From Chloroflexota bacterium (GTDB lineage Bacteria > Chloroflexota > UBA6077 > JACCZL01), in the NCBI GenBank assembly GCA_020850535.1, contig JADZEM010000176.1:1-48095 (forward strand): 48,095 nt of DNA, given 5' to 3'. Every line of letters starts with the position of its first letter. The stretch's first letter is position 1. Below the pieces are notes generated by a model. That model saw only the letters and a list, made by a program, of their open reading frames with translations. It did no database searches and was not told the origin of the DNA. This document shows, one piece after another, positions 1 to 48,095 of this stretch. Position numbers and translations under genes: made by a program.

Positions 1-147
1 GTCGCTGCGCGACGCTCCAAGCTCGCCAGCCCCAGCCGTTCCCTGCGTCCGTCGCGCAGCGACGGTGTGACTGTAGGCGGGGACTTCAGTCCCCGACCGA
101 CCGTTCCATGATGCTTCGGGTACACCAATGAACATACAATCGCCCTG
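1..147. repeat. TIR element, copy 1 (truncated by window start)
   Basis: This is the right part of a short non-coding element present four times in the window. It contains a CCGTCGCGCAGCGAC block, a GGCGGGGACTTCAGTCCCCG hairpin and a 'B-type' end with CCGTTCCATGATGCTTCGGG, finishing in ATCGCCCTG. The same blocks recur at 44051-44267 and, inverted, at 47887-48095. No ORF is carried. The left half lies outside the window. Confidence 0.85.
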
Positions 148-238
148 CCCCTCTCCCCTGTTCTCTGTTCCCCATCCCTGTTGCCTGTCACCGCTTCCTG
201 TACCCTATGCCCAGCATCCCCGCCCGTGAGGCTCGCCG

Positions 239-1582
239 ATGACCGACCAGACCGACAGGCCGACTGCCGCCGCCCCTGCGCCGGCCCCGCATCCGCTGCT
301 CGCCCGTGTGGACTGGGCGGCGGCCAGCCGCGAGGCCGCCGATCTCCTCTCGGCCTATGTCCGCATCGACAGCTCGCACCCGCTCGGGCGCACCATCGAA
401 ACGGCGGACTTCCTGGAGGGGATCCTGCGTGGGGAGGGCATCGAGACCCGCCGCTACCAGACGCCGGACCCGAACAAGGTCAACGTTGCGGCCTGGCTGC
501 GCGCCGAGAATCCGGTCGGCAAGGCGATTGCCCTCTCCAACCACATGGATGTGGTGCAGGCAGTCGCGTCGGATTGGACGTTCGATCCGTTCTCGGGGAC
601 CATCGCCGACGGCTACGTCTATGGGCGCGGCGCCCTCGACATGAAGGGCATGGGCATCATGGAGCTGGTGTCCGTGCTGCTCCTGAAGCGGCTCGGCGCG
701 CCGCTCCAGCGTGACGTGCTCCTGATGATGACCTCGGACGAGGAGATCGGCAGCACGCTGGGCGCACAGATCCTGGTCGAGCAGCACTACGACGACTTCG
801 ACCCGGCCTTTGTGCTGGATGAGGGCGGCTCGGGGATGCGTGGCTTCTTCAGCCAGGGGGATGTCTTCGCCGTCTCGGTGGGGGAGAAGCGCATCATCTG
901 GATGAAGATGGTGGCCCGCGCCGAGCCTGGGCACGCCTCGCAGCCCTGGGATGAGGCCGCCACCCACCGGCTGGTGATGGCGGCCAGCCGCATCCTGGAC
1001 CGCCTGCCGGACGAGCGCGCGGCCGGGGCCGTGGCCGAGATGATCGAACGGCTCGGCGGCGAGCGCGCCCGCGAGGAGATCCGCCAGTACCGCGCGACGC
1101 GCCCCCTGCTCCGCGACACGATCAGCCTGACGATGTTCTCGGGCGGCTACAAGATCAACATCCTGCCGGAGCGCGCCGAGCTGAGCCTGGACTGCCGGCT
1201 GCTGCCCGAGACGGACGAGTACGAGTTCATCCGCCAGCTTGAGCAGGTGGTAGACGACCCGGGCATCACCTTCGAGGTGGGCTGGCCAAACGTCAAGCCG
1301 GTCCTGGCGCCCTGGGAGGCGGACAGCCCGTTCGCGGCCATCGAGGCGGCCTGCAGGGCGCACGCACCGCATGCGGTCGTGACGCCATCGTTGTTTGTGG
1401 CGGGCACGGACGGGCGGTTCTTTCGCCAGCGTGGGGTGCCGTCCTACGGGCTGGTGCCGTGTATCTTCACGGCGGACGACCTGAAGGGGTACCACGGCAT
1501 CGACGAGCGGCTCTCGCTGGACAACCTGACGCTTGGCACGAAGATCATCCTCGACCTGACCGCCCGCCTCGCCGTCGGCTGA
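239..1582 (+). CDS. M20 family metallopeptidase (ArgE/DapE/ACY1-like)
   Basis: Predicted cytosolic zinc-dependent amidohydrolase or peptidase of 447 residues, the usual length for the M20 family. The metal-site motifs are in order: NHMDVVQ near residue 101, GRGALDMKGMG near 130 and SDEEIGS near 166. A GTDGRFF segment follows near 388, where the C-terminal metal ligand region is expected. The dimerisation (lid) domain would fall around residues 200-320, including GEKRIIWMKMVARAEPGHAS. The ATG start has a GAGG motif about 8 nt upstream. No signal peptide is seen. The substrate could be an N-acyl amino acid, a dipeptide or a carbamoyl compound, and the sequence does not decide. The next gene is a truncated C45-type acyltransferase, so the two may once have formed an amide-metabolism pair. 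Confidence 0.9.
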   Translation: MTDQTDRPTAAAPAPAPHPLLARVDWAAASREAADLLSAYVRIDSSHPLGRTIETADFLEGILRGEGIETRRYQTPDPNKVNVAAWLRAENPVGKAIALSNHMDVVQAVASDWTFDPFSGTIADGYVYGRGALDMKGMGIMELVSVLLLKRLGAPLQRDVLLMMTSDEEIGSTLGAQILVEQHYDDFDPAFVLDEGGSGMRGFFSQGDVFAVSVGEKRIIWMKMVARAEPGHASQPWDEAATHRLVMAASRILDRLPDERAAGAVAEMIERLGGERAREEIRQYRATRPLLRDTISLTMFSGGYKINILPERAELSLDCRLLPETDEYEFIRQLEQVVDDPGITFEVGWPNVKPVLAPWEADSPFAAIEAACRAHAPHAVVTPSLFVAGTDGRFFRQRGVPSYGLVPCIFTADDLKGYHGIDERLSLDNLTLGTKIILDLTARLAVG

Positions 1583-1608
1583 CAGCCCCGGTACGATCGC
1601 GCGTCGTT

Positions 1609-1644
1609 GGTGTGGAGGACATCCTCGGTGTGGAGGACATCCTC
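1609..1644. repeat. 18-bp tandem duplication
   Basis: The unit GGTGTGGAGGACATCCTC occurs twice in a row with no mismatch. It sits immediately upstream of the first ATG of the truncated C45-type gene, where the missing N-terminal coding part would be expected. It may be a scar of a local rearrangement. Confidence 0.9.
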
Positions 1645-1655
1645 CTCACCGTGGC

Positions 1656-2240
1656 ATGAACGAGCGCGGCCTCGCCGTCACCGCCAACTACCTGACCTGC
1701 GACGGCTGGCGGATCGGCTTCCCGCGCTACCTGCTCTCGCGGGTGGCCCTGGCTCAGGAGACCGTTGACGAAGCGATCGCGGCCATCCGCGCCATCCCCA
1801 GAGCATCGTCGCGCAACCTGCTGCTGCTGGACGCCAGCGGCGCGGCGGCCGACCTGGAGCTGACCCCCACCCGCGATGCGCGCCTCGATCCGGTCGATGG
1901 GCTGCTGGCGCATGCGAACCACTATGTCTCGCCCGATCTGCTCGCTGAGGAGCGGGCCGGCGAGTACGTCCACAACTCGCAGACGCGGATGGGCCGCCTC
2001 CGAGAGCTTGCCGCCGAGCGGCGCGGCACGCTGGACGTCCCCACGGCCCAGCAGATCCTGCAAGATCGCACCTGCTACCCGGACACGCTCTGCCGCGAGC
2101 CAGCCGACAGCCCCGGCCGGGACGTGATGACGTTCGCCTCGCTGGTGGCCGTCCCCTCGCGCCGCGAGCTGCATGTCGCCGTTGGCCCGCCCAACCAGCA
2201 CGCCTACCAGCGACACACGTTCAGCGCAGGAACCGCGTAG
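1656..2240 (+). pseudogene. N-terminally truncated C45/acyl-CoA:6-APA acyltransferase-like protein
   Basis: The 194 residues match the second half of the C45 (acyl-coenzyme A:6-aminopenicillanic acid acyltransferase-like, Ntn-hydrolase) family. The frame opens with NERGLAVTANYL, which in full-length members (about 340-370 residues) lies well after the autocatalytic cysteine. It continues with the typical SRVALAQETVDEAI and RASSRNLLLLDASG blocks and a C-terminal half. No upstream frame in the 73-nt gap to the M20 gene supplies the missing ~150 residues with the nucleophilic Cys. The protein, if made, should therefore be inactive as a classical Ntn enzyme. I call it a truncated remnant. A short paralogue with a new role is possible but less likely. 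Confidence 0.65.
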
Positions 2241-2336
2241 GGCCGTCGTCACCGCGGGCCGTCGTCACCGCGGGCCGTCGTCACCGCGGGCCGTCGTCGC
2301 CGCGGGCCGTCGTCGCCGCGGGCTGTCTTCGTTGCC
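2241..2336. repeat. 16-bp tandem repeat array (5 copies plus one decayed)
   Basis: The unit GGCCGTCGTCACCGCG is repeated three times exactly at 2241-2288 and twice as GGCCGTCGTCGCCGCG at 2289-2320. A decayed sixth copy occupies 2321-2336. The array begins directly at the stop codon of the truncated C45-type gene and lies about 165 nt upstream of the chemoreceptor start. It has no even codon periodicity, so it is probably a non-coding minisatellite. Confidence 0.92.
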
Positions 2337-2502
2337 CCCAACACGCTGGCCACCCGCCACGGCGGGTGGTTCTGCGCCTCACATCTTTCCCGGTTCTTTC
2401 CCCAGGGGACTGCGCTCTTTTCGTCATGCTGTCGATGATCTCTGTGAGAGGGTAGAGCGACAGGGCGTGTTGAGCGCCGGTGAGAAGACGAGGAACGACG
2501 TG

Positions 2503-4977
2503 ATGCGGACGATCGACCAGCTACCCATGCGCGCAAAACTCGCGCTCCTGCTGCTCGCGCCGATGGTCGGACTGACCATCGTGCTGGGCATGATCCTCTG
2601 GGAGCACTGGCAGGAGGTGCGCGGCCTCAGCGCTGTCCAGGAGCTGGCACAGCTCAACAGCCGCGTGTCGCTGGTCGTCCACGAGATCCAGAAGGAGCGT
2701 GGACGCACCGGGCTGGTCTACGGCAAGGCGGACGACAAACTCGTGCGCGAGCTTGCTGACCAGCGCAAGCAGAGTGACGCGCGACTCGCCGATCTGATGG
2801 CCTTCATCACCGGCCTCGACCGCACCGCCTACGGAACCGCCCTGAGCGAGCGCGTCACCGCCCTCGAACGGCGCACCGCGACGCTCGCCGCACACCGGAC
2901 CGCCATCGACAGCCGCGCCATTCCCGTCAAGGATGCGCTGGCGGGGTATACGGTGCTGATCCGCGAGGCGCTGGACGTGAGCAGCGCCATCGCGTCGGTC
3001 AGCGACCATGCCCAGGTCGCCCGGCTGGTCACCGCGAGCGTCGCGTACTCCCAGGTCAAGGAGAATACCGGCGTCGAGCGGGCGCTCCTCAGCAACGCGT
3101 TCGGGGCCGGCCGCTTCGGGCCGGGCCAGTTCGAGCAGCTGGCCGGGCTGCGGGCCGCCCAGGCGAGCTTCCAGAACACCTTCCAGTCGCTGGCGAGTGA
3201 CGAGGCATCGGCGTTCGTGAAGCGCACGATACAGGGGCCGGCCGTGGACGCCGTGGCGCGGATGGAGCAGACCGCCATCGAGCACGCCACCGCCGACGAC
3301 CTGGGTGGCGTCGATTCGACCATCTGGTTTGACCAGATGACCGCCAAGATCGACCTGATGAAGCAGGTCGAAGATCGGCTGGCCGCCGACGTCATCGCGC
3401 TGTCGGGTGAGCTGCGCGCAGAGGCACTGGCGATGCTGCTTCAGTTGAGCATCCTCGGCCTCGTGACGCTCGCTCTCTCCGTCGCCGCCTCCCTGATGGT
3501 GACACGCAGCGCCGTACGCCCGCTGCAGCAGCTCGAAGCCGCTGCGACGGCGCTCTCGGAGGGTGACCTGCGCGTGCACCTCGACACGAATCGCGGGGAT
3601 GAGGCCGGCCGCCTCGCGCGTGCCTTCCAGCAGCTTGTCGAGTATATGCAGACGATGGCTCGCGAGGCGGATGCGCTGGCCGCCAACGACATCTCGCGCA
3701 CCGTGCAGCCGCGCTCCGAGCACGATGTGCTGGGGCTGGCGTTCCAGACGATGGTGACCAGCCTTCGAACGATGGTCGGTGAGGTGCGACAGGCGGCGTT
3801 TGTCCTGGCCGAAACGTCAGAGCAGCTTGGTGAGGTGGCCGGGCAGACCGGGCAGGCCGTCCAGCAGGTGACCCTCGCCATCCAGAGCATCGCCGATGGC
3901 TCGATGCAGACCAGTGAGTCGGCCGCGGCGTCCCACGAGGCCGTTGCCGATCTCGGACGCTCCATCGAGCATGTTGCCGAGGGCGCATCCGTCCAGGCGC
4001 GACAGGTGCAGTCCGCCTCCGACACGACGACCCACATGGCCGCGGGGATTGCCCAGGTGGCCGGCAGCGCGCAGCGTGTTTCCCAGGCGTCCCTGCAGAC
4101 GCGGACCTCGGCGGAGCACGGCGCACGGGCCGTCCGCGATGCCGCCGCCGGGATGCAGGAGATTCGGAGCGTCGTCGGGCAGGCGTCCACCAAGGTCGCC
4201 GAGCTTGGGCGGCTCGGCGCGAGCATCGGCGCGGTGGTCGAGACCATCGACGACATCGCCGAGCAGACGAACCTGCTGGCGCTCAACGCGGCCATTGAGG
4301 CGGCCCGCGCTGGCGAGCACGGTCGAGGCTTCGCGGTGGTCGCCGACGAGGTCCGCAAGCTGGCGGAGCGCTCGCAGCGGGAGACGCGGGCCATTACGGA
4401 CCTGATCCGCACGGTGCAGGTTGGCACCACCGACGCCGTGGAGGCGATGGCGCAGGGCGCGCACGCCGTCGAAGACGGCGCAGCGCAGGCCGAAGAGGCT
4501 GGCCGCGCACTGAACGCGATCCTGGAAGCGGCGACGGCCACCGTCACGCAAGTCGAGCAGATCGCCACGGCGGCCCAGGAGCTCTCTAGTGGCGCGCACG
4601 AGGTCGTGGACGCCATGCGGGACATCCGGGCGGTGGCGGACGCGAGCGCCGGCGCGACGGAGGAGATGGCGGCCCGGGCCGGTCAGGTCACGGTGGCGGT
4701 GGAGAGCATCGCGTCGGTGGCCGAGTCCAGCTCCCTGGCGACGCAGGAAGTGACGGCATCGGCTGAGGAAATGACCGCCCAGGCTGAGGAGCTGTCGGCG
4801 CAGGCCGACGAGCTGTCCGAGACGGCCGGCCGGCTGCGCGATCTGGTGGCCCGGTTCCGGCTCGATGGCGAGGCGGCCGGGCCGTCCATGGCCACGAGCG
4901 TCACGCCCCGCCGCCGCGCGAGCGACTGGTCGCCGGCCACGGTCAAGTCCACGGAACACGGGGGGCGCGCCGTCTAG
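2503..4977 (+). CDS. Methyl-accepting chemotaxis protein with NIT sensor domain
   Basis: Inner-membrane chemoreceptor of 824 residues. I chose ATG 2503 because it puts the first transmembrane helix ([19 protein letters not shown]) near residue 14; GTG 2500 is an alternative, and the longer frame from 2173 reads through the upstream repeat. The periplasmic part contains a NIT-domain hallmark ([15 protein letters not shown]), a fold linked to nitrate/nitrite sensing. A second helix lies near 310-333, followed by a HAMP domain and a long coiled-coil signalling domain. The conserved tip ([18 protein letters not shown], then [18 protein letters not shown]) falls near residues 585-622. There is no NWETF-like C-terminal tether for CheR/CheB. 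No other chemotaxis gene is in the window, so the receptor must work with a kinase encoded elsewhere. The ligand is not proven. Confidence 0.93.
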
Positions 4978-5028
4978 GCCGCGCTGCTGCCCTGGTGATC
5001 ACGCACCTGCTGGAGGCCCTCTCCGTCA

Positions 5029-5262
5029 TCATCGCGGAAGTGAAGCACGCTCCGGACTCGCCTGCTGACAGAGTGTCACCAATGCAGCTCCTTCGGCGAC
5101 CGCTCCACCGACACCACCATCACGCCACACGAGCGCGAGATCGTCTGCCATGCTCAGGTCGTTGACTGCGAGCAACTCGTTGACAGCCGTCAGCGCCTCC
5201 TGCTCGGTATCGAAGTCGGCCAGGAGGTTTCGTGAGCGGAAGTCCCAAAGTTCGTAGTGCAT
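5029..5262 (-). CDS. Small conserved-looking hypothetical protein (YELWD type)
   Basis: Short acidic protein of 77 residues starting MHYELWDFRSRNLLADFDT, followed by an EQEAL helix, an LALVWRDGG strand and an AEGAAL segment. This resembles small Chloroflexi/Actinobacteria proteins with a 'YELWD...T...EAL' pattern, whose function is unknown to me. A TTG start at 5286 would add eight residues, but ATG 5262 begins exactly at the conserved pattern. It lies 4 nt downstream of the stop of the gene ending at 5267, which suggests translational coupling. Confidence 0.55.
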   Translation of the reverse strand: MHYELWDFRSRNLLADFDTEQEALTAVNELLAVNDLSMADDLALVWRDGGVGGAVAEGAALVTLCQQASPERASLPR

Positions 5263-5266
5263 GCGA

Positions 5267-5515
5267 TCAGCGTATCCGTTCGACAAGACTCACTGACACC
5301 ACGTGCGCCAACAGCTTTTCAGCAGTTTCCCAAACCGTACAGTGATTGGGGTCGCGCCCCCATCGCTCAAAGCAAGTGTCATGGGGTACCCGCACCGTGG
5401 CGATGAACTGCCCGAGGTGGGGCATCGCATTCGCCGCCGCCACCGCTGCTTCATATGTCGGGACAACGGAACCGAAATGTAGGCTCCGGATGACGGGTGA
5501 TCGTACCCTCATCAT
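5267..5515 (-). CDS. Hypothetical protein, possibly coupled to the small gene downstream
   Basis: The open frame runs up to 5797, but only its last ~80 residues look protein-like: SLHFGSVVPTYEAAVAAANA, a following MPHLGQFIATVRV stretch and a C-terminal TAEKLLAHVV helix. The upstream part is basic and low-complexity in this frame. I place the start at the tandem ATGs 5510-5515. I do not recognise the family. The stop lies 4 nt before the ATG of the 5262 gene, so the two are probably co-transcribed. Confidence 0.4.
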   Translation of the reverse strand: MMRVRSPVIRSLHFGSVVPTYEAAVAAANAMPHLGQFIATVRVPHDTCFERWGRDPNHCTVWETAEKLLAHVVSVSLVERIR

Positions 5516-5594
5516 TGCGGTGATCCTGCCACTGACCCAGCGCCCGAAGACCCCCTTGAGCAACCTGAGACGAGATACGGCCAACGTGGTTCTG

Positions 5595-5795
5595 ACGCCG
5601 CGAGCGAAGCGCAAACTGAGGCCACGGCGTGCCCTCTCGCTTTGCTCGAATCCACTGGGCAGCCGCGCGTCTTGACAGTGTCCATACTCCCTCCTCGTCC
5701 AAGCGAAACCCTGGGCGCAGCAGCCATGGCTCCTGGGGGTCCGAGACCACGCCATCACAATTCTGCCGTCCGCAGAGGATTTCTTCAAATCCGTC
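5595..5795 (-). pseudogene. Possible remnant of a small Cys-containing gene
   Basis: In the third minus frame, bases 5795 to 5595 encode a coherent-looking stretch: FEEILCGRQNCDGVVSD, then EPWLLRPGFRLDEEGVW and TLSRRAAAQWIRAKREG. It has a CxxxxC pair and a tryptophan-rich core. The frame has no obvious start nearby and dissolves into low-complexity sequence at both ends. It overlaps the long open frame of the neighbouring gene. I read it as a decayed small gene or one with a frameshift; the function is unknown. Confidence 0.35.
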
Positions 5796-5832
5796 ACGGT
5801 TTGTTCGGCGTCGCGCCGGGAGGGCCCCGAGC

Positions 5833-7329
5833 CTACAGTGACAGCACGTACGAAAGGCGTATGCGCTGATCGAGCAATCGCCTGAGGCTAATCGTGGGCA
5901 GATCCTTTCGTTCCCAGTTGACGATGCTCTGGCCGTCGGCGATCTGCTCGTTGAGGAGGTGCCAGTAGGTGAGCGCGTACGCGAGCGGCTGGAGCGCGGC
6001 AGCAAGCTCGAATATCGTGACGAGGTCCGACATTGGAGCGATTCGCTCCCAGGACTTCAGATACGCTCCGCGCAGCCGCGCGTACACCTGACGATCGTCG
6101 CGCACCCAACGATCGCCCCAACGGGCGGAGACCATGAATCGCACGACACTGAAGAACGGGTGAGATAGCGCGGATTCACACCAGTCGGTGAAGATCGGCG
6201 AATCGCCTACCACTGCCACGTTGTCGGGGATGAAGTCGCCGTGCACCAGGCTGGACGGCACGGCGACTGCTGCCAGAAGCTCACATGCGGCCTTGAGATC
6301 GGGCACCAGAGCTTCGAGGGCGTGGATCTCATCCGGAGAAAGGCTGTGGATCTGCTCGGTCAGTTCGCCAGTTACATCGCCGATCAGCGTCGTAATCTGT
6401 ATTGCCATCGTCTCGGGTCGCAGGTCGATGCACCCGGCGGCCAACAGCTCTGTCGCGCGCCCAATGTAGGCGACCTGGATTCGGCCGAGCTCCTCCAGGG
6501 CATGCTCCCACCTCACGATGTCGACGATCTGACCCAACGGGGTGCCAGCATGGTCGCGGGTCAGATGCCAGCGGCGGTTCGTATCGCTGGCCAGCAGCTC
6601 GGGCACATGCGAGGGAAACTCGGTCGCCAGCAGCGCCAGGAGGGAGAGTTCGCGGTCATACATGGCGGGCAGCGCCTTGAAGTAGGCCGCACCAGACGCC
6701 GTCGGAATGCGCATGAGGTAACGGCCGACCTTTGTCCCAAGCTGTTCAGCCGCACCACGTGGCGCAAGGCCGCGATGCTGTAACTGTTCGGCACTCCAGC
6801 TCACTGCTTCCTCGAACCAACCAGGTCGTTGCCAGGGCGGCCGTCGATGCGCCGCGCGATCAGTCACGGCCTCGGCCTCGTCAAACCATGCCAGCACGGA
6901 GGCACGCGGCAGCTCAGGCGGAAGGGCGATGCGATTGAACTCCTCACGGCTCACCCACCGCGTTCCCTGCCGGGGAGACCATTCTGGGCTACGGTTCTCC
7001 AGCACGATCACTGTGCGACGATCTCCGGTCGACGGATCCCTCTCGTCGTAGAGATCGGCATGGAGCACGCTGACCGCGAGACCGAGGCGACGCAGTACCG
7101 CCTGCTGCATTGCCGCTGGCCAGAACGGATCGTCCAGTTCGCGCGCCGTATGCCCGAGCCGGGCCGGATGTGCCCAGCCCGGCAGAGTCCAGGCGCCGGC
7201 CTGCTCCACCAACAGCAATCGTGCCGCCCCGCTGTAGCTGCCGACGTGGGGCACGATGAAATGGTCATGGAAGCAAGGTGCTGGCGCCACTCGCTCTCCC
7301 GAAGTCATCGTCTTGTAGGGGTGATTCAA
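5833..7329 (-). CDS. Nudix-like domain fused to aminoglycoside-phosphotransferase-fold kinase
   Basis: Predicted cytosolic protein of 498 residues with two parts. Residues ~15-150 look like a Nudix-type alpha/beta domain (GAARLLLVEQAGAWTLPGW, WPAAMQQAVLRRLGL, DRRTVIVLEN, TRWVSREEF). The Nudix box is degenerate: the REUxEE glutamates are missing, so hydrolysis is doubtful. Residues ~190-480 form an APH/choline-kinase-like domain with the catalytic loop HGDFIPDNV and the metal-binding aspartate in IFTDWCES. It could phosphorylate a small molecule or antibiotic; the substrate cannot be read from sequence. The next gene downstream is small and unrelated, and a GNAT acetyltransferase gene lies upstream on the same strand. 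Confidence 0.75.
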   Translation of the reverse strand: MNHPYKTMTSGERVAPAPCFHDHFIVPHVGSYSGAARLLLVEQAGAWTLPGWAHPARLGHTARELDDPFWPAAMQQAVLRRLGLAVSVLHADLYDERDPSTGDRRTVIVLENRSPEWSPRQGTRWVSREEFNRIALPPELPRASVLAWFDEAEAVTDRAAHRRPPWQRPGWFEEAVSWSAEQLQHRGLAPRGAAEQLGTKVGRYLMRIPTASGAAYFKALPAMYDRELSLLALLATEFPSHVPELLASDTNRRWHLTRDHAGTPLGQIVDIVRWEHALEELGRIQVAYIGRATELLAAGCIDLRPETMAIQITTLIGDVTGELTEQIHSLSPDEIHALEALVPDLKAACELLAAVAVPSSLVHGDFIPDNVAVVGDSPIFTDWCESALSHPFFSVVRFMVSARWGDRWVRDDRQVYARLRGAYLKSWERIAPMSDLVTIFELAAALQPLAYALTYWHLLNEQIADGQSIVNWERKDLPTISLRRLLDQRIRLSYVLSL

Positions 7330-7429
7330 TTCGGGCGTGATGGGAGTATCCGGAACCCTCGCTAGCCTATCCAGTCGGCCTGCGAAAGATGTCTCGGAGG
7401 CCCACTTGGTGCGAGTGAGAGACCGGCGG

Positions 7430-7936
7430 CTACGCCTCCAGCGTCATGATCACGAGCTCGTGCGTCTCGTTGGCAAGGCTTGTCTCGAAGCGGTCCGCGA
7501 CCTCAAAGCCGGCCCAGTGGCACATGCGGATGGCCCGCTGGTTGAACGCGGCGATGGTGACCCGATACGCCTTGGGATGGAGCTGCTGGCGGGCGAAATC
7601 GAGGACGGACCGGAGAAACGCGATGCCCAATCCCTTCCCCGTCAGATCGGGCCGTAGCCCACCTCCAACATCGAGTGCGTCCTCGGTTTGGTAGTCGCCG
7701 CCGGCGACCCGGGCATCGGCCCCGAAGCAGCAAAAGCCCAGGAGCTCTCCATCCGCGTCCAGCACCGCGAAGTAGGCGTTGCTCGGGTCCAGCATGCCTT
7801 GCACGTCGTCAGGGCGTGAATCGTAGATGGCGTACGGTCCGCCATAGCTCCATTCGAGAATCTGGCGTAGATCCTGCTCGTGGAGTGGCCGAAATACCAG
7901 CGAGGCCTCGAATCGTCGCCGCATGCCCTCAATCAT
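7430..7936 (-). CDS. GNAT family N-acetyltransferase
   Basis: A 168-residue protein with the layout of a Gcn5-related acetyltransferase. It opens with LVFRPLHEQDLRQILEW. A central strand, LLGFCCFGADA, leads to the acetyl-CoA-binding motif A around LRPDLTGKGLGIAFLRSVL. The late block YRVTIAAFNQRAIRMCHWAGF is typical of the RimJ/RimL-like branch. The acceptor may be a protein N-terminus, an antibiotic or another amine; it is not predictable. An alternative start, MRRRFEASL, lies four codons downstream. The gene is divergent from the first ABC exporter gene, with about 110 nt between the starts. Confidence 0.85.
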   Translation of the reverse strand: MIEGMRRRFEASLVFRPLHEQDLRQILEWSYGGPYAIYDSRPDDVQGMLDPSNAYFAVLDADGELLGFCCFGADARVAGGDYQTEDALDVGGGLRPDLTGKGLGIAFLRSVLDFARQQLHPKAYRVTIAAFNQRAIRMCHWAGFEVADRFETSLANETHELVIMTLEA

Positions 7937-8037
7937 AGGCCGGCTGATTGCTTGAGGTGAACATCAGGAGGCCGGCATACATTCGGCCCGTCGACAGGGA
8001 GTAGACTTATCTCACGACTGCCCGTTGCCTCAATGTC

Positions 8038-8052
8038 AGAGGAGGGGCTTTG
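8038..8052 (+). promoter_or_regulatory. Strong Shine-Dalgarno preceding a TTG start
   Basis: AGAGGAGG at 8038-8045 sits 4 nt before TTG 8050. No ATG lies in the right frame near the start of the permease-like sequence. The site fixes the start of the first exporter gene. Confidence 0.75.
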
Positions 8053-9921
8053 ATCGACGCGACCTTCAGGCGCTTGCGTTCATGGATCGTCGATTCGCCG
8101 CGCTGGCTGCTCGTGTGCAGTCTTCGGTCCATCAGCCTCCCACTCACGATGCTCACCGCCGTCTGCGTTCTGCTCAACGTCGCCTTGCCGACGGCGTTCG
8201 CGCTGCTCTCCGGCCACCTGATCAACACCCTGCCGGACGCGATCGAGCAGGGGCCGGGCTCGCCGGCCGGCCAGCAGATGCTGGTGGCGGTAGTAGCGCT
8301 CGGGTTGACCTTCCTCTTCATCCAGATCGTGATCTCGGTCCGGACGACGGCCGCGAACGCTCTCGGCCGGCGCTTCATGGGCGAGCACACCCGGCGGGTC
8401 ATGGTGGCGACGCTGGCCCCGCCTGGCCTGGCCCACCTCGAAGACCCGGCCTACCTCGATCAGGTGTCTCGGGCGCTCGCCACCAACCGCCATGATTCGC
8501 AACTGGCCGTGATGGGCCTGGCTGCGCAGGCGGTGACAAAGCTGCAGGGTATCGTCGGGCTGGCGATCGTCGCCTACTTCCAGTGGTGGCTGGCCGTCCC
8601 GTTGCTGCTGGCGATGCTCCACAGCGCGCGTCACTTCGGGCCGGTCCGTCGCGGGCTGGTCAACATGCGGATGGGCAAGGCCGATTCCCTCCGCCGCGCC
8701 AACTACCTGCTAAAGCTCACGCTGCGCCCGGAGGCGGCCAAGGAGATCCGCGTTTTCGGGCTTGCCGACTGGCTGGTCGATCGGTTCCAGCACACCTGGA
8801 TGACGGCGATGGCCGAGTTGTGGTTGGCCCGCTCGTCGCTCTGGAGGACGGCGGCCTGGGCCGGCCTACCGGTCGTGATCGCCCAGGTCGTCGGCCTGTC
8901 CGCGATCGGGTGGGCGACCCTGAATGGCACCGTCGACCTGGGCTCGCTGGTGGTGTACGTTCGGGCGTTGCTGCTGGCGCAGCAACTCTCGGCCCTCTCT
9001 GACGCCGATGCCATGATCGACCACGGCACGTCCGGCCTGCCGGCAACAGCCGACCTCGAACGGATCGCCGCCGACGAGGAGCGGCGGGCAGGCCAGCACG
9101 CCCGTCCGGCCAAGGGTCTGCCGCAGCGCGAGATCCGCTTCGAGCGCGTCTCCTTCAGCTATCCCGGCGACCGCGCCCCCATCTTCTCCGACCTCGACCT
9201 CACGATCGCGGCCGGCCGGACCCTGGCGATCGTCGGCGAGAACGGGGCCGGCAAGACCACCCTGGTCAAGCTGCTGGCGCGCCTCTACGAGCCCACGGCC
9301 GGGCGGATCACCGCCGATGGCATCGACCTGACGGACCTGGACATCCGGTCCTGGCAGCGAACGGTGGCGGCCATCTTCCAGGACTACATGCGCTACGAGC
9401 TGCCGGCCACGGACAACGTCGGATTCGGGGCCGTCGAGCGGCGCGAGAATCGGGCGGCGCTGGTCGGAGCGGCGCAGCGGGCCAACGCCCTCGACCTGAT
9501 CCAGGGGCTGCCCCACGGCTGGGACACGGCCCTGTCGCGCCGGTTCACCGATGGTACCGACCTCTCGGGGGGCCAGTGGCAGCGCATTGCGATGGCGCGC
9601 GCGCTCTTCGCGGCGGCTGGTGGGGCCGGCATCCTGGTGCTGGACGAGCCGACCGCCCAGCTCGACGTGCGGGCCGAGGCCGCCTTCTACGATCAGTTCT
9701 TCGACCTGACCCGTGGCCTCACCACGATCGTCATCTCCCACCGCTTCTCGACGGTGCGGCGGGCGGATCGGATCGTGGTGCTGGATGGCGGGCGCGTCGT
9801 GGAAGATGGTAGCCACACCGAGCTGCTGGCGGCGGGCGGGCGGTACGCCGAGATGTTCGAGCTCCAAGCGGCGCGCTTCGGCGAGCACGAGAGCAGCGAC
9901 GCTCCGGCGGAGGTGCCATGA
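8050..9921 (+). CDS. ABC exporter half-transporter (permease-ATPase), pair 1 subunit A
   Basis: A 623-residue fused ABC exporter. The membrane domain spans residues ~25-330, with hydrophobic segments such as SLPLTMLTAVCVLLNVALPT and QQMLVAVVALGLTFLFIQIV. The nucleotide-binding domain starts near 355. It has Walker A GENGAGKTT near 396, signature LSGGQWQRIA near 507, Walker B ILVLDEPTAQLD near 528 and switch histidine ISHRFST. The catalytic glutamate is present, so the ATPase should be active. Its stop overlaps the next start (ATGA), and the two products resemble each other, so they probably form a heterodimer exporting a peptide, lipid or small molecule. No substrate gene is adjacent. Confidence 0.93.
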   Translation: MIDATFRRLRSWIVDSPRWLLVCSLRSISLPLTMLTAVCVLLNVALPTAFALLSGHLINTLPDAIEQGPGSPAGQQMLVAVVALGLTFLFIQIVISVRTTAANALGRRFMGEHTRRVMVATLAPPGLAHLEDPAYLDQVSRALATNRHDSQLAVMGLAAQAVTKLQGIVGLAIVAYFQWWLAVPLLLAMLHSARHFGPVRRGLVNMRMGKADSLRRANYLLKLTLRPEAAKEIRVFGLADWLVDRFQHTWMTAMAELWLARSSLWRTAAWAGLPVVIAQVVGLSAIGWATLNGTVDLGSLVVYVRALLLAQQLSALSDADAMIDHGTSGLPATADLERIAADEERRAGQHARPAKGLPQREIRFERVSFSYPGDRAPIFSDLDLTIAAGRTLAIVGENGAGKTTLVKLLARLYEPTAGRITADGIDLTDLDIRSWQRTVAAIFQDYMRYELPATDNVGFGAVERRENRAALVGAAQRANALDLIQGLPHGWDTALSRRFTDGTDLSGGQWQRIAMARALFAAAGGAGILVLDEPTAQLDVRAEAAFYDQFFDLTRGLTTIVISHRFSTVRRADRIVVLDGGRVVEDGSHTELLAAGGRYAEMFELQAARFGEHESSDAPAEVP

Positions 9922-11723
9922 CACAGCGTATCGTGGTGCCGCAGTCGATTCGGGCGCTCTGGCTGATCTCGGGTCTGGCGTTCCGCGCCGAGCCACGTGG
10001 TGCGACGGCCGCACTACTGGTGACGCTGGCCGAGAGCGTGAACGGGGCCTTCTTCGCGCTGGGGATGCGTTGGCTGGTCGACGGCGCCGCCCACCGCGAC
10101 GCGGCCGGCGTGGTGCTCAGTCTGGTGCTGCTGGGCAGCAACTCGCTGGTCGCGAATCTGGCCGCGTTGCTGGGGTTCGCCTTGCGGAATGGCGTGCGTG
10201 AGCGCACCTCATTGGCGATCGAGCGGCAGTTGGCGTCGCTGACGGCCGGCATTCCGAGCCTCGACCACTTCGAGCGTCCGGAGTACCTCAAGCAGTTGGA
10301 TCTCCTGCGCGAGGAGCGGGCCCGCCTGGGCTGGGTCCACCAGTCGGCGGTGGTCGTGCTGGGCTACGTGGTGACACTGGCCGGGACGCTGCTGTTGCTG
10401 GCCAGCGTCGACTGGGTCTTGTTGGCGCTGCCGCTGTTCGGCTTGCCCATCATCTACTTGAGCGGCCGGGCCCAGCGTCGGATGCACGCTGTCCAGGAGG
10501 AGCTGATCGAGCCGCGTCGCCTGGAGTGGCACCTGTACGACGTCGCGACGTCGGCCGCCGCCGGCAAGGAGGTCCGGGTCTTCGGCCTGCGCGACGAGAT
10601 CATGCGAAGGCATCGGCAGCTTCGGCGGCTGCTCGACCACGGGCATGACGTCGCGCAGCTTCGTATGGCCGCCGAGACGATGCTGGGCTGGATCATCTTC
10701 GCGCTGGGCTTCGTGGGGGCCATCCTCTTCGTGGCGCTGCGCGCAAGTCGGGGCGAGGCGACGCTCGGCGACGTCGCCATGACGATCGCGCTGGCGAATC
10801 AGGTGCAGTCGCAGCTAGCCGGGCTGGTCGGCGAGACGACGCAGCTCTTATGGGTGCTGGACGCGTCGCGGCGCTACGTCTGGCTGGTGGAGTACGCGGC
10901 GGCCGTCGAGCGCCCGACCTCGGGCGCGCTGGTCGCCCCGCCCGACGCCCTGCGACGAGGCATCCGCCTGGATGGCGTCACCTTCCGCTACCCCGGCACC
11001 GAGCGCGAGGTACTGCGCGACGTCAGCCTCCAGATCCCGGCCGGCGCGACGGTCGCGATCGTGGGTGAGAATGGGGCCGGCAAGACGACGCTCGTGAAGC
11101 TGCTCACGCGCCTGTACGAGCCGACGGACGGGCGCATCCTGGCGGACGGCGTCGACCTGCGCCAGTTCGCCATCGCCGAGTGGCGGGCGCGCACGTCGGC
11201 CGGCTTCCAGGATTTCGCCCGTTTCGAGCTGCTGGCCCGCGAGAACGTCGGCGTAGGCGATCTCACCCGCCTGGCCGATCCGATCGCGGTGGGCGCGGCG
11301 CTCGACCGGGCGGAGGCATCGGGTGTGATCGCGACGCTGCCGTCCGGCCTGGAGACGCAGCTCGGGGCGAGCTTCGAGGATGGCGCCGAGTTGTCCGGCG
11401 GCCAGTGGCAGAAGCTGGCGCTCGGTCGTGCGATGATGCGGACGACGCCACTGTTGCTGGTCCTCGACGAGCCGACGGCCGCCCTGGACGCCCAGGCGGA
11501 GCACGCGCTGTTCGAGCGTTATGCTGGCGCCGCTCGAGAACAGGCGGCGAACGGCGCGATCACGGTCCTGGTGTCGCACCGGTTCTCGACGGTGCGGATG
11601 GCGGACTTGATCGTAGTGGTCGCCGATGGCCGCATCGCGGAAGTCGGCGGCCACGACGATCTCATGACCGCCGCTGGCCTCTACTCGGAGCTGTACGAGC
11701 TGCAAGCCAGGGCGTATCGATGA
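9918..11723 (+). CDS. ABC exporter half-transporter, pair 1 subunit B
   Basis: 601-residue partner of the preceding gene, starting with ATG inside its stop codon. The N-terminal membrane domain includes VVVLGYVVTLAGTLLLLASV and MLGWIIFALGFVGAILFVAL. The ATPase domain carries Walker A GENGAGKTT near 383, signature LSGGQWQKLA near 492, Walker B LLLVLDEPTAALD near 512 and SHRFST. Both half-sites have an intact catalytic glutamate, so no asymmetry in ATP hydrolysis is evident in this pair. The FQDFARFEL block between Walker A and the signature mirrors FQDYMRYEL in subunit A, which supports paralogy. Downstream lie an amidase remnant and a kinase remnant. Confidence 0.93.
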   Translation: MTQRIVVPQSIRALWLISGLAFRAEPRGATAALLVTLAESVNGAFFALGMRWLVDGAAHRDAAGVVLSLVLLGSNSLVANLAALLGFALRNGVRERTSLAIERQLASLTAGIPSLDHFERPEYLKQLDLLREERARLGWVHQSAVVVLGYVVTLAGTLLLLASVDWVLLALPLFGLPIIYLSGRAQRRMHAVQEELIEPRRLEWHLYDVATSAAAGKEVRVFGLRDEIMRRHRQLRRLLDHGHDVAQLRMAAETMLGWIIFALGFVGAILFVALRASRGEATLGDVAMTIALANQVQSQLAGLVGETTQLLWVLDASRRYVWLVEYAAAVERPTSGALVAPPDALRRGIRLDGVTFRYPGTEREVLRDVSLQIPAGATVAIVGENGAGKTTLVKLLTRLYEPTDGRILADGVDLRQFAIAEWRARTSAGFQDFARFELLARENVGVGDLTRLADPIAVGAALDRAEASGVIATLPSGLETQLGASFEDGAELSGGQWQKLALGRAMMRTTPLLLVLDEPTAALDAQAEHALFERYAGAAREQAANGAITVLVSHRFSTVRMADLIVVVADGRIAEVGGHDDLMTAAGLYSELYELQARAYR

Positions 11724-11837
11724 GGTCGTCCCCACGCTGGGAGCCGCGACGGTCAACGGATACTCGTCTTCCGCTTGACGATCCTGTCAAGGCCGGCCCA
11801 TGTGCGTCGATCTGGCGACATTGGCGATCATCTTGCC

Positions 11838-12589
11838 ATGGATCCTAGTCTGCTTCTCCGGGCGCCGCTTGCCCCAACGGCTGGGGCCCTGCGCACGGGA
11901 GAATTGCCGGTCTCTGCCTACTGGGACCAGATCCAAGCCAGAGTCGAGCGCGTCGATCCTCACCTGCACGCTTTCGTGCCGGAGCCTGGCAGATCGGATC
12001 GGATCCGGCGGGAGGTTATCTCACTGGAGCGGTGGACGAGCGATGCGTCCGCTCCCCCCACCGCTCTACGGCGTCGCGGTCGGCGTCAAGGATTGCTTCC
12101 GAGTTGACGGTCTTCCCACACGCGCCGGCTCAGAACTGCCGCCGGAGCTCTTCCGGGGGAGCGAAGCATCCGCGGTGTGCAGCCTAACGGGCGATCCAAC
12201 GTGGCCAGGCGATCATCTACCAGGACGTAATGGGGTGTCGGGAGCATCGCCTGGCGTTCTGCTTTCGGGTCGAGACCCTGATGGACGAAACAGCCATCGA
12301 CCTCTGGATCACCCCGGCGAGCGCTGGCCCTGCCCCGGCCGGTCTCGACGTCACCGGTTGGGGCGGCATGACGACGGCCTGGTCGTACGTCGGTATGCCC
12401 TGCGCCACCGTACCAGCCGATCCGGATCCATCGGGGCTCCCCCTCGGGATTCAGGGAGGAGCCCGCCCGGATCAGGACGAGCACCTGCTCGCCTGGATGA
12501 GCAAAATCGAGGCGGTGTTCTCGAACGGCATCGAAGGAGGGCGTGATGACCGGAGGTCGGTGGAAACAGACCGCGGCTCTACCCCATGA
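11838..12589 (+). pseudogene. Degraded amidase (amidase-signature family)
   Basis: Three pieces in three frames together resemble one amidase. Piece 1 begins at ATG 11838 (MDPSLLLRAPLAPTAGAL, then YWDQIQARVERVDPHLHAF). Piece 2, near 12057-12180, holds GVAVGVKDCFRVDGLPTRAG with the family's catalytic lysine (VKD). Piece 3, near 12215-12530, holds the C-terminal part (DLWITPASAGPAPAG, MTTAWSYVGMPCATVP). The first break is at the run of C near 12055. The second removes the central GSS-containing region that carries both catalytic serines. The remnant is therefore non-functional. Confidence 0.8.
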
Positions 12590-13004
12590 ATCTGCTAGAT
12601 GCCGGTGCGTCACTCGAACGGCAGCTCGCTACGGGCTCGCCGACGTCGGCCTAGAGCGGCTGCGCGTGCCCGTCAACGACGTCGCCGCGGTCACCGCCCG
12701 GCAGGGCAGGTTCGCGCTCAAGCTCTACAACACGCGGACGCGGACCGCCGCTGAGGTGCAGTGGGAGACTGACCTCATCAGGCACCTGCTGCGGCACGGC
12801 GTGCCCGTGGTCGCGCCGATCGACGAGCAGCTGGAGCGCATGCGCCGGCACCTCGTGCAGGCCGGCCGCTGGCCCGAGATGGTCGCCTTGGCCGAGCGTC
12901 TGAAGCAACGCATCGACGATCCGGCACTAGATCGTGGCGTCTGCCACATGGACCTGTCGCTGAGCAACATCCGTCGCAGCGGAGACAGGGCGATTGCATG
13001 TTGA
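12585..13004 (+). pseudogene. Truncated phosphotransferase (APH-fold kinase remnant)
   Basis: From about 12630 the frame reads YGLADVGLERLRVPVNDVAA and RFALKLYNTRTRTAAEVQWE, as in the N-lobe of an APH-type kinase. After PVVAPI it jumps to DEQLERMRRHLVQAGRWPEM, so roughly 80 residues of the usual middle appear deleted. The catalytic loop is present as CHMDLSLSNI. The frame then runs into repeat element copy 2 at 12986 and stops six codons later, so the metal-binding DFD segment is lost. The start is also disturbed, because ATG 12585 is out of frame with the conserved part. Not functional. Confidence 0.75.
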
Positions 13005-13188
13005 TGTCGTCGTGCCGCCGCGTCGGGGACTGAAGTCCCCGCCTACACGCATTCCGTCGCTGCGCGACGGCCGTCGGGAACAGCAGGCACTGGTGCGACT
13101 GGCGCGTCGCGCAGCGACTGCAGGATGGTAGGCGGGGCTTTCAAGCCCCGACGCGGCGGCACGACGACATCAACATGCAATCGCCCTG
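12986..13188. repeat. TIR element, copy 2 (complete, two A-type ends)
   Basis: A 203-bp element bounded by long inverted repeats. The left end CAGGGCGATTGCATG continues through GTCGTCGTGCCGCCGCG to GTCGGGG. The right end is its reverse complement, finishing GCAATCGCCCTG. Inside are a GGGGACTGAAGTCCCC hairpin, a GGGGCTTTCAAGCCCC hairpin and GTCGCTGCGCGAC-type palindromes. There is no ORF of note. It is MITE-like in architecture. The phosphotransferase remnant reads into its left end. No direct repeat is seen at its borders. Confidence 0.88.
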
Positions 13189-13337
13189 ACGTGACCAACC
13201 GGTCCCTGGCATCGTCCCTGCCAGACGCGGTATGTTCCGAGTGTCCCCTCTCGCGGTCCACTGAGGCCGGCGCGCTCCCCGCCGCCGGTCAGTGAGTGGC
13301 TCGCGAGAGCGGACGCACCCCGTGTCGTAGGTCAGGT

Positions 13338-15188
13338 GTGCGACTGCTCCTCCGCCTGCTCTCATTCCTGCGGCCGTACTGGCGTCTCACCGCCGGCGCG
13401 TACATCTGCGTTGTCCTCAATGCAGCGTTCACCCTCGTCGTGCCGTGGATGCTTGGGCAGGCCGTCGATCGCGGCATCGTCCTTGGCGACATGTCGTTCG
13501 TCGCCAAAATGGGCGTCTTCATCCTGGCCGCCAGCGTCCTGCGCGGCCTCTTCGCCTTCGGACAGGGCTATCTCGCGGAGGCCTCCGCCCAGGGCGTCAG
13601 CTATCAGCTACGCAGGGCCCTGTACGGCCACGTTCAGCGGCTCTCTTTCAGCTTCCACGATCAGGCCCAGACCGGCGAGCTGATGGCCCGTGCCACGGCC
13701 GACGTCGAGTCCGTCCGCGCCTTCACCGGGCGCGGGCTGACGCAGGTTGCCAACATGGTGCTGCTGCTGCTCGGCGTCGCCATCGCCCTGTTTGGGATGA
13801 ACTGGAAGCTGGCGCTGCTCTCGATGCTGCTGCTGCCGGCCCTGGCCTGGCGCGCCTACCGCTTCGGCCGCGAGGTCCGCCCGATGCACCGCGCCGTGCA
13901 GGACGAGCTGGCGACCCTGGCGAACCGTATCCAGGAGACCGTCGCCGGCATCCAGGTCGTCAAGGCGTTCGGGCGCGGTCAGTACGAAGTCGAGCGGTTC
14001 GACCGCCAGAACGAGCGGCTCTACCGTCGCTACGTCGCGGCAGCCCGCGCCACCGCACTCAACGCCCCCTTCCTCGACCTCCTCTCCAACGGCTGCACCC
14101 TCTTGATGCTCTGGCTCGGCGGCATCCTCGTCGTCTGGGGGCAGTTGAGCTTCGGCGAGCTGGTCGCCTTCTACGCCTACCTGCTCCAACTGGTGTTGCC
14201 GATCCGCCGCGGCGGCTGGCTGATGACGATGGCCGCCCGCGCCTCGGCCTCCTCTGAGCGCATCTTCGAGATCCTCGATACGCCCGTGCGCGTGGCAGAC
14301 CGTGATGGCGCAACCGTCCTGCCGCCGCTCATCGGGTCCGTCGAGTTCGAAGACGTCTCCTGCTCCTACTATCCCGGCCGCCCGGTGCTCCAGCAGGTCA
14401 GCTTCCGCGCCGAGCCTGGGCAGACCGTCGCACTCGTCGGCGCGACCGGCTCCGGCAAGACCTCGATCGCCAACCTGATCCCGCGCTTCTACGACGTGGA
14501 TGGCGGCCGGGTGCTGGTGGACGGCCACGACGTCCGCGACGTGCAGATCGGGAGCCTGCGCCAGCAGATCGGTATCGTCATGCAGGAGACGCTGCTGTTC
14601 GCCGACACCGTTCGCGCGAATATCGCGTTTGGCCGGCCCGGCGCGAGTGATGCCGAGATCCGCGCCGCTGCCCGTGCCGCCCGCGCCGACGAGTTCATCG
14701 AGCGGCTGCCGGAACGGTACGAGACCCCCGTCGGCGAGCGCGGCGTCTCGCTCTCGGGCGGCCAGAAGCAGCGCATCGCCATCGCGCGGGCGCTGCTGAT
14801 GAACCCGCGCATCCTGATCCTCGACGAGTTCACCTCCAGCGTGGACGTTGCCACCGAGCGGCTGATCCGCGCCGCCCTGGTCGAGTTGATGCGGAACCGC
14901 ACCACGTTCGTCATCGCGCACCGCCTCTCGACGGTCCGCGCAGCCAACCAGATCCTGGTGCTGGAGGCCGGGCAGCTCGTCGCCATCGGCACGCACGAGC
15001 AGCTGCTGGAGACGACGCCGCTCTACCGCGACACCTACGCCCTCCAGCTCCAGTCCGACGACGCCGCATCCTCGACAGGCGAGCCCGATCGTGCTGGTCA
15101 GCTGCCATCTCCGACGAACGGTATCGCTGGCTCCACCGGCCACACGGCTACCGGCGCGCCCGTGCGCGTGGAGCGTGCGCCCTCATGA
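13338..15188 (+). CDS. ABC exporter half-transporter, pair 2 subunit A
   Basis: About 616 residues from GTG 13338 (weak AGGT upstream); a GTG at 13296 would add 14 residues. The membrane domain begins RLLLRLLSFLRPYWRLTAGA. Its cytosolic coupling region includes FSFHDQAQTGELMARATADV, as in MsbA/BmrA-like exporters. ATPase motifs: Walker A GATGSGKTS near 367, signature LSGGQKQRIAIARAL, Walker B LILDEFTSSVD with the catalytic glutamate present, and the H-loop IAHRLST. The D-loop reads SSVD rather than the common SALD. The stop overlaps the next start (ATGA), giving a second heterodimer-like pair. The substrate is unknown: multidrug, lipid or peptide are all possible. Confidence 0.93.
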   Translation: MRLLLRLLSFLRPYWRLTAGAYICVVLNAAFTLVVPWMLGQAVDRGIVLGDMSFVAKMGVFILAASVLRGLFAFGQGYLAEASAQGVSYQLRRALYGHVQRLSFSFHDQAQTGELMARATADVESVRAFTGRGLTQVANMVLLLLGVAIALFGMNWKLALLSMLLLPALAWRAYRFGREVRPMHRAVQDELATLANRIQETVAGIQVVKAFGRGQYEVERFDRQNERLYRRYVAAARATALNAPFLDLLSNGCTLLMLWLGGILVVWGQLSFGELVAFYAYLLQLVLPIRRGGWLMTMAARASASSERIFEILDTPVRVADRDGATVLPPLIGSVEFEDVSCSYYPGRPVLQQVSFRAEPGQTVALVGATGSGKTSIANLIPRFYDVDGGRVLVDGHDVRDVQIGSLRQQIGIVMQETLLFADTVRANIAFGRPGASDAEIRAAARAARADEFIERLPERYETPVGERGVSLSGGQKQRIAIARALLMNPRILILDEFTSSVDVATERLIRAALVELMRNRTTFVIAHRLSTVRAANQILVLEAGQLVAIGTHEQLLETTPLYRDTYALQLQSDDAASSTGEPDRAGQLPSPTNGIAGSTGHTATGAPVRVERAPS

Positions 15189-17023
15189 TCGCGCGACCCG
15201 GCACCTGGCGGGGCGGCGGCGGTCTCGACGATGTCCCAGATGTCGATCGTGTCCCCTTCGACAAGCGGAACATGCAGCGGGCTATCGCCTACACCCGCCC
15301 GCATCGACGGCAACTGCTGATCGCCCTGATCCTGACCACCTTCGCCACCGCGATGAGCGTCCTGGCGCCGTACCTCGTGAAGGTCGCCATTGACGAGCAT
15401 ATCGCCGTGGGGGACATCGCCGGACTGACGGTCATCGCCGTCATCACGCTCGGCGTCTACGTCCTCGGCTACCTCGCCTCGGCCCGCCAGATCGTCATCA
15501 TGTCCGTCGTCGGGCAGCAGATCCTGCTGACGATGCGCGCCCAGTTGTTCCGCCACCTGCAGCGGCTCCCGATGGGCTACTACCACCGCACGCCCACGGG
15601 CGTCACCGTCTCGCGGCTCATCAGCGACGTGCTGGCGATGAACGAGGTGCTCACCAACGGCATCCTCAGCCTGGTGACGGACATCCTCCTGTTGCTCTCG
15701 ACCGTCGCCATCATGCTCTACCTGAGTCCCCGGCTGGCCCTGGTCACCATCGGCGTCATGCCGATCATGGTCATCGCTATCTGGATATTCACCGAGCGGG
15801 CGAAGGTTGCGTACCGCCGGACCCGCCAGACGGTCGGGGCGGTGGCGGCCGGCTTCCAGGAGAACGTGGACGGCGTGCGTGTGGTGCAGGCGTTCTCCCG
15901 CGAGGGCGTCAACGAGGACCAGTTCGACCGCATCAACGAGGACAACCGGCAGGCGAACGTCAGCGCCAATACGCTGTCCTCGGGCCTGATGCCCGTCATC
16001 GAGCTGGCGAACGCCCTCGCCACCGTCTCTGTCGTCTGGTACGGCGGCATGCTGGTGCTGGCCGGCGACCCCAGCGTGACGCTCGGCGTGCTGGTCGCCT
16101 TCCTGACCTACGTCACCCGCTTCTTCCAGCCCCTGCGTGAGCTGACCCAGTTCTACAACCAGCTCCAGGCCGCGATGGCCGGCGCGGAGAAGGTCTTCGA
16201 GCTGCTGGACGAGCCGGTCACGCTGGACGAGCGCCCGAACGCCGTGACGCCCGAGACGGTGCGCGGCGATGTCTCGTTCCAGCACGTCGGGTTCAGCTAC
16301 GGCGTCCGGCCCGTGCTCACGGACATCAGTTTTGATATCCCAGCCGGCACGATGACCGCCCTCGTCGGCCACACCGGGGCCGGTAAGACGACCATCTCAG
16401 CCCTGCTCGCTCGCTTCTACGATCCGACCGAGGGGGCCGTCCTGCTCGACGGCCACGACCTGCGCGATCTCTCGTTTGCGGCCCTGCGGAAGAACATCGC
16501 CGTCGTCCTCCAGGACAACTTCCTCTTCTCCGGCACCGTCGCCGAGAACATCCGCTACGGCCGCCCAGATGCCACCGACGAACAGGTGATCGAGGCGGCG
16601 AAGCTGGCCCACGCCCACGAGTTCATCACCCGCTTCCCCAAAGGGTATGAGACGACTGTCATGGAGCGGGCCGCCAACCTCTCGCTCGGGCAGCGCCAGT
16701 TGATCGCCATCGCGCGGGCCGTGCTGGCCGATCCGCGTGTGCTGATCCTGGACGAGGCAACGTCCAATGTGGACCCGCGCACCGAGGTCCAGTTGCAGGA
16801 GGCGTTGCAGCGGCTGCTGTCCGGCCGCACCAGCCTCGTGGTGGCGCACCGGCTCTCGACGATCCATGCCGCCGATCAGGTGCTGGTGGTGGACGGCGGC
16901 GAGATCGTTGAGCGAGGCCGGCACGCCGAGCTGTTGGCCCGAGGCGGCGCGTACCACCGCCTGCACCAGCAGCAGTTCGCCTCACCCGAAGAAGCCTCCG
17001 CGACGGCGTCGTCCCCAGCCTGA
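15185..17023 (+). CDS. ABC exporter half-transporter, pair 2 subunit B
   Basis: 612-residue partner starting inside the preceding stop codon. The membrane domain starts near residue 37 (LIALILTTFATAMSVLAPYL). The coupling helix region is YYHRTPTGVTVSRLISDV. ATPase motifs: Walker A GHTGAGKTT near 395, Walker B LILDEATSNVD and the H-loop VAHRLST. The signature is LSLGQRQLIAIARA rather than LSGGQ. Departure from LSGGQ in one subunit is common in heterodimeric exporters. The gene ends 9 nt before the convergent Uma2 gene, with no room for a dedicated terminator between them. Confidence 0.93.
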   Translation: MIARPGTWRGGGGLDDVPDVDRVPFDKRNMQRAIAYTRPHRRQLLIALILTTFATAMSVLAPYLVKVAIDEHIAVGDIAGLTVIAVITLGVYVLGYLASARQIVIMSVVGQQILLTMRAQLFRHLQRLPMGYYHRTPTGVTVSRLISDVLAMNEVLTNGILSLVTDILLLLSTVAIMLYLSPRLALVTIGVMPIMVIAIWIFTERAKVAYRRTRQTVGAVAAGFQENVDGVRVVQAFSREGVNEDQFDRINEDNRQANVSANTLSSGLMPVIELANALATVSVVWYGGMLVLAGDPSVTLGVLVAFLTYVTRFFQPLRELTQFYNQLQAAMAGAEKVFELLDEPVTLDERPNAVTPETVRGDVSFQHVGFSYGVRPVLTDISFDIPAGTMTALVGHTGAGKTTISALLARFYDPTEGAVLLDGHDLRDLSFAALRKNIAVVLQDNFLFSGTVAENIRYGRPDATDEQVIEAAKLAHAHEFITRFPKGYETTVMERAANLSLGQRQLIAIARAVLADPRVLILDEATSNVDPRTEVQLQEALQRLLSGRTSLVVAHRLSTIHAADQVLVVDGGEIVERGRHAELLARGGAYHRLHQQQFASPEEASATASSPA

Positions 17024-17032
17024 CGCCGACCA

Positions 17033-17590
17033 CTACTTCTGCTCGAACAGCTCCCGAACGGACATCGACCAGCCGGGCACCACGTCCTCGCCAGGCAGCG
17101 TGTCCTCGATGCCGAGCGTGAAGGTCGTGAGGTCGGGCCGAGAGACGGTCACAGTCCGGCGACGAGGATCGACGACGAACACGAGCCGTGCCCCGGCCTG
17201 GAGCCACTCAGAAACCTTCTCCTGGACATCGGTGTAGCGGTCATTCGGCGAGACGACCTCGACGGCGAGATCCGGGGAGCCCGCGAAGAAGGTGCGCGGC
17301 TCGCCGACCCTCGCAAGATGCGCTGCCGAGATGAACGAGACATCCGGTCCGCGCACCGTGTCCGGATCGGACTCCAGCCGGTAGCCGATCTCGCTGGTCA
17401 TCACCTCGCCGAGCCCGTGTTCCTCAACGAAGTGGTCGAGTGATCGTCCAATCCGCGTTGATGATCGTCCGTGTTGAAATCCCCGTGGAGCCATCGATCT
17501 CAGCTCTCCGCGCACCAGCTCGTGCTGCATCCCGTCGTCCGGGAGCTGCCAGAGGTCGTCTGCCGTCAGCAGCTTCGTGTTGGCCGTCAT
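17033..17590 (-). CDS. Uma2 family (DUF820) putative restriction-endonuclease-like protein
   Basis: 185 residues from ATG 17590 (MTANTKLLTADDLWQLPDDG); the longer open frame upstream adds a low-complexity leader. It shows the Uma2 pattern: ELVRGEL near residue 25, GPDVSFIS in the middle, DLAVEVVSPNDRYTDVQEKV with the PD-(D/E)xK-like core, and ARLVFVVDPRRRTVTV. The family has a nuclease fold but its cellular role is unclear, and it is very abundant in Cyanobacteria and Chloroflexi. It stands alone between a convergent exporter gene and an oxidoreductase gene 138 nt upstream. Confidence 0.88.
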   Translation of the reverse strand: MTANTKLLTADDLWQLPDDGMQHELVRGELRSMAPRGFQHGRSSTRIGRSLDHFVEEHGLGEVMTSEIGYRLESDPDTVRGPDVSFISAAHLARVGEPRTFFAGSPDLAVEVVSPNDRYTDVQEKVSEWLQAGARLVFVVDPRRRTVTVSRPDLTTFTLGIEDTLPGEDVVPGWSMSVRELFEQK

Positions 17591-17728
17591 CTGAAGCCCT
17601 CGGTGTGGCTGAAGCCCACGGCCCGGGGCGCGGGCGGGCGGCACATGGTGATGGACGCCCCTCCGCTGATTGTATCGTGCGCCGGCCGCTGCGCCGGCGC
17701 ACTCCGGAACGGCGCGAGCCGGCGCCGG

Positions 17729-18571
17729 TCAGCCGAGCTGCTTGATCGCCTCGCCGATCTGGTCGAGCGTCCGCAGCGCGTCGTCGGGGCCGGTCGGCGG
17801 GAGGCGGAAGACGCAGGTGCCGACGCCGGCCGCGCGGAACTCCTCCAGCTTCTTCGGGTCCAGCGGCGCCCCAAAGACCCAGATCGGCACCGGCTCGCGG
17901 CCCCGCTCGGCCAGCCGACGATTGATGTCGGCGATGCGGTCCGCCAGCGGCGCAAAGCGGTCCTGCGGGCGCGGGATCCAGCCGGTCCCGTACTCCAGCA
18001 GGGCCTCGACAGCCTTCGGGCCGTCGCCGCCGATGATAATGGGCGGGTGCGGCTTCTGGACCGGCTTCGGCCACTGCCAGATCGGGTCGAAGTTCACGAA
18101 CTCGCCGTGGTACTCGGCCTCCTCCTTCGTCCAGATCTCCTGCATCGCCAGCATCTGCTCGCGCATCAGCCGCCAGCGGGTCGAGAAGCGGGTGCCGTGG
18201 TTGCCCATCTCCTCGCGATTCCAGCCGGCCCCGATGCCGAACAGCGCCCGGCCGTTGGAGATGTGGTCCAGGCTGGCGACCTCGCGGGCCGTGGTGATGG
18301 TGTCCCGCTGGATCACCAGCAGGATGCCGGTCCCCAGCTTCAGCCGGGTGGTCGTGGCGGCCATCGCGGCCAGCGCCACGAACGGGTCGATGGTGTGACG
18401 GTACTCGTCGGGGAGGTCGCCGCCAGACGGGAACGGCGTCTGGCGGCTGGTGGGGATGTGGGTGTGCTCGGGCAGGAACACCGAGTCGAAGTTGCGCGAC
18501 TCCAGCTCCTGGCCCAGCCTGACCGGGTCGATGGCGTAATCCGTGGGGAACATCATGGCGCCGAACTGCAT
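17729..18571 (-). CDS. LLM-class F420-dependent oxidoreductase, paralogue 1
   Basis: A 280-residue TIM-barrel luciferase-like protein, probably using reduced or oxidised coenzyme F420. Typical blocks: MQFGAMMFPTDYAI, FLPEHTHIP, LGTGILLVIQRD, LDHISNGRALFGIGAGWN and the C-terminal HPPIIIGGDGPKAV. The pattern fits the TIGR03619-like (Rv2161c-type) branch. The substrate is unknown. It is closely related along its whole length to the gene at 18601-19443, which lies 29 nt upstream on the same strand, so the two arose by tandem duplication and are probably co-transcribed. Confidence 0.9.
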   Translation of the reverse strand: MQFGAMMFPTDYAIDPVRLGQELESRNFDSVFLPEHTHIPTSRQTPFPSGGDLPDEYRHTIDPFVALAAMAATTTRLKLGTGILLVIQRDTITTAREVASLDHISNGRALFGIGAGWNREEMGNHGTRFSTRWRLMREQMLAMQEIWTKEEAEYHGEFVNFDPIWQWPKPVQKPHPPIIIGGDGPKAVEALLEYGTGWIPRPQDRFAPLADRIADINRRLAERGREPVPIWVFGAPLDPKKLEEFRAAGVGTCVFRLPPTGPDDALRTLDQIGEAIKQLG

Positions 18572-18600
18572 GGCAAGCCTCCAGGGTACGCGTCTGCGTT

Positions 18601-19443
18601 TCAGCTATGCCGGGCGACCAGCGCCGCGAACCGATCCAGCGCCGGCAGCACCTGATCGCGGCCCCGGGGCGGCAGGCGCAGCACGCAGCGCGCCACGCCG
18701 AGCCGTTGGTACTCCGCCACCTCGGCGTCGTCGCCGACGGCCCCGAAGACGGTGACCGGGGCTGGCCCACGTCCCGCCGCCGCCAGCTTCTCCTTTGCCG
18801 CCGCCATCCGATCTTCCAGCGAGGCCCCGCCACCCGTCGGGTGCGGCAGCCAGCCGTCGCCGTACTCCACCATGTGGTCAACGGCGCGGGGGCCGTCCCC
18901 GCCCACGATGATCGGCGGGTGCGGCTTCTGGACCGGCTTCGGCCAGGAGTGGATCGGGCCGAAATCGACCAGATCGCCGTGGTACTCGGCCTCGTCGTTT
19001 GCCCAGATCGCCCTCATCGCAGCGATCCGCTCGCGCATCATTCGCCAGCGCCGGGCATACGGGACGCCGTGGTTCTCGATCTCTGGTCGGTTCCAGCCGG
19101 CCCCAATGCCGAAGATGACGCGCCCGTTCGAGAGGTGATCGACGCTTGCGACCTCCTTCGCCAGGAGGATCGGGTCGCGCTGGGTGACGAGGCAGATGCC
19201 GCTCCCGAGCTTGATCTTCGAGGTGACGGCCGCTGCCGCCGCCAGCGCCACCCACTGATCGAGCGTCCGCCGGTACTCGTCCGCGAGCGGCCCAGTGCCC
19301 GTCGAGTTCAGGACGGTGGCCACCGGCATGTGGGTATGCTCCGGGAACCAGAGCGATTCGAACCCGCGCGCCTCGGACTCCCGAGCCAGCTCTGGGATGT
19401 CCATGGCGTAGTCGGCCGGGAACATGGTGACGCCAAACTCCAT
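18601..19443 (-). CDS. LLM-class F420-dependent oxidoreductase, paralogue 2
   Basis: 280 residues from ATG 19443, chosen because AGAGGGGG lies 6-7 nt upstream and because this start matches the paralogue's MQFGAMMFP as MEFGVTMFPADYAM. Conserved blocks: WFPEHTHMPVA, LGSGICLVTQRDP, VDHLSNGRVIFGIGAGWN and HPPIIVGGDGPRAV. It is the first gene of a two-gene unit with 17729-18571. Divergence is strongest in the substrate-side insertion around residues 60-75 and in the C-terminus, so the pair may differ in substrate. Confidence 0.9.
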   Translation of the reverse strand: MEFGVTMFPADYAMDIPELARESEARGFESLWFPEHTHMPVATVLNSTGTGPLADEYRRTLDQWVALAAAAAVTSKIKLGSGICLVTQRDPILLAKEVASVDHLSNGRVIFGIGAGWNRPEIENHGVPYARRWRMMRERIAAMRAIWANDEAEYHGDLVDFGPIHSWPKPVQKPHPPIIVGGDGPRAVDHMVEYGDGWLPHPTGGGASLEDRMAAAKEKLAAAGRGPAPVTVFGAVGDDAEVAEYQRLGVARCVLRLPPRGRDQVLPALDRFAALVARHS

Positions 19444-19652
19444 CGTTGACCCCCTCTGACGCCCGAACGGCAGCAGCGGCGCTGCTGCGCTGTCAGCGGC
19501 GCACCCGCACATGATGGCAGACGCGAGAGCAGGACGCGACGTGGACCTCACCGTAGACCAGGATACTGGCGGCCACCTCATGCTGGTGAGGTGCTCCGTC
19601 GTCGGCCGTCACCGCCGGCAGCGCCCGCTCGTTCCCTCTGTGCCGTATCCTG

Positions 19653-20696
19653 ATGTCCGGAGTCCCGATGCGTCGCCTGATCGCCCTTGCGCTTGCTCTC
19701 GCCGTAGCCCTCGGTTTGGGGGCGGGCATCGCCGCCGCGCAGGGTGTGCCGACCTCATTCCCAGGGACGCAGCCGCTGGTGCTGGCGCTCTACTACCCCT
19801 GGTACGACGAGGGCGCCTGGGACAGCGGCGTGACGGCGGACCGGCCGCTGATCCCGTACGCCTCCTGGCACCGTGAGACCGTCGAGCGGCACGTGGGCTG
19901 GGCGAAGGACGCTGGCATCGATGTGCTGGTCTCGGCGTGGTTCGGCCCGCGCGACAACAACCCCACCGAGAACAATCTGAAGACGCTGCTCGACGTGGCC
20001 CAGCCGGCCGGCCTGAAGCTGGCGATCTTGCTGGAGACGGACAGCGGCGAGTTCTTCCCGACGCGCGCCTCGCTGGTGACGGCGCTCAAGCACGCGCTGG
20101 CAACCCATGCGAGCCACCCGGCCTATCTGCGTGTGGATGGCCGCCCCGTCATCTTTGTGTGGCGGCCGTCCGCCGTCTTCGGTCCGAACGGCGCGCGGGT
20201 CAACCAGCGCGGTGCGCCAGCGGTTGCCGCGTGGCGCGCGCTGCTGGACGAGGTCGATCCGGCCCGGCAGGCCGTCTGGATCGGCGAAGGCGACGACTTC
20301 AGCATCCTCGACGTGTTCGACGGCATCTTCCCGTACTCCATCGCCTGGGCGGCGGACCCGGCCAGCCAGCTTGCCAGCTACGGCGGTAAGGTCCGCGCGT
20401 ACAACGGCGCGAACGGGACGGCGAAGCGGTGGATCGCCACGGCGATGCCCGGCTACGACGATACCCGCATTCCCGGGCGCGGGAAGACCTTCGCGGTGGA
20501 TCGGGCGGGCGGCAGCTACTACGAGCGCACCTTCCAGGGGGCCATTGCCTCGGGGCCGGACTGGGTGATGATCTCGTCGTTCAATGAGTGGCTCGAAGGA
20601 CACCAGATCGAGCCGTCAGCCAGCTACGGGATGCGCTTTCTGGAGCTGACCCGCACCCTGAGCGACGCCTTTCGCCTGACGGCCTCCACGCGCTGA
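19653..20696 (+). CDS. Secreted glycoside hydrolase family 99-like protein
   Basis: 347 residues. A signal peptide is clear (MRRLIALALALAVALGLGAG, cleavage probably near AAAQG); the second ATG at 19668 may be the true start. The mature part opens PLVLALYYPWYDEGAW and contains DAGIDVLVSAWFG, a VDGRPVIFVW strand and the late motif SSFNEWLEGHQIEPS. This layout matches GH99-like/WbsX-like proteins, whose GH99 members act as endo-alpha-mannosidases or mannanases. The exact substrate is not assigned. It stands alone, divergent from the oxidoreductase pair and followed by a 446-bp gap. Confidence 0.8.
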   Translation: MSGVPMRRLIALALALAVALGLGAGIAAAQGVPTSFPGTQPLVLALYYPWYDEGAWDSGVTADRPLIPYASWHRETVERHVGWAKDAGIDVLVSAWFGPRDNNPTENNLKTLLDVAQPAGLKLAILLETDSGEFFPTRASLVTALKHALATHASHPAYLRVDGRPVIFVWRPSAVFGPNGARVNQRGAPAVAAWRALLDEVDPARQAVWIGEGDDFSILDVFDGIFPYSIAWAADPASQLASYGGKVRAYNGANGTAKRWIATAMPGYDDTRIPGRGKTFAVDRAGGSYYERTFQGAIASGPDWVMISSFNEWLEGHQIEPSASYGMRFLELTRTLSDAFRLTASTR

Positions 20697-21142
20697 GCTG
20701 CCCCGCGCACGGGTGCGCACACCGTCGCACGACTGTCACCAGATCGTAACCCCGGTGCACAGATCGCGGAACGCATGCTGCACAGCGCCTCGCAAGCGGC
20801 CTCCGGCCTCGCCGATGTCGGCCGGCTCGTGACGCGGGCCGGCCTGAGCGTCCGGTGACACATCTGCATGAATTCGCGCGCCTGGGCCGTCCCACATCTG
20901 GGTGAACGGGCGTTATGCAGGGTGGACCCGGTGACGGCCAACGGTGGCCGCCCAAGCAAGGAAGCTGCCAGTGCAAGGAGAACATCGGCTCACGTGACGT
21001 AATCCGTGACATCCCGTGCGGGTGGCGTTATCGTGTCTGCGTCGGGCGCTCCGGTGTGGCCTGGCCACAAGCGCACGCGCACCGACACGAGATGAGCGTA
21101 GAGGTGGAGCTGAGGCACTGGCTCGATCCCGGGAGGCGTGCG
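20697..21142. other. Intergenic region, no gene recognised
   Basis: 446 bp between the GH99-like gene and a short unknown gene. The plus strand is open in one frame from 20915, but that stretch is rich in Cys, Gly and Arg and lacks a plausible start signal. I see no tRNA-like clover, no riboswitch core that I recognise and no strong terminator. A start at ATG 21092 would extend the next gene by 17 codons into this region. Confidence 0.5.
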
Positions 21143-21484
21143 ATGACTGGGCGCAGCAGGCTTGACGGTCAGGAAGTGCGCGTGCTGGACGCCGATGGAA
21201 CCCCGCTGACGTGGGCGGTGGCCGGCGTGACAGGCGGTGACGGAGCGGTTCGCCTTGACGAGGTGGATGCTCCAGGAGTGCTGGTGCAGTACTACTTCCT
21301 GCGGGGCGAGCGAACCGTGCTGGTCGAGTTGCCGGCGCTGCCGGAGGTGACCGTCGAGGGCACGCTGGAGACGTGGTGGCGCGACAGCGAGCGGGCCTGG
21401 CAAGTCTGGATCGACCGCCCGCTCGCCAAGCTGCCGGCGCCGCTGTCCGAGCTGCTGGAGCCGGAGCTCGTCGGGCGCTCCTGA
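21143..21484 (+). CDS. Hypothetical protein
   Basis: 113 residues from ATG 21143, chosen because GGGAGG lies 5 nt upstream. ATG 21092 and a longer open frame are possible but have weaker signals. The sequence suggests a small beta-rich domain (QEVRVLDADGTPLTWAVAGV, APGVLVQYYFLRGERTVLVE, ETWWRDSERAWQVWIDR) and a proline/leucine-rich C-terminus. No membrane segment or catalytic motif is visible. I do not recognise the family. Confidence 0.55.
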   Translation: MTGRSRLDGQEVRVLDADGTPLTWAVAGVTGGDGAVRLDEVDAPGVLVQYYFLRGERTVLVELPALPEVTVEGTLETWWRDSERAWQVWIDRPLAKLPAPLSELLEPELVGRS

Positions 21485-21501
21485 AGTCAGCTGTCAGCTA
21501 A

Positions 21502-21587
21502 CAGCGATCGGTCGTCAGCGGTTGAGCCGGCGTGCATGCGAGACAACCTGATGCGCCGCCTCGAACGCTCCTGACAACCGATCGCTG
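21502..21587. terminator. Long-range inverted repeat between convergent genes
   Basis: CAGCGATCGG at 21502-21511 is the exact reverse complement of CCGATCGCTG at 21578-21587. It lies between two convergent genes ending at 21484 and 21596. The loop is long and no U-tract follows, so it is at best a weak bidirectional terminator or a repeat remnant. Confidence 0.35.
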
Positions 21588-21595
21588 AAGACGCG

Positions 21596-21850
21596 TCATC
21601 CCTGTTCCGGACGCCGCCCGAACAGGCCGCCGAACGCCCCGAGGTTCCCAAGCTGGCCGCCCAGCCCGCCAAGCTGCCCCAGCAGCGCGCCCGGATCGCT
21701 CAGGTCAGGCGCCTGCCCGTCCAGCACCGGCGCGAGCGCGGGCGGCAACTGCCCCTTGATGAAGTCCAGTGCGACATCGGCCACCTGTAGGGCCATCGCC
21801 TCGTCAAGTCCGGTCCGTTCCCGGATCGCGTTCGCCAGTTGCTCGCGCAC
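21596..21850 (-). CDS. Small hypothetical helical protein with Gly/Leu-rich tail
   Basis: 84 residues from GTG 21850, which has GGGAG 7 nt upstream; the open frame extends to an ATG at 21889. The N-terminal half is helical and charged (VREQLANAIRERTGLDEAMA, then LQVADVALDFIKGQLPPALA). The tail is a Gly/Leu repeat (LLGQLGGLGGQLGNLGAFGG). The first half loosely resembles helical domains in other short Chloroflexi proteins, but I cannot name a family. It is convergent with the previous gene and divergent from the HAS-barrel gene. Confidence 0.6.
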   Translation of the reverse strand: MREQLANAIRERTGLDEAMALQVADVALDFIKGQLPPALAPVLDGQAPDLSDPGALLGQLGGLGGQLGNLGAFGGLFGRRPEQG

Positions 21851-22125
21851 GGTCCTACTCCCGCCTGGACGCCACAGGTGCGCCCACAATGCTCTAGAGG
21901 GGGACTCTAGCGCATCCGGCGGCGTGGCCGCTCAGAATCCGAGATGCCGACGCCAACGCCGCCCTCCCGTTCTGGCACGCAGACGTGACGCCGCTGGCCG
22001 CACCACGCAGGGGCCGGTCCGTTTTTCTCACAGGACTTCATGCAGGCGTCCGCTGGCGTGTACACTGAGACAGATGTTCGAGGGTTGGCCAGTCCAGGCG
22101 GTCCGGGCGGCCCCGGGGGAGCAGC

Positions 22126-22791
22126 ATGGAAGGACTGAACGGCGGCAACGGCTACCACTGGCTGCCCCTGACCCACGCCGACCACGAGGCGGCTGACAGG
22201 AGCGCGCAGGGTGCGCCCAGCGGCGAGATCATCGACACCGCCGTGGCCGAGTTCACGGCCCAGGCCTGCACCCTGAACGTCGCGCCGCCGTTCGGCGGGT
22301 TCGTCAAGGTCACCGTCCCTGAGCGGACGGTCTACGGCGTGGTCTACGCCATCCACACCGGCAGCCTCGAGCCGGGCGGCCGGGCCGTCCTGCGCGGGCG
22401 CGACGGCATGCGCGACAAGGCGATCTTCGACCAGAACCCCGACCTCGAACAGTTGCTGCGGACGGAGTTCTCGGCGCTGATCGTCGGCCACCAGGAAGGA
22501 GACGCCCTGCGCGCCTACCTGCCGCCCAGCCCGCCGCCGCTGCACTGGTCGGTTGTTGAATGTGACCCGTCTGAGATCGCAAAATTGACCGGTCGGCTGG
22601 ACTACTTGCGTACCATTCTCTCATCGCTCCAGACGCCCGTCGATGCGCTGCTGGCGGCCAACATCCGGCTGGCCTCGACGGCGCACCGGGACGCGCGCGG
22701 CTTCCGCATCAAGGCTGGCCGCGAGCTGGCGACGCTCCTGAAAAACGACTATCCGCGCCTGACGGCGATCCTGCGGGCGCTGGCTGACTGA
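22126..22791 (+). CDS. HAS-barrel domain protein linked to HerA
   Basis: 221 residues starting MEGLNGGNGYHWLPL behind a GGGGGAGC site. The central region (AEFTAQACTLNVAPPFGGFV, VYGVVYAIHTGSLEPGGRAV, LLRTEFSALIVGH, AYLPPSPPPLHW) matches, from memory, the HAS-barrel proteins encoded next to HerA in Cyanobacteria. The C-terminal half is helical (LDYLRTILSS, GRELATLLKNDYPRLTAILR). HAS barrels normally form the N-terminal domain of HerA/FtsK-type ATPases and help assembly or partner contact. A partner or regulator of the HerA ring encoded 414 nt downstream is the most reasonable role. It has no nuclease motif that I can see, so it is not an obvious NurA. Confidence 0.75.
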   Translation: MEGLNGGNGYHWLPLTHADHEAADRSAQGAPSGEIIDTAVAEFTAQACTLNVAPPFGGFVKVTVPERTVYGVVYAIHTGSLEPGGRAVLRGRDGMRDKAIFDQNPDLEQLLRTEFSALIVGHQEGDALRAYLPPSPPPLHWSVVECDPSEIAKLTGRLDYLRTILSSLQTPVDALLAANIRLASTAHRDARGFRIKAGRELATLLKNDYPRLTAILRALAD

Positions 22792-22815
22792 GGAGTCTGC
22801 AGGTGGAGTGGGCGC

Positions 22816-22885
22816 GCAACGTCCATCTGTCATCCTGAGCGGAGCGAGCATGCAACGTCCATCTGTCATCCTGAGCGGAGCGAGC
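22816..22885. repeat. 34-bp direct repeat with TCATCCTGAGCGGAGCGA core
   Basis: Bases 22816-22849 and 22852-22885 are identical 34-mers containing GTCATCCTGAGCGGAGCGAG. This core is a common bacterial intergenic repeat motif. It forms an inverted relation with GCTCAGGATGAC in the downstream 56-bp array, so a large stem could form. Confidence 0.88.
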
Positions 22886-22920
22886 GTGCGAGCGCAGTCG
22901 AAGGATCTCACAGCCTCATC

Positions 22921-23145
22921 AGCGAGGATCGAGCCAGCGGGAGAGATCCTTCGCAGGCTCAGGATGACAACTGAACAGCGAGGATCGAGCCAGCGGGAGA
23001 GATCGTTCGCAGGCTCAGGGTGACAGCCTCATCAGCGAGGATCGAGCCAGCGGGAGAGATCGTTCGCAGGCTCGGGATGACAACTGAACAGCGAGGATCG
23101 AGCCAGCGGGAGAGATCGTTCGCAGGCTCGGGATAACAATTGAAC
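22921..23145. repeat. Four 56-bp tandem repeats upstream of herA
   Basis: Units begin AGCGAGGATCGAGCCAGCGG at 22921, 22977, 23034 and 23090 (period 56-57 bp). Each continues through GAGAGATC(C/G)TTCGCAGGCTC to a GGATGACAACTGAAC-like end. The third unit follows a variant spacer (GACAGCCTCATC instead of GACAACTGAAC). Together with the 34-bp repeats this fills most of the 414-bp gap between the HAS-barrel gene and herA. Confidence 0.9.
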
Positions 23146-23205
23146 CTTGCATATGTTGCTCTGAGAGCGGCGGTGGAGGACCAGGTTCGGTAGTGGGAGA
23201 GAGCC

Positions 23206-24870
23206 GTGGCAGATGATCGCCTGGGCCTGATCGTCGAGGGCTCGCTCGTGGATGGCCTGCGTGCGCGGCTCGATGGCCTCCAGTCCATCGAGGACGTGCG
23301 CGTCGGCCAGTTCGTGCGCGTCACCGGCCGCAAGCACGACTACTTTTGTCTGGTGACCGATGTCCGCCTCGACTCGACCAGCCACGACATGGTGGCCGAT
23401 CCGCCCGTGCCCGACGATCTCTTCGCGCTGGAGGTGCTGGCTGGCACCACGGCCTACGGCGCGCTGGCGGTCCAGCCGATGCTGATGCTGGCCCGCGACG
23501 GCTCGGAAGACGCCGCGACGGAGGACGGCCCGCGCCCCGTCCGCACCATCCCGCCGCACTTCGCCGAGGTCTTCACGGCGGCCGAGGGCGATTTCGACCG
23601 CGTCTTCGGCGCGGAGGCCGATCATCGCTTCGAGATCGGGCAGCCGCTCGACATGGATGTGCCCGTCCGCCTCGATCTGAAACGGTTCGTGGAGCGCTCC
23701 AACGGCGTCTTCGGGAAGTCCGGCACCGGCAAGAGTTTTCTGACGCGGCTGCTGCTCTGTGGCGTCGTGACCAGCGGCGCGGCCGTCAACCTGATCTTCG
23801 ACATGCACAGCGAGTACGGCTGGACCAGCCAGAGCGAGGGCGGCTACGGGGTCAAGGGGCTGAAGCCGCTGTTCGGCTCGCGGGTCCAGGTCTACACGCT
23901 CGATCCGCGCTCCACCACCAGCAACGACGGCCTCATCAAGATCGGGCTGAACGAGATCGAGATCGAGGACATCGAGCTGCTGGCCGACGAGCTGCGGCTG
24001 AACGCCACAGCCGTCGAGTCGGCGGCGCTGTGCGAGTCGCGGCTCGGGCGGGACTGGATCGCGCAGCTGACCGACGAGGACGTGGTCATTGCCGAGCTGA
24101 ATGGGCGGGTCGGCGCGCACGAAGGCTCGCTGTCAGCGCTCCAGCGCAAGCTGCTGCTGATCCGCCGTCTGCCGTTCGTGCAGCCGCACGTCAGCGACCG
24201 CGATTCTGGCCTGGATCGGCTGCTGGCGGCGCTCGGCCAGCGCCAGCACGTGGTGTTGGAGTTCGGGCAGCACAACAGCCTGCTGGCCTACATGCTGGCC
24301 GCCAACGTCATCACACGGCGCATCCACCGTGAGTGGACGAAGAAGGTCGAGGCGCACAAGCAGGGCGGCGGGCAGGCGCCCCCGCAGTTGACCATCACCA
24401 TCGAAGAGGCCCACAAGTTTCTCAACTCGCGGGCGGCCAACCAGACGATCTTCGGGACCATCGCGCGGGAGCTGCGGAAGTACAACGTGACGCTGCTGGT
24501 GGTCGATCAGCGGCCCTCGGGCATCGACGACGAGGTGCTCTCGCAGATCGGTACGCGGATCACCTGCGCCCTCAACGACGACAAGGACATCGAGGCGGTG
24601 CTGGCGGGTGTCAGCGGCGCTGGGCACCTCCGCTCGATCCTCGCCAGCCTCGACTCGCGCCAGCAGGCGATGATCCTCGGGCACGCCGTCCCGATGCCGA
24701 TGGCGCTGCGTACCCGTACCTACGACGAGACGTTCTACGCATGGGTCGCCGAGGCAGCCAGCAAGATGCCGCGCCTGGTGACGAACGATCGCCCCTGGGG
24801 CCAGGATCCCATCGCCACGAGCGTCAAGCCGACCCGCAAGTACCAGGATCTGTTCCCTGATGATGAATAG
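23206..24870 (+). CDS. herA: HerA-type hexameric DNA-translocating ATPase
   Basis: 554 residues starting at GTG 23206 behind GGGAGAG. The N-terminus has a HAS-barrel-like segment (VGQFVRVTGRKHDYFCLVTD). Walker A is GKSGTGKS at about residues 170-177. The FDMHSEYGW block follows, typical of HerA. Walker B is LTITIEEAHKFL near 395, with the double glutamate. The sensor/arginine-finger region reads VVDQRPSGIDDEVLSQIGTR. HerA forms a hexameric ring that pumps DNA in break resection, usually with the nuclease NurA and beside Mre11-Rad50. Here mre11 and rad50 genes follow on the same strand, but nurA is not in the window. Gaps of 135 and 81 nt, both holding palindromes, separate the three genes. 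Confidence 0.92.
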   Translation: MADDRLGLIVEGSLVDGLRARLDGLQSIEDVRVGQFVRVTGRKHDYFCLVTDVRLDSTSHDMVADPPVPDDLFALEVLAGTTAYGALAVQPMLMLARDGSEDAATEDGPRPVRTIPPHFAEVFTAAEGDFDRVFGAEADHRFEIGQPLDMDVPVRLDLKRFVERSNGVFGKSGTGKSFLTRLLLCGVVTSGAAVNLIFDMHSEYGWTSQSEGGYGVKGLKPLFGSRVQVYTLDPRSTTSNDGLIKIGLNEIEIEDIELLADELRLNATAVESAALCESRLGRDWIAQLTDEDVVIAELNGRVGAHEGSLSALQRKLLLIRRLPFVQPHVSDRDSGLDRLLAALGQRQHVVLEFGQHNSLLAYMLAANVITRRIHREWTKKVEAHKQGGGQAPPQLTITIEEAHKFLNSRAANQTIFGTIARELRKYNVTLLVVDQRPSGIDDEVLSQIGTRITCALNDDKDIEAVLAGVSGAGHLRSILASLDSRQQAMILGHAVPMPMALRTRTYDETFYAWVAEAASKMPRLVTNDRPWGQDPIATSVKPTRKYQDLFPDDE

Positions 24871-24880
24871 ATTCAACCTT

Positions 24881-24987
24881 CCCCCTCACCCCCACCCCCT
24901 CTCCCTCACGGGGAGAGGGGCGACCGGCAGCGAGCACGGTATCTCCCCCTCTCCCTGTACGCGGGAGAGGGGGCCGGGGGGTGAGGG
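24881..24987. repeat. CCCTCACCCC/GGGGTGAGGG palindrome a, between herA and mre11
   Basis: Outer arms CCCCCTCACCCCC and GGGGGGTGAGGG enclose two inner hairpins, CCCTCTCC...GGAGAGGGG and CCCCCTCTCCC...GGGAGAGGGGG. This is the largest of three such palindromes in the window (others at 26250-26290 and 44268-44309). It could act as a folded mRNA segment or a partial terminator inside the operon. Confidence 0.85.
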
Positions 24988-25005
24988 CCATCCTCTGGCC
25001 CAGGC

Positions 25006-26220
25006 ATGATCAAGCTGCTGCACATCGCCGACGTCCACATCGGCATGGAGAACTACGGGCGGATCAACCCGGAGACCGGCCTCAATACCCGCCTCCACGA
25101 TTTTCTCGACACGCTGGACGAGGCCGTCAACCGGGCGATTGAGGACGAGGTCGACGCCGTCGTGGTGGCCGGCGACGTCTACAAGTCGCGCGACCCTTCC
25201 CCGACCCATCAGCGGGAGTTCGCCCGGCGCATCCTGAAGCTGATTCGCGCCAACGTCGAAGTGATCCTGGTCCCTGGCAACCATGACACTCCGATGGCGG
25301 CCGGCCGCGCCACCTCGCTCGACATCTTCCGCACGCTGGAGCTGCCGGGCGTCACCGTCCTCCGCACCATGGCGACCGCCCGCGTGCAGACGCGGCACGG
25401 CCCGTTGCAGATCGTGGCGCTGCCCTGGCTCACCCGCAGCACGTTCCTGGCCCACGAAGATTTCAAGAACCTCGGGTTGGACGAGCTGATGCAGCAGATG
25501 GCCGGCATGATCGACACCCGGCTTCAGGAGCTGAGCGCCGAGCTGGACCCGAGCCTGCCGACGGCGCTGGTCGGGCATGCCCACGTCTTCGGGGCGCGCG
25601 TCGGGGCCGAGCGGCTGCTGACGCTCGGCAATGATCCGATGCTCAACGTCAGCATGCTCGACTTGCCGAACATCGGGTACTACGCGCTCGGGCACATCCA
25701 CAAGCATCAGCAGGTGGTCAGCGGCCAGCGGCCCGTCGTCTACTCGGGCAGCATCAACCGGGTGGACTTCAGCGAGGAGGACGAGCGGAAGGGGTTTGTG
25801 CTGGTCGAGCTGCAGCCCGGCAAGAGCGAGTGGCAGTTCGTGCCGGTCAAGGCGCGGCCCTTTCTGACGATCCGCTGCGAGCCGATGACCGACTCGCCGA
25901 TGGAAGAGGTCTCGCGGGCGATCCTCCGCGCCGGCCCGAAGCTCCCCGGATCGATCGTGCGGCTGCAACTGGCGGGGCCGCGCTCGCGCATCCAGGCCCT
26001 GGACGAGCGCGAGCTGCGCCACCAGCTTGCCGATGCCCACTACGTCATCCCGATCCAGCGGGAGTACACCGACGAGGCGCGCATCCGGATCGCTGGCGCG
26101 GACTTGCAGGGCCGCTCGCCTCTGGAGCTGCTTGCGCTCTACTTCGAGCGCCAGCAGTCCGTGACCAGTGACCGCCGTGAACAGCTGCTGGCGCGCGCGC
26201 GCGGCCTGATGGCGGAGTAG
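25006..26220 (+). CDS. mre11: Mre11/SbcD-type nuclease subunit
   Basis: 404-residue metallophosphoesterase. Metal-site motifs are in the expected order: ADVHIG (D9, H11), GDVYKS (D57), PGNHDTP (N92, H93), GHAHV and GHIHKHQ near residue 225. The C-terminal capping and Rad50-binding region is of normal length (family about 380-420). The protein trims and opens DNA ends as a 3'-5' exonuclease and endonuclease, driven by Rad50. The rad50 gene follows after 81 nt. Symbols sbcD and mre11 are interchangeable here; I use mre11 because of the HerA context. Confidence 0.94.
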   Translation: MIKLLHIADVHIGMENYGRINPETGLNTRLHDFLDTLDEAVNRAIEDEVDAVVVAGDVYKSRDPSPTHQREFARRILKLIRANVEVILVPGNHDTPMAAGRATSLDIFRTLELPGVTVLRTMATARVQTRHGPLQIVALPWLTRSTFLAHEDFKNLGLDELMQQMAGMIDTRLQELSAELDPSLPTALVGHAHVFGARVGAERLLTLGNDPMLNVSMLDLPNIGYYALGHIHKHQQVVSGQRPVVYSGSINRVDFSEEDERKGFVLVELQPGKSEWQFVPVKARPFLTIRCEPMTDSPMEEVSRAILRAGPKLPGSIVRLQLAGPRSRIQALDERELRHQLADAHYVIPIQREYTDEARIRIAGADLQGRSPLELLALYFERQQSVTSDRREQLLARARGLMAE

Positions 26221-26249
26221 ACTCGACGTGCTGCAGCTTGCGAAGACCA

Positions 26250-26290
26250 CCCCTCACCCCCCGCCGCGCAGCGGGGCGGGGGGTGAGGGG
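26250..26290. repeat. CCCTCACCCC/GGGGTGAGGG palindrome b, between mre11 and rad50
   Basis: A near-perfect 41-bp palindrome with arms CCCCTCACCCCCCGC and GCGGGGCGGGGGGTGAGGGG around a CGCGCA centre. It ends about 12 nt before the rad50 ATG, so in mRNA the hairpin would sit against the ribosome-binding region. Confidence 0.88.
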
Positions 26291-26301
26291 AGTACCTCGC
26301 C

Positions 26302-28881
26302 ATGATCCCCGTCAAGCTCGGCCTCCGCAACTTCATGTCGTACACCGACGTCCACGAGCCGCTCGTGTTCGAGGGCATCCATCTCGCCTGCCTCTCGGGC
26401 GAGAACGGCGCCGGTAAGTCCACGCTCCTTGACGCGGTCACCTGGGCGCTCTGGGGCTACTCGCGGGCCGGGGCTGGCTCGGCTCAGCAACTCGTGCACG
26501 CCGGCCGCACCGAGATGGAAGTCGAATACGAGTTCCGCCTGGCCGGCGAGACCTACCGCGTGCTGCGAAAATGGACCGCCCCCAGGACCGGACGCGGCAG
26601 CGGCACGACCTTGCTCGATCTCTCGATCCTCGACGGCGACCATTTCCGCTCGATCAGCGGGAGCACCATCCGCGAGACCGATGCCAAAATCGTCGGGCTG
26701 CTGCGGATGAGCTACACGACCTTCACCAACTCGGCGTTCATCCTCCAGGGGCAGGCCGACGCCTTCACGACCCGCACGCCCACCCAGCGCAAGGAGGTGC
26801 TGGGCGAGATCCTGGAGCTGGCCGAGTACGACCGCTTGCAGGAGCGCGCCCGCGAGGAGGTCCGTACCCGCGACGCTCGCCACCGCGAGCTGACCGACCG
26901 GCTCCGTGAGGCCGACGCCGAGCTGCGCGAGCGCCCGACCTATGAGGCCGAGCGTCAGCGCCTCGAAGCCGAGATCGTGGAGGTCGAGCGGCGGCTGGCC
27001 GAGGACGAGGCGGCGCTGCGGGCCGTACAGGAGTCCGTCACCCGGCTGACCGCCCGCGAGCGCGAGCTGGACGAGGCGACGAACCGCGCGCGGCAGTCTG
27101 TGACGGAGGTCGAGCGGCAGAAGAAGGCCATTGCCGATCACGAGCGGGCCATCGCCGGGCAGCAGCGGCTGCTCGAGAACGCCCGGGAGATCGAGCAGGG
27201 CGTCGCCGATCTCCAGCGCACACGGCAGGCCGACGAGGCCTTGAGCCAGAAGCTGCGCGACCTGACGCCGCTCAACGACGAGCGTGGCCGCCTGGAGAGC
27301 GCCATCGCGCAGGCGCGGACGCGCCTGGAGGGGGAGCTGCGGAACGTCGAGCAGCACCTGGGTCGCCACGAGCGCGAGGCGGGGAAGGTCCGCGAGTACG
27401 AGCAGGCGGTCCAGAAAGCCCACCAGGACCAGGGCGAGCTGGCGCGCATCCAGGCCCGGCAGGCCGAGGTCGAGCGGGAGCTGGCGACGGCCCGCGAGGA
27501 GGCCGCCGAGCTGCGCGGTGCGAACCTCGGCTTGCGGAAGGAGATGGATGTCCTCCGCTCGCGGATCGACACGATCCAGTCTGAGCCGATCTGCCCGATC
27601 TGCCACAGCCAGCTCGACCCTGCCCGCCGCGAGCGGCTGACCGCCGAGTACACCGATGAGGGCGTCGCGCAGCGGGAGCAGTACCGCCAGAACCAGGCGC
27701 GAGCCAAAGCGCTCGATGGCGTCATCGAGCAGAAGACCGCCGATCAGCAGCGGCTGGCGGCCGAGCAGGGGCAGCTGGCCGGGGTCGAGCGCCGGCTGGC
27801 AACCGCCGAGCACGCCCTGGAGGCCGCCCAGAAGTCGGCGCGGGAGGTCGAGCAGGCGCGGGCGGAGGTCACGAAGCTGCAGGATCAGCTTTCGTGTGAG
27901 GCGTACGCCCAGGACGACGCGGCCCAACTGCGCGAGGTGGCGGCCCGCATCGATGCTCTCGGCTACGACCCGGCGACCCACCGCCGTATCCGCGGCGAGC
28001 TGACGCCGCTCTTGCAGTACGAGCAGCTAGCCCGTGAGCTGGACGGCGCCCGCCGTGAGGTCTCGCTGCGCAACGAGGCCCTGGACGCGGCCCGGGCGGC
28101 GCTGGCAACCTGGGACGCCCGGCTTGCGGAGGACAAGGCCCGCGTGCTGGCCCTCCGCGAGGAGGTCAAGGATCTGCCCGCCCTACGCGAGCGGCAGGCC
28201 GAGAGCGAGCAGGCCGTCCAACGGCTGCGGCGCGAGCACACGGCCGCCAGCCGGCAGCTTGGCGAGGCCCAGCAGCGGCTCAGCTACCTCGACCGCCTGC
28301 AGGAGACCCGTGCCGAGCGGCTCCGTGAGCTGGAAGATGTCCTCCGCGAGAAAGGCCTCTACACCGACCTGGCGACGGCCTTCGGGCGGAACGGCATTCA
28401 GGCGATGCTCGTCGAGACGGCCATTCCCGAGATCCAGGACGAGGCCAACCGGCTGCTGGCGGCGATGACCTCCGGGCGCATGCACGTCGAGCTGAAGACC
28501 CAGCGCGAGCGCGCCAGCGGCGACGGCCAGATCGAGACGCTCGACGTGGTCATCCACGACAACCTCGGCAGCCGGCCCTACGAGATGTACTCCGGCGGCG
28601 AGGCGTTCCGTGTCAACTTCGCCCTGCGCATCGCGCTGTCACGGCTGCTGGCCCAGCGGGCCGGTGCGCGCCTGGAGACGCTCGTGATCGACGAGGGGTT
28701 CGGGAGCCAGGATCAGGAGGGGCGCGACCGGCTGGTCGAGGCGATCAAGAGTATCGAGCCAGAGTTCGCCATGATCCTCGTCATCACCCACCTGGACGAC
28801 CTGAAAGAGCGGTTCCCGGTGCGGATCGACGTGCAGAAGCGGCCCGACGGCTCGGTGTTCCAGACCGAATGGGTTGCCTGA
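26302..28881 (+). CDS. rad50: Rad50/SbcC-type SMC ATPase
   Basis: 859 residues, near the length of archaeal Rad50. The N-terminal ATPase half has Walker A GENGAGKS at residues 33-40. The Q-loop region (FILQGQADAFTTRTPTQRKE) follows. Two long coiled coils flank a zinc hook, CPIC (C431, C434), which joins two Rad50 molecules. The C-terminal half has signature YSGGEAFRVNFALRIALS near 763 and Walker B LVIDEGFGSQD near 794. The predicted partner is the upstream Mre11. The ATG follows the palindrome closely, which could affect translation. Confidence 0.94.
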   Translation: MIPVKLGLRNFMSYTDVHEPLVFEGIHLACLSGENGAGKSTLLDAVTWALWGYSRAGAGSAQQLVHAGRTEMEVEYEFRLAGETYRVLRKWTAPRTGRGSGTTLLDLSILDGDHFRSISGSTIRETDAKIVGLLRMSYTTFTNSAFILQGQADAFTTRTPTQRKEVLGEILELAEYDRLQERAREEVRTRDARHRELTDRLREADAELRERPTYEAERQRLEAEIVEVERRLAEDEAALRAVQESVTRLTARERELDEATNRARQSVTEVERQKKAIADHERAIAGQQRLLENAREIEQGVADLQRTRQADEALSQKLRDLTPLNDERGRLESAIAQARTRLEGELRNVEQHLGRHEREAGKVREYEQAVQKAHQDQGELARIQARQAEVERELATAREEAAELRGANLGLRKEMDVLRSRIDTIQSEPICPICHSQLDPARRERLTAEYTDEGVAQREQYRQNQARAKALDGVIEQKTADQQRLAAEQGQLAGVERRLATAEHALEAAQKSAREVEQARAEVTKLQDQLSCEAYAQDDAAQLREVAARIDALGYDPATHRRIRGELTPLLQYEQLARELDGARREVSLRNEALDAARAALATWDARLAEDKARVLALREEVKDLPALRERQAESEQAVQRLRREHTAASRQLGEAQQRLSYLDRLQETRAERLRELEDVLREKGLYTDLATAFGRNGIQAMLVETAIPEIQDEANRLLAAMTSGRMHVELKTQRERASGDGQIETLDVVIHDNLGSRPYEMYSGGEAFRVNFALRIALSRLLAQRAGARLETLVIDEGFGSQDQEGRDRLVEAIKSIEPEFAMILVITHLDDLKERFPVRIDVQKRPDGSVFQTEWVA

Positions 28882-29208
28882 GCAGGCGCGCCCGGCGCCG
28901 TCGGATGGCCGTGTCCGGATGCATCGGTCAGGTGTTCGGCTGCACATTGCCCGCGAAACAGGCGGACCATGTACACTGTGGCGGCGCGGGGGTCTTGACA
29001 GGCCAGAATCGCGGCATTCGGGGCGTGCGACGTCGATCGAATGCGCCGTTGAGGCCCGTCGCAATCCGAGAGAAGGCTTTCTGCTTGACGGAAGTCACGA
29101 ATTCGCCTCAAATCGTAACGCGCCGCGAATCCCTTCGTATCCTCGCTCGTCGTTTTCTCAGGGAGGCGTGTTTTGGGCGGATGTAATTCCGTTGTGACCC
29201 ACCCAGAG
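28882..29208. other. Intergenic region upstream of the LysM/M23 gene
   Basis: 327 bp with no convincing ORF. It becomes less GC-rich toward the promoter. A second, weaker promoter-like pair is visible near 29093: TTGACG, 17 nt, TCAAAT. No tRNA or riboswitch core was recognised. Confidence 0.45.
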
Positions 29209-29237
29209 TTGACGCCTCAGGCGCTAGCCCCTACTAT
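29209..29237 (+). promoter_or_regulatory. Sigma-70-like promoter for the LysM/M23 gene
   Basis: TTGACG at 29209-29214 and TACTAT at 29232-29237 are separated by exactly 17 nt. Each matches the consensus -35 and -10 at five of six positions. Transcription would start near 29244, 75 nt before ATG 29319 and 168 nt before ATG 29412. Confidence 0.65.
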
Positions 29238-29411
29238 TCGGGGGCTTCGCACGGGCTGGCAGGCGTGTACGTCTCCCAGTGACCCGACTCATCCCCGCTG
29301 GAAGGGCCCCGCCGCGCGATGATTGGTCCCGCAGACCGCTTCCTGGCACAACCGCTCCCGCTCGACGCGCAGTCGGGCAGTGGCCCTGAGGCCAGGGCTT
29401 CAGCTACATCG

Positions 29412-30539
29412 ATGGTGAGCGACAGGCGTCGGCGTAGTCGGCGCGATGTCCTCGGTATGATCCTTGGCGTTGCGGCGTGCTTGACGCTCAGCAACGGCGC
29501 GGTGCACGCCCAGGACGTTGACAGCATCGTCATGACGGATGCTGCCGCCGTCCCGGCTGGCGAGGACGCTCCGGCTGAGGAGCCGGCCGCTGAGACGACC
29601 CCTGCTGCCGCGCCGGCCCCCGAGACGGCCGCTGTCCCGCCTGCGCCGACCGTGCCAAAGACGTACACCGTCCAGGCCAGCGACACGATGTTCTCGATCG
29701 CCAAGCGGCACGGCGTCAGCGTCGATGCGCTGCTCTGGGCCAACAACCTGACGGACCCGAACGTCATCAAGCAGGGCCAGCAGCTGGTGATCCCACCGTC
29801 CACCGGCAAGCTGCACGTCGCGAAGGACGGCGACACGCTCGACTCGCTGGCGCAGACCTACAGCGTCTCGAAGACCGGCATCGCGGCGGTCAATGGGCTG
29901 GCTGAGGATGCGACCCTCAAGGCTGGGCAGCGGCTGCTGATCCCCGTCAAGAGCGGCAACGGCGATCCCGCGTTCACGCCGGCCCCCGTGGCCGCTGCGA
30001 GCGCCGAGGAGCCGGTGCCGATCCCGCAGATCCCAACAAATGCTGGCACGGGTTCTCCCACGCCGCCGCTGATCTCCAGCATCGCCCCGGTCATTCAGGT
30101 GCCGGGCGTGATGACGGCGATGGGCACGCCAACGGTGACGGTCACCAACCGCAAGGTGCCGAAGCTCGCCTGGCCGGTCCCGAACAACCCGCCTAAGAGC
30201 GGCGTCAGCCAGGGCTTCCGCCCCGGCCACACCGGCATCGACATCTACACGCCTGAAGGCACGCCGATCAAGGCGGCGGCTGCCGGGACGGTCAAGATGG
30301 CGGCGAAGAACCCGGACGGGTTCAGTGGCTACGGCTGGATCGTCATCGTGGATCACGGCGACGGTATCTCGACGTGGTACGCCCACTGCGGCTCGTTCTC
30401 CGTCAAGGACGGCGACAAGGTCAAGGCTGGCGACGTGCTCGGGGCGGTCGGGATGACCGGCCGCACGACGGGGCCGCACTTGCACTTCGAGCTGCGGGTG
30501 AGCACCAGCGCCGTCGATCCGCGCCTCGCGCTCCCGTAG
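29412..30539 (+). CDS. Secreted LysM and M23 (LytM) peptidoglycan endopeptidase-like protein
   Basis: 375 residues from ATG 29412; ATG 29319 adds 31 residues ahead of what looks like an RR-type signal peptide (RRRRSRRDVLGMILG, then VAACLTLSNGAVHAQ), so the shorter start is preferred. An Ala/Pro/Glu linker follows. Next come two LysM repeats (KTYTVQASDTMFSIAKRHGV; KLHVAKDGDTLDSLAQTYSV) for binding peptidoglycan. The C-terminal M23 domain keeps both metal motifs: HTGID (HxxxD) and HLHFEL (HxH). The expected role is cell-wall cross-bridge cleavage or, in partnership, amidase activation. It faces the convergent glycan operon. Confidence 0.92.
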   Translation: MVSDRRRRSRRDVLGMILGVAACLTLSNGAVHAQDVDSIVMTDAAAVPAGEDAPAEEPAAETTPAAAPAPETAAVPPAPTVPKTYTVQASDTMFSIAKRHGVSVDALLWANNLTDPNVIKQGQQLVIPPSTGKLHVAKDGDTLDSLAQTYSVSKTGIAAVNGLAEDATLKAGQRLLIPVKSGNGDPAFTPAPVAAASAEEPVPIPQIPTNAGTGSPTPPLISSIAPVIQVPGVMTAMGTPTVTVTNRKVPKLAWPVPNNPPKSGVSQGFRPGHTGIDIYTPEGTPIKAAAAGTVKMAAKNPDGFSGYGWIVIVDHGDGISTWYAHCGSFSVKDGDKVKAGDVLGAVGMTGRTTGPHLHFELRVSTSAVDPRLALP

Positions 30540-30547
30540 GTCCGCGC

Positions 30548-32482
30548 TTACCGTTCGAGTGAGGCCGGCGCGCGCCGCGCCGGCCCCACCAGCAGCCCGC
30601 CGACGAACACCGTCAGCACCAGCCACAGCAGGGTGCGCGGCCAGGACGGAAACTGCTGGTCGACGGTGTCCTGTATCGCGGCCGGCAGCACCTCGATGGA
30701 CCCGAGCCACAGCTCCGTCTCGCCGTGGTAGCGCACGCGCGTCTCGATGCGCCCGCGCTCGCGGACGGTGAACGGCAGCTCGACGGTCGTGTAGCCGCCG
30801 CCCGTTGGCAGATCGCCGAGGCGGATATCGCGCTGGGCCAGCACGGTGTAGAGCACCGGCAGCTCGGTCATGATGTCGAGGGTGGCGACGGAGCGGATCG
30901 GTGCGTCGCCGGCCGCCGCGAGGTGGAAACGGGCCACGTAGCGCCCTGGCAGAAGCGGCCTGTACGGCCCGTAGGAGAGCATTCCGGGCTGGTCCGTCCC
31001 AGGGGCGGCAAAGGCGACGGGGGCGGCCGTCCCGTCCACCACGCGGCCCGTCTGCCGCTGGGCCGTGGCCGGGGCGACCACAAACTCCAGGCGGGTCGTC
31101 AACGGCAGGCGCGGCCGGTCCGCGCCGATGTCCGGCCAGATCTCCTGCAGCTCGGTGGCCAGGGGCAGGGATGGCAGCGCCGAGCCGTCCTGGTAGAGCA
31201 GCGTATGGTGCAGGACGCCCAGGCTGGCGAGCACCAGTGACAGCCCGAGCAGCGGCACGAACAGCAGCCGCGCGGCCACGCTGGTGGCGATGGCGAGCAG
31301 TAATGGCACGGCCACCAGCGGCGTCAGCACGACGATGTAGCGGGCAGGCAGGCTGTTGCCGACGGCCACCGGCCCCGCCACCAGCAGGAAGTACACGCCG
31401 ACGAACAGGAGCACGGCGGGTGTGGCACGGCGGAAGCGCACGGCCAGCGGGATCAGCGCGGCCAGCCCGAGCCACTGGACCGGCGCATACGGCAGCCAGC
31501 CATCGCCCGGGCTGAACAGTGCGCCGAGACCGTGACGGTAGGCGATGGCGAGGCTCCAGGGGGCAATCGAGGCCAGCTCAGGCGCATACATCGCCGGGGG
31601 CCACGGGCTGCCGTAGAGGCGGTAGGTGACGATGCTGAGCGCCAGCAGCGTCGAGACGGGCAGCAGGGCGGGCCAGAACACTCGCCATGCTGCCGGCTCG
31701 CGGAGACGCTGGAGGCCCGCTCGCAACGTCCCCACCGGCGTCAGGCCGCGCGCCAGGTGGTACAGGACGCCCAGCCCGATGCCGGCGGCAAACACGATGA
31801 AGCGGAAGTGGAGCCAGGGCAGCACGGCCGCTCCGAGCATCGCCAGCACCAGCGCGCGGTGCGTGGGCCGCGTGCGGAGCAGGACGCGCAGGCAACTGAC
31901 GATCAGCAGCGCGCCCGGGAATTCCGGGTAGACCTGCCCGGAGAAGGTCAGCATCGGCATGCAGAGGGCGGTGGCGATCCAGGCCAGCCAGACGTAGCCG
32001 CCGCTCCCGAGACGGGTGTCCTTGAGCAGGCCGAACACCTGATACGCCAGCAGCGCGCTCAGCAGGAGCATCAGCGCCCGCACCGCTGCCAGCCCGCCGC
32101 CGGCCAGGATGATCGGGGAGATCAGCAGCGGCACGCCCAGGTAGTGGATCGAGTGAATCGTGCCATCGCCCAGGTACTCGCGGCCGTGCGGATCGAGCTG
32201 GCCGTAGTACGGGAAGTAGCGCTGGACGGTGGCGCGGTCGTAGTTGTTGGCGAGGTCGGCGTCATGGTCGAAGACGAGGCTGTGGCTGTACAGGATGTAG
32301 TGCGGCTCGTCGCCGGTCGGCGTGGGCTGCATGTGCAGGTAGGCTGCGCCGTACACGAACAGGGCGACGAGGAACGGCAAGAGCCGCAGCAGACGGTCGT
32401 CGGTCAGGGCTGACGCCGCCGCCACCGTCTGCGAAGCCGTACGCGCCGGCCGGTGCGGAGCCTCAAGGGCGCTCGTCGCCAT
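30548..32482 (-). CDS. GT-C fold membrane glycosyltransferase-like protein (GT39/ArnT-like)
   Basis: 644 residues with about ten to twelve hydrophobic segments, for example LLPFLVALFVYGAAYL, MLLLSALLAYQVFGLL and FVPLLGLSLVLASLGVL. After the first helix comes TGDEPHYILYSHSL, the acidic loop motif of GT-C transferases that use polyprenyl-phosphate sugars. A soluble beta-rich region (GYTTVELPFTVRERGRIETR) precedes a final helix (LLWLVLTVFVGGLLV). Likely role: transfer of a lipid-linked sugar on the outer face of the membrane. It is the last gene of the minus-strand glycan cluster, 78 nt after the preceding stop. Confidence 0.7.
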   Translation of the reverse strand: MATSALEAPHRPARTASQTVAAASALTDDRLLRLLPFLVALFVYGAAYLHMQPTPTGDEPHYILYSHSLVFDHDADLANNYDRATVQRYFPYYGQLDPHGREYLGDGTIHSIHYLGVPLLISPIILAGGGLAAVRALMLLLSALLAYQVFGLLKDTRLGSGGYVWLAWIATALCMPMLTFSGQVYPEFPGALLIVSCLRVLLRTRPTHRALVLAMLGAAVLPWLHFRFIVFAAGIGLGVLYHLARGLTPVGTLRAGLQRLREPAAWRVFWPALLPVSTLLALSIVTYRLYGSPWPPAMYAPELASIAPWSLAIAYRHGLGALFSPGDGWLPYAPVQWLGLAALIPLAVRFRRATPAVLLFVGVYFLLVAGPVAVGNSLPARYIVVLTPLVAVPLLLAIATSVAARLLFVPLLGLSLVLASLGVLHHTLLYQDGSALPSLPLATELQEIWPDIGADRPRLPLTTRLEFVVAPATAQRQTGRVVDGTAAPVAFAAPGTDQPGMLSYGPYRPLLPGRYVARFHLAAAGDAPIRSVATLDIMTELPVLYTVLAQRDIRLGDLPTGGGYTTVELPFTVRERGRIETRVRYHGETELWLGSIEVLPAAIQDTVDQQFPSWPRTLLWLVLTVFVGGLLVGPARRAPASLER

Positions 32483-32560
32483 CAGCGAACCTCAGCAGTA
32501 GGGGCGTTTCTCGGGTGGCAGGGGGACGCGTTGACGACAAGGGAGCGGGGAGCGCGGCGC

Positions 32561-33733
32561 TCAGACGGCGCTGGGTGCGCGGACCTGCGCGGGCGGCGAT
32601 TTCGATCTCGTGCCGTGGCGGACATCCTCGTAGACCTCGGCCGTCTGGCGGGCGGTGCGGTCCCAGGTGAAGAGGCTCGCTCGATGCAGGCCGGCCGCCC
32701 GCCAGTCGCGTGACCAGCCGTCCACGTCGAGCATCTGGCCGACGGCCGCGGCCAGCCGGGCCGGCGCGCGGGGCGGGGCCAGCAGCCCGGCGTCGCCCAC
32801 CAGCTCCGGCAGCGAGCTGGCATCGGCGGCCACCACCGGCGTTCCGCAGGCCATCGCCTCCAGCACCGGAAAGCCGAAGCCCTCGTAGAGTGATGGCATC
32901 ACGCAGACGCTGGCCAGCGAGTAGAGGGCCGGCAGGTCGGCGTCCGAGACGTCGTTGAGGAAGTGGACGGCCGCCCCGACGCCCGCCGTGCGTGCGCGAG
33001 CCAGCAGCCGCTCGCGCTCGTCGGCGAAGTGGGCCTGCCCGATCTTCAGCAGCTCCACGTCTGGCGCGGTCTGCCGGATCTGGGCCAGCGCGTCGATCAG
33101 CGAGCCGAGATCCTTGCGCGGGTCTTCCGAGCCGACGTAGATCAGGTAGCGGCGGTCCTGGCGTAGCTGGAAGCGGTCGCGCAGCTCCTGGGTGACCGGC
33201 CGCGGCCGGAATCGCTCCTGGTCGATGCCCAGGTGGACGACCCGCACCCGCCCCGTGTCGATCCCGAGGTGCTGCCCCAGCGCCTGCCGCGTGTACTCCG
33301 AGTCGGCGATCAACCCGTGGGCGCGCTTGAGACCCGTCAGCGCCAGCAGGTCGAACACCCGATCCGCCAGGGTGCGGTAGGTGCAGAGGGCCGGATCGTT
33401 GCGGACCATGTAGGGGATGATGTCGTGGACGGTGACGACGGTGGGCGCGCGTGGCCGGCGGAGCAGCAAGACCGTGGCGAGGTTCTGGCTGCTGACATGC
33501 GCCACGTCCGCGCGCGGCGGCCGCGCCCGGACGGGGTAGTTGTTGAAGAAGGCGGCAGCGTCCACGCCGGCCACCCGCTGCCCGAGCCGCGTCAGGGCAG
33601 TCGGCACCGGCACAATCGGGTGGGTCAGTGCGACGCGGTGCCCGAGCCGTTGCAGGGCCGGCGTCAGCGCACCGGTGTAGCGACCGACGCCGGTGTGTGC
33701 ATGGCCCGCCTTCGCGATCAGGGCAACGTCCAT
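32561..33733 (-). CDS. Glycosyltransferase family 4
   Basis: 390 residues from ATG 33733 (MDVALIAKAGHAHTGVGRYT). GT-B fold enzyme using a nucleotide sugar. Typical GT4 blocks: VHDIIPYMVR, YLIYVGSEDPRKDLGSLIDA and the EX7E motif in LYEGFGFPVLEAMACGTPVV. It resembles mannosyl- or rhamnosyl-type GT4 proteins but the sugar cannot be assigned. The open frame extends far upstream in a shadow of the next gene; the family alignment starts at this ATG. The gap to the preceding gene in the cluster is 64 nt. Confidence 0.88.
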   Translation of the reverse strand: MDVALIAKAGHAHTGVGRYTGALTPALQRLGHRVALTHPIVPVPTALTRLGQRVAGVDAAAFFNNYPVRARPPRADVAHVSSQNLATVLLLRRPRAPTVVTVHDIIPYMVRNDPALCTYRTLADRVFDLLALTGLKRAHGLIADSEYTRQALGQHLGIDTGRVRVVHLGIDQERFRPRPVTQELRDRFQLRQDRRYLIYVGSEDPRKDLGSLIDALAQIRQTAPDVELLKIGQAHFADERERLLARARTAGVGAAVHFLNDVSDADLPALYSLASVCVMPSLYEGFGFPVLEAMACGTPVVAADASSLPELVGDAGLLAPPRAPARLAAAVGQMLDVDGWSRDWRAAGLHRASLFTWDRTARQTAEVYEDVRHGTRSKSPPAQVRAPSAV

Positions 33734-33797
33734 ACCTACTGCTGCTCCAGGACGCCCACCCACCTCGGGCTTCTCAAGCGAGACGTTCGTCCGTACA

Positions 33798-34997
33798 CTA
33801 TCTGCACCAGCGGAGGATCGCCTCCTCGGCGGTGGCGACGTTCTTGCGGTCGTCGAAGCGCGTCTCGGCGTACGCCCGCGCCCCCTTCGACATGGCCTCG
33901 CGCTTCTCGGTGTTCGAGACGAGGTCCGCGATGGCATCGGCCAGGGCCTGGGCGTTGCGCTCGGGCACCAGGATGCCGGCCTCCGGCGGCGTGAACTCGT
34001 CGAGGCAGCCGGTCTGTGTGGCGATGACCGGCAGTCCGGAGGCCATGGCGTGCCACGCCGCCGTGCTGAGCTGCTGAATCCAGAGCTTCGTGGTGGTGCT
34101 CGGCAGTGCGAAGATGTCGGCGGCCCGCATGTAGCGGTCGAGGTCCGCGTGCTTGATGTTGCCGAACCAGGTGACGTGCTTCGTGATGCCCAGCCGCTCG
34201 GCTTTGTCTCGTAGCTCCTGCTCCTGCGGGCCAGCCCCGCACAGCGCCAGGTGGACGCCCAGGCCTCGGTCGCGGACCATCCTGATGGCATCGAAGAGGT
34301 AATCCAGGCCCTTCTCTGGTGTGATCCGCCCGGCGAAGAGGACGACGGGATCGGTGGTCGCGATGGGGACGGCCTGGCCTTCGGGGCGGAAGCGCTCGAC
34401 GTCGATGCCCCAGCAGCCGTACAGCATGTAGACCAGGCGGTGCTTCGGCGCACTGTAGCGGATCATGTTGTCGCGGGACTTCGTGTCGAGCCAGAAGATG
34501 ACCGAGGCCCGCCGCCACCAGAGCGCCAGGATCGCCCAGTAGGGCGGCACGACGAGCCAGTGGTACTTCTTGTGGAGGGGGATCGGCTCGAGGCTGAGGG
34601 TGACGAGCTTGACCTTCGGATGGAGCCAGAGGTAGACCAGCGCGGTCACCAGGAACGGCAGCATCAAGATCGAGAGCGGGTCCGGCCCCTGGATGATGTC
34701 CGGCTTCGCCCGGGAGATCGTCCAGTACAGATCCCAGGGCCACTGGAAGCGGATCGTGCGCTTGTTGAAGTCCTCATCCCGCATGTCGTTCCAGGGCGCG
34801 CTGCGGTAGAGGTGGATGATCTCCAGGTTCTTGAAGTAGGTGAGCGGCTGCTGGAGATCGCGGCGCACCTCGCTGCTGATCATCAGGTAGCGCGGCTTGC
34901 GGATCGGACGCCGCTCCGGAGCTGCCGCGCCCTGGGTTGGCTGCGTGCTCGGCTCGGGTCCGCCGAGCTGCTCGGTCGGTCGCTGGCTGACGGCCAT
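33798..34997 (-). CDS. Glycosyltransferase family 4
   Basis: 399 residues from ATG 34997, with AGGAGGAAG upstream deciding the start. An unusual ~35-residue Pro/Gln-rich leader (TEQLGGPEPSTQPTQG) precedes the GT-B fold. Blocks: RYLMISSEVRRDLQQPLTYF, a hydrophobic segment LSILMLPFLVTALVYLWL that may associate with the membrane, VVLFAGRITPEKGLDYLFDA and MASGLPVIATQTGCLDEFTP. In place of the usual EGFGxxxxE, the late motif reads TKLWIQQLSTAAWHAMASG, so one acidic residue of the EX7E pair is not obvious. Its place in the glycan cluster supports a sugar-chain assembly role. Confidence 0.85.
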   Translation of the reverse strand: MAVSQRPTEQLGGPEPSTQPTQGAAAPERRPIRKPRYLMISSEVRRDLQQPLTYFKNLEIIHLYRSAPWNDMRDEDFNKRTIRFQWPWDLYWTISRAKPDIIQGPDPLSILMLPFLVTALVYLWLHPKVKLVTLSLEPIPLHKKYHWLVVPPYWAILALWWRRASVIFWLDTKSRDNMIRYSAPKHRLVYMLYGCWGIDVERFRPEGQAVPIATTDPVVLFAGRITPEKGLDYLFDAIRMVRDRGLGVHLALCGAGPQEQELRDKAERLGITKHVTWFGNIKHADLDRYMRAADIFALPSTTTKLWIQQLSTAAWHAMASGLPVIATQTGCLDEFTPPEAGILVPERNAQALADAIADLVSNTEKREAMSKGARAYAETRFDDRKNVATAEEAILRWCR

Positions 34998-35058
34998 GCG
35001 TGCTCTTCCTCCTGAAAAGGTGTGCGCCCGGCGCGGCCGGGCTACCGGCAGAGCCGGC

Positions 35059-36204
35059 CTACCAGCGACCTCGTCGTCGCGGATCGAGGGTCGCGTACAT
35101 CGCAAGGAACACGGCGGTGATATCGAGAACGGTGGCCTGGGCGGCTTGCAGCACCAGGGACGACGAGATGGGCTCCCCGGCCAGTCGGGCGCCGGCGCTC
35201 GCCCGCGCGAGGCGCTGGAGCAGGGCCGTCGCGAGCAGCACGCCTGAGGCGGCCGGGGCGATGCGGCCGACCAGCGGCGCGGCAAACGGCAGGGCAACCA
35301 TCGTGCCGTACAGCCCGAAGGCCGTCAGGACGCGTCGCACGTCCATCCAGGCCCCGAAGCGCGGCCCGAGGATCAACAGGTTCTTGTGCCAGCGTTCGTA
35401 CATGCGGAGGTAGCCAGCGGCCTCGGCCGGGTACTCCGAGACGACGCGGCTGTCATGCACGACGCGGATGCGGTAGCCGGCCTGCCGCAACGACTGCGAC
35501 AGGTGGTAGTCCGTGCCGGTTGGCACGTGGGTCTCGAACGCGCCGACACGGTCGAGCACGGCGCGGGTCAGCGCGCAGTTGCGCCCGTGGAGGCCATCGC
35601 CCTCCCGCGGCAGCTGATGGTGCCACCAGCGGTCGATGAGCCACTGGTAGTGCACCAGCCCGGCCCGCCGCTCCTCCTCGCCCGGCTCAGAGAGACCGGT
35701 GGCAACCTCGGCCTCGCCCTGGAGGATCGGTGCCAGCAGCCGGAGGAACGCCTCGTCCACGAGTCGGCAGTCAGCATCCGTCAGCATGATGATGGAGCCG
35801 TGCGCCTCGGCGTAGCAGCGCTGCAAGGCGCGCTGCTTGCCCAGGCCCGGTTCCTGGTACACCACGCGGATCCGGTCTGAGGCCCGCTGGCTGGCAAGCT
35901 CGTAGGTGCCGTCCCGGCCGCCCGCGCAGAGGATCAGCTCGGCGGCCGGGTACGTCAGCGACTCGAAGCTGTCGATCAGCGCGCCGATGGTGTCGCGCTC
36001 GTTCCAGGCGGCCACCAGGACGCTGACGAGCGGCGCGCCTTCTCGGGCTACGCTGTCCACGGTCACGGGGGTTGGCAGCGTCTCGGCCGGGGGCGTCGCA
36101 CGGTACTGCTGCCATGCGCGCCAGCCCGACGCCCCGAGGAGCGCCACCGAGAGCGGCAGCGCCACGGTGTCCAGGAGCTGTCGTGCGCGTCTGACTACTT
36201 CCAT
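35059..36204 (-). CDS. Membrane-associated glycosyltransferase family 2
   Basis: 381 residues. An N-terminal hydrophobic segment (TVALPLSVALLGASGW) is followed by a GT-A domain: LVSVLVAAWNERDTIGALID, the aspartate-rich metal site TDADCRL and the acceptor-side TGTDYHLSQSLRQAGYRI. C-terminal helices (ALLQRLARASAG, VLQAAQATVLDITAVFLAM) anchor it. The layout resembles processive GT2 enzymes. The start overlaps the end of the upstream gene by 10 nt, consistent with one operon. Confidence 0.85.
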   Translation of the reverse strand: MEVVRRARQLLDTVALPLSVALLGASGWRAWQQYRATPPAETLPTPVTVDSVAREGAPLVSVLVAAWNERDTIGALIDSFESLTYPAAELILCAGGRDGTYELASQRASDRIRVVYQEPGLGKQRALQRCYAEAHGSIIMLTDADCRLVDEAFLRLLAPILQGEAEVATGLSEPGEEERRAGLVHYQWLIDRWWHHQLPREGDGLHGRNCALTRAVLDRVGAFETHVPTGTDYHLSQSLRQAGYRIRVVHDSRVVSEYPAEAAGYLRMYERWHKNLLILGPRFGAWMDVRRVLTAFGLYGTMVALPFAAPLVGRIAPAASGVLLATALLQRLARASAGARLAGEPISSSLVLQAAQATVLDITAVFLAMYATLDPRRRGRW

Positions 36205-37589
36205 GCGAGATCCGGCGCGGCGATGGTCGCCCAGGCCGATCCTTTCTCCCAGCGGTAGACCACGTCGTTGGCGACGCGCAGCTCCAGGTGGCGCGGGGTC
36301 TCGGCCCAGACGCCGGTCCCGCGCTCGACGACGCAGGCCGTCTCGTACGCCTCTGAGCGGACGCCCGGCAGCTGCACACCGGGCGGCAGCAGGGTGGTCA
36401 GGAAACGGAACGCCTTGTCGTTCCAGCCGACGACGGGCAGCACGTCGCGCAGGGTTGGGGCAACGGTGGGGCGGCCGGTCGCCGTCTGCGCCGAGAACCC
36501 TTCGGCTGTCGGGAAGGCGCCGGATGGACTCTGCGCCGCCAGCAGCCAGGAGAGGGTCGGTTCGAGGTCCGCCTCGTAGCCGTGTGGGCGCAGCGTCTCG
36601 ATGGCCCGCAGGATGTCGGCCACGCCGGCGATCCAGCGCGGGTAGACGTTCGTCGAGCCGTCGGCGTAGACCACCTGGGCAAAGCCGCCGTCGGCATCGC
36701 GGTACCGCAGCACGAACTCCATCGCTTCGAGGGCGCTGGTCAGATACCGCTCGTCGCTGGAGGCCCGGTAGCCCTCCACCAGGGCCGGCACGCAGCGGGC
36801 CACGTAGAACGGGAACAGCTTCTCGACGCGCTGCGAGCCGTAGGTATTCTGCCAGATGCCGCCCCGCTGCGGGCCGTCCTCGATCTGGTGAGCGCGAATG
36901 TGATCGAGGATCGGCAGGGCGTACCGCTCGATCAGCTCGACGCCGTCCGACGAGACCCGTGCCAGGGCGAGGATCGCCTCGGAAAGGGTGGCGGCCTTGT
37001 TCGGGACGAACGTCGGCGTGGACGGATCGTCCTGGAGCATGCCGCTCTCGCCGTTCCAGAGCCTGCCGAGCTGGGCGACCCGCACGTTCCGCTCGGCGGC
37101 CATCTGGTAGGCTCGCCAGGAATCATCGCCGCGCTCACGGAGTGTGGTGGCCAGTGCCAGCAACGCGATGTCGCAGGCGGCTTCGTGGGGGGTTCCGCCG
37201 GTGTAGGGGTTCAACTCGAAGCAGGAGCTCTCGAAGTGGCCCGAGGGGAGCTGGCCGCCCCGAATGTCGTCGCCGGCCCGCTTCGCCTTCGCGAGCCAGC
37301 GCGCCTCGCCGGTCACCGAGGCGAGGGTCAGGTAGCCGTGGATGATCCCCTCATACCGCCAATCCAGGCCGGGGCCGGTGTACAGCAGACAGTTCTGCCA
37401 CCAGTGCGCGACGGGGCCGGTGTAACCGGACGGACCGCGCATCGTCTCCAGCCAGGCGTCAAGACGCGCGACAGCGAGGCCCAGGGCAGGCCGGTCGTGG
37501 CCCAGGGCAGGCCGGTCGTGGCCCACGTCGGGCTGGCCGTGGCCGATGGCAGGCCGGTCGTGGCCCACGTCGGGCCGGTCCGGGGTCAT
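36195..37589 (-). CDS. Alpha/alpha-barrel-like protein with N-terminal heptapeptide repeats
   Basis: 464 residues from ATG 37589. The first ~40 residues are a repeat of GHDRP-type heptads (see 37479-37583). The rest looks like an (alpha/alpha)6 toroid: WHELIX-like blocks such as WRYEGIIHGYLTLASVTGEA, WLAKAKRAGDDI, GTPHEAACDIALLALATTL and WIAGVADILRAIETLR recur at about 50-60 residue spacing, with aromatic/acidic loops (GHFESSCFELNPYTGG). Such folds occur in glycoside hydrolases, polysaccharide lyases and epimerases. The catalytic class is not assignable. Context suggests trimming or modification of the glycan; no signal peptide is seen. Confidence 0.6.
   Translation of the reverse strand: MTPDRPDVGHDRPAIGHGQPDVGHDRPALGHDRPALGLAVARLDAWLETMRGPSGYTGPVAHWWQNCLLYTGPGLDWRYEGIIHGYLTLASVTGEARWLAKAKRAGDDIRGGQLPSGHFESSCFELNPYTGGTPHEAACDIALLALATTLRERGDDSWRAYQMAAERNVRVAQLGRLWNGESGMLQDDPSTPTFVPNKAATLSEAILALARVSSDGVELIERYALPILDHIRAHQIEDGPQRGGIWQNTYGSQRVEKLFPFYVARCVPALVEGYRASSDERYLTSALEAMEFVLRYRDADGGFAQVVYADGSTNVYPRWIAGVADILRAIETLRPHGYEADLEPTLSWLLAAQSPSGAFPTAEGFSAQTATGRPTVAPTLRDVLPVVGWNDKAFRFLTTLLPPGVQLPGVRSEAYETACVVERGTGVWAETPRHLELRVANDVVYRWEKGSAWATIAAPDLAWK
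37479..37583 (-). repeat. Five in-frame 21-bp repeats inside the alpha/alpha-barrel gene
   Basis: Units at 37479, 37500, 37521, 37542 and 37563, each 21 bp and variants of GCCCAGGGCAGGCCGGTCGTG; the first two are identical. On the coding strand they encode seven-residue repeats of the GHDRPxx type immediately after the start codon. In-frame length preserves the reading frame if the copy number changes. Confidence 0.9.
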
Positions 37590-38365
37590 GGTGCGGCTCC
37601 CGGCTGCGCCGACCAGGCCTGTGGCGGGTGCGCGCGCAGCAGCACCACCGAGCCAAGGTGCGCCAGCCAGCCACGCTCCACGAAGGCGGCCCGCGCGCTG
37701 ACGCCCAGCCGGTCGGCCAGCGCCGGCCTCCGTATGACGGTCGCCGCCCGCTCCAGCACGCTCAGCCCGAGGGCGCGCACGCCCCGAAATCCGAGCGGCG
37801 CGTCGAGGGTCCAGCCCCGGGCCAGCAGCCGGTTGGCGACCGCCCGCCCGCTCAACAGCTCGGTGACCGGGGCGGCTCCAGGGGCGGCTCGCTCGGGCAG
37901 GTTGCGCCCGAGCAGGGGCGTCGTGCAGATGACCAGCAACTGTCCGCGCTCGGCCAGCCGCTCCGAGAGGCTGGCCAGCGTTGTGGGCCACTGGGCGGCC
38001 GTCGGCTCGATCCAGAGGGCCGTGTCGAAGGCTGCCCGCGGGTCGGTTGGCCCGGAGAGGCCGCGCGTGACGACAGTCAGGGCGGCGATGTCGCGGGCGT
38101 CCTCCGGCGCGAGGCTGGCCTGCCCAAACCAGACCCCGCCCAGCCGGCGCATCGCTTCCTGCCCGAGCAGGGGGTGATCGGCAACCACCACGCGGCTGCC
38201 GCCGTGCTCCCAGGCGGCCCGGGCCGCCTGGTCGAGTGCCCACTGGTAGGCGAGGCTCGGGCGGCGGGTCGGCCAGCCGTCGGTCAGGCCGGGCACGGCC
38301 ATGCGCGCAGCGTGCGTCGCCGCGCCTGGGCGGTCAGCCAGCATGGACGGCCGTTGGACCTGCAT
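37586..38365 (-). CDS. Hypothetical protein in glycan cluster, weakly methyltransferase-like
   Basis: 259 residues or fewer; the start is uncertain (38365, 38344 or 38302), and the first two overlap the end of the upstream GT4 gene. Its stop overlaps the next start as ATGA, so translation is coupled. The segments SRVVVADHPLLG, FDTALWIEPTAAQWPTTLAS and ERGQLLVICTTPLLGRN have the strand-helix rhythm of a Rossmann methyltransferase. There is no glycine-rich SAM motif, so it may be a degenerate relative. I do not assign a function. Confidence 0.6.
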   Translation of the reverse strand: MQVQRPSMLADRPGAATHAARMAVPGLTDGWPTRRPSLAYQWALDQAARAAWEHGGSRVVVADHPLLGQEAMRRLGGVWFGQASLAPEDARDIAALTVVTRGLSGPTDPRAAFDTALWIEPTAAQWPTTLASLSERLAERGQLLVICTTPLLGRNLPERAAPGAAPVTELLSGRAVANRLLARGWTLDAPLGFRGVRALGLSVLERAATVIRRPALADRLGVSARAAFVERGWLAHLGSVVLLRAHPPQAWSAQPGAAP

Positions 38366-39533
38366 CCACCGCCTCCACGGGGGCCGGGCGACCTGCCCGC
38401 CCGGTCACCTGCTCGTACAGAGCCTCCAGCCGCCGCCCGATGGCCGGCCAGGTGTAGCGCTCGTGGACGTGGGCCAGTCCGCGCGCGCCCATCGTGTCCC
38501 GCGTCGAGCGGTCCTGCACGATACGGGTGATCGCCTCGGCCAGCCCGGGCGTGTCGCCCGGCTCGACCAGCAGCCCGGTCTCGCCGTGCTTCACCACGGT
38601 CCGCACGCCAGGGATGTTGTGCGCGATGACCGGTACGCCACAGGCCATGCCTTCGATCAGCACCATGCCGAACGACTCTGGGGGGAACGAGGGCAGCACT
38701 ACCACGTCAGCCGCCGCGTAGTAGGGCGGCAGCTGGGCGTGCGGAATGCCACCAATGAATCTGGTGCGCTCGGACAGCCCCAGACGGTCAGTTTCGGCCT
38801 GGAAGCCGGGCCGGAGGTCGCCCTCGCCCACCAGCAGGCCGATGACGTCGCGGTCCTCGATCTGCGCCAGCGCCCGCAACAGATACTCGACGCCCTTGAA
38901 GTGGTGCGCGCGGTCCATCGCGCCGACGAACAGCACGACCCGCGCATCTGGGCTGATGCCGAGGCGTGCACGCACGCTCGCACCGTCAGCGTCCGGGCGG
39001 AAAATCTCCGTGTCCACGCCGTTCGGCATCTCGACGACATCGCTCCAGCGCCGCCGGAAGATGCCACCCAGCCGGCAGTTGGCCGCGTGATCGAGCGAGA
39101 CGGCCGCCAGCTTGCGCGCGCCGCCCAGGATGACGGGGGCCGTCACCCGGGAGTAGACCTCGAACAGCTTGCCGCGCCCACCATCCCCGATCAGGTCGTT
39201 GTGGTGGGTCAGCACGTACGGCACGCCGGTCGCCCGCGCCCGCGCCCAGATCATCTCCGCCCCGAAGATGAACGGGTAGTGGAGGTGGATCACGTCGAAG
39301 CGCTCAGGGGAGAGCAGGCCCGGGAGCAGCGGCGCGTTGCCGATCCGGAACGCTGGCGGCAGCCGCCGCACGCGCACACCTTCGGGGGCCTCGCGGTCGC
39401 CGGGGCCGTAGGCTGCCGTGAGCACCGTCACGTCATGCCCGAGCCGTGCCAGCTCCTGGGCGTTGCGGTAGCAGACCATGCCGGTCCCAGCGTAGTACGG
39501 GGGGAAGGTCGCCGTGACATGGGCGATCCGCAT
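38334..39533 (-). CDS. Glycosyltransferase family 4
   Basis: 399 residues from ATG 39533 (MRIAHVTATFPPYYAGTGMV), eight codons inside the open frame; the chosen start matches the first beta strand of GT-B enzymes. Clear GT4 features: FDVIHLHYPF, MPNGVDTEIFRPDADG, VVLFVGAMDRAHHFKGVEYL and the EX7E motif in FPPESFGMVLIEGMACGVPV. Similar to PimB/WcaI-like mannosyl- or galactosyl-transferases; the sugar is unknown. The gap to the preceding GT2 gene is 17 nt. Confidence 0.9.
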   Translation of the reverse strand: MRIAHVTATFPPYYAGTGMVCYRNAQELARLGHDVTVLTAAYGPGDREAPEGVRVRRLPPAFRIGNAPLLPGLLSPERFDVIHLHYPFIFGAEMIWARARATGVPYVLTHHNDLIGDGGRGKLFEVYSRVTAPVILGGARKLAAVSLDHAANCRLGGIFRRRWSDVVEMPNGVDTEIFRPDADGASVRARLGISPDARVVLFVGAMDRAHHFKGVEYLLRALAQIEDRDVIGLLVGEGDLRPGFQAETDRLGLSERTRFIGGIPHAQLPPYYAAADVVVLPSFPPESFGMVLIEGMACGVPVIAHNIPGVRTVVKHGETGLLVEPGDTPGLAEAITRIVQDRSTRDTMGARGLAHVHERYTWPAIGRRLEALYEQVTGRAGRPAPVEAVDAGPTAVHAG

Positions 39534-39550
39534 ACGGCCAGCCACCGGGA

Positions 39551-40681
39551 CTACCACCTCACGACGGCGCGCGTTGCTCCGAGCAGCACGCGGAAGATCG
39601 GGTTGCAGATGCGTGCGGCCAGGGTGGCAGCAGGAGACGTGCCAACCTGGCCGAAGTCAAGGTCGGGGACACAGACGCCGAGGATGGCGCGGTCTGGCAC
39701 GCGGCGCTGCTGCTGAGTCTGGCGGCGGGCGGCCATGATCTCATCCCAACTGGCGGCAACCCAGCGGTAGGCGCGCAGCTTCTCCTGCGCACGCTGGCGC
39801 TGGAGCAGCAGCACGTAGCCCCAGGTCAGCGCTTCGGCCAGCGCCAGCGACGGCAGCAGGGCCGCCAGCGTACGCCAGCGGTACGCCTTGAGCAGCAGCC
39901 GGTAGCGGTTGCGCTCCAGGTGGTACGTCTTGTTCGGGCCGAACCGCAGCTCGTAGTCGTGCAGCACCTCGGAGGCCGGCACGTAGCGGATGGTGTACCC
40001 GGCCAGCCGCACCCGCACCGAGAGATCGGTGTCCTCGACGTACAGGAAGTACGCCTCGTCGAAGCCGCCGAGCGTCTGGAACAGCGCGCGGCGCATGGCG
40101 AACGCGGCCCCCGAGATCAGGCCGATCTCTTCGTCCTGTGGGTAGCGGCCATGCGGCTGCCCAACCCCTCGGCAGAGCGAGAGGCCCGTCGGGTGCAGCT
40201 CGTTGCCGGCGGCGTTGAGCCGGTCCGGCGTCCGCGTCAGCAGGATCCGCGAGGTCGTCATGCCGGCCTCAGGGTGGCGCTCCAGGGAGCCGATCAGCCC
40301 GTCGATCCAGCCCGGCCGGACCTCAGTATCCGGGTTGAGGAACACCAGGTACTCGCCGGTGGCGTGCTGGGCGGCCAGGTTGCAGCCGTAGCCGAAGCCG
40401 CCGTTGCGAGCGCTGCGGATCAGGCGAACCGTCGGCAGACGGGCCTCGATCAGCTCAGCGCTCCCGTCGGTGGACTGGTTGTCCACGACGATGATCTCGG
40501 TGGCCGGGCGGCCCTCGCGGAGGATCGAGCGCAAGCACGCTTCGATCTTCTCCGCGCCGTTGTAGTTCACGATGATGACGCTCGCACTGGCGGCGACGAC
40601 GCCGGCGTCACCAGTGCGCGTTATGGAATCTGCCGCCTTGGCGGGCGGCTGCGAGACGACCTGCACGCTACTGCGATCCAC
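39551..40681 (-). CDS. Glycosyltransferase family 2 (rhamnosyltransferase-like)
   Basis: 376 residues. The GT-A domain has VIIVNYNGAEKIEACLRSIL, IIVVDNQSTDGS, the metal site FLNPDTEV and the catalytic-base region GGFDEAYFLYVEDTDLSVRV. These are hallmarks of WbbL-like rhamnosyl/galactofuranosyl transferases. A C-terminal amphipathic region with LLPSLALAEALTWGYVLLL may attach it to the inner face of the membrane. Its start overlaps the preceding gene by 14 nt. The RfbC-like epimerase nearby would fit rhamnose or a related 6-deoxysugar as donor, but this is inference. Confidence 0.88.
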   Translation of the reverse strand: MDRSSVQVVSQPPAKAADSITRTGDAGVVAASASVIIVNYNGAEKIEACLRSILREGRPATEIIVVDNQSTDGSAELIEARLPTVRLIRSARNGGFGYGCNLAAQHATGEYLVFLNPDTEVRPGWIDGLIGSLERHPEAGMTTSRILLTRTPDRLNAAGNELHPTGLSLCRGVGQPHGRYPQDEEIGLISGAAFAMRRALFQTLGGFDEAYFLYVEDTDLSVRVRLAGYTIRYVPASEVLHDYELRFGPNKTYHLERNRYRLLLKAYRWRTLAALLPSLALAEALTWGYVLLLQRQRAQEKLRAYRWVAASWDEIMAARRQTQQQRRVPDRAILGVCVPDLDFGQVGTSPAATLAARICNPIFRVLLGATRAVVRW

Positions 40682-41684
40682 GTGGGATCAGCGAGAGCAG
40701 CAGCCCACGGACCGAGTGCAGGATCACCCCTGCGAAGAACGAGACGTGGCCGACCACCAGCAGCAGCACTGTGATCAGGCCGTAGCCGACGGCAAGCTGT
40801 CCGTAGTTGGTGTAGCGGTCCACGACGAACATCCCGAGGCCGAGACCGGCCAGCAGGATGATCAGGCCCGGCAGCGAGAAGAACAGCAGCGGGTGATGCT
40901 GACCGATCAACCGCATGATGCCGTTGAGGACGATCAGCCCGTGCACGAAGACGTTGCGCTTCGGCGGATCGTCGTACCGAATGATGATGGGGACTTCGGT
41001 CAGCCGCAGCCCGCGCTCGTGGGCCAGAAACTGCATCTCGGACTCGACCGAGAAGCTGCTCGAGCTGAAGCGGAAATTCTCCAGGGCGTGTTGCGAGAAG
41101 GCGCGGAAACCGCTCTGCGAATCGGTGACGGAGACGCCTGACGAGCGGTTGGTGATGAAGTTGAAGACGCGATGGCCCCAGATCCGTGCCAGCGGCACGT
41201 CGCTGGCCGGCTCCAGATAGCGGGAGCCGACGACGATATCAGCTTCGTCGTCCAGGACGGGCCGCACAACCTTCGGGATCTCGGCCGGGATGTGCTGGCC
41301 GTCGGCGTCGAGCGTGACGACGGCGTCCGCCTTGCGCTCTTGAGCGTAGCGAAAGCCGGTCTGCAAGGCGACGCCCTTGCCCTGATTCTCCTCATGCCGG
41401 ACAACGGTTGCGCCGGCCCGGTGCGCGATGTCCGCCGTGGCGTCTGCCGAGCCATCGTCGACGACGATGACCTCGTCGACGTGGGGCAGCACCTTCAGGA
41501 TCACGCTGCCGATGGACCGCTCCTCGTTAAAGGCCGGCACCACGGCGACGACTCGCGGATCAGTCCTGAGCCCTGGCTCGGCGCCCACCTCGCCGAGCAG
41601 CTCGCGGACGGTGTCGCGCGACGCTGGCGTCGCGTGCCGCCCCCAGGGCTCATCTCGCTCTCGTTCCAGTGTGCGCTGACTCAT
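40668..41684 (-). CDS. GT2 polyprenyl-phosphate sugar transferase (DPM/GtrB-like)
   Basis: 338 residues, first gene of the minus-strand glycan cluster, with AGGAG 6-7 nt before ATG 41684. Blocks: VVAVVPAFNEERSIGSVILK, VIVVDDGSADAT, TLDADGQH at the metal site and SGFRAFSQHALENF. Two C-terminal helices (LPGLIILLAGLGLGMFVV, LITVLLLVVGHVSFFAGVIL) are typical of enzymes that load a sugar on undecaprenyl phosphate. That lipid-linked sugar is the donor expected by the GT-C protein at the other end of the cluster, so the two may work in sequence. Confidence 0.88.
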   Translation of the reverse strand: MSQRTLERERDEPWGRHATPASRDTVRELLGEVGAEPGLRTDPRVVAVVPAFNEERSIGSVILKVLPHVDEVIVVDDGSADATADIAHRAGATVVRHEENQGKGVALQTGFRYAQERKADAVVTLDADGQHIPAEIPKVVRPVLDDEADIVVGSRYLEPASDVPLARIWGHRVFNFITNRSSGVSVTDSQSGFRAFSQHALENFRFSSSSFSVESEMQFLAHERGLRLTEVPIIIRYDDPPKRNVFVHGLIVLNGIMRLIGQHHPLLFFSLPGLIILLAGLGLGMFVVDRYTNYGQLAVGYGLITVLLLVVGHVSFFAGVILHSVRGLLLSLIPRGSQ

Positions 41685-42257
41685 GCACCACTCCTGTTCT
41701 GGTCGAGGTGACGCTCGTGCAGGTCAGCCGCTCGCGTTCGATATATCGGGTAGAGATACCGAGCGCGATAGACCGACAGGCACGCCCCCCGCAGCGTCGC
41801 GGATGAGGCCGCAGGAACAGGATGTGTGTCGGCGGTTGATTACATCCCTGGCGACGTGTTGAGAACACGTTGACATACGCCCAGTACTTGATCATAGTAA
41901 AACACTGCATAGTCATCGTGAGACTTCACGAGAATGAGTATGATGTCTACTGACGATTTGATGACGACCTCTTGAAGATGTGTGAGCAGATGGTCAAAAA
42001 ACGATGAGAGATACTATTCGACAATGCTCACTCATGGTGATGATCACTCATCATAACAATGAATGCGTCATTCCTGCCCATCGGCTTCTTGTGGGATTAC
42101 AGGCTTGCTCAAACAGTTCTTGACGGGATGCTTGGGTAGCCTCAACCGTTGCTGTCGATGATGCGTGCAGGGCGGTCTGCCGTGCCTCGCTCTTGCGCGT
42201 CGGGGTGGCGTGTGGGGTAGCCGTTGACCGCGCAGCGCTCGGCAGGCTCGTCGCCTG
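41685..42257. promoter_or_regulatory. Low-GC divergent regulatory region of the glycan locus
   Basis: 573 bp between divergent glycan genes with no gene. Bases ~41860-42120 are strikingly AT-rich for this genome. Visible elements: a perfect palindrome CGATATATCG at 41739-41748; a promoter-like pair at 41870-41898; an ATGGTGATGATCACTCATCAT-like region near 42032-42055 with imperfect dyads, including the TGATCA core; and many TGATGA/TCATCA-type words. It probably holds promoters and operators for both directions. No riboswitch core was recognised. Confidence 0.55.
41870..41898 (+). promoter_or_regulatory. Candidate promoter toward the methyltransferase gene
   Basis: A perfect TTGACA at 41870-41875 is followed after 17 nt by CATAGT at 41893-41898 (four of six to the -10 consensus), in an AT-rich context. 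It points to the plus-strand genes starting at 42258, about 350 nt downstream. Confidence 0.45.
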
Positions 42258-43139
42258 ATGGCGGTGGGTCTGTGCGACACACCGGAGGCAGCCTCCTTGG
42301 TGCTCTCATCCGTACGCTCGCCCGCTACAAGCGCCGGCCTCTCGAACGGCTGGCCTGGGCGCGCCATCCGCGAGCCATCACGGCGCGATGCCCACTACCT
42401 ACACCTGAAGCGGCTCGTGCTGACGCTGTCGGCTGCCGCGGCGCGCTGTCTGGAGCCGACAGCGACCTATCGGATCCTCGACATCGGCTCCGGGCGGAAG
42501 CCGTATTTCCCGATCTTCGAGCCGTACGCCCGCGAGTACATCGGGGTTGACCCGGGCGATGGTCTCGGCCCAGACGTGCGCGGCGCTGCCGAGCACCTGC
42601 CGTTCGCCGATGCGTCGGCGGATGTCATCGTTTCGACCCAGGTGCTCGAACACGTGGACAACCCGGATGCGACGGTGGCGGAGTGGCGGCGCGTTCTCCG
42701 TCCAGGCGGGCTGGTCATTGCCTCGACGCACGGGATGTACCTGTACCACCCGATCCCGAGCGACCACTGGCGCTGGACCCACACGGGCCTTCGCAAGCTC
42801 TTCGAGCGGAACGGTCTGCGCGTGCAGTCGCTGGAGGCCTGCGAGCGGACGCTCTCGGTCCTGGTGATGCTGCTCGGCATCCACGCATCGACGTTTGCTG
42901 ACCACCACGGCTTTGGCTGGCTGTTCCGAAGCGGGCTGGCAGGGGTACATGCGCTCATCGACCGCATCGACGGTGTCTCGACGAGCCAGGCCATTCCCGA
43001 TAGTGCGCTTCGCTGGGGGGCGATGCCCTGCTCGTACGTGATCGTCGCCGAGCAGCCATCTGGCGATCCGCCGCAGGACGCCGCGCCAGCGCCGCTGCCG
43101 GCGGACTGTCCGGCTGCGCGCATCCCGACGCTCGTCTGA
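42258..43139 (+). CDS. Class I SAM-dependent methyltransferase
   Basis: 293 residues. SAM motif I is YRILDIGSGRKPYFPIFEPY near residue 71, then YIGVDPGDG, the post-I block AAEHLPFADASADVIVSTQVL and EHVDNPDATVAEWRRVLRPGG, as in methyltransferase type 11. The tail (residues 190-293) is unusual, with Pro/Ala-rich sequence at the end. The N-terminal ~40 residues look weak in this frame, while the overlapping frame from 42224 encodes a more protein-like LARYKRRPLERLAWARHPRA. A frame error or frameshift near 42380 is possible. Likely role: O- or N-methylation of a sugar or lipid intermediate in the glycan locus. Confidence 0.82.
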   Translation: MAVGLCDTPEAASLVLSSVRSPATSAGLSNGWPGRAIREPSRRDAHYLHLKRLVLTLSAAAARCLEPTATYRILDIGSGRKPYFPIFEPYAREYIGVDPGDGLGPDVRGAAEHLPFADASADVIVSTQVLEHVDNPDATVAEWRRVLRPGGLVIASTHGMYLYHPIPSDHWRWTHTGLRKLFERNGLRVQSLEACERTLSVLVMLLGIHASTFADHHGFGWLFRSGLAGVHALIDRIDGVSTSQAIPDSALRWGAMPCSYVIVAEQPSGDPPQDAAPAPLPADCPAARIPTLV

Positions 43140-43232
43140 GCCAACCGCTTTCACCTTCACCCCGGCAGCCGGCCGCTCTGCGACTGGCCGCCGCCGTGCC
43201 CAAGACCATCGAGAGGGAGACCGCAACACAGC

Positions 43233-43790
43233 ATGAAGTTCATCGACACCGGCCTCAAGGACGCCTACAGCATCGAACTGGAGCCGATCTCCGATCAGCG
43301 AGGCTTCTTTGCACGGATCTTCTGCGTGGACGAGATGCGCGCCCTGGGGATGGAGACGGACATCGTGCAGGTCAACATGTCCCACAATCTCCGGAAGGGC
43401 GTCGTCCGTGGGATGCACTATCAGGTTGCGCCAGCGCCCGAGGCGAAGCTGATGCGGTGCATCCGTGGGGCCATCTACGATGTGATCGTGGACATGCGCG
43501 AGGACTCGCCGACCTACCTGCAGTGGTTCGGCATCGAGCTGAGCGCTGAGAATCGCAAGGCGCTGTACGTCCCGCCGATGTTCGCGCACGGCTACCAGGC
43601 ATTGACGGACGGCGCTGAGGTCTTCTACCCGACGACGGGCGTCTACACGCCGTCCTGCGAGCGCGGCATCCGCCACGACGATCCGGCCATCGGCATCCAG
43701 TGGCCGATCCCGCCCACCGAGATCTCGGCCAAGGATCAGTCGTGGCCTCTGCTGATTGTTGAGCGGCGGACGCCGGTGGCGGCACGCTGA
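43233..43790 (+). CDS. RfbC/RmlC-like dTDP-4-keto-6-deoxysugar epimerase family protein
   Basis: 185 residues, the normal length of this cupin-fold family. Conserved blocks: ISDQRGFFARIFCVDEM, HNLRKGVVRGMHYQ with the active-site histidine H62, DVIVDMREDSPTYLQW, LYVPPMFAHGYQAL and ERGIRHDDPAIGIQWP. In the segment that usually reads TTDYYxPxxE, this protein has TTGVYTPSCE, so one tyrosine of the pair is replaced by valine. It may be a 3,5-epimerase or a related 3- or 5-epimerase with altered specificity. Its stop overlaps the next ATG (TGATG), coupling it to the small membrane protein. Confidence 0.85.
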   Translation: MKFIDTGLKDAYSIELEPISDQRGFFARIFCVDEMRALGMETDIVQVNMSHNLRKGVVRGMHYQVAPAPEAKLMRCIRGAIYDVIVDMREDSPTYLQWFGIELSAENRKALYVPPMFAHGYQALTDGAEVFYPTTGVYTPSCERGIRHDDPAIGIQWPIPPTEISAKDQSWPLLIVERRTPVAAR

Positions 43791-44032
43791 TGTTTCCCAC
43801 CTACGGCCCGTGGACCCGCCTCCTCGAAACGACGGACCCGACGAACGCCGGTCTGGGGCCGCTGGTGGCGGTGATCGTCGTCCTGATCCTGCTGGTGCTG
43901 AAGGACGCGACCGGCGGCGTGCTCGACGCCGGCTCGAACCGGTTCGCGCGGGGGTTGACGATCGCCGTGGTCCCGCTGGCGATCGCCTTTCTGTGGATCG
44001 CCGGGGCACAGCTGCTGGTGGTGATTCGCTGA
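43790..44032 (+). CDS. Small two-helix membrane protein
   Basis: 80 residues starting inside the stop codon of the epimerase gene. Two hydrophobic segments are clear: LGPLVAVIVVLILLVLKDA and GLTIAVVPLAIAFLWIAGAQLL, joined by a short charged loop (GSNRFARG). No known motif. Translational coupling suggests a role in the glycan pathway, for example as a small membrane scaffold, but this is only inferred. Repeat element copy 3 begins 19 nt after the stop. Confidence 0.75.
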   Translation: MFPTYGPWTRLLETTDPTNAGLGPLVAVIVVLILLVLKDATGGVLDAGSNRFARGLTIAVVPLAIAFLWIAGAQLLVVIR

Positions 44033-44050
44033 CGACACGCCCCTCACCCC

Positions 44051-44267
44051 CAGGGCGATTGCATGTTGATGTCGTCGTGCGGCGTAGGCGGGGCTTTCAA
44101 GCCCCGCCTACGATCCTGCAGTCGCTGCGCGACGCGCCAGTCGCACCAGTGCCTGCCGTTCCCTGCGTCCGTCGCGCAGCGACGGTGTGACTGTAGGCGG
44201 GGGTTTCAACCCCCGACCGCCCGTTCCATGATGCTTCGGGGACACCAATCAACATGCCATCGCCCTG
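44051..44267. repeat. TIR element, copy 3 (complete, one A-type and one B-type end)
   Basis: 217 bp. The left end is A-type (CAGGGCGATTGCATG, then GTCGTCGTGC). The right end is B-type (CCGTTCCATGATGCTTCGGG, then ATGCCATCGCCCTG). Inside are the GGGGCTTTCAAGCCCC and GGGGGTTTCAACCCCC hairpins and CGTCGCGCAGCGACG. It is flanked by identical 10-bp sequences, CCCTCACCCC, at 44041-44050 and 44268-44277, which looks like a target-site duplication inside a CCCTCACCCC palindrome. Confidence 0.88.
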
Positions 44268-44309
44268 CCCTCACCCCCTGCCCGCCGCGCAGCGGGCCGG
44301 GGGGTGAGG
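44268..44309. repeat. CCCTCACCCC/GGGGTGAGG palindrome c
   Basis: Arms CCCTCACCCCCTGCCCGC and GCGGGCCGGGGGGTGAGG around a CGCGCA centre, the same core as palindrome b. It lies between the glycan genes and the end of the convergent glycosidase-like gene, and was the apparent target of element copy 3. Confidence 0.85.
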
Positions 44310-44348
44310 TCGTCCCGAGGGCCGGGGGCGAGGTTACTTGCTGGGGCG

Positions 44349-46715
44349 TTACGGAAGCTGCGTCAGCACCACGTCGTCGATCCACGCGGCGCCGCTCGTC
44401 ATATCCCACAGGATGTCGAGCCGGCCGCCGGCGAAGGTCGCCGGCAACGTGAAGGTGGCCGTCTGCTGGGTCCAGTTCGACGTGCCGGTGGTGTAGTTCG
44501 TCAGGCCGAAGATCTGGGTGCTTGGCGAGGTCTGCGGGTAGCGCATCGCGATGCCCTTGCCGACCACGCCCTGGGTCTTGACCCAGAACGACAGCCTGTA
44601 CGATTTTCCAGCTATCAGTTGCAGGCCCTGGAACGAGTAGGTATCGGCCGAGCCAGACACCTTCAGCGAGCCCGCCGCTGCGTGGCCGGTCGTGCTGTCC
44701 CAGGAGCCAGACGGGCGTGCCTGCCAGTTGGCGGGGAACGTCCCGTTCGGCGTGCTGAAGTTGCCGTTGGTCACGAGGTTGACGGACGCTGGCGTGGCCG
44801 TCGGCGGCGCAGCGGTCGGGGTCTTTGTCGGGGTGGCCGTCGCCGGGGCCGAGGTCGGCGTCTTCGTGGCGGTGGCCGTCGGGCTGGGGGTGGAGGTTGC
44901 GGCGGCTGCCGTCGTGGGGGTTGCCGTTGGTGGGTCAGAGCTGCCCGTGCCGCCGGTGTAGCCCAGCTCTGCCAGGACGATGTCGTCCAGCCAGACGTTG
45001 CCGCCGGCGATGTCCCACTGGATGTCCAGTCGGCCGCCGGCCCAGGTGCTGGGCACGTTGAGGGTGGTGACCACGCTGGTCCAGTCCGTGGTGCCGTTGA
45101 CCGGCGGCGGGATCTTGAGGATCGCCGTGGAGGGCTGGAGCTGCACGAAGCGCATGGTGGCGCCCTGGCCGGTGACGTTCTCGGTCTTGATCCAGTAGGT
45201 CAGCAGGTAGGACGCGCCCGGACGGACGGTCAGCGGGGACTGCGAGTAGGTGCTCGACGCGCCGCTGATCTTGAACGAGCCGGGGGCGTTCCGACCGACC
45301 GTCCCATCCCAGCTTGCGGACGGGCGCACCTGCCAGCCGCTGGGGAAGCCGCTGGTCGCGCTGGTGAAGTCACCGTTCACGACCACGTTCGGCCCCATGC
45401 CAGCGGGCGTCGGGGTCGGGCCAGCCTGCGGCGGGAAGGGCACCAGCTCGAAGAGCTTGCCATCGCCCGGCTCGAAGGGGATCGGCGTGCCAAGATCGAA
45501 GATCTCGCCGGTCTCGACATCCTTGAGGCGGCCGGAGAGCGTCGGCGCGAGCACAGAGATCGGCGTGGCCGACGAGCAGCTGCTGGTGTTCACGACGACG
45601 GCGTACTGCTTCGAGCTGTCTGCCGTGGTCATGGTGCTGATGTACGCGCCCGGTGCGCCGGACGTGATGAACTGATCGTCCACGCGGTGCAGCCCGAGGA
45701 AGGTGGAGCGGAGCGGTCGGGTTCGGGCCGCCTGCGCGCCGATCTCGGCGAAGAGGGTCGGGTTGTCCTTCAGGCCCGTCCAGCCCTGCTGACTGCTGTA
45801 GGCGTACCAGAAGATGCCGGTGGCCCCTTCGCCAAGCGCCATCCAGTGCTGGGCGCGCACCTCAGGCACGGAGGGCGTGCGGAGAGAGTAGGCGCCGCCG
45901 GTGCCGACGTTGTGGGTCTGGAGCACCAGCCAGAGCGGCTTGTTGGCCGGCCGGTTCGCGTTCATCCGGCGGACATAGTCCGCGAACGTGAATGTTGGGT
46001 AGCCGAAGCCGGTCATCATGAAGTTGCAGGGCGGGTTGTCCGCGCCGACCGGGTAGACATCGGCCAGGAGCATGTTGGCGCCGGAGGCCGCGAAGATCTG
46101 GTCGCCGCGGTTGACGCCGATGACCAGCGGGGCCGCGCGGCGGGCCGGGTCGCGCTCCTGGAACGCCTGTGTGGCGTAGCGGACCTTGTCGGTCTGCTCG
46201 TTGTGCGGCTCGTCGGCGACGTTGTACCCCTTGACGCTCGGGTGCGCCTTGACGCGGTCCACGAGCGGGTAGACGACGGTGCGGGCCTGCGCGATGGTCG
46301 CGGGCACGCCCACGTCGTACCACTGGGAGTGCAGCTCGGCCTGGGGGCCGAAGATCACATTGAACCCGAGGCTGTCCGAGACGCTCAGCATCGCCTCGTC
46401 GCGGATGGCCGAGTTGTTGTTGAAGAGGACGGTATCAAGCCCCTGGGCCTGCGAGTCGCGGATGAGCCGGTCGAAGTTCGCCGGCTTGCCGAAGATCATG
46501 TTGCCGTCGTCGAAAATGCCGAGCGGGAAGGAATCAGCAAGGGCGTCGGCTGGCGCGGCCACGGGGGCAGCGGCGGGGGCCGCCTGGACCGGCGGGACGG
46601 GGCTGGTGGTGGGCATGGCGATGCTGGCAACGATGGCGAGCAGGGCGGTGAGGCTGCCCAGCTGCTTGAGCCAGCCCCATGAGGGGGGACGATGATGGTG
46701 CGATGGGGTGTTCAC
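44349..46715 (-). CDS. Secreted glycosidase-like protein with two carbohydrate-binding modules
   Basis: 788 residues starting at GTG 46715. The signal peptide includes LGSLTALLAIVASIAMP and probably ends near VQAAPA. Residues ~60-340 look like a TIM-barrel glycoside-hydrolase-type domain with VKGYNVADEPHNEQ (a DEP acid motif) and GATGIFWYAYSSQQGW. A beta domain follows. Two copies of a CBM4/9 (CenC-like) module then occur, NVVVNGDFTS... near 455-605 and NLVTNGNFSTP... near 655-788, each ending with (I/L)W(L/I)DD(I/V)VL. They are separated by a Pro/Thr-rich linker (TATPTKTPTAAPPTATP). The substrate is unknown. Its leader carries a cyclic di-GMP riboswitch, so production probably responds to c-di-GMP. 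Confidence 0.85.
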   Translation of the reverse strand: MNTPSHHHRPPSWGWLKQLGSLTALLAIVASIAMPTTSPVPPVQAAPAAAPVAAPADALADSFPLGIFDDGNMIFGKPANFDRLIRDSQAQGLDTVLFNNNSAIRDEAMLSVSDSLGFNVIFGPQAELHSQWYDVGVPATIAQARTVVYPLVDRVKAHPSVKGYNVADEPHNEQTDKVRYATQAFQERDPARRAAPLVIGVNRGDQIFAASGANMLLADVYPVGADNPPCNFMMTGFGYPTFTFADYVRRMNANRPANKPLWLVLQTHNVGTGGAYSLRTPSVPEVRAQHWMALGEGATGIFWYAYSSQQGWTGLKDNPTLFAEIGAQAARTRPLRSTFLGLHRVDDQFITSGAPGAYISTMTTADSSKQYAVVVNTSSCSSATPISVLAPTLSGRLKDVETGEIFDLGTPIPFEPGDGKLFELVPFPPQAGPTPTPAGMGPNVVVNGDFTSATSGFPSGWQVRPSASWDGTVGRNAPGSFKISGASSTYSQSPLTVRPGASYLLTYWIKTENVTGQGATMRFVQLQPSTAILKIPPPVNGTTDWTSVVTTLNVPSTWAGGRLDIQWDIAGGNVWLDDIVLAELGYTGGTGSSDPPTATPTTAAAATSTPSPTATATKTPTSAPATATPTKTPTAAPPTATPASVNLVTNGNFSTPNGTFPANWQARPSGSWDSTTGHAAAGSLKVSGSADTYSFQGLQLIAGKSYRLSFWVKTQGVVGKGIAMRYPQTSPSTQIFGLTNYTTGTSNWTQQTATFTLPATFAGGRLDILWDMTSGAAWIDDVVLTQLP

Positions 46716-46772
46716 GTTGAGACACGTCCTGCCTGAGAACAGGCAGCCACCACCCCATAGACGTGTCCTGGA
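46716..46772 (-). promoter_or_regulatory. Nested stem structure between riboswitch and GTG start
   Basis: On the coding strand, GACACGTC (46767-46760) is perfectly complementary to GACGTGTC (46728-46721). Inside lies a hairpin TGCCTG-TTCT-CAGGCA (46745-46730). The AGGA that is the likely Shine-Dalgarno site overlaps the junction of the two stems, about 10 nt before GTG 46715. Folding could hide the site, so this looks like a translational expression platform. Confidence 0.6.
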
Positions 46773-46779
46773 TCAGCGG

Positions 46780-46875
46780 CTGCCACTTCGGTAGCCCGGC
46801 TATCGTTCCCGTTGCGGGGGTAGACCCGTGGCTTTGCGTCGCGGCCTTTCGACCGTTTTGCCTTTATCGGTGCGA
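46780..46875 (-). ncRNA. Cyclic di-GMP-I (GEMM-I) riboswitch
   Basis: Read on the minus strand, the element has all landmarks of the GEMM-I aptamer in order. A closing stem pairs GCAC (46873-46870) with GUGGC (46786-46782), with one bulge. Then come GGCAAAAC, a stem capped by the GAAA tetraloop (GGUC-GAAA-GGCC), the conserved core GACGCAAAGCCACGGGUCUA and a short variable hairpin (CCCGCAACGGG). The other half of the receptor helix follows, AUAGCCGGGCUACCG. It lies in the leader of the secreted glycosidase-like gene, 65 nt before its GTG, on the same strand. The known ligand of this class is bis-(3'-5')-cyclic di-GMP. A few members sense cGAMP, which cannot be excluded by eye. Confidence 0.92.
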
Positions 46876-47026
46876 TGTGCGCTGTCTGTGACTCCTCAAT
46901 GGTGCTCGTCGGGCTGGCGATGTGCGCGTCGCCATGATCGTGCACGCGATGATTTCGCTGTGCATCGTGCAGCTATCCGAAGAAACGGACCTTCGATGTG
47001 TGCAGGGACGCTCGTAACAGTTCCGG

Positions 47027-47048
47027 TGAGAGTTTCATAACACTCTCA
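47027..47048. promoter_or_regulatory. Inverted repeat in low-GC divergent gap
   Basis: TGAGAGT at 47027-47033 and ACTCTCA at 47042-47048 form a perfect 7-bp dyad with an 8-nt spacer (TTCATAAC). It lies in the AT-richer part of the gap between the riboswitch and the YdcF-type gene and may be an operator. I see no convincing promoter pair for either gene. Confidence 0.4.
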
Positions 47049-47156
47049 TACGGAATCAGCGAAATGATGATCGATTGACTCACACATTTGTAGGAGTACT
47101 GGTGGCCGCGCGACTATCGTGGCGGCCGGCCGACGCGCTCCGAGATAGTATCCGGC

Positions 47157-47867
47157 GTGTCTGTGCGTATCCACCCCGAGCGGCGTGCTTCCTGGCCGTC
47201 AACGCGGCTGCTCCAGCGGCTTGCGCTGGGCCTGTTGCTCCTGCCCGTGGGGGCCGTGTCCCTCTCCCCGATTGGCGCGTTCCTGATCGTGGAGGATCAA
47301 CTTGAGCCGGCCCAGGCTGTCGTCGTGCTGGCGGGCGGCTACCCGACGCGTGAGTGGGAGGCGGCGAACGTCTACCGTGAGGGGCTTGCGCCGCGCATTG
47401 TCCTGGTGCCCGAATGGTTCGAGGCAGATGGCGGGCGCGATGAGGACGACGACCGACCGACGCTGGCCCAGCGGCGCGCGTTGTTGATCCAGCAGGGGGT
47501 GCCGGCCTCGGCGATTGTGGTGGCGCAGCAGTACGCCTGCATGACGGCCGACGAGCTGGAGATCGCCGCCGGCGCGCTGGACGCTCCGGATCGGCCGGTG
47601 ATCCTGGTCACCTCGAAGTACCACAGCCGGCGCGTCGCGGCGCTCTGGCGGCAGGTGGCTCCGGACGGCCCGCGTGGCCTGCTTCGGCCGGCCGCTGGCG
47701 ATCCGTTCAGCCCCGACTCGTGGTGGCGGGATCACCGCTTCGTGATCCGGGTGGCGCGCGAGTATGTGGGACTGGTGACGGCACGGCTGCCGTTGCCGCG
47801 AGTCAGCGGCGCGTGCCGCGACCGCATCTTGCTGGTGACGCCGCTGGTCAACTGGCTGCTGAAGTAG
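47157..47867 (+). CDS. YdcF family (DUF218) envelope protein
   Basis: 236 residues from GTG 47157. One N-terminal membrane segment (LALGLLLLPVGAVSLSPIGA) anchors a soluble DUF218 domain. It has AQAVVVLAGGYPTREWEAAN, YREGLAPRIVLVPEW, the TLAQRRALLIQQGVP linker, a TADELEIAAGAL stretch and VILVTSKYHSRRVAALW, which are the usual blocks of the family (ElyC/SanA/YdcF). Members are linked to envelope maintenance, but the chemistry is not established. It is divergent from the c-di-GMP-controlled glycosidase-like gene. Confidence 0.85.
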   Translation: MSVRIHPERRASWPSTRLLQRLALGLLLLPVGAVSLSPIGAFLIVEDQLEPAQAVVVLAGGYPTREWEAANVYREGLAPRIVLVPEWFEADGGRDEDDDRPTLAQRRALLIQQGVPASAIVVAQQYACMTADELEIAAGALDAPDRPVILVTSKYHSRRVAALWRQVAPDGPRGLLRPAAGDPFSPDSWWRDHRFVIRVAREYVGLVTARLPLPRVSGACRDRILLVTPLVNWLLK

Positions 47868-47886
47868 CCCGGGCGGCTCGCCCGAT

Positions 47887-48095
47887 CAGGGCGATGGCAT
47901 GTTCATTGGTGTCCCTGAAGCATCATGGAACGGGCGGTCGGGGACTGAAGTCCCCGCCTACCGTCACACCGTCGCTGCGCGACGGCCGCCGGGAACGGCC
48001 GGCACTGGTGCGACTGGAGCGTCGCGCAGCGACTGCAGGATGGTAGGCGGGGCTTTCAAGCCCCGACGCGGCGGCACGACGCGCTCAACATACGA
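47887..48095. repeat. TIR element, copy 4 (cut by window end)
   Basis: It begins with a B-type end (CAGGGCGATGGCATG, then TGAAGCATCATGGAACGG). It then has GGGGACTGAAGTCCCC, GTCGCTGCGCGACGG, CGTCGCGCAGCGAC and GGGGCTTTCAAGCCCC, and reaches an A-type end (GACGCGGCGGCACGACG). It is therefore the inverted form of the copy 3 layout. Only the last few bases are missing. Confidence 0.87.

Follow-up and report, generated by a model that had tools for sequence, protein, structure and literature searches.

Class I c-di-GMP riboswitches located ahead of genes for secreted glycan-active proteins are an already known arrangement. In Vibrio cholerae, the c-di-GMP-I riboswitch Vc1 precedes gbpA, which encodes a secreted glycan-binding protein and which it regulates positively (PMC4744006), and in Aeromonas hydrophila a putative chitinase gene has been noted to follow a c-di-GMP riboswitch (PMC6366702). 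The locus described here, in a 48,095-nucleotide stretch of a Chloroflexota genome (hereafter the window), resembles the former in that a class I aptamer leads the gene of a secreted carbohydrate-binding protein, and the latter in that a c-di-GMP riboswitch lies before the gene of a putatively glycan-degrading enzyme. The differences are also clear: GbpA belongs to another protein family and binds GlcNAc-containing surfaces, while the A. hydrophila gene occurs in another phylum and encodes a chitinase rather than a member of the unclassified family found here. The initial annotation presented the link between c-di-GMP and this gene family as not known to be described; the family is indeed new, but the arrangement had been published for gbpA and noted for the chitinase gene. 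Novel features are the gene family, the apparent duplication of the unit of aptamer and gene and, as far as the literature searched shows, the host phylum; that search found no studies of c-di-GMP riboswitches in Chloroflexota. The locus also provides this phylum with a c-di-GMP target open to direct testing.

A cmscan search of the whole window placed the aptamer at 46787-46872 on the minus strand, as a full-length match to RF01051 (c-di-GMP-I; model positions 1-87 of 87) that scores 81.2 bits, where the gathering cut-off is 35 (E=1.6e-14). The match recurred when the search was rerun with a 601-nt stretch, and no other Rfam match occurs in the 48 kb. The GEMM-I aptamer that had been proposed within 46716-46875 is thereby confirmed, by the very Infernal search with RF01051 that had been suggested as a check and with a score far over the cut-off. 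The aptamer displays a GAAA tetraloop, the conserved GACGCAAAGCC core and a G at 46862; GGCAAA, the GAAA loop, GACGCAAAGCCACGG and AGCCGGGCUACCGA agree with the RF01051 consensus line, and all are present in the aptamer of a paralogous locus in the same genome. The statement that every conserved landmark is in place holds for the core and the tetraloop but slightly overreaches, as one helix pair is a non-standard A-C. Model score, a ligand-binding core with GAAA tetraloop, and location in a 5′ leader with an expression platform (71 nt separate the 3′ end of the aptamer from the GTG at 46715) all assign the element to the c-di-GMP-I class. Very probably, then, the element is a true class I c-di-GMP riboswitch and governs translation of one secreted protein.

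The 788-residue secreted protein

The gene behind the leader (44349-46715, minus strand) was delineated from its open reading frame, Pfam, AlphaFold2 and Foldseek, and encodes a 788-aa secreted protein with a signal peptide, a TIM-barrel glycosidase-like domain with beta-sandwich (about residues 65-440), and two CBM_4_9 modules, with a Thr/Pro-rich linker between. The GTG at 46715 is the only ATG, GTG or TTG after the in-frame stop at 46775, the N-terminus is hydrophobic and signal-peptide-like, and the CBM_4_9 family (PF02018) matches two stretches with 55.9 bits against a Pfam cut-off of 25.9. The initial description of a secreted glycosidase-like protein with two carbohydrate-binding modules is therefore borne out in length, N-terminus and modules, whereas its glycosidase part is a matter of fold: no glycosidase family scored over its cut-off in Pfam or NCBIfam, the best sub-threshold matches being GH42 (E 0.06) and beta-glucuronidase (E 0.04), and the label ‘glycosidase-like’ derives solely from the predicted structure. 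The AlphaFold2 model (13 homologues; pLDDT 92) shows a TIM barrel plus beta-sandwich, for which Foldseek returned GH140 and GH5-annotated enzymes as best matches, led by GH140. The GH140 apiosidase 8t9w and BT_1012 (5msy) likewise consist of a TIM barrel followed by a beta-sandwich, but the similarity is distant (TM about 0.6, 11-14% identity) and the family in the window is set apart by a Gln at strand beta-7.

Enzymes of clan GH-A carry one catalytic Glu where strand beta-4 ends and another, the nucleophile, where beta-7 ends, and substrate-assisted hexosaminidases use Asp-Glu dyads. Among 13 aligned members of the present family, Asp168-Glu169 is invariant at the end of beta-4, but the end of beta-7 is occupied by an equally invariant Gln266 (model Q202; 13 of 13), and the clan GH-A pattern of Glu at both strand ends is not found. 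Alignment and model would fit either a hydrolase whose second residue differs from the clan rule or a protein that only binds. Were it a secreted glycan-binding adhesin with a retained glycosidase fold but no glycosidase activity, this would account for Gln266 at the nucleophile position, the two carbohydrate-binding modules and the sub-threshold glycosidase profiles; we nevertheless regard this as unlikely, since the beta-4 Asp-Glu pair, whose placement resembles that of the acid/base sites of clan GH-A or of the hexosaminidase Asp-Glu dyads, is invariant, and many conserved polar residues of the barrel suggest an active site.

The barrel (45366-46523, minus strand) and its 12 homologues form an unclassified TIM-barrel family with the beta-7 Gln and the beta-4 Asp-Glu pair. 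Barrel homologues were found in 4 of 400 sampled Chloroflexota genomes, and further ones in other Chloroflexota MAGs, a Daviesbacteria MAG, Paenibacillus agaridevorans and P. eucommiae; in several of the Chloroflexota homologues the barrel appears, by eye, to be fused to a beta-helix-like domain. For this glycosidase-like family with its unusual active-site strand, the pairing of riboswitch and gene offers a route to the substrate.

A second copy and the genomic neighbourhood

The genome (7.65 Mb, 227 contigs) contains only two c-di-GMP-I matches. The second (contig C86, 30898-30982, minus strand, 78.8 bits) immediately precedes a paralogue of the 788-aa gene, the proteins being 67% identical over 569 aa, and no other pair within their gene family is as similar as the two aptamer-bearing genes. 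The best-scoring model is RF03167 (c-di-GMP-I-GGC) for C86 and RF01051 for the window, both of which belong to one Rfam clan. In the leader alignment the aptamers are 85% identical (74 of 87 columns; 93% in the 3′ part), compared with 39% in the 5′ flank and 44% in the rest of the leader plus start, which argues that the RNA is under selection. Consistent with this, in a blastn comparison of the two regions the strongest matches were two separate islands, the coding sequence and the aptamer (88 nt, 86%), and a G-C pair of the GAAA-capped helix in the window is replaced by A-U in C86, a compensatory change. Tentatively, aptamer and gene may have been duplicated as a unit in which both are conserved and the sequence between and around them is free to drift. 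A plasmid search with the leader as query returned no match.

The check proposed at the outset, for the same leader in orthologues, succeeded for this in-genome paralogue but not elsewhere: cmscan detected a c-di-GMP riboswitch at none of 12 homologue loci (within about 6 kb; about 300 nt upstream at L077 and L081; L086 outside the scan).

The window locus had also been described as adjacent to a surface-glycan locus, and it had been suggested that c-di-GMP controls how the cell remodels or binds its own exopolysaccharide. Glycosyltransferase genes do occur nearby on the same strand, beginning at 41684 with more to 32561 (Pfam), but three plus-strand ORFs intervene, namely a methyltransferase-like ORF (42258-43139), a dTDP-sugar epimerase-like ORF (43233-43790) and a small membrane ORF (43790-44032), as read from their translations. 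Because these lie on the opposite strand, the riboswitch gene is not expected to be co-transcribed with the glycosyltransferase operon, and membership in that operon was rejected; the gene is most likely monocistronic and convergent with its neighbours. A 536-aa minus-strand ORF (42399-44009) was rejected as the next gene, having no Pfam match and being antisense to plausible plus-strand genes.

Exopolysaccharide is commonly under c-di-GMP control in other bacteria, and the CBM_4_9 modules would suit a riboswitch that serves the neighbouring surface-glycan locus; beyond these general considerations, proximity is the sole point in favour of the exopolysaccharide link. Against it stand the intervening ORFs, the 12 homologue loci without the leader, and the C86 paralogue, which has the same RNA but is surrounded by ApbE, histidine kinase, molybdopterin-binding oxidoreductase and Usp genes, with no glycan genes nearby. 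The link is thus not supported and we consider it improbable; the protein may act on a substrate other than exopolysaccharide made by the cell itself.

Two further features of this neighbourhood were recorded. Within the glycosyltransferase operon, a 682-aa ORF (36195-38243) has a pectate-lyase match, at sub-threshold level only. A 205-nt palindromic dispersed repeat occurs at 44063-44267 and 47887-48091 in two inverted copies (89% complementary) that flank the riboswitch gene and a DUF218 ORF. Dozens of further copies exist in the genome at 86-93% identity, many at contig ends; the flanking pair is therefore not read as meaningful, and a mobile cassette was rejected on the same ground.

Ligand and expression platform

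An A at the equivalent of Vc2 G20 is the mark of cGAMP sensors. At the position that we take to be this equivalent, RF01051 model position 11 (46862), the window has an unpaired G ahead of the first-helix GC, which favours c-di-GMP over cGAMP. With 26 GGDEF and 19 EAL matches, the genome is by its domain content equipped to make and break c-di-GMP, the likely ligand of the window aptamer. That the aptamer is instead a 3′,3′-cGAMP sensor of the GEMM-Ib type is very improbable given the G at 46862, as in c-di-GMP aptamers, and the numerous GGDEF and EAL domains, even though cGAMP sensors belong to the same fold family and the G/A position has been described as influencing selectivity without acting as a strict filter (PMC9262584).

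The putative expression platform (46716-46786, minus strand) was assigned from sequence and from the distance that separates the aptamer from the start codon. The riboswitch strand shows neither a U-tract nor a terminator-like site, and a transcription terminator was accordingly rejected as the main mechanism. The platform includes a candidate hairpin, CTGCCTG-TTCT-CAGGCAG (46729-46746, minus strand), a perfect 7-bp helix that appears in some predicted folds and whose 3′ arm contains the beginning of AGGA (46727-46730), a weak putative Shine-Dalgarno sequence 11 nt before the GTG. Outer arms at 46760-46767 and 46721-46728 (GACACGTC/GACGTGTC) could extend this hairpin across the remaining AGGA. 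The C86 leader has a counterpart at the equivalent place, CCTGT..ACAGG, with the Shine-Dalgarno sequence AGGAG in its 3′ arm and the same 11-nt spacing, here to an ATG. The lack of a U-tract terminator, together with a hairpin whose 3′ arm lies over the Shine-Dalgarno sequence in both leaders, makes translational control by the window leader likely.

The predicted minimum-energy structure contains a competing 11-bp helix (46742-46784, minus strand) that pairs 46774-46784 (GGCAGCCGCTG) with 46742-46752 (TGGTGGCTGCC) and would be mutually exclusive with the Shine-Dalgarno hairpin. It is not conserved as such in C86, where the 3′ strand of the aptamer, GGCUACCG, is instead complementary to CGGUAGCC right before the hairpin; overall the two platforms are only 44% identical and their competing helices differ. 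When the aptamer was enforced in folding, predicted accessibility of the Shine-Dalgarno sequence in C86 dropped from about 0.2-0.4 to 0.03-0.09, whereas no consistent effect was seen for the window leader. In the window leader the ligand-free aptamer fold is predicted to be less stable than the minimum-energy structure by about 1.5-4 kcal/mol, and the 201-nt leader folds no better than shuffled sequences (z -0.37).

We propose that c-di-GMP binding would alter whether the 71-nt platform forms the hairpin covering the Shine-Dalgarno sequence, and that secretion of the glycosidase-like, carbohydrate-binding protein would thereby be tuned to the sessile or motile state. The reduced accessibility predicted for C86 inclines us slightly towards a ligand that turns the gene off. 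Both directions have been published: Cd1 works as an OFF switch, and the pilM riboswitch is of the ON type (PMC9262584). Upstream of the leader, an AT-richer stretch holds an inverted repeat (47027-47048; TGAGAGT-gttatgaa-ACTCTCA), possibly a regulator or promoter site.

Class I leaders across Chloroflexota

The c-di-GMP-I class was found in 89 of 400 Chloroflexota genomes. A signal-peptide-like ORF follows 39 of the 49 leaders that have a downstream ORF, as against 8 of 40 background ORFs taken from the upstream flanks (Fisher p=1.6e-8), a value that overstates independence because signal peptides were called by a crude, simple hydrophobicity rule on mechanically called ORFs, the species are related, and the two leaders of the window genome are included. 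The Pfam domains encoded downstream comprise GH113, GH5, GH16, subtilases (S8), trypsin-like, transglutaminase, WxL and sortase; RuvB and histidine kinases are non-secreted exceptions. The closest parallels within the phylum are the leaders L007 (GH113), L010 (GH5) and L021 (GH16), in which the same RNA class precedes a gene for a secreted glycoside hydrolase, but these differ from the window in both glycosidase family and leader.

These counts indicate that most c-di-GMP riboswitches of Chloroflexota lie ahead of genes for exported enzymes or surface proteins. It is possible, although we put it forward with less than even confidence, that the class I riboswitches constitute a phylum-wide control of the secretome, directed at exported hydrolases and surface proteins, of which the window shows one unit duplicated together with its gene.

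Several of the Chloroflexota loci among L003-L030 and L095-L117 are tandem aptamers. At L028 and L114 (G033:C1:2991443-2991540 and G170:C23, respectively), tandem c-di-GMP-I aptamers immediately precede ruvB; such a target is unexpected, and the aptamers could instead serve another nearby gene.
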